A program made the translations under genes and the position numbers. From Symmetrospora coprosmae (Eukaryota > Basidiomycota > Cystobasidiomycetes > Symmetrosporaceae): 64,000 bases of DNA. The DNA lies in the NCBI GenBank assembly GCA_008802785.1, contig VUYT01000001.1:930001-994000 (forward strand), read 5' to 3'. Position 1 is the stretch's first letter; each line of letters starts with the position of its first letter. Positions 1-64,000 of this stretch are shown piece by piece. The notes under the pieces are model-generated. The model searched no databases, was not told where the DNA came from, and was given only the letters and a program-made list of their open reading frames with translations.

Positions 1-1
1 C

Positions 2-571
2 ATGCCAAGCTGGGATTTCGTGACCTCACTTGTCCGGCGGAGGCCATATGCCGTTCCCTGGTCAGTCATCCAGCGCGTCGACATGCTGGGAAGCGAGGAG
101 GTGGCATGCGAGGAGGTCCTGCGTGCTCTCGACGTGAGCATCGTGGCGCTCGTGGAGTCAGCGGCCGAGACAGACAGGGCGGTACCGCTAGTTCCGCAAG
201 CTGCGCCAGCAACGTCTGCTGGTCAATTGCGATACGATCCGAACGCGCCTCCTACTTCCGCTCAAGGCACGCTATGCCTAGGCCTCGGCGTCGTGCGCGC
301 GATCGACACGGCCAACGCGAGCTTCCATCTTCTCACTCCTCTACCAGCCACGCTCTTCGCTCGCGTCAACGTCCTACAGAAGGGCGAGATCGAGCTGCCG
401 ACGGTGCTCATGGTCGACTACGCCGCCGAGCATGACGGCCCGGAAGGAGCGATATGTGGGGTCGAGTATGCGCAGGTGCCGTACCTCGAAAGCACGGGAT
501 ACGGGAATGGAGTCGGTAGCAAGAAGAGGCGTGTGAGGAGGAATGTCATGCGGAGCTCGCAGTTCCGGTGA
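2..571 (+). CDS. grc3: Grc3/Nol9-type polynucleotide 5'-hydroxyl kinase, C-terminal part (5' end outside window)
   Basis: Open from the window edge to a stop at 569-571, about 189 residues. The C-terminal half carries the pattern typical of the end of Grc3/NOL9 kinases: LCLGLGVVRAID, then FHLLTPLP, then RVNVLQKGEIELP, then a late VPYLES. Grc3 phosphorylates the 5'-OH of RNA and works with Las1 in ITS2 pre-rRNA cleavage in the nucleolus. The P-loop kinase core would lie upstream and is not visible. The tail is basic (KKRRVRR), as expected of a nucleolar protein. It converges with the next gene, whose stop is only about 65 bp away, so the two 3' UTRs probably overlap. The family call rests on motif recall. 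The true start is off the window. Confidence 0.72.
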   Translation: MPSWDFVTSLVRRRPYAVPWSVIQRVDMLGSEEVACEEVLRALDVSIVALVESAAETDRAVPLVPQAAPATSAGQLRYDPNAPPTSAQGTLCLGLGVVRAIDTANASFHLLTPLPATLFARVNVLQKGEIELPTVLMVDYAAEHDGPEGAICGVEYAQVPYLESTGYGNGVGSKKRRVRRNVMRSSQFR

Positions 572-637
572 CCAACCTGCCGCTCCAAGGCATTAGATAG
601 GAGGACGCGCTGTACATGCAAGGCAGAGAACATACAG

Positions 638-1309
638 CTAGAGTCTCTCCTGACTCGATGCGGCTTCGCCTTCCACTTGCTTCGCTTGCTCATCGGCATC
701 GCTTTCCCGGCCTGCCGCATCTCCCTCCGATTCGGCCTCTTGATCGTGCTCGGCTAGCAAGGCCTTCTCCCTCAAGGGCTGCAGCTCCTCGTTCATGCGC
801 TTAGCTTCCTCCACTTTCTCGTCTCTAAGCCAGACCCGCATCGGTCCTTTCCCATCTCCCGGGATCCACCGCTCTTTGTCCTTTGCCTTGCCCTTCGTCT
901 TGCCCTTGACTTTGTCTCTCGAGCCGCCAATGCCTCCGCTCGCACTCCCGTCGTCTATGCGCTCGATATAGCAGACCTCCTTGACGTTTGCGAGGCGGCG
1001 TGCAGCGCGTCGGTACCTCTCTCGCCACTCGAGCTTCTCGCGCTCGGGACCATCGGCCGCCTGCGCCTGCTCGCACGTCACGCGGCGGCGAGAGACGTCC
1101 GGGTTGTGAAGGTTGGCCAGGAGCACAGAGAGGAAGCTGCCCTCGATCCCGCGGTCGACCGGATGATGCGATGCTCGGGACGAGCGGCAGGAGGCCGAGC
1201 AGAACTTGGCGGCCGACCAGTCGCGCGCGAGTGAAGCGCGATAGTGAAAGACACGCCCGCAGGAAGCACAGAACTTGGACGGCTTGACGGCGTCGGCTGC
1301 GCGCGACAT
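638..1309 (-). CDS. DUF2256-like zinc-ribbon protein, possibly with a DUF3253-like helical part
   Basis: Single open frame. I prefer the ATG at 1307-1309 (MSRAADAVKPSKF), because the 38 extra residues from the upstream ATG at 1421-1423 are low-complexity and precede the conserved block. Near the N-terminus it has C-x2-C ... C-x3-C in KFCASCGRVFHYRASLARDW followed by KFCSASCR, which resembles the DUF2256 cysteine motif. A following helical stretch (SFLSVLLANL ... WRERYRRAARRLANVKEV) is reminiscent of DUF3253. The rest is charged and low-complexity (KVKGKTKGKAKDKE). The function of these families is unknown to me. It is convergent with grc3. Confidence 0.6.
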   Translation of the reverse strand: MSRAADAVKPSKFCASCGRVFHYRASLARDWSAAKFCSASCRSSRASHHPVDRGIEGSFLSVLLANLHNPDVSRRRVTCEQAQAADGPEREKLEWRERYRRAARRLANVKEVCYIERIDDGSASGGIGGSRDKVKGKTKGKAKDKERWIPGDGKGPMRVWLRDEKVEEAKRMNEELQPLREKALLAEHDQEAESEGDAAGRESDADEQAKQVEGEAASSQERL

Positions 1310-1533
1310 ATTGGCGGGGATGGGTCGAAGCAAGGCAGACAGTGGCAAAGAGCTCGGGAGAGAGCCCGATCGAGGCGGGGCTGGTTCATTTCGCGAGACC
1401 TCCGAGCAAGGAGCTTGTTTCATCCTTCACTGACAACATCGCACCACAGCCGACTGCTGTCTATCCGCCTCCTCCCGACTTGTCCGTACCCTGAGACCAG
1501 ACCTTGACCAGTAGGTTCTTCGGGCGTCCGCTC

Positions 1534-2577
1534 TCAATAGTCCGAGGCGAGCTTCTGCGCCGCGAAGAAGCGCTTGAAAGAGCGACACTCGTCCTTGTGA
1601 AGGAGCTCCCAATCCTTCTTCTGGCACTCTGCGCCGCAGAAGTACGCATAGCCGCAACCTGCGCACTTCTTCCTCTCCTCCCCGACGAGCTTCTTCCCAC
1701 AGCCGGCACAGAAGACCACAAGTGAATACGGAGGGACCTCTTCGGGCTTCACGGTCCACTGGCATCGCATTCCATCAACGAGAGGAGGGATGAGGCCGGC
1801 CTTCGCCTTCCTGATCCTCATCTCTTGATCGTAACGCCAGCGGTCCTGCGACGGGCGCGAAAGAGCCGGGAAGATGCGAAAGCCTTTGAGACCCCTGAAA
1901 TCGGCAAGGGTCATGATGATCCTGAATATGGTCAGGTCTGTGCAGAGGTGTACGTCGCGATCCCAGTACTTGGGTCCTTTCTGCTGGCGGAATGAATTGG
2001 ACGATTCCAGGGTCCTAGCCTGCTTGAGGTCTCGAAGGAGAAGGTCGAAAAGCCTCGATGCCAAGACGAAATAGTCCTCGCCGACGTGTGAGTCTCCAGC
2101 CAATGAGGACACCGAAGAGATGGGCTCGATGATTGCGAATTGGGGGTGGCAAATGCCGGAGAAGATGATCTCTTCCTGTTGGATCCTGGATTTGGCCGAG
2201 CCCTGTGCGGCTGTCTGCGACTCCTCTTCTTTTTCTTCCTTCCCCTTGCTGGCTTCCTCCTCTCCCTCCCCTCCCTCCTTTGCCTTCTCTGCATGTTTCT
2301 TCGTCTCGTGCACGCCCTGCAAAGGCGTGTAGTGGAGCCCCAGCACGATCGACGTCGAGTCTGACGGGGATGAAACCCTGCCAGGCGGGTCGGCAATCGA
2401 CTTGTGCGTTCTTGCCAGCTCGGCGCACTCGCTTGACAGTCGGAAGCGGGGATTTCCGAAGCCGAGCAGCATGCTTAGGCTCGTGCTGACGTCGTGAAGA
2501 ATGAGCTCGCTCTTAGGCGTGAGGCCACGTTCGAGGTACGGGGCATAGGCCTTGTCACCGGTAGGTGGAAGTGACAT
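1534..2577 (-). CDS. MYND zinc-finger protein, array copy 1 (intact)
   Basis: Uninterrupted 347-residue frame starting MSLPPTGDKAY, an N-terminus shared by all four array members. The body is family-specific: a PGRVSSPSDSTS block near residue 70, a Lys/Glu-rich linker, then LESSNSF, WDRDVHL and GLKGFRIFP. It ends in a MYND finger with CAGC, a second pair CAGC, FCGAEC, then W, H and C (DWELLHKDEC). MYND fingers usually bind proline-rich peptides in transcriptional or signalling partners. No SET or other catalytic domain is present, so an adaptor role is an inference. There is no intron, unlike most genes in this window. It is first in a head-to-tail minus-strand array with the next three entries. 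Confidence 0.8.
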   Translation of the reverse strand: MSLPPTGDKAYAPYLERGLTPKSELILHDVSTSLSMLLGFGNPRFRLSSECAELARTHKSIADPPGRVSSPSDSTSIVLGLHYTPLQGVHETKKHAEKAKEGGEGEEEASKGKEEKEEESQTAAQGSAKSRIQQEEIIFSGICHPQFAIIEPISSVSSLAGDSHVGEDYFVLASRLFDLLLRDLKQARTLESSNSFRQQKGPKYWDRDVHLCTDLTIFRIIMTLADFRGLKGFRIFPALSRPSQDRWRYDQEMRIRKAKAGLIPPLVDGMRCQWTVKPEEVPPYSLVVFCAGCGKKLVGEERKKCAGCGYAYFCGAECQKKDWELLHKDECRSFKRFFAAQKLASDY

Positions 2578-2955
2578 GCTGATCTGAGCGAGTCGAGATG
2601 GTTGGGGGGCGGCCGTGCACGCGCTGATGACAGGAGAAGCTCAGGTGTCCTGTCGGCGACAGGCACCCTTTGAGGCAACTGAAAGTAAACGCACCTGGCC
2701 CAGCGGGCGCGCTGTCCTCAATGCTGGTGCTTACAGAGACTCTGTCGCGATATCTACGTGAGGTCAGGCAAGAGCGGAGGCAAGAGGCAAGTGGGAACAA
2801 TCTCCGGAGTTCCGCTGCGCTCGTGCCACATCCGGTGGCAAACGAACGACAAGACGGCGGCAGGTTCACCGAAGAATGCTAAGATCGTCTGCGACGGTTC
2901 TCTACCTTCTCAAAGCATCCCTAGCCTCTCTCCTGCACTCCCGCTGTTACTCCCT

Positions 2956-3996
2956 TCAAGCCTGCTCCTTCTTCTCGCTTCGCTTGCAAAAGGAGCAATA
3001 CTGCGCAGCAGCCAACTCCTGCAGAGTCTTGCACTCGGCCTTGTGGAGGAGCTGCCAGTCTGCCTTTTGGCACTCCCGGGAACAGTATGCGGCGATCCGG
3101 CACGAGCTGCAAAGCTTCTTCGTGTCCTTTCGGAGCTTCTTCCCGCATCCAGGGCAAAAGGCAACAGTCTCGTACGGCCGAACTTCATCTTCGTGAACCA
3201 AGGCGAAGCCACGCTGGCCTGCCTGAAGAGGCGGCACCATTTCGAGCTGTGACATCCTGCAGTGGAGATCGAAGGTATAGCGCTGTCTGTTCAGGGCAGA
3301 GTGATGAGGTGTGGGGAAGATTCGGAAACCCTTGAGTCCGTTTCGCTCGGCAAGTATCATGCAAATGCGCCAAATGGTGATGTCGATCTCGCAATGAATG
3401 TCTCTGTTCTCGTAGACGTACGCGTCCTTCTTTGGCCCTATGAGAGCATTCGGGCTCTCCGGGTCTTGGGCCTTGCTGATGTCCATGAGTATCTGATCGA
3501 AGAAGTGCGCGCCGTAGGCGATTTATTCGAGCGACTGAACCTTTGCTCCTGCAGGAAGCCCCTTCGGCAGAAGCGGCTCGACCCATATCGTAGGGCCGTC
3601 CGCCTTACTGTAGTTGTAAGACGAGACGACGGCCTCCTCGGGCTTCTCCACTGCCTTTCCAGCGGTCGCAGTCTCCCATTTGCTCCCTTTCTCCGCCTTC
3701 TCCCCATCTTTCCCGACCTCTTCCTTGTCGGGGTTGGTCATGCCTGCAAGTGGAGACCAGTGCAGGCCCAGCAGGCTACTCTTGCGGGACGAAGGAGACA
3801 AGACGATGCCTGGGGCATGCTTGACCAAGCGGTGGCTAGCTGCGAAGCCACGGCACTCATCGGGCCAGAACCCGATGGTGCACGCCTCCGGGTAGATACC
3901 ATCGACGATGGCAGCGCTCATGAGCTTCCACTTGTTGGTCAGACCTGTCGTCGAATAGATGTGGTATGCATCTGAGCCACTCAGGGGCAGCGACAT
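2956..3996 (-). pseudogene. MYND zinc-finger gene, array copy 2, interrupted by one in-frame stop
   Basis: The frame runs from MSLPLSGSDAY (ATG 3994-3996) to the stop at 2956-2958 and would be 347 codons, the same as copy 1. A TAA at 3523-3525 interrupts it. The reading frame is the same on both sides, and homology to copies 1 and 3 continues straight through the stop: here LE*IAYGAHFFDQIL, in copy 3 PEYAVYPHRFFEEHIL. The stop therefore replaces a tyrosine conserved in the intact copies. The MYND finger downstream is complete (CPGC, CSSC, YCSREC, WQLLHKAEC). I see no convincing GT-AG intron that would remove the stop. It is either a young nonsense allele or a truncated N-terminal protein without the finger. 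Confidence 0.72.
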
Positions 3997-4589
3997 TCCG
4001 ACTCGAGAAGGAGATATGAGCGGAGAGAGTAGGAGGGGACAGTGGGAAGCGAGGCTGTCCTGTCGGGTGCGGCTAGGTCCGTGCGATACTGGGCGAGGCA
4101 AACCACGTTGGGCGGTTCAGTTCAGACGCTCCTCAGGGCCCAATCTCGCTGAAACCTGACAACAGACCTTGCAGTCACAGCTCACGCTTGCTTGCTGCAG
4201 TCCAGAGCTTTAGATGCGGGTAGCCTGTCTTGCGTTGATGCTGCTCCACTTCTTCTGCGGTCAAGTGAAGCAAAGGAGACCGGAAGCGCGGAGCCGACCC
4301 CTCAGGCTCTCCGCCTTGCAACGGGCGCGCATCGGCGGCCGCAAGCTGTGGCAAAAGGAAGGCCTACTCAACAAGAACGAAGGTGCAACGTCCGTCGAAG
4401 CAGCATTGTCTGCCAGGACACCAGTGATACATGGTACAGTAGCTCTGCGAACGCCTGGCAACGCTTCAGTCGCCGGCTAGACCCTCCTGCCCACACGCCT
4501 CCGGGTTACCACACAAATCTGCCTCTTCATGCTCGGCATGCGAAGAGGGCCCATCCGAGTGACTATGCGCTTCATCGTGCACGGCCTGT

Positions 4590-5624
4590 CTATCGACGGG
4601 AATCGCGCGTGTGTCGGGTTGGCTGGCCTCGCGCCACTCCCTGAAATTCGACTTCTTGCTGCCCCAAGAATTCGCGGAAGCGCTCGCACTCGCGCTTATG
4701 AAGCAGTTTCCAGTCCAGCTTCTGGCAGGCCACACTGCAGTACCATGCAATACGGCATGCACACTTCTTCCTCTCTGCGCCGACGAGTCGCTTCCCGCAG
4801 CCCGCACAGAACGCCAGCGGTCGGTAAGGCGGGGCATCCTCGCCGAAACCCTGGACGACGTCGACGGTCTCGCCATTTCTATCAAACGACTCAAGGCCGG
4901 CCTGTGCCCTTCTCCATCGGACCTCCCAGCTGTACCGATCCCCGTCCAGTGACATCAGATGAGGCGCAGGAAAGAAGCGGAAGCCGTTTAGGCCGTAGTA
5001 GTCGGCCAGCACCAGGCAGCAGCGAAAGATCAGGACGTCCGCTGCGATGTGGATATCCCGGTCGAGGTAGATAGGTCCTTTCTGGGAGCGGAAGTTGTTT
5101 GGGCTCTCAAGATTTCTGCCATCGTCGATAGTGCAGAGTATGTGCTCCTCGAAGAAGCGGTGAGGGTAGACCGCGTACTCCGGCGCTTGATCAGCCCATC
5201 CGCACGGCAAGGACGAGTTGATCTTCCGACTGTTGATCAGATGCACGCCCGGCCGTCGCACGCAGATAGCTGAGACAATCACTTCCTCGGGCGCAGGATC
5301 CTTGACCGTCTCCTGCCCCAGCCGTGACGGACCCTCTCCTTCCCTGTCTGCCTCTTCTGACCAGCCCGCCATAGGCGTGTATAGAAGGGCGAGCAATAAC
5401 GAAGTGGGATCCGATGGAGACGAGACCTTGCCCGGCGGGTCAACAATGGGTCGATGGGTCCTAGCGAGTTCTGTGCACCGAGCGAGAGGAGCCATCGTCT
5501 CCTTCCCACGGGAGACATTCAGCGCTCTTTCGAGCATTTCGCACTTGGAGAGCAGCTCGCGGGTCGTCAACCCCTTCTCAAGATAGACGCTCCAGCAGTC
5601 TGCGCCCGTGGGAGGAAGTGACAT
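4590..5624 (-). CDS. MYND zinc-finger protein, array copy 3 (intact)
   Basis: Uninterrupted 344-residue frame beginning MSLPPTGADCW. It shares with copy 1 the PGKVSSPSDPTS block, the LESPNNFRSQKGPIYLDRDI segment, the GLNGFRFFPAP segment and the C-terminal MYND finger (CAGCGKRLVGAERKKC then WYCSVAC, WKLLHKREC). The second cysteine pair is spaced C-x-C (KKCACR) instead of C-x2-C in copies 1 and 2, which may affect zinc binding. There is a short extra tail after the finger. No introns. About 590 bp of non-coding DNA separates it from copy 2, and part of that spacer resembles the spacer between copies 3 and 4. Confidence 0.8.
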   Translation of the reverse strand: MSLPPTGADCWSVYLEKGLTTRELLSKCEMLERALNVSRGKETMAPLARCTELARTHRPIVDPPGKVSSPSDPTSLLLALLYTPMAGWSEEADREGEGPSRLGQETVKDPAPEEVIVSAICVRRPGVHLINSRKINSSLPCGWADQAPEYAVYPHRFFEEHILCTIDDGRNLESPNNFRSQKGPIYLDRDIHIAADVLIFRCCLVLADYYGLNGFRFFPAPHLMSLDGDRYSWEVRWRRAQAGLESFDRNGETVDVVQGFGEDAPPYRPLAFCAGCGKRLVGAERKKCACRIAWYCSVACQKLDWKLLHKRECERFREFLGQQEVEFQGVARGQPTRHTRDSRR

Positions 5625-6346
5625 GATGTGCGAGGCGGAGCGGCGCCTATAAGGCTACGGTTCTGCAGAAGCGGACACCTAGTCTCAGTATCGAAGGCGG
5701 CGCTTCACACGGACGCCAGCGCCCGATAGCAACGCACCCTGGGATTATGGCGCAAATTGCTTGTCGCAGGCGAAATCTGCAGGCGCACAAGTCCCAGGCT
5801 GCTCCTCTCACTTTTCGCGAAGGCGCCGTGGAGCGAAGCCAAGGGCGGAGCAGATACTTCTCCGCCTTACAACGGACGCCGGAGGTCGAAGGGAAGTGGC
5901 CAAGGCTGTGTCTATCATAGCAATCTAAAGCGTGTCACCACTTCCTAAGGCGACGTATTCTGCCAGCCGCACCGCTGAAATACGCAGGCAATCGCGGACC
6001 GCTGACAATCTTGCAGTCTGCTCGGTTGAACCGAGTCTGCACGCGTTGCGCTTCACGATCCCGTTGTAGCCTTCGGTCTGCCTCTGGCAGCTGCTACCTA
6101 AGACCATCCTCATTTGCAAAAGGCTCCCTGCATTCCTGAGTATATAGTTGTGCCAGACACGATTCTTGCCTCAAAATGTTGGCCCCGCGACGTGTTGGCC
6201 GGCAGTAGGTGAAGCTGCACCTCTGCTCGTCCTTCTGAGTAAGAAGCGAGCATCAGACTCCTGTACACACCTAACGCAGACCATCAGAGTGCTTTATCGG
6301 GCACGTCCATGCCGTGACTCACAGTTGCGATAGATCTTTCTCAGCC
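5625..6346. other. Spacer between MYND copies 3 and 4
   Basis: No gene is visible in about 720 bp. It contains a stretch near 5795-5925 that resembles 4235-4345 between copies 2 and 3, sharing for example ctccgcctt-caacgg-cgc. This suggests that flanking DNA was copied together with the genes. The promoter of copy 3 should lie at its left end. Confidence 0.5.
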
Positions 6347-7306
6347 TTACAAGAAACGCGCTTTGCAGAACTGGCAGTCCTGCGCGGCAAAGAAATCCTT
6401 GAGGACTTTGCACTCGTTCTTGTGTAGTTGCTTCCAGTCCGTCGCCTGACACTCCTTGCTGCAGTATCTGGCAATCTTGCAGCCGCCTGCGCACTGCTTC
6501 CTATTTGACTTGGGAAGCCGGACTCCACAGCCAGCGCAGGAAGCTACTGGCGTGTACGCGTAGACAGTGTCCGTTTCCTTCCTCCAATACGGTCGATCGG
6601 GCTTGATCTGCCTGCCTGCGCGCTGACCGATTCGAAGCTGTTCCTCCTAGTACGTACGGGCAGAGTCGATGTTTCCGACGTGCGGCGGATGCGGATATAT
6701 TCCGAATCCTTTTAGTCCGTGCAGCTCGGCGAAAGCCATGCAGCCTCTCCAGACGACAAGGTCGGCTTCGATGTGGATGTCGTGAGCGGGATACGGCGGT
6801 TCTGGGCCCCACTTTGGCGTCCCATAGCGAGGTCTCCAGAGATCGGCAAAGAGGTGGGCGTTCACAAAGGAGTGGACGACAAGTCAGTACTCTGCTTGTT
6901 TGCCGTGAGGATCCGGAATGGGGTCTGCCGGAAGCTCTTCGGCCTTTCCAACGTGTCCCTCCCTCGACCCGGTGAAGGACGACAGGGTGACGAGCATATC
7001 GTCGCCAACCGCGGGCAGAAGACCGACCATCCGGGGCAGTCCGGCTTTTGCTCCTTCCTGCATGGCGTAGTGTAGTCCCAAGAGAGTTGATGACCCATCG
7101 GTAGGTGAGGACACCTTCCCCGGGACGTCTTTGGTCGACGTGAAACTCTCGACCAGCTCCTCGCAGACTTCGCGGAAGTAGACGTTGTTGGCGTTCGCGC
7201 TCTCCGGCCTGCCGGGGAAGAAAGCGCGATTGATGGCTTCATCGGAGAAGAGGCCTCTCTCGAGGTAGCATTTATAGTGGCCTTCGCCAGTACGTGGAAG
7301 GGACAT
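6347..7306 (-). pseudogene. MYND zinc-finger gene, array copy 4, interrupted by two in-frame stops
   Basis: Starts MSLPRTGEGHY at 7306 and stays in one reading frame to a natural-looking end at 6347-6349, 320 codons. A TGA at 6884-6886 and a TAG at 6647-6649 interrupt it. The middle third (DIHIEADLVVWRGC, HGLKGFGIYP) and the MYND finger (CAGC, CAGGC, RYCSKEC, WKQLHKNEC) remain clearly homologous to the other copies. The second cysteine pair is spaced C-x3-C. No frameshift is seen. A GTACGT donor-like sequence lies just upstream of the TAG, so a species-specific intron there cannot be fully excluded. I favour a decaying gene. Confidence 0.68.
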
Positions 7307-7655
7307 CGTTCTTGGCTGAGATCTGATTTTCGGCGCGCTTCAGCATCACGTCGGGATCTCCAGGATGGTCAGCCTACGCTAGCTAACTCACCCTTTGCAC
7401 TTTGCGCTCTCGTAATACGCTTGGGCGATGAATAGGGTGTCTGGCTTTTGTAGTCGTTGTGGTCTGCACAAGACCTTTCCTCCCGCCGGGCGCGGACTTC
7501 GGCAAAGCGGAGATGTCCTCCGCCGCTCACCGTTGCATGGCAAGACACGACTATGAAGGTCGGATGGATGGTTGTAGGCTCGGTGGGTGCTTCAGAAGGG
7601 ATACATGCAATGATATATAGCGTGCATACAACAACACGTTTCTCGCGCATCTGAT
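7307..7655. other. Intergenic, MYND copy 4 promoter side and ies1 3' side
   Basis: About 350 bp between two minus-strand genes. It should hold the promoter of MYND copy 4 and the ies1 3' UTR. I see no RNA gene or repeat in it. Confidence 0.5.
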
Positions 7656-10170
7656 TTAATCCTCCTGCAGCTCATCAATCTCCTCATCTTCCCCGCTGTC
7701 GAGCATCGACACATCTCGCTGATCGTAAGTCTGCAGGTAATCCGGGCTATACGAGCTCCTACCTGGCTGCAAGGGTGCCTGGCCATCCGTCGCAGTCAAG
7801 ACCGGCGAGAGCGAGGGTGAAGGCGGGAGGTTGGGCACAAGAGCGAGGACGGGCGCGGCGCCCTCGTACCGCAGATTATCCATACCGCCATTGCGGTGAT
7901 TACGGAAGGCGAAGCCTCGCGTGCGTGCCTCTGTGTATGGGGCGTGCGTCAGCCCGGTCTCATGCAGGGACCCAGCTGAGCACTTACCAAGCTCAAGTGG
8001 GCTCCAGTCCAGCTCGTCCTCCGAGTCATAGACTGGATTACGCTTGGCGTCCACGTCTCTCTTCACCCTCTTCCAAGCGGCTGTTGGCAGAGGGGAACGC
8101 TTAGTCTGGTCTTTTCCATCGCACACAGCTGGGCCTCACCCTTGAGCAGAGACCGCTCGGTCCCCTTGGCAATACCAGCCTGACAAAAGGTCGTCCAGCT
8201 CGTCGTGACTGAACGCAAGAATCATATCAGCCGCTGAACCGCCATTCAGCCAGCAGGTCCCGGCACACCTTCGAGATCTGCAGCATCGGTGCCATACGGC
8301 ACCAGAAGAGGCCTCGCTCCTGCCAAGAGCTCACGCTTGGCCCTCCTCCGCTGCCCAATCTCGGCCGGGGCAGGAGACACGGTGATCGCGTGAGCGGCGC
8401 TCATCATCGCCGGCATGGGCACGAGAGCCGGCGAGGCCCTCGCGGAGCCGGGCGCATACTCGCTCGGAGGGCCGGGCGTTGAAGCACCCCCGTGATCCTG
8501 GCTAGCTGTTGAGCGAGCGCGCTTGCCACGAGGGTTTGCCTTTGCCGGGCTCGAGAGGGGACCGCCTGCTAGTGTAGGTCGAGCTGTCGATCGTGGAGTG
8601 CCAGCATTTGAGGAGGGAGGTTCGAGGAGAGAGGCTGCGGAGAGAGGGGCCGGAACTGCTCGCGCGGTCCCACTGCTGCCGACACTCTGCGAGAGCGCAA
8701 GGCTAGCAGCACCGGGCGTCATCTCCTCACCAGGATTGCCGGAAAGTGCACCGCCAGCTGCAGATGCCGCTGCCAACGCCGCCTGAGTCTGCGCAGCTAT
8801 CTCGTCTGTCCGGATCTTGTCGACAAACGCATCTCGGAACACACGCATCTCGCGCGCAAATTCCCGCTCCATCTCTGAGTCGACATTCTCAGCACTGCAG
8901 TCCATCCTGGTGAGGTGCCGTAGCTGTTCTGATGGTAGCTTCTCCAGACCACTCGCAAAGTCGGCAGCAACGAGTGCTGGTGTCTCCAGGAAGCGGTAGA
9001 CGAGCCAGAGGAAGGTTTCAGCCCGTTGTATTGAGGGTAGGGTATCGCTCGGGCTGTAGTTGGTGCAGGCGTCTCAGTCGCAGTTGCTATGAAGGTGACG
9101 CGGCAACTCACGCTCCGGGGAAGAAGAGGTCGTGCATCGTGATGCCCGCAGGAAAGTACTTGTCCTGTACTTTCTGAGCACGTGGACATACATTGTGGTC
9201 TCGTTAGCATACAAAAACGCTGACTGGCGCGTTCAGGCGGACTCCACTCACGCCGTGTTCGATGTAGAGCTGGAAGATGAGCTGCACAATACACGTTGGC
9301 GGTCGAATGCCAAGGTCGTGCTGTACAGGAGGGCTTAACTTATGAGAGGCACGCAGATGGCATCAGGTAGGCGGAGAACCGACTCACCCCTCTGTGCACA
9401 ATTTCGTAGAGCGAGTCGGGCAGCTTGTCTACCTCTTCAGGATTTGCGCATCCCTTGAGCTGAGCTTTCATTCGCGGCGCATCTTGGAGGTTCTTGCGTG
9501 TGAACTCGTCGAGCTGCATGGCAGGTACGGGATGATATGTCCGCAGAGCTGTCCGCATTTCCGGGTAGACTGCGGCACCAGGGAGGCACAGGCGGGCTTC
9601 AGCTTGTTCATGGACAGGACTGGACCGACAGAGGCCTACGCACAGGCAAGGGTCGTATTGATGCGCCCGACGTTGATGAGGAGGCACAACTTCCCGAAGT
9701 TGACGGCAAAGTCGGTGGACTCGCTCATCTTGTCTTTGAGGCTCTTGTTTGCCCTTGACGAGTTGGAGATGCAGTCGAGGTAGAGCTCTGCGAAGCTCCA
9801 CGTCCTGTCGGTGGGAAAGAGGGGTGTGCTTGGATGCGGGTAGGATGGAGGGGTGAAGCGATACGAGATGTTGGAGAAGATGAGGGACAGCGCATCCCAC
9901 TGCAGGTCGTGGCGCATGATGGGGTCGCCATCTCGAGGCTTGATGGCTGGCTGCGAACGTGTTCAATGGGATATGTCAGCTGGACGGGCTCCGGGGTGAG
10001 CTCTCAGCCATAGCAAGTGCGAAGACGCGACTGTGACGGACGTAGTTGGCGAGGAGGTCAGCAGCGGCATTCCCGCTCTTTCTGACGCCGGCTGGCTGTG
10101 TGGACGATACTGCTGTGGTGTCTGATGATCCCGGGATTGCTGCTGCGACTGCCGCTCGTCTCGGTGGCAT
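7656..10170 (-). CDS. ies1: INO80 chromatin-remodelling complex subunit Ies1
   Basis: Multi-exon gene. The chosen start at 10170 reads MPPRRAAVAAAIPG; an ATG at 10245 would add 25 residues. Conserved Ies1 blocks appear in order across splice joins: DGDPIMRHDLQWDALSLIF, FAELYLDCISNSSR, VNFGKLCLLINVGRINTTLA joined to FYPEMRTALRTYHPVP, KNLQDAPRMKAQLKGC, RPPTCIVQLIFQLYIEHG, ITMHDLFFPGA, then FLWLVYRFLETPAL. A long Ala/Pro/Ser-rich region follows, then RSLLK-AWKRVKRDVD. The join GCC T|TC restores TTLAFYPEMR. Ies1 is a fungal INO80 module subunit acting on nucleosomes in the nucleus. Exon joins between about 8150 and 8270 are ambiguous. The 57-nt intron at 7931-7987 is divisible by three and stop-free. 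The promoter is shared with the divergent aminopeptidase gene about 130 bp away. Confidence 0.82.
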
Positions 10171-10300
10171 CCTCACTAGTCGCCGTCGCGGTTCATCCAG
10201 AGGGCAAAGGGGGACAGAGGGTGACCGGTGACAGCTCGGCGGCATTGGAATTGCTTCTTGCCAGCATCTCAGCAGTCTACATCACGCCAACACCACCACA

Positions 10301-12299
10301 ATGGAGAGCACACGATCCAAGCTGCCCACTTCCAACAAGTACCCTGCCCGCCTGCATGCGACAAAAGTCTTTAGAGAGCTGTACAAGCGCCTAGGGGGAG
10401 CGGCGGCTCAGGCACGCGGAGAAGAGTCCAAGCTCGTCCTGTACCTCGAAGGAAGCCAGATAAAGTACAGGGACGACACTGACAGGGAGCTGCCATTCAG
10501 GTGAGCGTGTGCGCTGTTCTGTCCCGAGTGCGCTGTCAATCCTGCGTTGCAGGCTGGCTCGGCATCGCATCGATGGGGTCGCACGCGTGACGTCGATCCT
10601 GCCAGCCTGCAGCGAAGGAACCCTCTGACTGACGGAACCCAACAACGCCTCTCCCTGCTTGCCTGCCTGCCTGCACCACACATTACACATCACACACACT
10701 CCCCTCCTCACAGGCAAGAGAGCAACTTCATCTACCTCTCCGGCTGCGACATCCCCGGCTCGCGCATCATCGCCACCTGCCTCCGCGAGAAAGAGCCAAA
10801 AGAGGAGCATGAAGATCTGCTCATCAAGGTCGTCCTCTTCATACCCGAGGTAGACGAGCTAGACGTCATGTGAGTATGCAGGCCGCCCTTGTCCGTGCCT
10901 AGATGGCCTGCTGATCGACGATCCGCCTTGCCTGATCCATCAGGTGGTCCGGGCTGCCCCTCACTCCGAAAGAAGTGCAAAAGAGCCTGGACGTGACCGA
11001 AGTGCACGACATGTCCATGTTTCAGAAGAAGCTCGACGAGCTCAAGACGCCAGTCGTGCACGTCCTCCCGTCTTCTTCGCTCCCACCGTCGCCAGAATTA
11101 TCCTCGTCCTCCGCTAAAACGCCCCGCACAAATGATGCGCATCTCCTTCTCGCTTGCCAGGAGGCGCGCCTCACAAAAACAGGAGCAGAGATCGATCTCA
11201 TCCAGCAGGCGAACGACATCACCAGCCGCGCGCACGAAGGTGTCATGAAGGCGCTTGGGGCAGGCGACAGCTCGTCAGAGTACGAGGCCGCAGCGGTCTT
11301 CAGCTACTATTGCGCCAAGAAGGGCGCCAAATCGCTCGCGTATGAAGTCATTGCCGCTTCAGGGACGGGAGCAGGGACGCTGCACTATGTGTGTAGCACA
11401 ACCGAAGCGCTTCCCGTGTCCGTGCACTGTTGACCCTTTCTCGGCTGGTTGCGTGCCTCCAGATCCGAAACAAAAAGTCCTTCCCGTCATCTGGCGAAGG
11501 GTCGCTCTTACTTCTAGACGCAGGATGCGAGTGGGAGATGTACGCGGCAGACATCACGCGCACCTTTCCCATCGGGAACGGCGGGCGATTCACGCCAGAG
11601 GCAAAGGCCATCTACCGGCTCGTGGAGGAGATGCAGGACGCCGCGTTCCTCCAGATTCGTCCGAGAGCAAATTGGGAAGAGATCCATCTTCTGATGCACA
11701 AAGTAGCAGCGGAAGGCTTGCTCAAGCTTGGCATCTTCAGGGCGCCCGTCGGGGGTATCACGAAGGAGATTCTCGACGAACTCATCGACAGTGGCTTGAC
11801 GACGGCCTTCTTCCCCCACGGGCTGGGGCACTCACTATAAGTTGCCTTGGATCTATGCTCTGCAGCTATCAAGCTGATCTTCCGCCCGTTCTGATGTATA
11901 CAGGTCTGGACGTGCACGACAGTCCGCTCGCCTCGCGTCCAAATGGTCCGAGCGATAACCCCGCCGTCAAATATCTTCGCTTCCGCCGCGAGCTGGTAGA
12001 AGGCAATGTCATCACTGTCGAACCCGGGATCTACTTCAACCCCTTCCTCCTCAAGCCTTACATGGACTCGCCTTCGCTGGACCAGGAGGTCTTGAAGACA
12101 TACATGCCTGTCGGAGGCGTTAGACTGGAGGACGAGTGCGTGGAGTACCATACAGGCGGTTAAGCGCACTCGAATCCGCTGACTCTCTGCCATACGGCCG
12201 TCCTACAGCATCCTTGTCACACGCGACGGCTACCACAACTTCACCTCGGTCAAGAGGAGCATCGAGGCGGTCGAGCGGATGTGTAGGACGAGGGCGTGA
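10301..12299 (+). CDS. Xaa-Pro aminopeptidase / prolidase-type metallopeptidase (M24B)
   Basis: Six exons: 10301-10500, 10714-10869, 10944-11388, 11463-11836, 11902-12135, 12209-12299. They sum to exactly 500 codons (499 aa). The N-terminal AMP_N-like part (KYPARLHATKVFREL, NFIYLSGCDIPGSRI) precedes the pita-bread fold. Metal ligands are visible in order: the two Asp of LLLLDAGCEWEMYAADITRT, His of GLGHSLGLDVHD, Glu of VEPGIYF and Glu of RLEDDILVT. It removes N-terminal residues before proline or cleaves Xaa-Pro dipeptides, probably in the cytosol. The fourth intron (11837-11901) starts ATAAGT and ends TATAC, so it is an AT-AC intron. Only that join gives GHSLGLDVHD. A GT-AG reading would leave a stop or the wrong phase. 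Confidence 0.9.
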
Positions 12300-12461
12300 G
12301 GATCTCCATCTGTGGGCTGTAGCCATAGGTTGTTGTGCAGATACAAGATGCTGCACAATCGACCGCTCCTCATACGCTCCGCTTGATCAAGCATTTTTTC
12401 TTGCGCCACCAGCCGTTCACTGTGCAGTAACCGTCGCGACCCTCGGTTCACAACAGGAGAA

Positions 12462-15162
12462 CTAATCGCTATCCGAATCGCTGCTGCTGTCCGAAGACTC
12501 TCCCTCCTCGTCTTCAGAGCCCGATGTCGTGTACTCGCCGTCTTCCTCCTCCTCGCCCTCCTCGCCAGGCCCATCTTCGATGCGCTTGTACGGCTGCCCA
12601 CGCATGGCCGCCATCTGTCCCGCAATCGTGTCCTCCTCCGGCTCGGAGATATCGTCGTCCTCGTCGCCTGCAGCTCCCCCCGCGCGCGGGTCGTTCGCCC
12701 CGCCCTCGGCCTCGGGCTCCTTGACCTCCATCATCATGTCGCTCTGCGCGTCCGTGCCGACGTACGAGTCGCTCTTGACGTACGTCTGGAACGTGTACAG
12801 GCCGACGTTGGGCGGCGCCTGAAACGTGACCTGCAGCGTGCGGAGCTTGCCGTACCCGATCTGGCTGACGCGCGTGGGCGGCACAAAGATGCGGTACAGC
12901 TTGTGGTCGCCCACGAGGACATGCCAGCCCGGCCGCCGCGCGCCGGGGTACAGAGGCGCGTGCACTGGCGCATCGGGCGTCTCACCCAGCTCCCCCGGCT
13001 TCTTGCGCCCAAGGAGCTCGTCCAGATCCTTCTCGTCGCCTTCTTCCACGGCGAGCTGGTCTGCACCCTCACCATTCACCTGCAGCTGCGGAGGCGGGCG
13101 CGATGACGGAGGCGTAATGCGGATCTTGAGGTTGAGCTGCACGAACGAGCCGGCCGTGACGATCTTCTCGCCAATGACTGTGAAGGATGCCTTTCAGCCT
13201 GTGTGTCTCGCTCGTGCAGCGCACACAGCCAAATCTGTGCACTCACCCTGGAACTTTGCGCTGACCACTTCCAAAGTTGGAAAGTTCTGCGCAACTCGGA
13301 GGGCCAGACTGTACTCCTTGTCCGAGAGATTGCGCAGGATCTCCTTCCTCTGCTTCTCGTCGAGCGCAATGAAGGTGCTAAAGTCGCGCGCTCCGGCTTT
13401 GGCAAGCTCCTGGCTCTGCGCAACAGTGACGTTCGGCAGCTGCAGCAGAGGCGAGAGGTTCGGGTGGAAGCCCTGAATCATCTGCTGCTGCAGGCTCGAG
13501 ACGACCAGGTAGGAGCCGAGCCAGCTGTGCGCAAGCGCAATGTTCATCATTGCATTGCAGAGCGTCGCCGACTTTTCGACAATGGCGTTCTTGTCTGCAA
13601 TCGATGAGCGTCAGTAAGGCCAAAGAAGCTCGCTCCTCCCGTTAACGAGAAGCTGTGACCCACCTCGTAGCAAGCCAATGTTCTCGATGGGCACACGCAG
13701 AAGGTGAGCATAGATGTAGACGGCAGCTCGCTTGGCCGCGGGCTTCTTCAAGAGTGCGCTATCGTCGAGCAGCTCCTTCTCAGCGGGAAGGAGCGACTCG
13801 ATGGCCTGGCGGACATCCGTCTCGAGCGTGGTATAGTCGGTAGCGGCCTTGCCCTGGTTAGCCTTGCCGGTCGGGCCGTACTTGACGAGCTTCTCCTTCG
13901 GGTTCTCATCCGAATACTCGAGGCTCGCGGCCAAGAGCTCAACGGCAGTGGAGAAGTCGATATCCTCCTTGAGGTTCCTAAAGTAAATCTCTGCCGTCTT
14001 TGTGAGGATGCCGTCCTTTGTATAGGCCTTGCTGCTGTACCACCACCGGCCCACAAAGATGGGCATGAGCACGCCAAAGAGCAGGCCGTACACGCCAAGC
14101 ACGTAGCCGTTGTTCTGGCTCTCAACGATCCACGAGGGGAGCGCAATGCCCATGCTGAACTCCTGCTTGCCATCTGGGTGGCCGTACTTTTCGTAGTTCT
14201 CGCGCACGGTCTCGTCCGTTAGGCTGCAAGCACAGAGCGACAGTAACTCAGTCCGATCGACGGAACCTTAGGCACCAGGAGCCAGTGCGACCCACGCTTT
14301 GTAAGCTTTGGTCAGATCGACAAAGTGCGCATCTGCCTCCTCCTTGGTCTGATTCTCTGCCAGCTTCAGCTTGTCGGGGTGGCTGCCGGTGTAGCGTGGA
14401 AAAGGCATAAGAAACGGGTCGACACTCCTGATGCGCACGACAAGACCCACAACTTGAGACTGAGCTTCCTGTAGTGGCGCTTAATCTCCTTCTCCGTCAT
14501 GCCGGTCGACACGCCAAGAATCGAGTAAGGGTCGTAGAAGATGGCGGCCGACTCGTAGTTCCAGGCCCGCTGGAGCACAAAGGCGAATGCGACCCATCCG
14601 ATAGCGAGGAGGAAGTGTCTGTGTGAGGCCCGGGATGTCGGTCAATGATGTGGCAGGCTGAGCAAAGGCAGGCAGGGCAGAGCACGCAGCCACTCACGAC
14701 TTTGTCAGGCCCGAGGTGCGCTTCCTACTCCGCCGCACAGACTCGTGCTTGACTGTCCACCCTTCAGTGGGGGGTTTGACCCTGGACGAGCCAGCGTCTG
14801 CGGATGCGATGCGAGTACGCGTTTCGGGGCGGACGGTTGGCAGGGGGAGCGACGTGGACGCGCGTGTGCGCAGATGAGTATGAGCCGGCGGAGCAGCAGC
14901 GTTGCAGGATCACCACCGTCAGCCTCTCGCAATGCTGTTGATCGAAGGAACCCAGGCAGCAGGCGCGGCCGCACTCTTTGGCTTGAGGGTGTAGATTGTC
15001 CAAGGCACCAGCAGGAAGGTGAGGAACGTAATCAGGAAGAACTGCCGGGCGGGGGAGAGGAGACTGGGAGGATCAGCAGCTGCACTGCAGATGAGATGCT
15101 GCATATATGTGGATGCCACCCACAAAGTACTGCCCCGTCTCATCGTAGCTGTACGACGCCAT
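12462..15162 (-). CDS. sec63: ER translocon component Sec63 (DnaJ-like)
   Basis: The start at 15162 gives MASYSYDETGQYF spliced to FLITFLTFLLVPWTIYTL, the first membrane segment and a match to the Sec63 N-terminus. A second segment follows (PSWIVESQN ... YVLGVYGLLFGVLMPIFVG) around the lumenal J-domain: YSILGVSTGMTEKEIKRHYR, then HPDK restored by the intron join AA|C (KLSLN-HPDKLKLAE). The Brl region follows (DFSTFIALDEKQRKEILRNL, FPTLEV, FVQLNLKIRI), ending in a Ser/Asp/Glu-rich acidic tail, which in this family contacts Sec62. Sec63 recruits the lumenal Hsp70 (Kar2/BiP) to the Sec61 channel. It converges with the aminopeptidase gene about 160 bp away and diverges from the coiled-coil gene at 15437. 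Confidence 0.93.
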
Positions 15163-15436
15163 CCTGTGCCCTGCCTGCTTTGTGGGTGGGTGGGACGTGG
15201 TCAAAGGGGCGCCCGCCCTGGGCGAGTCCGCAGGGAGAAGCAGACCGACAGCTGCTCTTTTTCGCACCAACTGCTGTCGGTCATTACTGAACAGACGCTC
15301 AACCGTCTACATCGCTACATCGCATCCGTAGAACAGCACACACCCGCACTCTCAGTCCTTGCAGACCGGCCTGCTCATCCACATCCACATCCGCATCCAG
15401 CAGTTCGCCGCCCGTCGCCACTCTCGGTCGGTCATT

Positions 15437-16445
15437 ATGTCCAACCTGGCAGGGACCGCCGCGAGCAGCTCCAAGCAAGACGACAGGGATCCCTCCCTGC
15501 AGGCAATCACGACGAGATCCAACTCGCCCGCTTCTGGATCTCTGAGCCCTGCCGCCCCTGCCGGCGCAAAGACGGGCGCAAATCTGCAGCTCGCCATCAA
15601 TGCCAACGCGGCCATCCGCGCCCTCCTCGCAGACAGGGAGGAGGCCGTCCTTGAGAGACTGCAGCAAGCGAGCGATCATCTGCACGAGCTCATCGACAAC
15701 CTCGAAGTCGAGTATCTGGCGTAAGCTTCTCTAAATCTACCGGAGCGAGGGCAGCGACGGTTCCTGACGTCAGCAAGCCTTTGCATCCTCGCGTGCACCG
15801 GATGCGCAGCAAGGCCAATTTGGCATCGATGGTACGTGACGCGGATGTTAGTGAGCTATGCTACAGTCACACGCTAAGTTTGTGCATCCCCGATACAGGC
15901 AACATCTTCAACGGACCCGCGTTTGCTGCATCTAGGTCCGCCAAAGTCGGACAATGTGAGGGCAGCCGATGTGCTGGGCCGGTCCACACATGCACGCACG
16001 CAGCTGACAGCTAGCGAGATCCAGGCCCACCGAAAGCAGATGGAAGACATGATTGATCTGCTCCGAAGGAAGGATGAAGCGATGGAAGTGAGTAGCCGGA
16101 TCTGCGGGTATCTCCTTTAGCCCCTCGTCCTAACTTCGGCTCGTCTGCCCCCTTCAGCGAGTCATCAAGGAGCACGAGGAGACGTTACGTGTAAGCCGGC
16201 AGTCATTCCCCGTCGTGCGCTCCTGGCTGACCCTTCCCTTCTCGCACGGACAGCGTCTGGTACAGGCACACGAAGAGACTATCCGCTATATCAGTCAGGG
16301 TCGCGAAGAGACGGCAAAGGTGAGGAGGGATATGGTACGGTGTTCGTCGCGCTCTGCTTATGCTCTGTATCTGGTTACACCCTTGTTCTAGGCTTTCATC
16401 AACAAGATGCCTTCTTCTATTCTGCCCGAGACCTACCAGCAGTAG
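15437..16445 (+). CDS. Small coiled-coil protein of unknown function, six exons
   Basis: Exons 15437-15720, 15774-15831, 15899-16087, 16158-16190, 16254-16319 and 16392-16445 sum to 228 codons (227 aa). The 33, 54, 58 and 66 nt exons are all in phase. The N-terminus is Ser/Ala/Pro-rich. From about residue 50 there is a helical region (NANAAIRALLADREEAVLER, LQQASDHLHELIDNLEVEYL), and the C-terminal half is a charged coiled coil (EIQAHRKQMEDMIDLLRRKD, ERVIKEHEETLRRLVQAHEE) ending MPSSILPETYQQ. I do not recognise the family. The overall shape would suit a small complex subunit such as a kinetochore or tethering component, but that is only a guess. It shares a 274-bp divergent promoter with sec63. 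Confidence 0.72.
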
Positions 16446-17115
16446 CCACGCCTTCTTCAACATCGGAGAAGAGGAAGCTAACGTGCCCACAGTAGAAGTA
16501 CGAAACACGAGCCGGAGTGCAAGGCAAAGCAAAGGTAGTTCTAGATGCGCAGCGATAGACACAAATTACCAGAATTAATGGGCCGCGGCAGTAGTGTAGC
16601 ATAAGCAGGATGGCTTGCATGCAGCTCTCTTCCAGATTCTGTCTGTCCACTCCCTCCTTCTCAACCCGACTTTCTCCGAACGCGTTCTCCATGCCTTCCC
16701 CTTCCTTCCCTGGCCCCGCCCATTCGGACCCCTTCCGCCTTCCCTTTACCTCTCCTTCTCTCCTTGCTCTCTGCCATTCTGTTCTGTCCTTCCATGCTTC
16801 CTTCCTCCAGTCTCGCTCACTCCGGCTCTTCTTCTCTCCAACCCATCGAAAGGCGCAAGGGATAGAAGAACGCGTCCGGCACTGCAGCGATCGCCACATC
16901 TACTCGTGCACATTGACGCCCGCTCGACAAGAAAGAAGCGTACAACTCGACTCTGCCCTCGCACAGCTTGGTCAGCGCTGCCTTCCTCTTCATAGATACG
17001 ACCCGCCGAGCGCAAAGGAAGGAAGGATGACGCGCAGCAAGACCGGTAACGCACCCAGACCTAAGAAGAAGAGAAGAGGAGGGAGTCTGCCGGGCCCGAG
17101 GCGCCCAGGTTCACG
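16446..17115. other. Intergenic with strongly CT-rich leader
   Basis: From about 16615 to 16850 the + strand is dominated by runs of C and T, like a fungal pyrimidine-rich core promoter or 5' UTR for the gene at 17116. A similar tract precedes the paralogue at 20827. No RNA gene is seen. Confidence 0.55.
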
Positions 17116-17814
17116 ATGGAGGAGATACAGAAGTGGAACGCGTACCTCAATGCTGTCAGGCAGACTGGTCCCCATTGGGCGAAACAGTGAGCCATACAGC
17201 AGTCTTGTCCTGTCCTTCCCCCTTCTGCGGTTCCGCGGTGCTTGCTCCGAGTCGAGCTGACATTGTGCCCTTTTCCCCCTTCCTCTATCCCCGCGTGCCT
17301 TGGCGCGCCTAGCGTGGAGTACGTCCAGAACAAGTATCCCGGCAACCTGCGCAATGTCTACAACGAGATCTGCGACGAGGTCAGAAGGGAGAAAGAGAAT
17401 CGCCGGCAGGCACGGGCGCGAAGGGACCGGCTGGATGAGGAGGCCGCGGCGAGAAGAGCGGAGAAGAAGCGGGTTGCGGCTGCGCCAGCTTTGCGAGAGG
17501 GAGCGGGTGCAGCGGCGGCGGCCGCCGGAGACAAGAAGCGGATGAAGACGTACGGCGGGAAGCAGAGAATGCAGGCGAGAGCGGAGACACAATCGGATGT
17601 GATGAGCAGTGACACCGCTGCCCGGCGGAAGACAGCTGCTGTGCACTATCGCCGAGATGTCTTCGAGGCTCAGTCTGCCAGGCCAGCACAGGCTACACTG
17701 GGCCAAGACACGCTGGACTCATTTCCATCCATCGGACACGACAAGGACGGCGAGTCCTTGTCCGGCTCAGACGGGAGTAGCAATAGCCTCTCGAAAACGC
17801 CCGACTCATCCTAG
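17116..17814 (+). CDS. Orphan protein A, paralogue of the gene at 20827
   Basis: Two exons, 17116-17186 and 17313-17814, give 191 codons (190 aa). The N-terminal 60 residues form a compact helical module with W/Y spacing (EEIQKWNAYLNAVRQTGPHW, then EYVQNKYPGNLRNVYNEI). The same spacing occurs in the gene at 20827, and the phase-2 intron (CA|C here, TA|C there) falls at the homologous residue, which is strong evidence of common descent. A highly basic coiled stretch rich in Arg/Lys/Glu/Ala follows, then a Ser/Asp-rich acidic tail. I do not recognise the family. The shape (helical module, basic arm, acidic tail) suggests a nucleic-acid or chromatin protein, which is inference. An upstream in-frame start cannot be excluded. 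Confidence 0.6.
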
Positions 17815-17850
17815 AGTGGCTCCCTTAAACAGAGCGAGCTAGAGGCTGCC

Positions 17851-20332
17851 ATGGGTAGAATTCGAAACGTCGTACGAACCTCACCCGCAGGAGACGAAGC
17901 GAAGGCGAAGCGGAAGCTGCACCGAGATGACATCGACTCGTACAGGCTGGAGGAGGAGTACGAAGATAGCGGAAATTTCGAGATGCAGGTCGAGACCGTG
18001 AGCTCTCTTTCTTCTTACATGCCTGTATGCGACAGCGCTGCTTCTGATCCCGACTGTTTCTTTCTTGCCCAGTTTGCTACTGAACAGGCTGCTACCGAAC
18101 AGCCGAGTGAGAGGAACGGTGGGAAGAAGCCCAAGTCGAACCCTTTCGAGGAGTCGTCCGCAGGTCCCTTCGAGCTGCCCCCACCGCTGCAAAAGCAGGA
18201 AAGTCTGGAAAGCACCGCCTATGTCGGAACGCCAGAGCTGGCAGAGCCACCGCGATGGGCTCCACGTACAAAGTCAAGCCGCCACCAGCTCTTCCGTCCA
18301 TCCTCTCCAGAAAAGGCAGACCACAGGCTCATCTGCGAAACGGAGGATCAAGTTGACAATGCGCAGATCCTGGCGTACGAATCATCTCCCGAATTGGAGG
18401 AACCTCCGCAACGAGTTCCTGCATTGCCAGCAATCGCTACTCAGCGCGGCCTTCAGCACGGATCAGCCGGCTCGGACGAGATGACGTCAGACGGTGAACT
18501 CGATCACTTCCTGACGGGTTGTCAAGTCGTGCGGACACCTCAGCACAGGCTAGCAGAACTGGATCAAGTCACATCATACGATATCACCAAAACGCATATC
18601 GAACATCCGCAGCTATTTACTACCACTGCAGGGGAGCATTGCGGTCCGGCTCTAGATGGAGTCGCTATTGTGCCTGCTCCTGCGATGCTGGAGAATCGCA
18701 TCGTGGCCAATCGGGACGCTGCCGACCTCGCAAGGCACAGGTCATTGCAGGCTCAGGAAGAATCGGGGAAGCGATACGCCGGGAGAGCGCGTACGTGCTG
18801 AGGCTGGCGGATACCAGACCGAGGACGACTTCATACGTTCCTGCATCCCGGATTTCGCCAAGCCCGCTTTCGGCATCAGCATGCAGAATGGACCGACGTG
18901 CAAACCGTTCGAGTCAGCCGAGGACGTTGTCGACGAGTTCAACCAATATATGGCGGACGGCATCTCCTTTTCGCAGATGAGACTCACGCAACTTGCAGCC
19001 GCAGCTCAGGCTTCACAGACGAGCAGTGTGGGACAGCGCCAAATCAACATGGCCACACACTACAACGAACTACGATCTGCATTTGACGAAGACACACTGC
19101 ACGATTACAGAGCAGAGGAGGAGGAGCAGAGCTCGTCGAGATCGGGCTTCCTGTCGCCGCCGCCTGCGGTCCCGGCTCCTCCCGCCGGGATACACGCCGC
19201 TGTTGAAGCAGCAAATTGTCGTTCGCCCACCGGAAAGCCTATCTTCGCTGTTCCCAACATGCCGGCTTCTGGTGGCTCTGCCTCGGACAACGGCATGACG
19301 TCCGGACAGAACGCAGCGGCAGTGATGTGGGCCAGCACAACACCTCGCAACACCAACGCTCCTGCCTTGCACGGTCTAGCTGCGCCTCAGTCAGTGGGGC
19401 CTATGCAGTCAGGCCACCAGGATCCCGCGATCTTAGTGGCCGTCCTGTCGGAGGTGGTGCCGACCTCAGAAGCGAAAGAGTCTACAGCCACGCCTCCATC
19501 GGCACACGGTGGTCAAAGATGTCCACCCCTGCATGGCCTGAGTCAGAACGACCATGCCTCGATCAGCATCGCCTCAGGGGTAGCGACGCATCCCGTAGTT
19601 GCACGTGTCACAAATCGTACAGATCCTTTGAACCCCAAAAAGACAGTCAGCAAGATTACCGAAACCGTCTCGACAGCTACACCCCCATCGGGAATAGCCG
19701 CACCCAGCGATGCCGCCATCTCACTCGCGTCTGTCAGAAAGTCAATATCAGAGCCTGTCACGGATGTGATCGATGTCTCGAGTACGATAGCTGGAGCGCC
19801 CTCAAGCTGCTTCGACCCATCGAGCTCGCCGTGTTCAAGTCCGACAAGTTTCGCAAGGATCACACGCCGGCATGAGGCCGCGAGCACGCCTCCTTCAAGC
19901 ACGCTCCCTTCGAGCTCTCCGCCCAGAGGGGTTTCGAACAAGCCCACTACAGCTATCTCCCACGCAGCACCGGTCGCGAAGCCGAGCCGTTCGGAGCACC
20001 TCCCGCAATCAGTGACATCAGCTACCTCGCTGCCGCCTGTGTCAGATGCGATCCAGGAAGAAGGACCGCGCGTGACCACTGCGCAAGCCGGCAGCGTGCT
20101 CATCTCTTCTCTCAAGATACATGCCAAGTTCATCGAGTTTCTAGCGGAAGAGGCAGAGAGTCACACAATCGCCGATCTTATCGAGGCAGGTATGACTAGC
20201 AGAGACATGGCCAGCATCGTTGAAGCCTGTGCAAAGGAGCACAATATCCGCATCATCCCGAGGACGATTGCAGGGAACAGGCTGCGGGAAGCGCTCGAGG
20301 TGTACGAAAGTGCAAGGGAGAGTGGGATGTAA
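17851..20332 (+). CDS. Large orphan protein between two paralogues (one frame change unresolved)
   Basis: The start ATG at 17851 sits in a good context (gccATGG). The first part (MGRIRNVVRTSPAGDEAKAK, basic then acidic) contains a probable 75-nt stop-free intron at 17998-18072 (GTGAGC ... GCCCAG). Coding continues in frame 1 to about 18790, then in frame 2 from about 18790 to 20332. I could not find a canonical intron with the right phase to join them. The second part has DFAKPAFGIS, a long Ser/Thr/Pro/Ala-rich region and a well-structured helical C-terminus (KFIEFLAEEAESHTIADLIE, LREALEVYESARESGM). Two short internal repeats read PELAEPPRWAP and PELEEPPQRVP. The family is not recognised. It lies only 36 bp after gene A, so the two could be one transcription unit. 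Confidence 0.5.
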
Positions 20333-20826
20333 GGCAAGAAAGGAGTGGGCCGAAAGGCCGCATCATTGGCGTCGAATCTAAGCATCGGGTAGTAGGTCAG
20401 CTATTCGTGCAGCGGGTAAATCTGCATTTAGGAAGTAGTCGATGACGCATCCGAGAAGACCGCGCTATATGACCGATGGCCTGAAGACGCCATTTTGTCT
20501 GTTTATCCCAGCTCGCCTTCCTTCCGCACCCTTCCTTCCTTCCTTTCCTCCTCCTCCTTTGCGCCTCCCTCGCCACTGTCTTCCTCCCTCCTCCTTCACC
20601 CCATTCCCTTCCTGGCTAGCCACGCCAGATGAGGCCTCCTCTGCTCTTCCCATCTCCTTCTCCTTCTCCGATTTCATTCCTTTCCTCCCTTCATACCCTC
20701 AATTTTCACTGGATTCTCTCCCGCCAAGCATCAACCCCGAGCCGCGCAGTCCTACGAATCGGCATTGCCCCTCGCGAATCTTCACATCATCGTTTCCGAT
20801 TTTCCCAATCTATCGACGCACCGGAA
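20333..20826. other. Intergenic with CT-rich leader of orphan gene B
   Basis: From about 20510 to 20740 the + strand is CT-rich, with many ccttcc and ctcctcc runs. It precedes the ATG at 20827 much as the tract at 16615-16850 precedes gene A. It probably contains the promoter and 5' UTR. No other feature is seen. Confidence 0.5.
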
Positions 20827-21456
20827 ATGGAGGAACCGTCGAGATGCGTTGCATCCGCGCTTGCTGAACCGTCGGCTGCACAAGTGCAGAAGTGGGATCG
20901 CTACCTGACTCAGGTCAGCCAGACTGACGGCAAGTGGGCAGAGTAGTGAGTCTCGCACTTTCGTTGCAACGTCGTTGCTAGACAGCCACTTGCTCACGTC
21001 GTTCCACTCTACAGCGTTTCGCGCATCAAAGACAAATATCCGCACAGCCCGGAGAGGGTCTTTTATGAGGTCCGTAGCGAGGTTGTCAAGCAGAAGGCCC
21101 GCTCAGAGCAGAGTCGCAGGAAACGCAATGCAAAACGAATCGAGCTATTAAAGAAGGTTGTCTCATCGCGCCAATCTCGCGGAATGTCCAAACCTCCCGT
21201 TGGACCAGATCCTCCCTCACCTTCGGGCAGAGGCACATCACCTGGCAATAGAATGGGGAGCCACCCCGCATCTTACTCTCACAGATCTGACGAAGAGGTT
21301 ACGAAACGCTACATCGATCATTGGCAGTCGGCATCTGCCATCGCTGCTACTCCATCCATCGAGCGATCAACATCCGACAAGGACTTGTCCACACTGCTCG
21401 GAGAGTTGGGGGTGGATGATGAACGCGATTCGGAAACCGAGGCCATGACCTCGTAG
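20827..21456 (+). CDS. Orphan protein B, paralogue of the gene at 17116
   Basis: Exons 20827-20945 and 21015-21456 give 187 codons (186 aa). The N-terminal module (AQVQKWDRYLTQVSQTDGKW, then EYVSRIKDKYPHSPERVFYE) aligns with protein A through the W, Y, QT, W, KYP and E positions. Its intron is at the same residue and phase as in A. A basic stretch follows (KQKARSEQSRRKRNAKRIEL), then a Ser/Pro/Gly-rich region and an acidic tail (ELGVDDERDSETEAM). The tail composition is like A although the sequence is not conserved. Function unknown. Together with A it brackets the larger orphan gene. Confidence 0.6.
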
Positions 21457-22091
21457 ATGCCGCTCCACATATCGCTCAAGCGCCCGGACGGACCGGGCAA
21501 CGGCACATCCACAGCCAAAAGGGAGACGGTAGAATGGCAGAGAGTCTGCTAGCGAAGAAGCAACCCACAACACCGAGAAGGCAATTTCAGCGTCCTGTCC
21601 GTGGAGGAGGGAAAGAGTGGCGAAGGAAGGGAGCGTGCAGGCAGTCTGGGAAGGCAGCGTGCCTACGCTAGACAAGGTGTTGCAACGGAAATGGAGGAGA
21701 TTTGGCGACACGTACAGCGATATATGCCCGATGTACGTTAGTATGTCATGGTGATGCCATGTAGCCATGTTGGCGCTTATATAGTTGTGATCTCAGAATG
21801 TTGCTCAGAGCGCCCGAAAATCGAATTGATTGGGAAGCTCGAACTGGGCTGCGGTCGCACCAGTGAAGCAGTGTGTGAGTAACATCATCCCTGTGTTCCT
21901 GAAACTGTGCCTTCCAAGTATTCTTACAATCGCGTCGCGGTCCACCCGCCCAGGCACATGAGCGGTCCAGGGTGGCGGCGGGAACGCGACGGTCGTTGTC
22001 TGGAGCGGCCGGACTCCGGCAGTCTCTCATGCATCCGCATACAACGCAGTGAGACGAAAGCGCTCAACGTCTCCCGGAAACCTCGAACGCA
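21457..22091. other. Intergenic between orphan B and the EXPERA gene
   Basis: About 635 bp with no convincing gene. Short open frames on both strands lack codon structure or recognisable motifs. It contains the presumed 3' UTR of orphan B and the promoter of the gene at 22092. Confidence 0.45.
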
Positions 22092-22802
22092 ATGGCAGTT
22101 CCCAAGCCCATCACATCGCGGCCGCTGGACCTGCTCTACGCCGTGTTCCTCGCGCTGCATTCTGGCCCCGCGGTCCTGCTCGACAGCCAGGCCCTCTTCC
22201 CAGCATCCTGGTTCCCGGCAGGCTTGCGAGCGTTCCTAGCCAACTATATCGCAACGAGCGGCGATCCGCTCATCTCCAACGTGCAGCGCCCGGAGTTCGC
22301 CTGGCTCAAAGCGTACATGATGTGCGAGGTCTTTCTGCAGAACATTGTTTTTGTGCTTGGACCCATCGCGCTCTATCGAGGTGCGGACTGGCAGGCGGAG
22401 CATACGCCGCATGTGCGCTCCTGACGGCAGTTCACGCGCGCGCAGATGCTCGCTCATTCTGGCCGATCCTCCTGCTCTACGCATCCCACGGCGCCACTAC
22501 CACGCTCGGAGCGCTCGCCAATCTGCTCGCAGCGAAGCATCTAACATCGCAGCAGCTAACCATGCTTCTGAGCGCATATGTGCCGTATCTGCTCGTGCCT
22601 CTGGTAAGCAGGATACCCTCGAGATTGACCGGTTGTCGCCCAGCTACCTCGAGGACCCGACCGCTGGGAGACAGGCTGCCAGCGGTGTCGCTGACAGTTT
22701 TGCTGTCCATACCCTGACCAGATCATGGCTGCGGACATGACGCTCCGGCTGACGCGGATGGTCAGGCGGTCCGACGCCGCCCTCAAAGGCAAGCTGCAAT
22801 AG
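22092..22802 (+). CDS. EXPERA-domain membrane protein (TMEM97 / sigma-2 receptor-like)
   Basis: Exons 22092-22380, 22446-22603 and 22722-22802 sum to 176 codons (175 aa). Four hydrophobic helices are visible: LLYAVFLALHSGPAVLL, the AYMMCEVFLQNIVFVLGPIA region, FWPILLLYASHGATTTLGAL, and LLSAYVPYLLVPLIM. The N-terminal RPLDLLY and the central GDPLI ... F followed by E fit the TMEM97/EXPERA pattern. The first intron (donor GTGCGG, phase 1) joins LYR to DARSFW. The family sits in ER and lysosomal membranes and is tied to sterol handling. The C-terminus is basic (RMVRRSDAALKGKLQ), reminiscent of an ER-retrieval tail. It converges with the F-box gene. Confidence 0.8.
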
Positions 22803-22986
22803 TTCGAGGAAAACGAGCGGTGCTCTACGTCCGACCTTGTACATAAAGGATGCCTTGGCGAATCTGGTCGTCAAGGATGCCGTTGTATATCAAAGGCCGG
22901 CGCGTGCCTTCGTGTACAGGAAGTCCAGGACTGCGCGCTTCATTTAGCGATGCCTTGCGGTGCACGAGCAGCCAAAACAAACGAGC

Positions 22987-23937
22987 TCACACATCGCCTG
23001 CAGTGACGAGCAGGTCAAGGCACGTTAGACCATCCTCGTTGCAGCTCTCGCAGCGATAGTTGAGGGCTGACGGGGCTTCAGCTCCGACTTCGCTCTCCTC
23101 GAAGATGGACTCGCTGTAGCCGTCTGCAGGAGATATTGAAGATCAAAGAGGACTATTCAGCATTGTCGCTAGTCGCAAGACCGCGAGAACGGAATAGCGC
23201 GCACCAAAACACCAGTCATCGTCTGCTTCCCAGCCGTATCTGATCCGTTGTAGCGGGACGGTGAAAGCGAGCCGGCACGCCATAGTGATGTGGTGTACGA
23301 GCTCGGGCTTTGTGTGCAAGCTGCCCGCAGGCGTCCGATCGAAGCGCAGGAGCGACAAGCATGGTCTTTCCCGTAGCGTGGATCTGCTCCAGTCTACACT
23401 GTAGAGGCCAACGGACTGTCGCAGAGCCGTGACCAACCGAACGTCTGTTGCAGCCCGCGTCTCGGCATAGATCGCTGCGAAGCTGCGTCAGCGCCGACTG
23501 TCCGAGCGCAGAAGACGCTCGCATCGCACTCACGCTGTGCCTGAGCAAGCATGGCAGGCGAACGCTTCAAGCCCTCCCCGCAATGCGTGCACTCCGCAGC
23601 GTGATCCACAATGGCACCTGCAGCGGACCCGGCCTGCTCAGCGAGGAACAGACTGCATCGCGACGTGGAAAAAGACCTGAAACGGACATGTGAGGCGTGT
23701 CCAAGTGTGAGTATGACTGAAGAGCTTGGGCCGTGAGAAGCCGGCGCGAAGGCACAGCTCGCGAGCGCGCCTTTCGCCCTCTGGTCGGCCCGATGCGAAC
23801 AGGTCGCAGACCTCTCGGGTTGATTGGCACAGGCGCGAAAAGGCGACATACGCTCCGAGGTCGTCGATCTGCCCCATGATGAGCTCGAGCATCTCGGGAG
23901 GCAGCGCACGGAAGCCGTGAGGTCTCGCAGAAGGCAT
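22987..23937 (-). CDS. F-box-like protein with Cys motifs (exon joins approximate)
   Basis: The N-terminus from 23937 (MPSARPHGFRALPPEMLELI, then GQIDDLGAYVAFSRLCQSTR) matches an F-box: LPPE-L-L-I followed by the helical FSRLC motif. Later exons read in other frames: GAIVDHAAECTHCGEGL, VRLVTALRQSVGLYS, LHTKPELVHHITMACRLAFT, and a terminal NYRCESCNEDGLTCLDLLV. The CTHC and CESC ... C pairs are unusual and might bind metal. F-box proteins present substrates to SCF ubiquitin ligases. The substrate part here is not recognised. Internal splice sites, especially near 23690-23720, did not resolve cleanly, so the span is better supported than the exon structure. Confidence 0.6.
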
Positions 23938-24270
23938 GTCGCGGCTGTTGCCTGACGTCTTGCTAGCCGCGGAGTCCGCAAGGCTGCTCCAGCGCTGATG
24001 GCTCTGCGACGTGAGCGAGGATGCAAGTCTGTTTGTTGTTCGGGGAGCCGAACAGCACGCAATGTGAACAGTTGGTCGGAAGTGGAGATACCGCGGTGGC
24101 CCTGGGAAGGGAAGCGCTGCAACATCACAAGAAAAACGACATCGCAAGACAGGCGAAGGTATTATGTCGGCACAGTGAGTCTGACGCTAGAACCGCTACA
24201 TGTGCGAAGATACACTTTGAAGATGATACGGAAGATCGCCCGCAGCCCGCAAGTCCAATAGGCACGGCGT

Positions 24271-26047
24271 TTACTTCTTGACGACTGGGCAAATCCAGAT
24301 AATATTAGAATGTCAGCAGGCATAGAAGCATGTCCGCAACACGCGGTCTGCATGCAGAGATGGGTCCGAGACTCACGCTGCACGACATCCTCATCCTTCA
24401 GGACATGCTCCCCTCCGCACTTCTGCCCTCGCGAATGCTTGACTGATGCGCCCCAGACAATGCAGTACTTCGACTGCTCCCAGATAGACTTGTGGATGGC
24501 GTCCGCAAAGTCCTTGACGGTACACGCTGAGCGCCGCAATACAACCGGGGCCGAGTAGTCTGGGAGGCGCCCTCGTGGCCGCGTGTATACACGGACGAGG
24601 TCGAGCTTCTCCCACATGACCTCAATGAGCTCGTCGATGTTCATCCAGTCCTTGGCACTGATGGGCACGCTGTTCGGGATGCGGTAGATGAGGTCGAGTT
24701 CTTCGATGCTGATGGCGTCGATCTTGTTGAGGACGTAAATGCACGGCATGTAGATCCGGTTCCCTTCGATCACGTCGATGAGCTCGTCGAGCGTCGCGTC
24801 GCATCGGAAACTGACGTCCGCGTTGCTCAGCTTGTACTCGGCCAGGACAGCCTTGGCTTCCTCCGGCTCGATCTTGGTCAACGGAACAGTGTTGCTGATG
24901 GTGATACCGCCTGCAATGGTCACACACAAGTCAGACAGTGTACGAAGGATGTCTGTCTTGAATACCAGAAGAGGCTCACCCTTGGTCTTTGGCTTGATGA
25001 GCTGCATTCACGAGTGCGAGAGAACACCATCAGGTCCGGCTACCAGAAAAGGCACGCAGATAAGGCACGGCGCGAAGTCAGGGCTCACAATGTTCGGAGG
25101 CGTCTTGTTTAGGCGGATACCAAAGCCTTCCAATTCATTCTCGATGACGGCCTTGTCGCCGAGCGGCTTGAGCACGTCGAGCACGATGAACAGAAGGTTA
25201 CACGACCGCGCGACGGCAATGACTTGCCGACCTCTTCCTCGACCGTCCTTTGCTCCTTCGATGATACCAGGGAGATCGAGAATCTGTATTGGTGCTCCGT
25301 GGACATTGATCGTGCCAGGTACCCTGTGAGACACGAGACTTAGCTAGCGCCCGGCACGGCTAATGCATAACTGCGCGAGGTCCGCACGTCGTCAACGTCG
25401 TGAATTCATATGCCGCTGCTACGGACTCGACGCCCGTCAAGCCGCTCATGAGGGAGGACTTTCCGACGGACGGAACTGCTCGGTGGAGGATGGTGAACAG
25501 CGTCGCGGATTCAGTACTGCCCTCTTCGTAATGGGAAGGAAGCTCCAAGGGCTCTGCTCACATCCGATGAAGCCCACGCTCGCGATACCCGTCTTTGGCA
25601 CATCGAACCCGGCTCCTCCGCCTCCACCTCCTCCAGAGCTCGGCGTGAGGAGCTCTCGCTTGAGTTTCGCGAGCTTGGCTTTCAGCTGACCCAGATGGAA
25701 CGAGGTGGCCTTGTTCTTCTGGGTCTTGGCCTGTGTGTGTGTAGACAGCTCGCCCTTGTCAGACATCATCCCGGAGATGCGTGGTCCTCGCTCGTAACGG
25801 GAGCGCCTCCTGCTGCACTGACCATCTCATCTTCGATGTCCTGCGGACGTGAGTGACAGAAGAGGTCAGCAAGCTGTTCTGCAGAATACCGGCAGGCCGT
25901 CCTTGCTGCTCACCTTGATTCTGCGCAGTCAGAATGGCACGGCAGCATCCGAGAATTTTGGGACATCGAGCATGACGGGTAGCGGTCAGCTGGCTGTGAG
26001 GCGCTCCAGTGACGCTCTTCAGCGCACCTCTGTACTGTCGTCGACAT
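24271..26047 (-). CDS. RBG1: Developmentally regulated GTP-binding protein DRG1/Rbg1
   Basis: OBG/DRG-family GTPase with G motifs across exons: G1 [10 protein letters not shown] (intron join T|TT), Walker-B-like [20 protein letters not shown] within [18 protein letters not shown], and the C-terminal TGS-like [14 protein letters not shown] ending EDVVQLVKK. The N-terminus is in tiny exons: 26028-26047 (20 nt), 25914-25920 (7 nt) and 25823-25840 (18 nt). These give MSTTVQRIKDIEDEM, joined to [20 protein letters not shown], a close match to DRG1 N-termini. Rbg1 associates with ribosomes (with Tma46/DFRP1) and supports translation. A downstream ATG at 25769 would lose the conserved start and is rejected. 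It diverges from the Nudix gene with about 134 bp between starts. Confidence 0.93.
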
Positions 26048-26181
26048 GTTGGCGGCGAGCTCTCAGGTTTGTGTGCGTCCTGCTCTGGTCCGAGTGTTCG
26101 ACTGGGTTGCTCTGGCGTCAACCTGGTGGCCGCTCTTAGCTCCAGGTTGCAAGCTGCCTTCGTTCCCGCGCGACTCGACAA

Positions 26182-27507
26182 ATGCCGACGAGGAGGAGTA
26201 GCGGCAGTAGCAGCAGCAATAGCAGCAGCAGCAGCAGCAGCAGGAAGAGCGATAGAGGACTGTCGCGAACAGAGTGCTCGGACCGCACAGTCCAAGGGGC
26301 CGCCTGCAAGGTGGACGCTTTGTCGCCACATCCAGGCCAGCCCGACGCACCCTTGGAGACAGCGTCATCAGAGAGCTTGGACCGCAAGAGCGACCCTGGC
26401 TCCGGCACAGGCGACGCCGCACCAGACGCTGACGCTGACACGGAAGCGGACGAGGACGACGACAAGGAAGCGGACGGAGCGGGCCGGCCTCCGCTCGACG
26501 CGTCAGAGCTGGGTCCACTCTCCACACGCTCCCTGGACGCCCTGCGGCGGCTGGTCCGGTATGGCAAGCGGCGCCAGCGCTGGGATAGAGCTACCACAGC
26601 CTCTACCTCGCCGACGCACCCGGCAGCAGGGGACCTGGGCGATGCATACCCGCTCTGGCCGAGGCAACGGAGAGCTGCCGTCCTCGTCGCGCTCTTTGGC
26701 GGACGGCGTGGAGAGCTGAACGTCCTCCTCAGCACGCGCAGCCTGGAGTTGCGCTCAAATGTAGGTTGTCGGTTTTCACCATGCCAGCACTGCTTGCCGG
26801 TGCTGAAGCCCTTCGCGGCTCCACAGCCCGGAGAGGTCGCTCTTCCCGGCGGCAAGATGGAAGCAAGCGACGTCGACCTCGAGGCCACTGCACGACGCGA
26901 GGCATTCGAAGAAATCGGACTACCCATTTCGTCGCAGAGCGTACGCTTCCTGTGCCAGCTGCCCCCGTTCCTCTCGCGCTCAGGCACACCCCTACTTGTG
27001 ACGCCCGTCGTGTGCCTCCTGCTCGACAGCACGATAGCGCCCGTGCTCAACACGGCCGAAGTCAGCAGCATCTTCTCGCACCCGCTCGCGGCGTTCTTGT
27101 CTGACGAAAACCCAGACGAGCACTACGTCCCGCCGACAGTCGCGCACGGGACGCGGCCCTATCGCATGCAGTATGACGTCACCTGGCTGAAAGGCAGGCC
27201 GTACCGCCTGTTCCGCTTCGAAGGCCGCAAAGCGCCCATATGGGGCTTCACGGCCGACATCTGCATCCATGCGGCCATGGTTGCTTTCGCCACCGAGCCC
27301 ACCTTTGAGCGCAAGGCGAAAGGCCAGATGAAGCGCAGAGAACTCGTCCAGACAGCCATGGCCATGCTGCTCGAGAAGGGCGAGCTCGTCATCCCGAAAC
27401 CGAGGCGGATAGCGGGCAGTCACAGCAGCGGAGAGGCGCGGCAGGTCAAGGTGAAGACAAAGTCGAAACAGGCTGAGAAAGCCAAGGCGAGGGATGCGAA
27501 GCTGTAG
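26182..27507 (+). CDS. Nudix hydrolase, CoA diphosphatase (Pcd1/NUDT7-8) type
   Basis: Two exons, with an intron at 26761-26826 (GTAGGT ... CCACAG). The join gives ELRSN-PGEVALPGGK. The Nudix box reads GGKMEASDVDLEATARREAF, then EEIGL, the spacing seen in peroxisomal or mitochondrial CoA pyrophosphatases. The preceding RRAAVLVALF and GELNVLLSTRS fit the fold. The first 130 residues are low-complexity (poly-Ser from a CAG run, then Asp/Glu-rich). A late HAAMVAFA helix and a Lys-rich C-terminus (VKVKTKSKQAEKAKARDAKL) follow. There is no obvious PTS1. The 66-nt intron is in frame and stop-free, so intron retention would insert 22 residues right before the Nudix box. Confidence 0.85.
   Translation: MPTRRSSGSSSSNSSSSSSSRKSDRGLSRTECSDRTVQGAACKVDALSPHPGQPDAPLETASSESLDRKSDPGSGTGDAAPDADADTEADEDDDKEADGAGRPPLDASELGPLSTRSLDALRRLVRYGKRRQRWDRATTASTSPTHPAAGDLGDAYPLWPRQRRAAVLVALFGGRRGELNVLLSTRSLELRSNVGCRFSPCQHCLPVLKPFAAPQPGEVALPGGKMEASDVDLEATARREAFEEIGLPISSQSVRFLCQLPPFLSRSGTPLLVTPVVCLLLDSTIAPVLNTAEVSSIFSHPLAAFLSDENPDEHYVPPTVAHGTRPYRMQYDVTWLKGRPYRLFRFEGRKAPIWGFTADICIHAAMVAFATEPTFERKAKGQMKRRELVQTAMAMLLEKGELVIPKPRRIAGSHSSGEARQVKVKTKSKQAEKAKARDAKL
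26207..26243 (+). repeat. AGC/CAG trinucleotide run inside the Nudix gene
   Basis: Near-perfect AGC repeats with occasional AAT encode a poly-Ser stretch close to the N-terminus. They are likely length-polymorphic. Confidence 0.85.
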
Positions 27508-27658
27508 AGATTGGAATCGATTGCAGGAAGGGCGGACGTGCATGTCGTTGCTACAACAACTGTTTACTGCTACTGCTTCTGCTACTGCTGACTGTCTCTG
27601 TATTCTCTTTGGGCCACTCTGAGCTGTAATTCACGAATACGGTCTGTCGCACTCAGCC

Positions 27659-28358
27659 CTATCCCCACGCCGGTGTCGCGCTGTAATTGACTATCAACGT
27701 CTCGGCTGTTCCGTAGCACTGCCCAGTTGACGAGATGGGCGAAAGCTGCATCAGCTTCAGGCATGCGCTCGTCCGCCCCGGATAGCTGATCCACCTTGTA
27801 GAGGTTGCCGACCGTATCGTCCGGTGCCGGGCTGAATGCTGCGTTGATGTAGCAGAACTGCGCGTAAAGCGGGCGACGGAGGAACATCGTCGGTCAGATG
27901 AAATTGCAAGCAAGCAGAGGGATGGGTCCCAAAGATCCTGGAGGACCGGCAGCCGAAGGTGTGCGCACCAGGCTATCAGACGGCTTCCATCCGAGCTCTT
28001 TCCTCAGAAACGCAATGACTGCTTGGAACTTGTTGCTCGCGGTGATCTTGTAGAATTTCTGCTTGAGGACTGGCGCGTTCGGTGAGGGTTGGAAGCGGAT
28101 CACGACTGTGGACAGGGTGGGTACGGCGGAGAGGAGAGCAGAAAGTCGTCCGGGGAAGAATTCAGCAGCGCATGCCAGCGAGATGGCCAAGATGAAGTCG
28201 ACTCGTGGCAGCCTAGCCTTACCTTTCGATGTGTCCTTCTGGCTGTAGGCCTCGAGCGCTGCCGGTAACGCGCCTTGGCCTGGCTCGAGCGGCTTTCCAG
28301 CCGTACCAACAGGGCCTGCTGCCTGCGGCAGCTGCGGGGAGGCAGCAGGAGACGCCAT
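27659..28358 (-). CDS. atg12: Autophagy ubiquitin-like protein Atg12
   Basis: Four exons on the minus strand. A low-complexity N-terminus (MASPAASPQLPQ) precedes the ubiquitin-like core: SK-VVIRFQPSPNAPVLKQ, ITASNKFQAVIAFLRKEL, then FCYINAAFSPAPDDTVGNLY, then KCYGTAETLIVNYSATPAWG and the stop. The C-terminal glycine used for conjugation to Atg5 by Atg7/Atg10 is present and terminal, as usual for Atg12. The donor AAAG|GTAAGG, the join CTG|TTC and the last join AAG|TGC each restore family sequence. The longer frame past NLYK at 27582-27887 is intronic read-through. It converges with the Nudix gene and diverges from npl4. Confidence 0.92.
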
Positions 28359-28767
28359 AGCCTCGTTCCAATCGGCAACGCGTTGTAGGCCTCAGACTGA
28401 TCTAGGGCTGTGAAAGATGCGTCTGACAGTACTGCATGATTGGAGCAGGGTAAGGGTTGGCAGAAGCGAAGGGTGAGGGGGGGCCTGATGGGCCTGACAG
28501 GCGGGGCTCAACCTCGATGACGCCTCCTCATAGAGCACGAGCGGCAGCTCCAGGTACGATAGTATCAGTCATGCAAGTGCTCGCAATGCCCTGTTCTTTC
28601 TGGTTCTGCTCTCTGCAGCGCTATACGAGCAGGGTTCCTGGTCCTCCTGTGTCACTGTTTGCCACCAGGACAGGGGCGCGTGCTCTCGCTGCAGCATGAC
28701 GACTCGTCATCCTTCACCTTCAACACTGCAACTTTCAGTGTGCAGGACAGCAGAGAAGCGCGCAGAG
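28359..28767. other. Divergent promoter region, atg12 / npl4
   Basis: About 410 bp between the two start codons. No open frame here is convincing, and an upstream non-coding npl4 exon is possible. I see no recognisable operator. Confidence 0.45.
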
Positions 28768-31505
28768 ATGGTGAGAGGAGCTGCAAGCTGGAATGCCATA
28801 TCGCAACAAGCTGGACTGAGCTCTCCTGCGGGTGGTTTCTGCACCAGCTCGTCCGGATCAGGAGCAAGACGGGAACAGCGCGGTACGAGGTCTCGCCCAA
28901 CGACGACGTGTCGGTGCTGCTCAACAAGGTGCGACGGACGCCTCATCGTCGTCATCCGCCTCTTGCTTGGCCTCGCGCGTGTATCTCAGCTTGCTGAACC
29001 GCCTTGCCTCCAGATCCTCGCCGACACGCCAAACGCGGATCCGAGCTCGCTCACGCTCTCGCAGCAGCCCCGGGGAGGAGAGACCTCTGCCTCCGAGCTG
29101 AGCGGAGACGTGCAAGGCCTGGGCATCAAGTGCGTCGCCCCCATGCCCGGCCTGCTTGGTTTTGATTCCGCATCCCCGCTGGCTGACGTAGCCTTCTGTC
29201 GCCCATCCACCTCAGGCACGGGGATCTGCTCTTTGTCGCGTACGAGGAGGCAGCAGCAGACGGCGATACAGAGGCCGCAGCTGCTGCAGTCCCGGCTCCA
29301 GCCGCCTCGCACGGAGCGCGATTGAACGGTGCAGCCGTGCCCGCGCCCGAGCTCAGTGACGTCGCCAGCAGCATCCTCCAGGGCAATGCCAGCAAGACGG
29401 CTGTTTCAGCAGCTGGCAAGTCCAACAAGCCATGGCAGCACGTCGTCGAAGACCTCGTCGATACGCATTGGGAGAATGCGGACGGCAAGATCTATCGAAA
29501 GAAGGACGCCCGCATGTGCAAGCATGGCGAGAAGAGCATGTGTGACCACTGCATGCCATTGGAGGTAGGCCTGGCCCTCTACGTTTGCTCTGCACGTTTG
29601 TCTACATAGCACTCATGATCTGATGATGCCACACTGCGCTCCGCACAGCCATACGACGCCGTGTACAAGGAAGAGCACAAGATCAAGCACCTCTCCTTCC
29701 ACTCCTACCTTCGCAAGCGCGACATCACCACGAACCGCTCGACCGGCGCGTCCTCAAACACCTTCATCCCACCTCTCTCCGAGCCAAACTACAAGGTCGC
29801 GGTGCCGTGTCCAAGCGGCAGTCATCCATCCTGGCCCGCCGGCATCTGCACAAAGTGCCAACCTTCGGCCGTTACGCTCGCCCTGCAGCAGTACCGCATG
29901 GTCGACCACGTCGAGTTCGCTTCGCCTGCCATCATCGAGTCGCTTCTCGAATTTTGGCGACGCACTGGGTCGCAGCGATTTGGCTGGCTGTTGGGCCGGT
30001 ACGAGACGTACGACATTGTGCCCATGGGCGTCAAAGCGGTCGTCGAAGCGATACACGAACCACCGCAGGAAGGCGAGCTCGATGGCGTTCGCCTCGGGCT
30101 GCCATGGGAGGACGAGAGCAAGGTCGAGTCGCTGGCGCAGATGTGCGGGCTGCGCGTCGTGGGCATGATCTTCACCGATCTGACGCCAGACACATCGTCC
30201 GACGAGGTCAAGAAGCAGGGCAAAGTGCTCGCCAAGCGGCACAAGGACAGCTACTTCCTCTCGTCGCTCGAGGCCATCTTTGCGGCAAAGCAGGCGCATC
30301 GCCACGCCAACCCGTCGCGCTTCTCGGACACGGGCAAGTTCGGCAGCAAGTTTGTCACATGTGTCGTGACGGGCGACCGCGAGGGCAACGTTGCTGTCGA
30401 GGCGTACCAGGTCTCGGATCAGGCGATGGCCATGGTCGAGGCCGACATGATCGAAGCGAGCGTCGAGCCGGGGGTCGTGCGCATCCGCGAAGATACGAGC
30501 GAGGAGAAGGACACGAGCAATACCAACATTAAGAAGCGGTATATCCCGGACGTCTTCTATACATACAAGAACCAGTACAACCTGCAAGTCAAGGAGGTGG
30601 CAAAGCCGTGCTTCCCAACCGACTACCTGCTCGTTTCGGTGCGTCTTCCTTCAGCTGTTCGAACACGAGGCCGTGACTGACCTAGTTGCCCATTCTAGCT
30701 CACCAACGGATTTCCGACATCGGCGAATCCGCTGTTTGTCGCAGCGGCAGCCACCGCTTTCCCCATCGAGAACCGAGCTGGCTTGCACGACCAGTCCATT
30801 GCCAAAGCGAGCGTCTCCCTCAACAAGCTCGTCCGTGCACTACCCGACAACATGCCCGAGAGTTCAGGTTCTAAAGTCAAAGGCAAAGGCAAAGCTACCG
30901 ACGTCGAGGCTTTCGAGAATCTGGGCAAGTGGCTGAGCGATTGGCATCTGCTCGCTTACCTCGATACCGTTGGCATCTTTGACAAGGTGAGATGGAATCC
31001 TTCATCTCATACAGCGTACCCGCGCCGTGCTTGACTGACCCTTTTTTTGCACGCCCGCCGATTGCAGTCGGATGTCCAGCTACTCGCCAAAGTGGCTACA
31101 ACGCGGGATCCGGCTTCACTAGTGGCACTACTGCGCACTCCGTCCTGGCAGACCTTCGTCACGATAGCGGGCGAGCAGGCGGGCAGTGGCTCTGGTGGTC
31201 CTGGGTCGGCACTGAAAGACGCGCACTCGTTCCCAACGGACGCGGATGGGTTCCCCATCATTCCAGACGACCACGACATGATGCGCACCGACACGCCACG
31301 GACGGGCAAGAGCTCATTTGGGAATGATGCTGACGACTTTCACTCGATCCCGGATGTCGACAATCCACCGGATGGCGCTGGAGGTGGAGGTGAAGGTGCG
31401 GCTGGGGGAGGCGGAGGCGGTGTCATCACCTGTCCGCATTGCACGTACGAAAACCCTGCCGGAAGCGTGGATTGTGAGATCTGCAGCTTGCCTCTGCAGG
31501 GATGA
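28768..31505 (+). CDS. npl4: Npl4, p97/Cdc48 cofactor, with C-terminal NZF-type zinc finger
   Basis: Seven exons: 28768-28770, 28848-28928, 29014-29129, 29216-29564, 29649-30638, 30699-30986 and 31068-31505. They sum to 755 codons (754 aa). The first coding exon is the ATG alone, directly followed by GTGAGA. The second begins LVRIRSKTGTARYEV, the N-terminal ubiquitin-like fold. The zf-Npl4 motif follows (ARMCKHGEKSMCDHCMPLE), then the MPN-like core (VDHVEFASPAIIESLLEFWR, QRFGWLLGRYE, GLRVVGMIFTDL, YFLSSLEAIFAAK) and the helical C-domain. The end is CPHCTYENPAGSVDCEIC, an NZF/RanBP2-type finger that binds ubiquitin in animal Npl4 and is absent from budding yeast Npl4. With Ufd1 and Cdc48 it extracts ubiquitinated proteins in ERAD and related pathways. 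Confidence 0.94.
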
Positions 31506-31852
31506 GCGAGCCTTAGAGAAGCATCGCGAGCGTTCAAGTTGTATCGCAGATGGCTCGCGCGTGGGTCAATACCGATGTTCAGCCCGGCCAGCTGCAGTGA
31601 AAGTAAGACCAGAGTCTGGTTGGCATGACCGGAAGCCGCAGAATTGCGAGCTGCATCAGCTGTCTTGTCTGCATGCATTCGCGTACGAGCACTGGCGGGG
31701 TCGGGTTGCGCACCAGCTGCAATTTGCCACCGGCCTCTTTGCCTCTTCCCCTTGCTCGCGAGCTCCGAGCTTGCCGCCGTTGTGCACCCACCGACTGGCG
31801 ACGCCATTGACTTGGCAAAGCAGGAACCACAGAGGAAGCGCAGTAGGACAAG
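31506..31852. other. Intergenic, npl4 3' side and rat1 promoter
   Basis: About 350 bp with no gene seen. It carries the npl4 3' UTR and presumably the rat1 promoter. Confidence 0.45.
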
Positions 31853-34800
31853 ATGGGAGTGCCAGCGTAAGTCGCACCTATGTAGCGCTGTTGCACCGAT
31901 GGCAGATGCGCCCGTGGAAGAAAGGCAGGCCAGCTGGCTGACCCTGAGCGCTACGCGCAATCTTCTCCAACAGGCTATTCCGATGGCTCAGCCGCAAATA
32001 CGTGGGTGTCGACAGCGATTCCGCATGAGCCTCAATGCTCAGATCTGATTTGTGGTGCTCACCCGTGCCATACCCCCGCCGCTGGCGTTTGCTGGATGCT
32101 GGCCTGACCCTCGCAGCCCAAGATCGTACTGTGAGTAACAGCACAGCCGATGGCTGGAGCGGCTCGATGTAGAAGCCGCATCTGACACCTGCATGCATGT
32201 CCTGCCTGCCTGCGATAGTCCCGTCATCGAGGACCACCCCACCATCATCCCCAGCAGCGTTGAGGGAGAGGAGCCGACAGAGATTCCCGTCGACACGCGC
32301 AAGCCGAACCCGAACGGCACAGAGAATGACTGCCTCTATCTCGACATGAATGGCATTGTGCACCCGTGCACGCACCCAGAGGGCAAAGCGGCGCCCAAGA
32401 CGGAAGAGGACATGATGATGGAGGTCTTCAAGTACACGGAGCGCGTCGTCAACATGGCCCGCCCGCGCAAGGTCCTCCTCATGGCCATTGACGGTGTCGC
32501 ACCGCGTGCAAAGATGAATCAGCAGCGAAGCCGTCGCTTCAGGGCTGCAGATGAGGCAAAGACAAAGGCAAAGGAGAAGGAAGAAGCCATCAAGGAGTGG
32601 GAGGCTATGGGCAAGGAGATCTCGGCAGAGTATAGGAACGAGGCGGCCTGGGACTCGAATGCCATCACGCCAGGAACGCCCTTCATGGACCTCCTCGCTG
32701 CGAGCTTGCGATACTGGGTTGCCTACAAGATGAATACGGATCCCGCTTGGGCAAATCTCCAGGTCATCATCTCGGACGCCTCAGTGCCGGGCGAGGGAGA
32801 GCACAAGATCATGGACTTTGTCCGCAGGCAGCGTTCACAGCCAGGTTACGACCCGAACACCACGCACGTCTTCTACGGTCTGGTTCGTCGAGGGCTTCGG
32901 TAATCTCACACCAGAACAGTGGAAAGCCTGGCTAATGCTGTCTTTCAACACCCCTCTCAGGATGCCGACTTGATCATGCTGTCGCTCGCTACACACGAGC
33001 CGAATTTCAAGATTCTCCGTGAAGACGTCTTCGCACAGGCCGCAAAGAAGGGCTGCCACAAGTGCGGGCAACCAGGCCATCACTCGTCGAAATGCACAGG
33101 TATCACACCAGAGATGAAAGCAGAAGCCGAAGCAGCAAATAAAAGCTCGCCCCTTAAGCCGTTCATCTTCCTCGACGTTTGCGTGCTACGAGAGTACCTG
33201 GAGGTCGAGCTGGATGTGCCTGGACTACCTTTCAAGTTCGACCTTGAGCGCGCTATCGACGATTGGGTATTCATGATCTTCTTCGTTGGCAACGATTTCT
33301 TGCCGCACCTCCCCTCTCTTGATATTCGCGAGGGAGCTATCGACATGCTGCTCAAGATCTGGAGAGAAGCGCTTCCGCAAATGGGCGGCTACCTCACCAA
33401 TAACGGCAGCGTCGACCTGAAAGCCGCACAGATCATCATGGATGGCCTGGCGCAGCGCGAGGACGAGATCTTCCGCAAGAGGAAAGAGACTGAGCACAGG
33501 CAGGAGCAGCAGGATAAAGAGAAGCGGCGGAGGATCGAGGCTGCCGAGAGCGGTCGCCGGGACGGTTACGGCGGTGGGCGGCCAGGGCACCCAGCGTTCA
33601 ATGGCAATGGATCTGGAGGAGCGGGGGCGCAGAGCGAAGAGCATTCGTTTAGAAACGGACTCACGCATGTGCCTGTGCTGAGAGAGAACAAGGAGTATCG
33701 TGATCAACAGGCGCAAGCCGCCGCGTCTTCTGCTGCGCCAGCTTCTGGAGAGTCCGCTAGTACCCCGTCCCTTCCGGTCAAGCCAGCGACAGCAGGAATT
33801 GGGCCGCCAAAGCCCAAGAATCCAATGTTCGTCAGCTCCCGTCCCAACTCGGCAGCCATCCGCAGTGGATTTATCCATTCTGCACCGAATGGTCCAGCTG
33901 GCGGCGGCAAGGACGACGTCAGCAAAGAGCTCGTCGCGAACCGAGCAGCCATTCGGAAAGCCAACCTGAGTGCTGCTGAGATGCTACGCGCAGAGCTAGC
34001 CGGCGGGAAGCCCGTCTCGGCGAAGTCTCCAGACCCAGCTCCAGCGGCAGCGACTGCAGTCTCTGTCGTTTCCGCCACTGCCACTTCCGAGGAAGAAACG
34101 GAAGCCAAGCCGTCGCTTGCGTCTGTGGACCCTGTTATTGCGGCACCCTCCGAGGAAGAAGCGGAAGAGGCAAAGCCCGTGCCGATGGTCAAAGAGCCTG
34201 ACGGAACGCAGGACGCCCTCATCTCTACTCCGCCTGTCGTTCCTGAGAGCGTCGAGGAGGACGTACCCGTGTCTGCCGTTGACGGTACTGGACCAGCGAG
34301 CTCTGTTGACGTCGACGTCAAGATGGAGGCAGCCGCCAACGGCACCCCGCCCGTGCCGGTCGTTGATGAGAGTCCTCGCGGCAAGAAGCGCAGTGCGGAC
34401 GAGGCTGAGATCCCTGCCTCGCGCTCTCAGGCAGAGAAAGCCGAGGCGGAGGACGAGGGCATCAGCATGGTTGAGGATGAAGCCGATGGAGACAAGCCGA
34501 GTGCTGCTGTATCCGGCGAGAGCAGCTCCAGCGACGACGATGATGACGACGACGAGGACGACGCGGCAAATACAAGCGTCATGATCAAGCCGCATGTGCC
34601 CAAGCCCATGAAGGTGACTGGCAACATGGTCGAGCAGGAGGATACCGTCAAGTGAGCAATGTCACCAAGCTGGTCAGATTTTTCTGGACATGCCGATTGC
34701 TGACTAAGACCTTACTATCGTTCCCGAATAGACTCTGGGAACCAGGATACAAGGAGCGGTACTACGAGCAGAAGTTCGGTGTCGGCATCGAGGATGCCGA

Positions 34801-36578
34801 CTTCCGCTGGAACTGCGCCAAGCACTACGTCGAAGGCTTGTGCTGGGTGCTCGCCTACTATTACAACGGGTGCCCCTCGTGGACCTGGTATTACCCGGAG
34901 CATTTTGCGCCCTTCGCTTCCGACTTTACGAGGCTGGACGAGATGGACATCAAGTTCAACGAAGGCAAGCCCTTCAAGCCGTTTGAGCAACTCATGGGCG
35001 TCTTCCCTGCTGCTTCGTGAGTACCTAGATATCCCCCGTGTGGTACAAGCTGGCAAGCTCTCTAACGGCATTGCCTATCTACAGACGCAAGCACATTCCC
35101 GAAGCCTTCCAGGGCCTCATGGTCGAGGAAGACAGCGAGATCATTGATTTCTACCCAGAGGAGTTCCACGTCGACATGAATGGCAAGAAGATGCTGTGGC
35201 AGGGAGTTGCGTTGCTGCCCTTCATCGACCAGGAGAGACTGCTCGCCGCTCTGGCAAAACGATACCCGAAGCTGACTGAGGACGAAGTTCGGAGGAACAC
35301 CAGCGGCAACGAGGTCATTTTCGTCAACGAGGACAACCCTTTCTATAATCAAATCTGCAGCCTGTACATGAAGCGGAAGGTGGACGAGGTAAGCGAGCAG
35401 TCTGTCCAGCGGAGTCAACTATAGCTAATGCAGAGCTTTCCCATGCGTTCCAGCCCATGTCCATTGACGCTAGCCTGAGCCGGGGTATTCGCGGCACGAT
35501 CCTGCCCGACAAGAACTGCGTGCCCAATTCAACTTACATGAACCCGCTCACGACTCTGCCCCTTTCGGATCTGCAGGATGACCGGTCCATTTCGGCTCTG
35601 TGGCACATGCCTACGCAACATGTCCCGCACAAGTCGTTCATCCTGCCCGGATACCGCCAGAGCCGTCGGGTGCTGACGCCGGACGACATCAATCTCATCC
35701 ACCGCGGTTTGAGCGGAGACGACGGGCGAGGGAGGTTCCGCGGAGGTCCAGCTGGCGATGGGCTTCACTCGCAGCGGCGGACTCTGGAGCAAGGGCCTGG
35801 CTTCGGAGCGCCCAGGCGAGACGCGCGGAGCATGCAGGACCCCAGACGCAGCAATGGAGGGGGAGATAGCAGGTCTGGCTCGGGCTACAACACCCCGACC
35901 AACAGCTATGATCGGCAGTCGCAATCTGGGTACGGCGGCAGTGGCGGACGAGACGCACCTCGCTCCGGCCCCTACTCGGGCTACTCTGCTCCTCCTCCGC
36001 GGTCGGGTGGATACGACTCGCCGCAGCAAGGCTACTCTGCGCCATATGGCGGGTATGGCGGGTCATCCTCGTCGTACCAAAACCCACCTGCGCCTCCAGC
36101 TCAGCCCAGCTATGGCGGATATGGCGGCTCGAAACCTTCGTCATCCTACGGCGGGTATGGTGCTTCATCGTACCCCGGTCATCCTCCAGCTTCAAGCTAC
36201 CCTCCTTCCGGTGGACAAGGCCAGTACTCGTCATATGGCGCCCCGCCAACCTCGTCATACGGAGGATACGGAGCGGCGGCGTCCTCGTACGGCGGGTCGG
36301 GAGCGGCAGCAGGACGCGGCTATCAGCCTCCGCAAGCTGCGCCGGCATCGTCCTATGGCGGCTACGGCGGCTACGGACAGGCTCAGCCTCCTGCTGGACA
36401 GGCTGGCGGCTATCGGCCGCCCCAGGCAACGGGAGGTGCACCGCCAGCGGGAAGCTACAGCAACAGGTCGGCCATCGTGCCTGCTCATCTGCAGGGCGCA
36501 CAACAGCCGCAGGGTAGAGGGTGGCCGGCCCCATCGCCGTCCGCCCCGGCGGGACAGCATCAGCGATGGAGTAGATGA
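31853..36578 (+). CDS. rat1: Nuclear 5'-3' exoribonuclease Rat1/Xrn2 with a SYGGYG-rich tail
   Basis: Eight exons: 31853-31866, 31974-32001, 32117-32130, 32219-32882, 32961-34651, 34732-35016, 35085-35388 and 35454-36578. They sum to 1375 codons (1374 aa). The first three (14, 28, 14 nt) give [20 protein letters not shown], the canonical start. Catalytic-region markers include [26 protein letters not shown] and [16 protein letters not shown]. The Rat1-type CCHC knuckle is [14 protein letters not shown]. The second conserved block follows a long acidic linker ([29 protein letters not shown]). The last 250 residues are G/Y/S/P-rich. Rat1 degrades 5'-monophosphate RNA in the nucleus, trims rRNA and drives torpedo termination. 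It is longer than budding-yeast Rat1 (about 1000 aa) because of the linker and tail. Confidence 0.95.
35930..36440 (+). repeat. Imperfect Ser-Tyr-Gly-Gly-Tyr-Gly coding repeats at the rat1 3' end
   Basis: Codons for [14 protein letters not shown] and close variants recur many times, mixed with Pro/Ala/Gln. This is a prion-like low-complexity composition similar to FUS-type RNA-binding proteins. The repeats are degenerate at the DNA level. Confidence 0.8.
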
Positions 36579-36881
36579 TTTGCCTCGGCTACACAATACC
36601 CGGTCCTACCAAGCGAGAGCGAGCTAGCTTGATCGTCGTTGTCGCAGCGCTGTTGTACCAGTGTATGCAACATCACCCTGATCCTCTGTACTTGTGTTCT
36701 TTTCTGCTCTTTTGCCCTTGCCCGGCCCGCGCTTAAATGGTGGATCCCGGCATCAGCCGGCTCGCTGGTGGAGAAGGTCGTGCAAGTGCAGCCTTTGTGG
36801 CCACCTAACCCCCTCTCATTGCAAAGTACCAACACAACACAGGTTGCCTCCATTACCTGCAGTATCTACAAAGAAACCATC
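36579..36881. other. Intergenic, rat1 3' UTR and FDH promoter
   Basis: About 300 bp in tandem orientation. I see no RNA gene or strong motif. Confidence 0.4.
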
Positions 36882-38700
<1,819 letters not shown>

Positions 38701-38925
38701 GCGCATTCCTCGCATGCGGGACGTTGTGCAGTGCATCCCTCAGATTGTCACCCAGATGTGTAGCCTTGCACGCACATGCAAAAAGCCAATCTATGAATAA
38801 GCAGATCTCAGGTTGTTGCCAGATACTGCTGGCGCCCTTTCCTACACGACTTTCAACGCTTTTAGACTCGTACATATGACATGACTCTGAAATCGCCGTG
38901 TATTGACGTTACCGGCCTGATGCCA

Positions 38926-41007
38926 TTACATCTCCGTCCAGCCGGTTCCTGACATCCCGCCTCCCATGCCTCCGTACCGCTCCTTGCCCGCGACCAAACC
39001 CAGCACCAGGACAATGAAGTTTGCTCCCAGGCCAAGGGAGAAACCTCGGTACAGCTGGGTGACGCCGGCAAGGAGGGGCAGCGAGGGTGCCGCAATGGGC
39101 TCGGCGTTGTCGACAGCCAGGTCGAGCGGATTGATATTGTCGGCGGACAAATTCGCGTTCGTCGGCGGGACATTTGACGAAGCATCGTGCGTGCGCAGAT
39201 CGCGCTGATCGTCCTGTGCACGCGCTTGCGCTTCCCATTCGCCCATCTCGCGCGCAGGCGTGGCAGGCGGCGCGCCGGCTGCGGACCTGAATCTGTGCCC
39301 AGCTGCACTCGTCGAGCCGCGCATGAAGCTAGGCCGCCTCGTGCTGCTTGGGCTCGGACTCCTGGCCGCCCCGCTCGTACTCGATCTCCGGCTGCTCATG
39401 CTCGGCCTTCTCGGCTTCTGCTCGCGGTTGTGCAGGTGCAGCTTTCCCGTTTCTTCAGTCAGTATGCGGTACACCGTCTCGATGACGCCCGCGTAGGGCG
39501 TGGGGCGCGTCTCGACGCACGTCTTGAGCGAGCGCCGGCCTTTGACGCCCGTGAGTTGCGCGCGGCTCTGGATCTGCAGCCGGCGGCGGACCGTCTCGAT
39601 GGGCAGGGTGACGAGGAGCGCGGCTGTCGAGAGCGTAAACTCGGCGAGGCCGTACACGATCGGGTTGCCGTCGAGCGAGATGTGCAGCCTGCGCTCGAGG
39701 AAGAGCGGCAGGCCGACGTTGAAGACGCTGCGGAAGAGCGAATCGAGCACGGCAGGGACCACCAGGCTCGTGTGCGTGTAGTTGGTCAGGAGGCCGCCTT
39801 CCTCCGCCGACAGCTGCGCGTAGGCGTCAATGGGCCCGCTGTACTTGCGGTGCCGTGGCAGGGACGACTGCACGATCAGGCGCGTTCGGATCAGGTCGAG
39901 CGGGGATAGCAGAACCCCAGTCACGACGTGCGAGACGATCGTCACAATGAAGGGCTTGACGGGATTGGGAATGTGCACGAGTGGCAAGGTCGAGAAGGGT
40001 ACGTCGCGCAGAAAGATGGAGGCCAGCACGGAGAAGAAGGCGGGCTGGATCGCAGACGAGAGTGACTCGAGGACGAAGGTGACGGTTTGGCCTGTACACG
40101 GAGCTAATTAGTCTCCGCGCTGCTAGTGAGACAAGGCGTTGAAGGCGCATCACCCACCCTTCCATAGCGCGAGCCATCCCTCCGACTTCCACCGGCCGAT
40201 GGCCTTCATCATGTCCCACACGCCGCCAGTCACGGTGAAGGGCAGGATCCAGTCTGGCTTTGTTGCTTGCTCGAATATGGTCCGACGTGTGATGTAGCCC
40301 GTGCTCACGGCCGCCGCCTGCGGCCCATCCTGCCCTTTCCGTGGTGTCGCGCTCGTGACAGACAGCAGCGGGCCTGCCGTGGCTGCATTTGTGGGAGGTG
40401 TCGCATAGCCAGAGGAGAACGCGAACGGGTTGTATTCGTCTCCTCCTACACCTGCGCCTGCGCCTGCGCCTGCGCCTGCTCGACCCCGCCTGCTCTCCTT
40501 TTGTTGCTGCCGCCCGCCAGCTCCTGCTGCGCCTGGCCGACGGCGCGCGGGGCGCTGCTGTGGATTGGTATTCAGGTCGTGAAAGTAGGCCTCAACCTCG
40601 TCCTCGTCCTCGAGGTCGTCCACATTGTAGATCCGATCGTCGTCGTCGTCATCCTCGCCCTCGCCCTCTGCCTCTTCGTCTGTGTCCTCGTTCAGGAGCT
40701 CTACGTCGGCTTTCGGGATCCACTGGACCTGGAGGAGGACCTTGCCGACCTCGAACGGCATGACGCAGGCGGTGGACAGGTAGCCGAGCAGTGCGGCCGA
40801 CGAGTAGACGCGCACATACTCGGCGACAGTCGACGGCCCTGGCTCGTCCTCGATGAGGTCGTGCACGGTCGCGTACGAGGTGGGGCGGCCAGCGGTGGTC
40901 CTGGCAGAGGCTCCGGATGATGCAGCAGGCGCATCTAGAAAGTCCTCCGGTGACGGTGCGACGTAGTAAGGGCGCAGAGTGCGACTGGATGGTGTGGATT
41001 CCGACAT
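38926..41007 (-). CDS. ugo1: Mitochondrial outer-membrane fusion protein Ugo1 (carrier family, SLC25A46-like)
   Basis: Two or more exons. The preferred start at 41007 (MSESTPSSRTLRPYYVAPSP) puts the LRPYY motif near the N-terminus as in the family. Upstream in-frame sequence to 41238 lacks an ATG and contains splice-like signals. Carrier-type features: YLSTACVMPFEVGKVLLQVQ, SPLDLIRTRLIVQS, LPIETVRRRLQIQSR, and a final hydrophobic segment (LGLGANFIVLVLGLVAG). A long acidic and Ala-Gly-repeat insert sits after the first carrier motif, and a Ser/Arg-rich insert lies before the last. Ugo1 links Fzo1 and Mgm1 in mitochondrial fusion. It diverges from rrb1 with about 310 bp between starts. Confidence 0.85.
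40450..40479 (-). repeat. GCGCCT hexanucleotide run in ugo1
   Basis: About five tandem GCGCCT units (+ strand) encode alternating Ala-Gly on the minus strand, in the low-complexity insert of Ugo1. Length is likely polymorphic. Confidence 0.85.
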
Positions 41008-41315
41008 TCTGCGTCGTCCTGCGTCCTGCGTTTCTTCGCCGTTGCTTGGATTGGACAAAGCCAAAGAGGAAGGAGGAGACGTGTCACTGACTGTGCCTGT
41101 CCCCGTGCTGGCCCGCCGACCGAGCCCGACGACCCGCTCGCTGCTCGCCGAAAAGCGTGATGCGCTCCGTCGCAGAGCTGCAGTAGTCTGTTGCCTGCTG
41201 CCTGTCCCCAGAAATTTGAATAGAGGGGGGTCAACCACACACGTACAGGACAGTCGAGTAGTAGACGGCCAAGAGCAGCAGTAGTCTACATATCATCCAC
41301 AGGAGGGTACACAGC

Positions 41316-43298
41316 ATGGCACCGAAACGCCCTTCATCCCCCGGGCCCACCTCGTCCGCCGCAGCAAAGTCGCCTGCCAACGAGAACCGCCAGCGACGGG
41401 GTGGTGCAGCAGCAGCAGATGGAGGCGACAACCATGTCGACGAGCGGGGAGAATTTGAGGACGCTTGGGAGGACGAGTTCGAGGAGGAGGATGTCGAGGA
41501 AGGGGAGAGCGACAGTGAGGACGAAGGGGATGACGGCGAAGAGGGCGGCATGAGCAGGCGCGAAGCTCGCGAGACGGGCATGGAGGGAGACGTCAGCGGT
41601 GGGGCTCTGTTACCCTCCAACGAGCACATCTGCTGGTCTCGCACTGCTGAACCTCATCGCGTCCCACCCTCCCTACTCCTCCTCCTCCTTCCCGCCGCTT
41701 CGCAGCCATGGACATCGAAAAAGACGAAGAGCAGGAGCGAGAGCCAAGTCCAATCCCTTACCTGCCCGGTCTGGGACAGGGAGACAAGCTCGGAGAGGAT
41801 GAGGAGCTAGTCGCAGACATGACATGTAGGTCGTTCATCTCGCCAGAGCTCCCTGCGCGATGGCTCGAGCTGATTCACCTCCGTACGTGCCCATTGCCAC
41901 CCCTGCAGCCTACGTTTTCCTGCACCACGCCCGGCTCGCATGGCCGTGCCTCTCCTTCGACATACTCAGAGATGTGCGCGCTTCCTTTTCCGTGTTCAAT
42001 CAGTGGACTGACATTGTCAGCACGACCCGCAGAACCTCGGCGAGCAGCGCGTCAAGGCACCTCACAGCGCATGCATTGTCGCCGGCACGCAAGCAGACGC
42101 TACCGGCGGACCCTCTACGTCAAACGAAGTCTGCGTGATGAAGTTCGACGGCATGCAGAAGAACAAGCGGAGTCGAGTGGACGACTCGGACGACGACGGG
42201 TCCGACGACGACGATGATTCCGACTCTGAGGACGGCAATGCGAATGCAGACGATGAAGCCGTGCTCACGTACCGTAGCATCCCGCACAACGGTGGTGTGA
42301 ATCGCATCCGTGCACAGAACATCGCTCTCCCCTATACGACCCCCGCGCCCGAGCCTCCAAACGGCAAGTACCACGTTGCGACATTCAGCGAGACGGGCAA
42401 AGTGCACATTTTCGACATTGCGCCGCACCTCGCGTCCCTGCAGAGCCCGGCGACGCACAGCGGGCTGAATCTCAACAACACGCCCGTCTTCACCGCCGAC
42501 GCGCACAAGCGCGCCGAGGGATTCGCGCTGGCGTGGTCCGCGCCCATCCCCAACGCCCCCGCGACGCGCCTGCTGTCCGGCGACGTTCACTCGAAGATCT
42601 TTATGCACAACATGACTGAGAGCGGGTTCCAGACGTCGTCGGGCGCGCCCTTTGGCTCGCACACCAACAGCATCGAGGACATCCAGTGGTCGCCCAGCGA
42701 GCCGACCGTCTTTGGCTCCGTCTCGTCCGACCGCTCGCTGCGCATCTGGGACATCCGCGTGCGCGACCGCAAGTCGGTCGTTGTCGCGCCCGAGGCGCAT
42801 GACGCCGACATCAACGTCATGTCGTGGAATGGCGGAGCATCGTCGTCCTACCTCGTTCTCACTGGAGGCGACGAGGGTGGCCTCAAGGTGTGGGACCTGC
42901 GGAATATGAAGGGGAGCGCAAAAGGTGCGGCAGGCGGTGGGGGCAAGAGCACAGTCACGCCCGTCGCGTCGTTCAGCTGGCACAAGGCGCCCATCACGTC
43001 TGTCGAGTGGCACCCGACCGAGGACTCGTGCTTTGCGGCGTCGTCCGCCGACGACAGCGTCACGCTGTGGGACCTGTCGGTCGAGCTCGACGAAGAGGAG
43101 AAGCTCAACAACGCGAGAGAGATGGTCACGGCCAACGGAGGCAGGCAGGACAAGAGCAGGGACGTCCCGCCTCAGCTCCTCTTTGTCCACCAGGGTCAGA
43201 AGGAGATCAAGGAGGTCCACTGGCACCCGCAGATCCCGGGCACTGTCATCAGCACCAGTCTGGACAATTTTGCCGTCTTCAAGACCATCTCTGTTTGA
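41316..43298 (+). CDS. rrb1: Ribosome-assembly WD-repeat protein Rrb1/GRWD1
   Basis: The acidic N-terminus (EFEDAWEDEFEEEDVEEG) is followed, after an intron join G|CC, by MDIEKDEEQEREPSPIPYLP. Later come YVPIATPAAYVFLHHARLAW-PCLSFDILRD, the typical CAF1C/H4-binding entry, and at least five WD repeats: HVATFSETGKVHIFDI, GFALAWSAP ... LLSGDVHSKIFMHN, DIQWSPSEPTVFGSVSSDRS-LRIWDIR, SYLVLTGGDEGGLKVWDLR, SVEWHPTEDSCFAASSADDS-VTLWDLS, and a final EVHWHPQIPGTVISTS. Rrb1 chaperones ribosomal protein L3 (Rpl3) for 60S assembly in the nucleus. The gene is entirely on the + strand and is followed by the CREG-like gene in tandem. Confidence 0.9.
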
Positions 43299-43479
43299 GC
43301 AATCTAGAGCTGATCATCCGGGTCGTGCTGTATATATTTGGTTCGTAGTGCTCATGTGCAACAAGTGCTGGAGAGAGCTCGTTCGCCACCGATTTCAGCG
43401 GGGCTCGGACAACGGCCGATGCCTCCGCTTCTCTCTTTACCTTAGGCATTACCGTCCCTTGATTTCATCTGCCTGCACA

Positions 43480-44275
43480 ATGGTCCGTAATGTCCCTCTC
43501 TTGCTCTCTTTGGCCCTCCTTCCTGCCCATGCGTTCGCTTCTGTAGCGCGAGAGACGGTCGAGCAAGCCGGTGAGCTGACCTGACCTGACCATCTAGCTG
43601 GAGTGCCTATGCAGGTGCGCGCACAGGCTGACCCAGCCTCGCGCGTGCAGCGTACCACGCTCGGGACCTCATTTCACACCGCAGCGACGGGATCGGAACG
43701 TTCATGTCTGTCTTCCCTTCGAATTACGCGGACGCCCCACTGCAGGGTCTGCCCATCGGCGGTCTCGAGTACTTTGCCCCGGGACCGGAGGGGGACCTGT
43801 ACATCCTTGCAATGCCCATCAGCAAGCAGATATCGAACGTGCTCGGGTCAGGGGCGCACAACGCTACGGTTGCAATCAAGGACGAAGATGCGGAGCGCCG
43901 GCTGGGCCGATTTGGCGCCACAGACAGGAACCGCGCCGTCCTTTTTGGAAGCCTCGAGCGGTTGCATGATGCACACGACGTCAAGGATGCTGAGCGGGCG
44001 TTCGCAAAGTACCACAAGGATGCAGTCGAGTACTTTCCGGGCAAAGGTCCACACTATGCGTTTTGGGCGAGGTTCCGCGTGGACCGCATTTACTGGATTG
44101 GCGGATTCGGAGAGTGGGTCGATCGCACCGTGCTCGCCTAGAGCGAACGTAACTGAGCCACTGTGGACACTGCAGCACGCACTACATCGGATGGATTCCT
44201 GCCGATCTGTACAAGGCTGGCGGCTCCAAGCGCAAGGAACGCAACCGCCTTCTCATTCAAGCAGATCTCGTCTAG
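43480..44275 (+). CDS. CREG-like secreted flavin-fold protein
   Basis: Exons 43480-43570, 43651-44113 and 44176-44275 give 218 codons (217 aa). A clear signal peptide (MVRNVPLLLSLALLPAHAFA) precedes AAYHARDLISHRSDGIGTF, then SVFPSNYADAPLQGLPIGGL, LYILAMPISKQISNVLGS, a single potential N-glycosylation site (NATV), RLGRFG, YHKDAVEYFPGKG and RIYWIGGFGDTHYIGWIPAD. The last motif is created only by the donor GTGGGT at 44114 (GA|C). CREG proteins are glycoproteins with a pyridoxamine-oxidase-like split barrel, secreted or lysosomal in animals. Their function in fungi is unclear to me. The apparent stop after VDRTVLA at 44139-44141 is intronic. Confidence 0.87.
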
Positions 44276-44434
44276 CGTGTCAGTCTCAGTCTGTCTAAAT
44301 CGATGTAGCCTAGATCTCTTGCCGCGCGCTCGTTCAGCATGGTAGCCAATGCACCCAGGTAGCATCCTTCTCAGCGGGCCAGTGACCTATCACAGCGGGG
44401 CGGTGCCCGTATTTTACACAAGCGACCCTCCGTA

Positions 44435-45663
44435 CTACCTTTCTGGGATCTCTCCCAAGTAGATTGTGCTGTCTGTACCTGCCGAGCACACGATGTTGTC
44501 CTTCGGGCTGAACGCGATTGCCGTCGTGAAACCCGTGTGGCCTAAGAGATGACGGCATTAGCGATGCTCAGTGCCCAAGCAACGAAGAAGACTCACCAGG
44601 CAGCTTGTGCGTCAACCGGTTCTGCTCGACATTGTAGATCGTGACACATCGATCCGCCCCTCCTACCGCCACACGCGACCCGTCCCGATCCCAGCTCGCC
44701 TTCCGTAGCCATCCCTCAAAGCCGCTCGGCGCGCCAGGCAGCGACCTGTACTGTCTTGGGTCTCCTGTCGGACTGGACGCGTTTGTCGATGGCGCGAATG
44801 GCCGTACATCCCAGATCTTGCATGTGTCGTCTGCTGCTGCGGAGAGCAGGTGCGTGCCGGAGGGGGAAAGAGCGAGGGAGGTGACTGTGTCGTTGTGACC
44901 GTGCAATGAATAGAGAACGGATTTTGAGCGGAGGTCGAAGCACTGTTGGATGCGCCGAGCGGGTCAGCTTTTGCACAAGCTGGACCAGTCTGATAGTCTG
45001 GAAGCGGCGTACGTGAATGTCGTTGTCAATCCCGCCGATGAACAGCTGCTGCCCATCCTCGCTCCACTTGACGCTCGTCACCGGGTAGCCGAGCTCAACC
45101 TCGTCTATCGGGAGCTTTGCCTCGACGTCCCAGATCTTGACGAGCCCGTCGTCGCTGGCGGACGCGATGAGCTCTCGATTCCCGCCTTTTGTAACGTCGA
45201 CGCAGTTGACGATTGCCCTGTGCCCTCTGTGTCTCCTCAGGACCTCTCCTCGCTCAATGTCGAATGTGGCCACAGTCTTGTCTGTGCTGGCGGCGACGAG
45301 ACTTTGCGAAGGGGCGAAGGCGAGCGACGTGATGGCGCCGTTCTGAGCGCGCAGCACGCCAAAGTTGGCATTCTCGCCGTAGACTCTCCAGAGGTTGATG
45401 CTCTTGTCTGTGGAGGCTGACGCGAGGATCTCGCCCGTGCTGTCGAACTGGACGTCGAGCACTTCTGCAGAATGCCCGTCCAGCCGGACGATGGGCGCCT
45501 GCAGCCCGCTTGTCCGCTTGACAGAGGCGACCAGCTGCCCTCGACCTTTTGCGTCGCTAGACACGACCATCTGCTGCCCGTCGTCATTGCTGTCCCCCTC
45601 GAAGCGTGCCCGCTTCTCCACTGCTCCAGCTCCATTGCTGTCGAAGCTGCGTTTGGCGTCCAT
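44435..45663 (-). CDS. U5 snRNP 40-kDa WD-repeat protein (SNRNP40-like)
   Basis: The chosen start at 45663 (MDAKRSFDSNGAG, then EKRARFEG) precedes the conserved LQAPIVRLDGHSAEVLDVQF. WD repeats include ILASASTDKSINLWRVYG, LVAASTDKTVATFDI, ELIASASDDGLVKIWDV, QLFIGGIDNDIHV-CFDLR, HLLSAAADDTCKIWDVRPFA (the VWDVRPFAP signature of this family), RVAVGGADRCVTIYNV, and a terminal repeat TAIAFSPKDNIVCSAGTDST, then IYLGEI. The family binds Prp8 in the spliceosome. Upstream in-frame ATGs up to 45828 would add non-conserved sequence. It converges with the CREG gene. Confidence 0.9.
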
Positions 45664-46227
45664 CCCTCCAACGCTGCGTCGCGACGGCAGGTGTAGCTTC
45701 TGCACGACAGAGACCAGTGTGCTGGATAGGATGCTATCGACAAGCGTTGATGAAATAGCTGCGTCGGTGCTTTCGAGCGGATTGAGCAGACAGAGAGAGC
45801 TCCTCGCTGGGGAAAGCTGCAGGCACAAGAATCCGACACCACCACGAAAAGAGCAGGCACCCCTTGCCCCAGCCTTACTTCCTCGCTGCGAGACGTCCTA
45901 TGCGCAGCAATGTGTACCGAAGCTGCGAACGTACCGTATAACATGTGCAGTTTCACCTGCAGTGTGCAGCATCGCGTGGCACAGGCCAAGCCGGCACCTG
46001 CTCGAGTCGATCGACTCGGTGGGTCAAGTCCGTTGCCGGCGAGGCCCACACGCAAAGCATGCAGCACACACCGAGCGCCTCTCTGCTTTGGACTGACTGC
46101 TACTTCTTTTTGCATCCGCGGCGACTCACGACCGTCTACTTGAGCTTAGAGCCTGCACTGCTGTCTTCTGCTGCTCCAGAGCTTTCCGCGACACGCTGTC
46201 CAGTGACGGCATCATCGAATCTCAAAC
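45664..46227. other. Divergent promoter region, U5-40K gene / RTA1-like gene
   Basis: About 560 bp. Open frames here overlap both strands without codon signature. The two promoters should lie here; no operator is recognised. Confidence 0.45.
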
Positions 46228-47528
46228 ATGACGAGCCGGTACCAGGGTCCGAGGAACCCAAGAAGACCGATACCTGATGGAGAAGCTGGCATATCAATTT
46301 ATGGGTGCATTCGGGCCTTCTTGCGCGATCTGTTAGCGGTCCGAGCCGCTCTGACCACGTCCTCGTAGATACACCCCAAGTCTGGCCCTGGCAATCGTAG
46401 GGGTCATTACCTTTGCGCTCGTCCTCGTTGCGCACGGCTTCTACTTTTTCAAGAGCAAGCGGACGAGAACTTTTCAGTTCTTCATGTGGCTCGGCTGCGT
46501 GAGCGGGACGGGCTTGTCGGAATTGCCGGGATGAGGACTGACAACCAGCATGACAGGCCATGGAAGTCGTGGGGTATGGCTTTAGAGCTAGCTCTTCTCA
46601 GAATCCTTTCGTCGTGATTCGTTTCGTCATTCAGGTGAGTGAACCGCGTAATATTTGAGAGGCGTGCGCTGACACCTTCTCTGGGCAACAGTACTTTATG
46701 ATTGTTTGCGTGCGTGACAGCCCAAACATGATCGCCTTCGCTTCACTGACATCATCAGCGAGACTAGGCCCCCGTCAACTTTACGACAGCCCTCTATCTT
46801 TCCCTATCTTCCGCTGTTTCGCGTTTGCGGGATCCGAGCATCCTTCCGCTAAGGCCGAAAGTTCTAGTTGCTAGTAAGTGCGATTAGGCGTATACATCGT
46901 GCTCATACTGACCGCCCCTGGCGTCAGCTTTCGTCATCATCGATGTCGTCACAACCGCGCTCCAGGTTCTTGGAGCAGCCTTCATCGGGGTGTCCGAGTC
47001 AGCTAGAGCAAGGGGCGACCAACCCTTCATCGAGACTGATGCCGCGAACAATATCCTCCTCGCCGGCCTGGCTATCCAGGTGGGAACTGGTTCCCTTCGT
47101 CGATAACGGAGCGACTGCTGACTGGCGCATTTCAACTCGAAGTGCTTCTTCTTCCTCATCTTCCTCGTCATTCTCGGCATGACTGCGCGGCGGAACGGGC
47201 GTCTTGGCGACGCTTCGGCGTCAAGGGAGAAAGGCAGTGGCATGTTACAGACCGCCGAAAGGATCCCGAGAAAGTTCATTACCATTCTCGCCATCACCTC
47301 TGCGCTTATCTGGGGCAGGACCATCTATCGGCTGGCGGAAACGGCAGAAGGTGCGGCAATCGGAGGCGTTCTCCGAATAGCGCTTACGTCTTTAAATCCA
47401 CAGGCGTCTTTGGCTACGCGTCAACGCATGAGTATCTGTTCGGAGTCTTTGAGTATGCGCCCGTCATTATCGCGCTGGGTATCTGGGCCGTCTTTCCGTT
47501 GTACAAGCTTCTGGATGCGCAAGAGTAA
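46228..47528 (+). CDS. RTA1-like seven-helix membrane protein, copy 1
   Basis: The first exon from the ATG at 46228 ends ISIYG and, by a phase-2 join, gives YGYTPSLALAIVGVITFAL, the hallmark RTA1 start of helix 1. Later exons: TFQFFMWLGC, AMEVVGYGFRASSSQNPFVV, CAPVNFTTALYLSLSSAVSR, TFVIIDVVTTALQVLGAAFI, NNILLAGLAIQ, FFFLIFLVILGMTARRNGR, ITILAITSALIWGRTIYRLA, and GYASTHEYLFGVFEYAPVII. The HE of the last loop is typical. The family includes lipid-flippase-linked and drug-resistance proteins (Rta1, Rsb1). Substrates are unknown here. A second member lies at 54630-55827. Confidence 0.83.
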
Positions 47529-48233
47529 TCAAGTCCTTCCATGCGGGCACTGCACAGGCTACCGTGTGTGCCGTGCTCTCGGCACTCCCTTTCTCTCCGT
47601 CCGTGCGCGAGGCAGCCTCGTGTCGATATTTGCCACTGACGGTGTGGGGAGACGGCCTGGGCACGCCGCGTCTGCTTCTGCTGTACTCACAGTCTATATC
47701 CACAATACTTCTTGACTTGGTACTTAATGATTGAGGAGGAAAGCGGACCCCCCGGAGCCGTTCTTCCATCCCTGACCGGCTCTGCGCCCTCAAAACACGA
47801 TAGCACATATGTTGCGGTAACGGAGATATGTTCTTTCAGTGCGTTATGTGCAGGAGAGCATACTTTCGTGTCGTTCTTCATCATTGCACACTTCCCGGCT
47901 GAAGCTTTCGCGTGTTTCGTGTCTTCCTTGAGGGACGGCTGGACTTCCGGACAAGATTGACTGCAGGGGCTGCAATACTGCTCTTTAGATCCTGGAAAGC
48001 GGCACACGTATTGCTTGAGTCCGTTGGATATGATTGATATATTAACATGTGTAAAAAGATGCCTCGCCGCCGAAGCTTCCTCCTTCCTGCTTCTACCGTC
48101 CCGCAGAAGCGGGGATGCCCACCAAGCTTACAATATTGGTCGAAAGATGCTGAAACTACGCATGGTGCTGCACAAGGATGTTACAAACTTGCCTGAGCAA
48201 AGAAAACGATACCATCGGAGCTGGCGTCGTTGT

Positions 48234-48259
48234 CTGGCCCAAAAATCTGGCCCAAAAAA
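48234..48259. repeat. Two tandem 13-nt units, CTGGCCCAAAAAW
   Basis: Two adjacent copies of CTGGCCCAAAAA(T/A), followed by a partial CTGGCG, lie about 45 bp downstream of the tRNA on its transcribed side. On the minus strand they give runs of five and six T. Confidence 0.8.
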
Positions 48260-48294
48260 CTGGCGGAGACCAAGGACTCCTTCACGAGCCCGGC

Positions 48295-48298
48295 AAAA
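48295..48298 (-). terminator. Pol III T-run after the tRNA
   Basis: TTTT on the transcribed strand starts four nt beyond the discriminator base. A stronger T6 run (48254-48259) lies further on as a possible back-up terminator. Confidence 0.6.
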
Positions 48299-48302
48299 GA
48301 GA

Positions 48303-48375
48303 TGAAGCTGACCAGTTTCGATCTGGCTACCTATGCCGTGTTAAGACATTGCTCTTCCAACTGAGCTACAGCTCC
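48303..48375 (-). tRNA. tRNA-Val(AAC)-like gene, no intron
   Basis: A 73-nt cloverleaf folds by hand on the minus strand. The acceptor GGAGCTG pairs with CAGCTTC (one G-T). The D-arm is GCTC-AGTTGGAA-GAGC after TA. The anticodon stem is ATGTC/GGCAT (one G-T pair), loop TTAACAC with anticodon AAC. The variable loop is AGGTA. The T-stem GCCAG/CTGGT closes loop ATCGAAA, and the discriminator is A. The anticodon loop TTAACAC equals that of yeast tRNA-Val(AAC). The T-loop begins A54 and reads ATCGAAA, as in eukaryotic initiator tRNA rather than elongator TTCRANN, which is odd. TTTT lies four nt after the end (48295-48298). It may be functional, diverged or a tRNA-derived relic. Confidence 0.78.
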
Positions 48376-49534
48376 GGGACATGATGTCGTGTCCACCCGT
48401 TACAAATATATAGACTTGCCACCTCCGCTCACCTCCCCTGTTTAATGACCCGCAATCAGAACGCGAAGCAGTTCAGTACTCAGGGGGACGTAGTATAATC
48501 CTGTGACAGCGGAGTCTACAGTACTAGCCTGGTTCGTGTAGCCACTATCCTCCCATGGTCGGGTCGGCTGCGGGGATCTGTGCCTGGTTCCTGTGCCTGG
48601 GACACGTGGGGACATGCCGCAACCCATACCGAAGGTCTGTTCCACCTGTACTCGCTGACGGGACAAGCAATACCTACTGCCCCTCTACTTTCGCCATTTC
48701 GCTGGCAGTGTACAACGGTACGCGCTACAAAGCAGTGTGCTACGCCACATACGCTGGTCTCCCTAAGGGCCCGTACGTAGGACAGCCATTGTACACCGCT
48801 GTTCAGTATTCGATATCCCTACTCCTTCTGTCCTCTTCCTTTGGCACCTGTACTTCATGTAGCTGCAAGGCTCATTCACCTCGCTCTCAGCATCCGCCGT
48901 GTGAGCTACACATCGGTGTTCTCTGGCCTCTTACTTACGTAGAAGGGCATCCTGTCCAAGTTGTTGTGGGGGAAATGTTCTGTAAGGCAAAGACTTACTG
49001 GAAGATTCAGTATCCGCGAAGCGCTGAAGCTGAGGAGAAATGGGGACCGCGGACCGAGGAGGCGATGGGGAAAGGTGGATACGAGGGGATTAGGGACGAT
49101 GAAGGGGGCCTCGAAAAGGGATGGACACGTCAGTATCAGTTTCGTGACTACATGAGCCCATGATACACGGGACCGTGAGTACTGTAGTGCATTGGCAAGA
49201 CCTTCGTGATGTCCGCACTTTCAGCCGTTCAACATGTCCCGATGGCGGGGGCATCCAACATCACCTCATCGAAACGTTTGTGGAGGGGTTTGGCTGGGAG
49301 GTGCATCATTCATTATCACATTCATGAACCTCTAGCTACTACATCAGTACTCTATTTATCGAGAAATGGTTGAGCGTGAGGAGGCCTCTGCGAGCTGTTC
49401 GCACGGAGAGGCTCACCGAGAAAGGCAAGCCGAGAGCGTGCCGGGCGCGCGATGGGGAGCAGCCCACTGTTTCAACCCCTTGAATCCAGATCCAGTCGAA
49501 ACAGCACGCAGCTCTGCGCACAACGACAAACGCA

Positions 49535-52500
49535 ATGTCGACGGAAGAGGGCGTGGACGTTGTGTACGGGGTGCACGCCTTTGAGGCAGAGAACCCGGAC
49601 GAGCTCAGCTTTGGAGCGGGAGAGCGGATTGTGGTGCTCGAGAAGGATGACCAGTATCAGGACGGGTGGTGGCAGGTGCGGCGAGCGGGCAGTCTGTACA
49701 GGCACGCCCTACATATATGAGCTGACCATGATCTCGCTCGCTTTGCTATTCTCGCCGCCCGCCCATTCACAGGGAGTCAACACCAAGGGAGAGCGGGGAC
49801 TGTTCCCTCAGACCTACACGCAGTCCTCCCCACCCACAGTAGTCACTTCAACTCCAGTCGTGGCCCAAGATGGCTTCACTGCGACGCCAGCAGCCGTGGA
49901 GAAGCCCCGCTCGCGCTCGCCCTCCCCGACACGGCCAGCAGAGACGCCTGAAATGCGAGCAACCATCGACGACATCCAGAGCCACCTGGACGGCATGTAC
50001 ATTGGCAAAGAGACGTCCGCAGTAGCCGCACTTCCAGGCACAGTCGCACCGGCTAGGGAGGAGAGCGAACCGAAAGCACTGGCCAGCGTTCCCGCGGCAT
50101 CCGACACTTCCTCCGTCGCATCAGCTTCAATCCGCGACGACGCGTCGAGCGTGCTGGACCGCGATCTGGAAGAGACAGAGACGTCCGGAGATATCATGGC
50201 CTCGCACGCCAAGGACAACCTCGCACGAAACATCCAGCTAGCCCAGGAACGCGAGGAGAAGAAGCGGGTCGCAGATGAGCGCGCACGCGAAGCCGAGAGG
50301 GAGCGGATGCGGATGGCTTCATCCCAGCCAGTGGAAGGCCTCGTCTTTTCGGACGAAAGCGATGCCGAGTCTGCTGTCGGCGACGAGAGCGATGGGGATG
50401 ACGACTCCATCTTCCCCACCAAGCGCCAGGTTGCAGAAGAGCGGGACACCTCGCAGTACGCATCTGTACCTCAGGACATTCAGGCCGAAGAAGCTTCCCG
50501 GACGCCGCAGCTAGGCTCAAGGGGCGACCGCACGTCCGTCTCGACTGCGACCGGTCTGCCGGCACCGCTAGCATCTCCAGCCGCGGCACAGACCACCGAG
50601 CAGCAGCCCCATTTCTACCTCGTCGATCGTCCCGCCCAGCTCGAGCACCAAGACTCTGATGCGCCGTCATCCTATCAGGCCACACCGCTGCAATCGCCGC
50701 CTGTCGCACAGGCACCCGAATCTGCAGTGTATGCAGCGTCGCCGTTAAACGACAGTCCCGAGGATGTCCTTGCACCACCTCCTGCAGCAGAGACGCACGC
50801 TGCAGCCGAGACAGAGCCTGCACCCACTTCACAGGCGATCACATCAGTCTCGCAGCCCACCAGGCACACTGGCGGTCGCAGATCCATCGATGCCGGTGTC
50901 GCTCCAGGAGAGGCAGGTCTCATCTCGCTCGTAGAGCAGGCAGCGACTTCGCCAGTTCCTGCAGCATACACGTTCCCTGCCCAGTCCCCTGCCCCGATAC
51001 AGACGGGTGCTCCACAGTATGCTGCCTACACTGCAACGCAGCACCAGCCAGCCAGCCCGCATCCTTCGAACGCCGCATCTTCCCGGCCTAGCAGCACGCT
51101 TGGGACTGCCTTCACTCCTGCCACCAGCGCACAAAACTACCTCGACTCGCCCAGGAGTGGAACGTTCGGCGGCTCGAGGAACTCGAACCAGTCCGACCCC
51201 CGCGACTGGTCCGTCGATCAAGTCGTAGAGTGGGGCCAATCGCGCAACTTTGATGCCTCCATCTTGGCCAAGTTCAGAGGTGGGTCTCTTCCTGCTTATG
51301 GTTTCGCCCAATGCTAATATCGTGGCACTACGAACAGAGCACGAGATCTCCGGAGACGTGCTACTCGACATGGACATCAACAGTCTCAAGGAGATTGACA
51401 TCATCGCTTTCGGTCCCAGAGCGCGCATCGCAAAGGCCATCAAGGATCTTCGAGCCCAGTTTGACATGAGCACCTCCCTATCCCCCAGTCTGTCCGGCTA
51501 CGACTCTGGACCGGGCTCACTCGCAGCCACATCGCCAGCTGTCAACAGCCTGCGCGAAGGAAGCTTTGCCCCGTCGTCAAGTCTGCCGACTACCTATGAG
51601 AGCGATGCTCAGACCACAAAGGCAACGACGTCGAAGCAAGCCCCTACAACACCCGACCTCGCCAGCTCGAGCGCAGCCAGCAATGTGCAAGACGACTATC
51701 TGCGCGGACTTGGACTGGGTCAGGCGAGCTCCTCGACGGCTGCTCCTTCGACTCGACAACCGAGCCAGGCGCCGAGCAGTCCGGCACCCTTTACGGAGAA
51801 TGTCGTACCTAAGCCGACAGACACGCCGAAGACCACAAGAACGAGACACACGACAGGAGGAACCGAGGACAGCTTTGAGACCGCGGAAGATATACGGGAC
51901 GAGGCTGCTAGCACGACTCCAAGCGATGTGAGCATTGCCGTGGAGGATTCTGAGGAATTTCGAGCTGACCAGCGCAGTTGAATCAGTCCACCGAGGCAGC
52001 TCCTCGTTCGGAGCGAAAGCCAAAGACCAGCCTCGGCAGCTTCCGCACTCGCGATAGGCAGAAGAGCTCTGGCCCTACTACATCTGCGGTCGGCAACTCG
52101 CCAGGCGGACCGACCAGCCCAGAGCTTGGCACAGACGGCGCCAAGTACGGCAAATCAGCTGGCCGCAACTTCTTCAGCAGCACACTCGGCAGATCCCGCA
52201 AGCCGCCTCCGACATACACGGGCGAGTCTTCCGCGACGCCGGCTGCCACCTCGACAACCTCAGCCGAGAAATCGTCTGGCATGCAGAGGAGCCCGTCCTC
52301 AAACACCGGCAATCGGCTTTCGGCTCGACTGTTTGGCATTGGAAACAATCAGAGCGGTACGGGCCAGACTAGCAGCGCCACCGGCAGCGGTCATGAGCGG
52401 GGCAAGCGAAGTATCTCCCTACCCTTGGAGGCAGGCGCACCGGTCAAGAGCCCCACCATCCCCGAAGAGGCCGTGGCGGCTCCAGTCAGCAGCGCCAGAA

Positions 52501-54182
52501 ATACGCCGAGACCCTCAGCGCCTCTGGCTCGAGGCTCTCGCGACGCCGTGCCGACTGCTGCCGCCGCGATCACCCCTGCCGCTGGTGCGCTCGCAACTAC
52601 TAGCGTTGGCGTCAGAGCTGTTGACAAGATTGGAGATGCCGACTATGCCGGCTACCTCCGGAAGCGCAGCGATCGCTACAATTCGTGGAAGGAGCGTTAT
52701 CTGGTGCTCAAGGGCACGTACCTCTACGTGCTCAAGTCGCCTACAGAGGACAAGGTTAAGCACTATATCAACCTCGTCGGGTACAGATTCGTCTCGGACG
52801 GTAGTGTTGGCAGTGGGCTGGGCGATCGCGGACGGTACGGCTTCAAGGCCACGCACCCCACCGAACAGACGCACTACTTTAGCTCGGGCGATAGCGTCAC
52901 TACACGCAACTGGATGAAAGCCTTCCTGAAGGTCACCATCGGCAGGGACTATTCAGGTAACTCATCCCGTTACTGGGTATCTTCGAGGCACGCTGACTGA
53001 ATCGCGCTCTCCATGCCTCGCAGCTCCCGTTACATCCTCGAGCAACATCAAGACCATACCACTGTCTGTCGCCCAGTCTATGAACCCACCGCCGCGTCCT
53101 CCCTCGCCGACTTCTGCCGTTAGGGTCCAGAAGGCCAGCCTAACAAGCAACCCGAACACGCTTTCGGCTACCGACGCTGCCAAGCTCATGGGGGCGTCCG
53201 TGCTACCGGCTTCGGGCGCGATGGACAGAGGAGCGTCCATGCAGTCTAACGGCAAGAGCCCACCGGTCTCGCCAAATAAGAGGAAGAACAGCTCGTTCCT
53301 CCCGCCTCTCAAGAGCAGCCAGCGCAAGAAGCCAGTCAGCGAGGATTATACCGACCCTAAGCGTTCACCTGTGAGTGTCAGCTAGTGTTGCTTTCCTTAG
53401 GACCTCTTCTAATCGCAAGAGATCGGCACGCAGACCACGGCTTTCGGCAACTTCGACGAGCGGCCGCCTTCGAGCCTTGGCAAGAATGAGCGGAGGTCTT
53501 CCTGGTACGGCAAAGCTCTCGGTGGAGGCAGCTCGTCCGTCTCGCCCAAGGCCAGCATGGACAACCCCTCTTTCAGTCCAAACAGCAGCATCGGTCCGGC
53601 GGCAGGTCAGGGGCAGAGCAATACGCTCTCACCTGTCCTGAGCGGAGTGGCAGCAGGCAGTCCACAAGGAGTGGATAGGCGACCATCCGCCATGTCGACA
53701 TTCACGATGAATCCGTCGCAGGAACTGCTCGACTGGGTGAATGACCATTTGCCCAACGGCACGGCCAAAGCGTTCGAGTGGTCCGACATGAGCAGTGGCC
53801 GTATCTACACCAGGCTTGTAGAGCATCTTGGCGGCAAGAAGTCCGGCATTGAGGAGGCCGCATTTGACAAATTCCGGCCTCTTCAGCCTGGACGTACGCC
53901 GGACATGGAGTGAGTTGGAGCCCACTGGTCACCTCCGTTGACGGCTTGCTGACCTTCGTCTACCTTAGCTATATCGACACACTCTTCCGATGTTTCGATT
54001 TCCTGCTTGATCGGGGCGTCAAGGTGGGTGGCACTATAAGTGCGAGCGTATACGATCGCAACGACTGAATGCGTTCCCTTTCCGCGCAGACCGACGACGT
54101 TAGCATTAACGACTTGATGACGGGCAATCAGCCTCATCTCATCAAGCTCGCAGAGATCATTCGGACACGGTTTGAAACCTAG
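49535..54182 (+). CDS. Boi-type polarity scaffold: SH3, SAM, PH and C-terminal CH-like domain
   Basis: Starts MSTEEGVDVVYGVHAFEAEN. The SH3 domain continues DELSFGAGERIVVLEKDDQY and, after an intron, GVNTKGERGLFPQTY. A long Ser/Thr/Pro/Ala-rich linker follows. The SAM domain is WSVDQVVEWGQSRNFDASIL then EHEISGDVLLDMDINSLKEI. The PH domain is ADYAGYLRKRSDRYNSWKER then YLVLKGTYLYVLKS, ending NWMKAFLKVTIG. The last 110 residues resemble a calponin-homology fold (ELLDWVNDHLPNGTAKAFEW, YTRLVEHLGGKKSG, then YIDTLFRCFDFLLDRGVKTD). Boi1/Boi2 bind Bem1, Cdc42 and phospholipids at bud or hyphal tips to promote exocytosis. The intron near 51930-51975 (GTGAGC, CTGAC, CGCAG) joins PSD to LNQSTEAAP. Confidence 0.88.
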
Positions 54183-54629
54183 ACGATCGCTGCTCCATAC
54201 GGACTCAGACTGCAAATCCGCCGCTTGTAGGGCAATACTAATGGAATCCTTGGGGCATTGTAGAGCGACCTTGTGTCTGGTCGTTAGATATGTCGACTGT
54301 CTTGTGGAATCGTTGGAATCACTCAATCCCCCACGGGAAGGCAGCCCGGCTTCGTTAGAACCACGACGGCTTTACCTGGACCGGTCAGCGCTTAGCACTG
54401 ACTAAAAAAGTGTCTAGGTTGCGAACAGATCCAGTCGCATTGCAATCTCTGGCATCCGGTTCGGAAAGCTCACGAGGCAAAGGTGCTCCCGACATGCGAG
54501 ACTGAGTCTCAGATGACGCCGCTCAGGGATCTACGCGTGTCTCACCTGGGCAAGTGCGGACGACACGGCTAACATGGATGCGACAGCCTGAAGCAAATTC
54601 TAGATATCATTGCGAGTGACCGAACGCTA
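54183..54629. other. Convergent 3' region, Boi-type gene / RTA1-like copy 2
   Basis: About 450 bp of 3' UTR-type sequence from both sides. No gene seen. Confidence 0.45.
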
Positions 54630-55827
54630 TCATGCGGCATGCTTCTCGCTGACCTCCCCTGAAGTTTTTGCCTTGCCTTGAGTACGCATAGGAGGGAAAG
54701 CCCATCCCGGATGGAAGACAGTCATGGCAGTTGTGGCAAGGAGGATGAAGCTGTACAGCGAATCTTAGCGGCATCGCACAGCGCGGTACAAAGCCCGAAC
54801 TCACGCTCCGTCCAGAACGAGAAAAGTTACTTCATCCCGCATCAGCGGACCTCCCCAACCTTGAGCGAGCTCGGGAATACTGAAAGAGCACGAGAACAGT
54901 CAGTACATAGAGGCAGGCTCTCCACGCACGGGTCTGTCTCACCGGTAGCAGCATCGCACAAGGATACCGAGGTAGCCAATTGTGCAGGCAACAGCGAAGT
55001 ACCGGAAATTGCGGATGAAGTGCACTCCGTAAAGTTCCCGCAGCGCAGCAGTGTCTATCGTATGCCGGTTCTTCCAGGTCCGCATGCCGTACTCGGCCGT
55101 CACGATTCCGAACAGGACGAGCTGTGCGACTTGAAGCGCGATGCCCGCCAGCCTGGGTGTGCAGCTGCATCAGCGCTTTTGTCCGCGGCACATTCGCATC
55201 AAGAGGCTCACATCATGTTATTGCCTGATGTGAACATGCTGGGATCGTCAGACTATCGGGCAGGATAGTCAGCAAGTCGGCCTGCCCGTGAATCAGGGAT
55301 GTGGCTCACGCTAGCCAGACCGCCACCAGCTGCCTGAAGTAGAATCGCAAAGACGTCGAGGCCGATGAAGAGCCAAGTGTACCATTTCGCCGGAATGCGC
55401 GAATACTGGGTGCCGAAGGTCAGGACGACGTATTTGAGGACCAGATCGATCCCACCGCTGATGAACGAGGGTCCGAGGATCAGGCAGACGATCTGCATGC
55501 GGAAACCACCTTGGTCCCAGACATTGTGATACCTGTGGTTGGAAGCGTCAGGGTCACTTGTCACCGCATCAGAAGCTGGTAGCGCAGCGAAGGCGCGCAC
55601 ATGATGATACGTCCGCCGTAGCCGATGGTCTCCAGCAGGCTACCGATCAGCAGCGCAATAAGCCATGTCCATGTTCGATATCGGATGCTCAGGTACAGCT
55701 GTCCGAGTGTGCATAGTGCGAACGCGCTGAGGAAGAAGGCGTTGGCGCCGAGGTTGGGCCGGTATCCGTACGTTGTCGCCTCAACCGGGCACAGAGCCGA
55801 GACGGCATCGCAGGTCGAGAAGGACAT
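54630..55827 (-). CDS. RTA1-like seven-helix membrane protein, copy 2
   Basis: The start at 55827 reads MSFSTCDAVSALCPVEATTY, then GYRPNLGANAFFLSAFALCT. Exons continue: WTWLIALLIGSLLETIGYGG, FRMQIVCLILGPSFISGGID, the IPAKWYTWLFIGLDVFAILL region, GNNMMLAGIALQVAQLVLFG, VHFIRNFRYFAVACTIGYLG, RIPELAQGWGGPLMRDEVTF, LVLDGAFILLATTAMTVFHP. The QG-x2-G and HPG motifs near the end are classic RTA1 features. The family includes Rsb1 and Rta1, linked to export of long-chain bases and azole resistance. It is only weakly like copy 1 at 46228, so the two are old paralogues, not a recent duplication. It diverges from the ThuA-like gene. Confidence 0.85.
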
Positions 55828-56396
55828 GAGATAGTGTACTTATGGTGGAACGCGAAGGGCCTCCGAAGCCGAAAGCGATCCTTCAAACAGCTTTCGGTGG
55901 TTCATGCCGTCATACTTGGCGCCGCGCAGACCGTTTGCCGAAACTTTCGATATCCTGTGAACAGGCATCGAATTGTATTCGGAGCTCAGTAGGTACGGTA
56001 CTCGAGTGCACGCTTCTGCAGGCGCTTGCATGAAGCTCGCAGGTCTGAAGGAAGGTCGCTTGCTGCTCCTCTCTCCAGGGAGGTTTTGCCACCGACACAT
56101 CCTCGGCTCGGGTGAATTCCGCTTGTTCAATTGCAAGGCATGCCGACCCTTCCACCTTGCGCTCTTGGTGCTTGTTTGTTTTTGCTGATGAGCCAAAGTG
56201 GCATGTGACGAAGACGAAGGCACAGCGCAGGACAAGACAGGAGGCTGTGGGCCGCATTGGCCGCATCCTGCTCGTTCGAGTGACACAGACTTGCTCGCCG
56301 CGCTAAGAGTGGGCAGTTTGAGGAAGTCGAGGTCAAGGGACGTCAAGGACAGGGTCTCCTTCGTGCCGATTGACTGTCGCACGCATTCTTGATACC
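55828..56396. other. Divergent promoter region, RTA1-like copy 2 / ThuA-like gene
   Basis: About 570 bp. A 180-codon minus-strand frame at 55840-56382 has no recognisable motif and I do not call it. A signal-peptide exon of the ThuA-like gene might lie here. Confidence 0.4.
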
Positions 56397-57543
56397 ATGT
56401 CGCTCAACAGCAGTCTCGCTCTACCGACGCTCTTTCCGAACACTTCCCTGCTCGTCTATTCGCGGACTGAGGTCAGCGCGGGTCAAGCTCGGGCCTTCCC
56501 CTGGCGCAGGGCTGATGAGTCTCGTCTCGTCTGTAGGGATACCGCCACGACAGCATCCCCGTAGCGCAAGATTCGCTCCGCACGCTGGGCTACAATGCCA
56601 CGTTCACCGAAGATGCCGAGCTGTTCTCGAACCTTGCAGCGCTCGAGACATACTCCGCCATAGTCTTCCTCTCTACCACATCTGAGGTCCTGCACACGGA
56701 CCTGCAGAGGCACAACTTTGAGCAATACCTCGTGAACGGAGGCGGCCTAGTCGGCATACACTCGGCAACGGACACGCTGCAAAGCAGCCCTTGCTACGGG
56801 GCTGCCATCGGTGCACGCTTCCAGCGACACCCCGAATTTCAGAACGCCACATTTCGGGTTCTCAATAGCTCACATCCGTCAACGGAGGAGCTACCTGAGC
56901 TCTGGCGCTTCCCGGATGAGGTCTATAATTTTCAGAGCGACCCGCGGCGCACGAACGTATCTGTGCGTACAATCATATTGTATGGCAATGCGATTCGAGG
57001 CTGATAAGATGTTACAGCTCCTCCTGACCGTGGATGACGAGTCATACTTCGACAACTTCAAGCAAGGACCGGGAGGACCTCAGGGAAATCCCCATCCCAT
57101 AGCCTGGTACAGAGACGGTGGCGTCCCTCTAGGCCAAAGCCTGACGATTACGAATGTGCCCAGTGCCAACGGCACCTGGGGCGCTCCACCAGCTTTCGAG
57201 ATGCCTGGCCGGATGTGGTGAGTTCGGTCAATCTGCCTTCCCTAACAGCCTTGTGCTCACCTTGCTGTCTCTCAGGTACACGAGCTTGGGTCACGGGAGC
57301 GAGATCTGGCGCGACCCAATCTTTCAGTCCCACATCCGCGGCGGGATCGACTGGGTGCTTGCCAATGGTACGATGCCAGAGCGGCCGGCAGCACCTGTCG
57401 ACAATTCGACGCTGGCAGCCACGCCTTCTCGGGACGGGCCGGCGGTCGCCAGCCCAACATCTGCTGGCGTGGCCTCCTCGGCAAAGAGCACCTTGGCCGG
57501 GCTTCTCATGCTAGCCCTAGCCGGCTCCGCCCTCTTACTGTAG
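56397..57543 (+). CDS. ThuA-like (class I amidotransferase-like fold) protein with a C-terminal GPI-type tail
   Basis: From the ATG at 56397: SLLVYSRTE joined by an intron to GYRHDSIPVAQDSLRTLGYN, then AELFSNLAALETYSAIVFLS, FEQYLVNGGGLVGIHSATDT, RFQRHPEFQNATFRVL, HPIAWYRDGG, and a final YTSLGHGSEIWRDPIFQSHI, then RGGIDWVL. The GYRHDSI, GG-G-VGIHSATDT, RVFYTSLGH-like and GIDW motifs are those of ThuA-like domains. A Ser/Thr/Pro-rich stretch leads to the hydrophobic C-terminus (STLAGLLMLALAGSALLL), which looks like a GPI-anchor signal. No signal peptide is visible at this start, so an upstream exon or an unconventional N-terminus is likely. The enzymatic role is unproven. Confidence 0.78.
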
Positions 57544-57786
57544 AGGCATGCACCTGCGAATATCTGGACACTCTCCTTCGCACTTCCATAACCATTCCAA
57601 CTCTCGCGCTCGGTGGCTTGTTAGCAGTTTAGCATTACCAGTCTGACGGAATACTCGCATCGCATCACATTGTGTAGCTGTACTGCATGACACGACTCTC
57701 AAGCATTTCTGCGGCAGTTCACTAGCTGTCTGAGTTCCATCTTTGCGTGTGACAGCCTGCTGGCATCGTCTCGAATATGCCCGTGT

Positions 57787-58598
57787 TTAGTTGACAAGGC
57801 CAGCGAGACTGGTGGCGAAGGCCTTCTCCTCATCAGAGGCGCCAATGGCGTTCTTGGTGACCTGCGCTTGCAAATGGCGATTAGCCACCACGATCAGCCA
57901 TCGCAGCATCTCGAGTTGCAAGCAGACACGCACCTTCCCGAGCTGGTGCTCAACTGTGCCGGCGGGGCCGACCTGGACGCCCTTGGCTGCATTGAGGCGA
58001 GCCTGCTGGAACTGGAGGTAGAACTTGACACTCTTGATCTGAGTGAGCAGGCGGCTATTGCCGGATGCCTGTTGCGGGAGCGAGATTGTATGCATCAGCA
58101 TACGAAATCAGGGCTGGCTGCACGGAGACGATCCCCACCTGACTGCGGACGGCTGTCTCCCAGGCGAGGTAGACATTGAGCTGCTCCTGCAGAGCGGTGG
58201 TAGCGGCCGCATCGGTGGTCGAAGGCTGCTCAGGGAGGACGGAGATGTCCTCTGCGAAGCCGAGAGGGGAACTCTCGGATGCCTGGAAGTCGATGGAGGA
58301 GAGTGAGGTAGCGCCCGAGATGAGATTGGGTACGCCAGGGCTGATCTGGGACTGGGTAGAGAGGCGGTGTCAAGCTGGATCGAAACCGAATGGCGCGATG
58401 TGTAGCACCCACTCCATTGTCACAAGTCACGACAAACGCGAGGGCTGTGAGACCGCTCTGAACCTCGCCTGGAAGCGATGCTCCTCCCACAACGAAGCAA
58501 GGTGCTTGACGAGCGTTGAGGCGGTTCGGCTTGGAATGACCAGCATTCGCGAGGCCTGCAAGGAGGGCGAGAGGAGCGAGAAGGGAAGCAAAGTGCAC
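57787..58598 (-). CDS. Small secreted protein (basidiomycete-type, function unknown)
   Basis: Signal peptide MHFASLLAPLALLAGLANA, then a dibasic-ending propeptide-like SKPNRLNAR, then QAPCFVVGGASLPGEVQSGL and FVVTCDNG (two cysteines). The next exons read ISPGVPNLISGATSLSSIDF, SPLGFAEDISVLPEQPSTTD, TTALQEQLNVYLAWETAVRS, IKSVKFYLQFQQARLNAAKG, then VTKNAIGASDEEKAF to the stop. About 180 residues after splicing. The layout (CFVVG near the start, two Cys, helical tail) resembles small secreted proteins common in basidiomycetes. I do not know a function. It lies next to the ThuA-like and pacC genes. Confidence 0.72.
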
Positions 58599-59336
58599 TA
58601 GAACGGGAGAGGTCAGCGATTGCTGGCAGGCGGGGAGGTGTTAGGGGGTTGCGCACTTTCGGAGCGGGAATGGAAGGGTCAGGGCCAGCCTGTAGAGAAA
58701 GGTAAAGATGTAGAGCAGAGGGTTGAGAAGACGAGAGGAGAGAACAGAAGAAGAAGATAGCAGGCAGCAGCGAGGAACGGGTAAGCTCGCAGCTGCAGTA
58801 CAGGCCCCGAGGGGAGGTCCGCAGTTTTCGTCTTGACAACGGTTGACATCGCAGCGGCCGTCGAAGAAGCCCGGAACCCTGCTATAATATTTAACGGTGC
58901 CGAATGAAAGCGCTTTAAGTTGCGGAGCACGAGCTGTCAGAAAGATGCGCATTCAAGCCCGTGGCTTAAGTCATGCTTTGAGCCCCCAGGTCCTTGTAGG
59001 ACCGTGACTCCAGTTCGTAGTCTCAAGACGGTCGAATGCAGGACATGGCTCGATATTCGCGATAGCTATAACGCGCTCAGCAGATCGTCCACCCTAACTT
59101 CGGCTAGCAAAGACGACAGGTCGACTTCTATAGGTGTTGGACGCGGGGAATGGCCCGGTGCGTACACTCGTAAGTGCATGCGGGTCGAGCGGCACTGTCG
59201 ACGCGGCAATGACGAAGGGACATCAAGGCGCATTTTGCTGTGCTGGACAATAGGTACCAGTTCTGGCAGAGCGTTGGTGCGAGAAGCAGGCTCTTCAGGA
59301 GACTCTCGAGGAGGATCTCGTCACTGACCGTACTCT

Positions 59337-59358
59337 GCCAAGGGAATTCGTGCTTGGC
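59337..59358. promoter_or_regulatory. Inverted pair of GCCAAG sites (candidate PacC/Rim101 operator)
   Basis: GCCAAG at 59337-59342 and its complement CTTGGC at 59353-59358 face each other upstream of pacC. PacC of Aspergillus binds GCCARG. A role in autoregulation is inferred. Confidence 0.45.
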
Positions 59359-59595
59359 AAGCCTTGAGCGCCCCGGCTCAAGCTTCAAGCTTCAAGACTC
59401 TGACTCTTTCTCTCTCTTCTGCCCAACTCTCACATTCGAAAACGATTTACGCCAGCAGGCAACACCGTGCAACTGCCACTTGTCGCATTGGCGCCTGTAC
59501 AGTTCCATCGTTTCGTAGCGAGCGCCGTACGCTTCCTGCCATCGTCTGCAAGTGCGGTGCGCATCCCCGGCCCACTGTGAGCCCGCTGTGACAGC

Positions 59596-59601
59596 GCCAA
59601 G
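59596..59601 (+). promoter_or_regulatory. GCCAAG site 55 bp before the pacC start
   Basis: A perfect match to the known PacC/Rim101 core GCCARG, close to the start codon. A six-base motif occurs by chance often, so this is suggestive only. Confidence 0.4.
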
Positions 59602-59655
59602 ATCTCACAGTGAGCAAGAGAGAAAGGGAGGGAAGGATAGGAGGAACAGGAGAGT

Positions 59656-62600
59656 ATGGACGACCGCAGAGGCCTGCAGTGCCAATGGGCAGGATGCAGT
59701 GATGTGTTTGCAGACCCCGAGGCCCTGTTCTTTCGTGAGTGCGGTGACCGTCCCGAAAGAGCTCACCAACCACGCGGCCCAAGGGGAAGCTGACCGCTGC
59801 TTCGACGGGTGTGGGTGTGGGTAGATCTGACGGACCTGCACGTAGGGAGGAAATCGACGAACAACCTGTGCTTGACGTGCCAGTGGCATGGATGCAATGT
59901 GACTTGCGCAAAGCGCGACCACATTACGTCGCATATGCGAGGTGAGTCACCGGTCTCTCGTCCCGCCGGCCGGCGCGGGTCGGAGCAGGAGGCTGACGTG
60001 CCCTTCATACACCAGTTCACACACCACTCAAACCCCATGCCTGCGACGTGAGTTGCAATCTGGCTTTCTCCTTATCCTTACTCTATGCAACGCAAGCTGA
60101 CCCGTGACCATGGACGCAGACCTGCGGCAAGTCCTTCAAGCGTCCCCAGGATCTCCGGAAGCACGAGAAGATTCACACAGAGGAGCATCACGTCAAGCAC
60201 AAGCAATCCAAGGCAATCACGGTCCCTTCGACAAAGGCGAAAGTCGAGGACGGAAGCGAGGGCTTCCCTCAGCAGGCGTCTGGCCAGGCTTACCAGCAGC
60301 GACAGCCCCTTTCGGCCGCTAAGCTGAGCAGCTATGGCAATCAATCAGCCCACAATCAGAATGGAGTTCAAGCGCCGGCAGATGCCGCACAGCAAGCTGC
60401 GTCAGCCGCCGCGCTCGCTGCGGCCGCTCAGATGCAGGGTGGGATCCACCCGAGCGTCATGCAGTACATGATGCCGTTCGGCTTTTATGGCCTGGGAGGA
60501 ATGGACCCGTCTCAGTTCCTGCCCGGACAAGTGCAGCAACAGCAGCAGCCTGCTACCCATGCTGGCCAGCCACAGGCGCCTCTCTTCCAGCCCAGTGTGC
60601 CGCTTGAGCAGATGCTGCGACAGCAGCAAGCCATGAACAGCTTCATGACCGCTTCAATGCAGGGCTTTACCCCTCAGCAGATGGCTGGTGCACATAATCA
60701 GCTGCAACAGGCCCAGTCTCAAGTGCAGCAGGCACAGCCCCAACCCCAGCAGCAGCAGCAGCCAAATCAGCCACAGGCGGCAATGAACGCTGCAGGCATT
60801 CCCAACCTGCAGCAGATGAACTTCGCTGCCATGATGGCATGGCCCCAGATGATTGCCACGCTGAACCAACAGCAGCCACCTGCACCTCAGCCCATCTTCC
60901 CTGCACCTACGCAGACGGCCGCGCCCGCCCAGCCCACCGCTCCGAGCGTGCAGCAGCAGCAGCCGGCTCCTCAACAAGGCCAGCAGCCTAGACCGCCGCA
61001 GTACCAGCCGAGTCGCTCAAGCTCCGGCAACGGCTCATCCAATCCGTCGCCGGCGTCGCAGAATGGCAGTCTCTACCCGAATCTCGAGGGCATGCTGTCT
61101 AGCAGCGCCCCGAGCCAGCCTGCGCAGTCCCAGCAGATCAATAACGAGAATTTCCAGCAATATCCCTACTATTCACAGGATCGACAATCTCGGTCCAGCT
61201 CGACGGCCGGAGGCACTTCTCCCGCCTCGAGCAGCTCGCACTACGCTTCTCTCTCGCCCAATCCACCCCACATGCAGGCCTTGCCCGCACAGAATGGTCA
61301 TCGCTCTCACGAGAAGACCAACACGGTCATTGGCAAGGGCAAGAGGAGCTTTGCAGACGAAGCAGATGCGCTCTTTGCCGACATGAAGAAGAAGAAGTTC
61401 GACCCGAGCGGCGATATGGCAGCATGTGAGTCGCCATATGCGTTGTCTAGAACTCGACCCAGGCAGCTAATGTCAAGCCTCGCCTGATTGCAGTCGACCA
61501 TCGCCTGGACTCTCTTTCTACCTATCTTTTCGAGAACAACCACGCTATCAGCGAGGCTCTTTCCTCGTCGATGCCCTCCGTCACCACGCTGGGCTCGACC
61601 GAGTCTCCTTCCAGTGGCTCGAACCACTCGTCATCCTCCAACTACAGCCCGCGCAGCGCATCTGGTTCTGTCAGAAGCCCGCACGATCAGCCACTGGACT
61701 TGGGCAAGAGCGACATCGACGACATTAACAGTCTGCTCTTCTCCTTTGGTGCACCTTACGAGTCGCCATCCAATTCAAACATTGATTGGATGAGTAAGGA
61801 GCCTATCCAGTGGCCGACTGGCGTTGCTGGTGTCGACACTCCCATCACAACAGACTTTTCGTATCCATCGCTGCATGGACAGCCGCCAGCTTACGGTTCA
61901 CCAGACACCAACCTCAACGTGCCATCGCAACAGCCAACCCACCACCCTCCTATCGAGCACAGGCACAGTGTCAGCGGTCCCGTTCCCACCGCCCAGTCAA
62001 ATGGCAGCCTCTATCCCTCCCTCTCCGTGCTTGCCGAGCCCAAGCCGGTCAAGCCGCTGCCCAGCAGCTACAGGGGCCACCACCATTCGCATTCATCGCC
62101 AGGCATGCCATCGCCGAGCATGCCGAATACGCATCCGGCTCCGCAGTACGGGAACGGCTCTGGGTACGGCAACCAGCAGCAGCCTCAACAGCATCATGGC
62201 TTGCCGGCTGTCTCTTTCGACTACCTCGCGCCGCAAAGGTCTATCCCCACGCCGTACATCACGGCCGATCACGCTCGCGAGCCAATTCTCAATCCCGTCC
62301 AGCTGCTCTCGCGCGCGCCGCCTGTACCGGCTTCGATGCGCAACATCCTCGACGACCCTGTCGATGTTGACTCGCTCCACCGGGTCAAGCAGGGTACTTC
62401 GAGCCTGCGGTCCACAGCGGAGGAGGCGCGCTTCGACAGTCCGGAAGAGATGTCTGAGGACGAGATGGCGGACAGTCGACCGGAGCTGCACAACGTCCGC
62501 AGCCCAAGTGGCAGCGCCAGTGCCTCCTCTTTCACTTCCTCTTCTGCTTACGAAGATGGGGACAGGATCACTCTTCCTCCCATTGGCACAGCACCCGAAA

Positions 62601-63361
62601 ATCGCGGTGCAGAGTGTCACCTTCCCTCGCTCCGATCGCTGCTTGCCAACGCGATGAGCGACCTACCTGGCGGAGGTGTGGAGGCGTCGCCGGCCTTATC
62701 AACTGTGTCTTCAAACGCGTCCTCGTCACACAAGCGAAGCACACCTTCACGTCAGTTCTACCCTCCTCTCTCGGCGCTCACGTCTCGCTTCGACGAAGCG
62801 GAAGGACGTCGACCGAGCACTGGAGAGAAGCTTGACCGCATCACTCGCGGCGTCAGTTCCTTCAGGATGAATAGCATGGACGATCACCCGATCGTCAAGG
62901 AGGAAGAGGATATTCATGCGGAGAGCTCCACGTGGCAACAAGTCGCGTCGCCTTTGAGCGCAGACGACGACGGGCATGACTACAAGAGCGAGTCGGACGA
63001 CGACATGGGTCCGGATGCCGTCTACAAGCGCTCGCGGCTGCGCACGAGGAGCCCATCTCCTGTTGCTAGCGATGTCGACGAGCTCGAGTCCGATACCGAC
63101 GACTATGCCACCGAGCCCTACACGCCCTCGTCCGGTCATCGCCCCAAGATGCAGCGCAAGAGCACAAGCACCGAGAAGCGGGCCTCTCCTCCGGTGCTGA
63201 GCGCTGCTGAGAAGGCACAGGCTGCCATCAGGCATCGCCGGTTTGCCGTCATCCAAGCGCTCGTGCTGCGAGCGAACCAGCTCTACCGGGAGAACCTGGC
63301 CAAGAAGATGGCAAAGGGTCTGCCTGCTCTTGTCAGAGTCAAAGAAGAGGAGATGGAATAG
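59656..63361 (+). CDS. rim101: pH-response C2H2 transcription factor PacC/Rim101
   Basis: Three zinc fingers are assembled over four exons: [20 protein letters not shown] then [35 protein letters not shown] then SHMR; and [20 protein letters not shown] then [18 protein letters not shown]. The order, the GRKSTNN linker and the [11 protein letters not shown] end are specific to PacC/Rim101. A Gln/Ala-rich region follows, then the processing half with YPxL motifs at 61074 (YPNL), 61862 (YPSL), 62012 (YPSL) and 62759 (YPPL); such motifs recruit PalA/Rim20. The acidic C-terminus ends in a helix ([20 protein letters not shown]). In the family, proteolysis at alkaline pH frees the DNA-binding half. 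The intron after GDMAA (donor GTGAGT) joins to FDHRLDSL. Confidence 0.94.
60530..60780 (+). repeat. CAG-rich poly-Gln coding tracts in pacC
   Basis: Several short runs of CAG/CAA codons encode QQQQQ and [10 protein letters not shown]-type stretches. They are likely variable between strains. Confidence 0.75.
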
Positions 63362-63787
63362 AGCGGGCAGTATTCATAACTCGTTTTCTGCGTTTAGCAC
63401 AGGCGGCACCTCATGGAGATCGCCTCGTTTCGCTTGCCTGCCTACAGATCTCGTTCAACATTTGGAGATGTATCAATTAGATGGCCTCTTCTTCTCTTGT
63501 GTAGATAGGAATGCAGCGTTGCCGTTCTTCTGAGTGGATTGCGACCTTCATTCAGGCACGCCTTTGCCGTCACCGCACCCGCACCGTACCGGCCGCACCG
63601 GCAGCCAAGCCGACGTCGCCGCTTGCCATCTTGCCCCAATCACCTCGCCTTTGGCTACGAGCAGGACCACCAACAGAGCAGGGTTGCATCGTCTCTCTGT
63701 CCAATACTTGTAGACCTGCCGCATCGCAGACAGCAGTGCCCTGCCACATCGCGAGCTCATCGCCTACGCCTAGACTAGATCGCAAGG
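63362..63787. other. Intergenic, pacC 3' side and sed5 promoter
   Basis: About 425 bp in tandem orientation. No RNA gene or repeat is seen. Confidence 0.45.
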
Positions 63788-64000
63788 ATGAACCGCACGT
63801 CCGAGTTCAAATCGGCCGTAGAGAAGGCCCGGCTGCGTCTGGCGCAGAGTGGAGGTGTGCCAGAGCACAAGCAGCGCCTGCTGGGGTCTGGCAGCGGCGG
63901 CGGAGCTGGCGGAAAGCAGGCGGGCAAGAGGTCCGAGTTCGCGAGAAGCGCCGGCCAGATAGCAAAGGAGATTCAGGGAACAATGGGCAAGCTCGAGAAG
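63788..64000 (+). CDS. sed5: Golgi syntaxin Sed5/syntaxin-5, N-terminal part (cut by window end)
   Basis: The frame from the ATG at 63788 is open to the window edge: MNRTSEFKSAVEKARLRLAQ at the start and KRSEFARSAGQIAKEIQGTM, then GKLEK, at the end. The RTSEF start and the KSEFARRA-I--I--TM-KLE helix are the N-terminal signature of Sed5/STX5. The SNARE motif and membrane anchor would lie beyond 64000. Sed5 is the t-SNARE for ER-to-Golgi and intra-Golgi fusion. The N-terminal peptide normally binds Sly1. Confidence 0.82.
   Translation, partial: MNRTSEFKSAVEKARLRLAQSGGVPEHKQRLLGSGSGGGAGGKQAGKRSEFARSAGQIAKEIQGTMGKLEK

Follow-up and report, generated by a model that had tools for sequence, protein, structure and literature searches.

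A probable AT-AC intron with U2-type splice signals in a prolidase-like gene of Symmetrospora coprosmae

The prolidase-like locus

Our analysis covered a window of 64,000 nucleotides (59% G+C) set in the 20.05 Mb, 77-contig assembly of Symmetrospora coprosmae, in which a gene of the M24 peptidase family was modelled in six exons (Table 1). The summed exons come to 1500 nt, or 499 amino acids and a stop codon, so that the "exactly 500 codons" of the initial annotation holds only if the stop is counted. Introns 1, 2, 3 and 5 of the model have GT-AG ends, and intron 4 alone has AT-AC ends. A Pfam search of the 499-aa protein returned AMP_N (2.5e-22) and Peptidase_M24 (1.7e-52), both over cut-off, and its top solved-structure match was prolidase chain 5mc0 (1.5e-52), which we take to be the human enzyme. 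The NCBIfam equivalogs for prolidase and for aminopeptidase P both matched the protein, each far under its cut-off. The earlier designation was Xaa-Pro aminopeptidase, but the top solved matches are to prolidase (Xaa-Pro dipeptidase) and not to aminopeptidase P. The predicted product is a prolidase / aminopeptidase-P-like M24B enzyme, whose substrate class is left unsettled by the sequence.

Table 1 Features of the prolidase-like gene and of its fourth intron (positions are those of the window).
Feature	Position	Strand	Description
M24 prolidase / aminopeptidase-P-like gene	10301-12299	+	six-exon model; Pfam AMP_N and Peptidase_M24; prolidase chain match
Exon 1	10301-10500	+	model
Exon 2	10714-10869	+	model
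Exon 3	10944-11388	+	model
Exon 4	11463-11836	+	ends CACTCACT, encodes HGLGHSL; Pfam M24 profile positions 73-158 (11463-11840 translated)
Intron 4, AT-AC, 65 nt	11837-11901	+	equivalent one-base slide: 11838-11902, TA-CA
5' splice site ATAAGT	11837-11842	+	sequence letters; AAGT at +3 to +6
Candidate branch site CTGAT	11874-11878	+	branch A at 11877, 24 nt from intron end
3' splice site AC (TATAC)	11900-11901	+	AG directly after, at 11902-11903
Exon 5	11902-12135	+	starts with A, then GGTCTGGACGTGCACGAC (GLDVHD); Pfam M24 profile from position 159 (11903-12163 translated)
Exon 6	12209-12299	+	model

A DNA search of the assembly with 11463-12299 found no second copy, which makes this a single-copy locus, and no relatives of it were found among viral contigs. 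By scanning the six loci of other M24 matches in the same genome for the motif that intron 4 divides, we found it uninterrupted in two paralogs (L001 and L004), so the position of intron 4 is not common to them; the other four loci held no clear motif. The lack of a counterpart in these two paralogs would count against an AT-AC reading of intron 4. On the minus strand, a 196-aa open frame (11612-12202) overlaps part of exon 4, intron 4 and exon 5, and is probably a shadow frame.

The junction between exons 4 and 5

The letters at both ends of the intron are as the initial annotation had read them, with CACTCACT followed by ATAAGT from 11837, and TATAC running to 11901 before AGGTCTGG. Joining AT to AC had been said to give GHSLGLDVHD, and this junction is also fixed by two comparisons: aligned with human prolidase, the joined protein has no gap over the junction (HGLGHSLGLDVHD vs. 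HGLGHFLGIDVHD), whilst against the Pfam M24 profile exon 4 alone stops at position 158 and exon 5 alone starts at 159. The predicted junction is set by homology, independently of any assumption about splice sites. We tested placements with a first base at 11600-11899 and a length of 30-300 nt. Of those that kept GLGHSL, LDVHD and an open frame, just two, 11837-11901 and its slide 11838-11902, led to exact GHSLGLDVHD, and GT-AG and GC-AG pairs were absent from the set. As 11837 and 11902 are both A, the AT-AC and TA-CA placements give one and the same mRNA, so the junction reads proposed earlier as a check on 11836/11902 could not by themselves separate it from 11837/11903. The accompanying claim that all GT-AG choices either retain an in-frame TAA or fall out of phase went too far: pairs with GT-AG or GC-AG ends that are open to the end are numerous (for example, 11791-11903), yet none of those tested keeps the motif, HGLGHSL being either removed or read in another frame in those listed. 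If intron 4 is retained, a stop follows immediately after HGLGHSL, and if its AT is spliced to the adjacent AG, the outcome is a frameshift, an early stop and a shortened protein.

A different odd pair could also keep the frame, for instance AA-AG splicing at 11839-11903, which would use CAG, the usual acceptor, and give GHSLCLDVHD. Its donor is two changes away from GT, however, and it places a Cys at the position taken by Gly in the human prolidase match; we find this pair, or any other odd pair, barely credible.

An assembly or sequencing error might instead conceal an ordinary GT-AG intron. Changing both terminal bases to G, the sole multiple change tried, does give an in-frame GTAAGT...TAG intron. 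We also made every single-base change in the stretch 11790-11930, one each time (423 substitutions, 564 insertions and 141 deletions), and looked for an intron, 30-130 nt long and contained in the stretch, that had GT-AG or GC-AG ends and kept both the frame and HGLGHxLGxxVHD (the leucine could also be I or M). None of the 1,128 changes produced such an intron, so a single sequencing error cannot account for the AT-AC intron and at least two would be needed, which we rate as very unlikely. At the level of the gene model, the observation of an AT-AC intron at 11837-11901 is confirmed.

The missing canonical donor could likewise mark a decaying gene, which has lost its donor G and bears AC at the other end by chance. 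Against such decay, the 499-codon frame is otherwise open throughout and carries four GT-AG introns, the metal-site motif is undamaged in its two halves, and the corresponding change at the 3' end yields the pair reported to be spliced most efficiently in yeast after GT-AG (PMC6726248, citing Parker and Siliciano 1993), which makes decay highly improbable.

Splice signals and candidate spliceosome

The donor ATAAGT agrees with GTAAGT at five of six positions, having G at +5 and complementarity to U1 from +3 to +6, but with the U12-type donor ATATCCTT (RTATCCTT) at only four of eight, and together with the CTGAT branch site this bears out the earlier view of a U2-type rather than a U12-type donor. 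The 24 nt between the candidate branch site and the intron end lie inside the 9-47 nt span of CTRAY in modelled introns, and CTRAY arose by chance in 12.8% of 5,000 shuffles of intron 4. Within the intron, the U12 branch site TTCCTTAAC was matched at no more than four of nine positions, whereas at least five matched in 1,920 of 2,000 shuffles. By our own estimate for unconstrained letters, ATAAGT...AC would be met at one of the two placements with a probability of ~2 x 4^-8 (3e-5).

For comparison, we assembled 58 GT-AG introns, of which 54 were modelled in the window and four, prolidase introns 1, 2, 3 and 5, were added by hand. The models came from a home-made gene finder, applied solely to obtain intron statistics, whose donor, branch and acceptor weights were set by the fungal consensus; a first, far too permissive version was dropped, and the second version was used. 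Intron 4 is similar to the introns of this set in length, G at +5 and branch site. In counts that lean to the fungal consensus, with A and G at +3 weighted almost equally, G was present at +5 in 57 of the 58 introns and at +3 in 50, and A at +3 in six. CTRAY occurred in 43 of the 54 modelled introns, at 9-47 nt, under a model that itself favours CTRAY, and the GTAAGT donor in none of the 54. Introns that are short and have CTRAY branch sites are in keeping with a fungal genome. AAGT at +3 to +6 is therefore unusual in the introns of the window, which counts against the AT-AC reading, as does the failure of the gene finder to choose intron 4: one version took a 113-nt GT-AG pair instead (the length of 11791-11903), and the stricter second version missed the prolidase gene altogether. 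Elsewhere in the window, two genes are arranged head to tail and only a short gap separates them (32193-38700); from their translations we take these to be an Xrn2/Rat1-like 5'-3' exonuclease and a class III alcohol-dehydrogenase-like gene. A gene finder tolerant of AT-AC ends joins both falsely, and the one AT-AC intron that our second version called, at 36575-36691, was rejected as an artefact of that join.

Across the 20.05 Mb, the pattern ATAAGT...CTGAY...TAC, which covers introns with TAC acceptors and CTGAY branch sites, had 25 matches (24 distinct donors) vs. 52 in a reversed control. We scored all 25 for coding flanks. By the weaker flank the prolidase locus was best (5.3), followed by L017 (2.7), with the rest at 1.7 or less; by the summed flanks it scored 11.9 and L030 11.6. 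Neither of these two candidates was retained. L017 (~1441-1620, G000:C11:252383) reads better with a canonical GTGAGT ~20 bases downstream of ATAAGT; here ATAAGT directly follows VLDVGCG, a motif from which we take the gene to be methyltransferase-like. In L030 (~1381-1740, G000:C48:46010), presumably an SCP2-like gene, ATAAGT by eye lies inside an apparent canonical GT-AG intron. Inspection of L013, L022, L024, L025 and L032 by eye gave nothing convincing, and Pfam matched none of the peptides obtained by joining the flanks at L024, L025, L030 and L032. Judged by flank scores, and by eye at select loci, no further match to this exact pattern is convincing as an AT-AC intron, and this too counts against the AT-AC reading.

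AT-AC ends are the classic form of a U12 intron, and removal of intron 4 by the minor spliceosome had to be weighed accordingly. The search for U11 and U12 snRNAs suggested by the initial annotation was run with Rfam models and returned neither at E up to 10, and the best U6atac score was 14.9 bits, under the 33-bit cut-off. U6 (65.5 bits) and two copies of U2 (119.1 and 100.5 bits, ~2.6 kb apart on contig C75) were found, but U1 had no Rfam match in the genome either, so the absence of the minor snRNAs weighs only moderately; the organism probably has a divergent U1. Two minor-spliceosome protein families had no match in the genome and none in any control either, which makes their silence uninformative, and a genome search with a U12-type pattern gave two matches vs. 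one in the reversed control. Cutaneotrichosporon oleaginosum is also a basidiomycete. In that one fungus, minor-spliceosome RNA genes are reported to have been detected (PMC7072748), whereas for the Ascomycota and Basidiomycota two surveys report no convincing minor introns (PMC10639083; PMC2846911). With a donor and branch region that both match the U12 forms poorly, minor splicing of intron 4 is most improbable. The intron signals appear U2-type, and the earlier interpretation is supported on substance.

Proposed splicing, origin and known AT-AC introns

We consider it probable, at roughly 0.88, that the AT-AC ends of intron 4 are real and that the ordinary U2-type spliceosome removes it. 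In the pathway we propose, U1 and then U6 would read A+3, A+4, G+5 and T+6, compensating for the absent G at +1, and U2 would pair at CTGAT. The A at the first position would be tolerated in the first step given an otherwise good donor, and the second step would need the C at the last position, the first A being matched with the last C in place of the usual G-G pair. The spliceosome would then join at TATAC, bypassing the AG directly behind it, and the resulting mRNA would encode an intact prolidase-like enzyme. AC must win this competition, because the AG that directly follows would break the frame. Parker and Siliciano (1993) reportedly gave evidence in yeast for pairing between the first and last bases of an intron in splicing. 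We infer from this analysis that splicing runs as proposed and includes the A-C pairing, the latter having been shown by others in yeast.

Two histories could account for the intron: either a GT-AG intron underwent a change at each end, or the major spliceosome captured what had been a U12-type AT-AC intron. Such a capture has been proposed for animal sodium-channel genes (PMC2831892). Here it would mean that intron 4 is the fossil of a U12 AT-AC intron whose machinery was lost in the lineage, its donor shifting from ATATCC to ATAAGT as the major spliceosome took it over, and its AT-AC ends remaining trapped because both would need to change jointly. The A at +3, rare among the introns of the window (6/58), fits this history and is equally expected of any U2-type AT-AC donor; we think the fossil history unlikely.

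Under the U2-type reading, the prolidase-like gene represents a natural case in which the reading of a conserved enzyme depends on the AT-AC pair, and the searches detected no minor-spliceosome RNA in its genome. A gene finder restricted to GT-AG would truncate or mis-join the gene. With a competing AG directly behind its AC, intron 4 offers a usable test of the first/last-base pairing rule and could also be used to ask where AT-AC introns come from, which will interest chiefly specialists in splicing.

That such introns are very rare in fungi, as was initially annotated, agrees with a published figure of 0.019% of annotated fungal introns (PMC7072748). An annotation study of three fungi puts AT-AC ends at 0.03% of the introns predicted (PMC4084796), and in Trichoderma longibrachiatum they are reported for 69 of 14,305 RNA-seq junctions (PMC4324775). 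For the basidiomycete Phakopsora pachyrhizi, an EST survey lists two "other AT-AC introns" beside ~560 U2 GT-AG introns (PMC2846911). In Ganoderma lingzhi, likewise of the Basidiomycota, 13 AT-AC junctions (0.014% of splice sites) are described, one of them confirmed by Sanger sequencing, though in another gene (PMC11590231). We found no prior description of prolidase intron 4 in the available passages of the open-licence literature, and regard it as a well-supported new case of a rare, already documented kind of intron, not as a new mechanism.

AT-AC introns that the major spliceosome removes in animals, such as intron 21 of human SCN4A, share the AT-AC ends and G at +5 (PMC2831892); intron 4 differs in that it is 65 nt long, has CTGAT as its branch site and belongs to an unrelated gene. 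The SUT635 protointron of budding yeast is likewise AT-AC, in a fungus without a minor spliceosome, but there a non-coding transcript uses both GT-AG and AT-AC, whereas in the prolidase-like gene AT-AC is needed for the protein (PMC6726248). A U2-type AT-AC intron in an Arabidopsis GFP reporter has its AC and a competing AG within a few bases of one another, as here (PMC5473141). In that reporter, however, the AC lies outside the AG and a GT-AG intron is nested within the AT-AC intron, whilst in the prolidase-like gene the AC precedes the AG and the protein would not result from any GT-AG choice.
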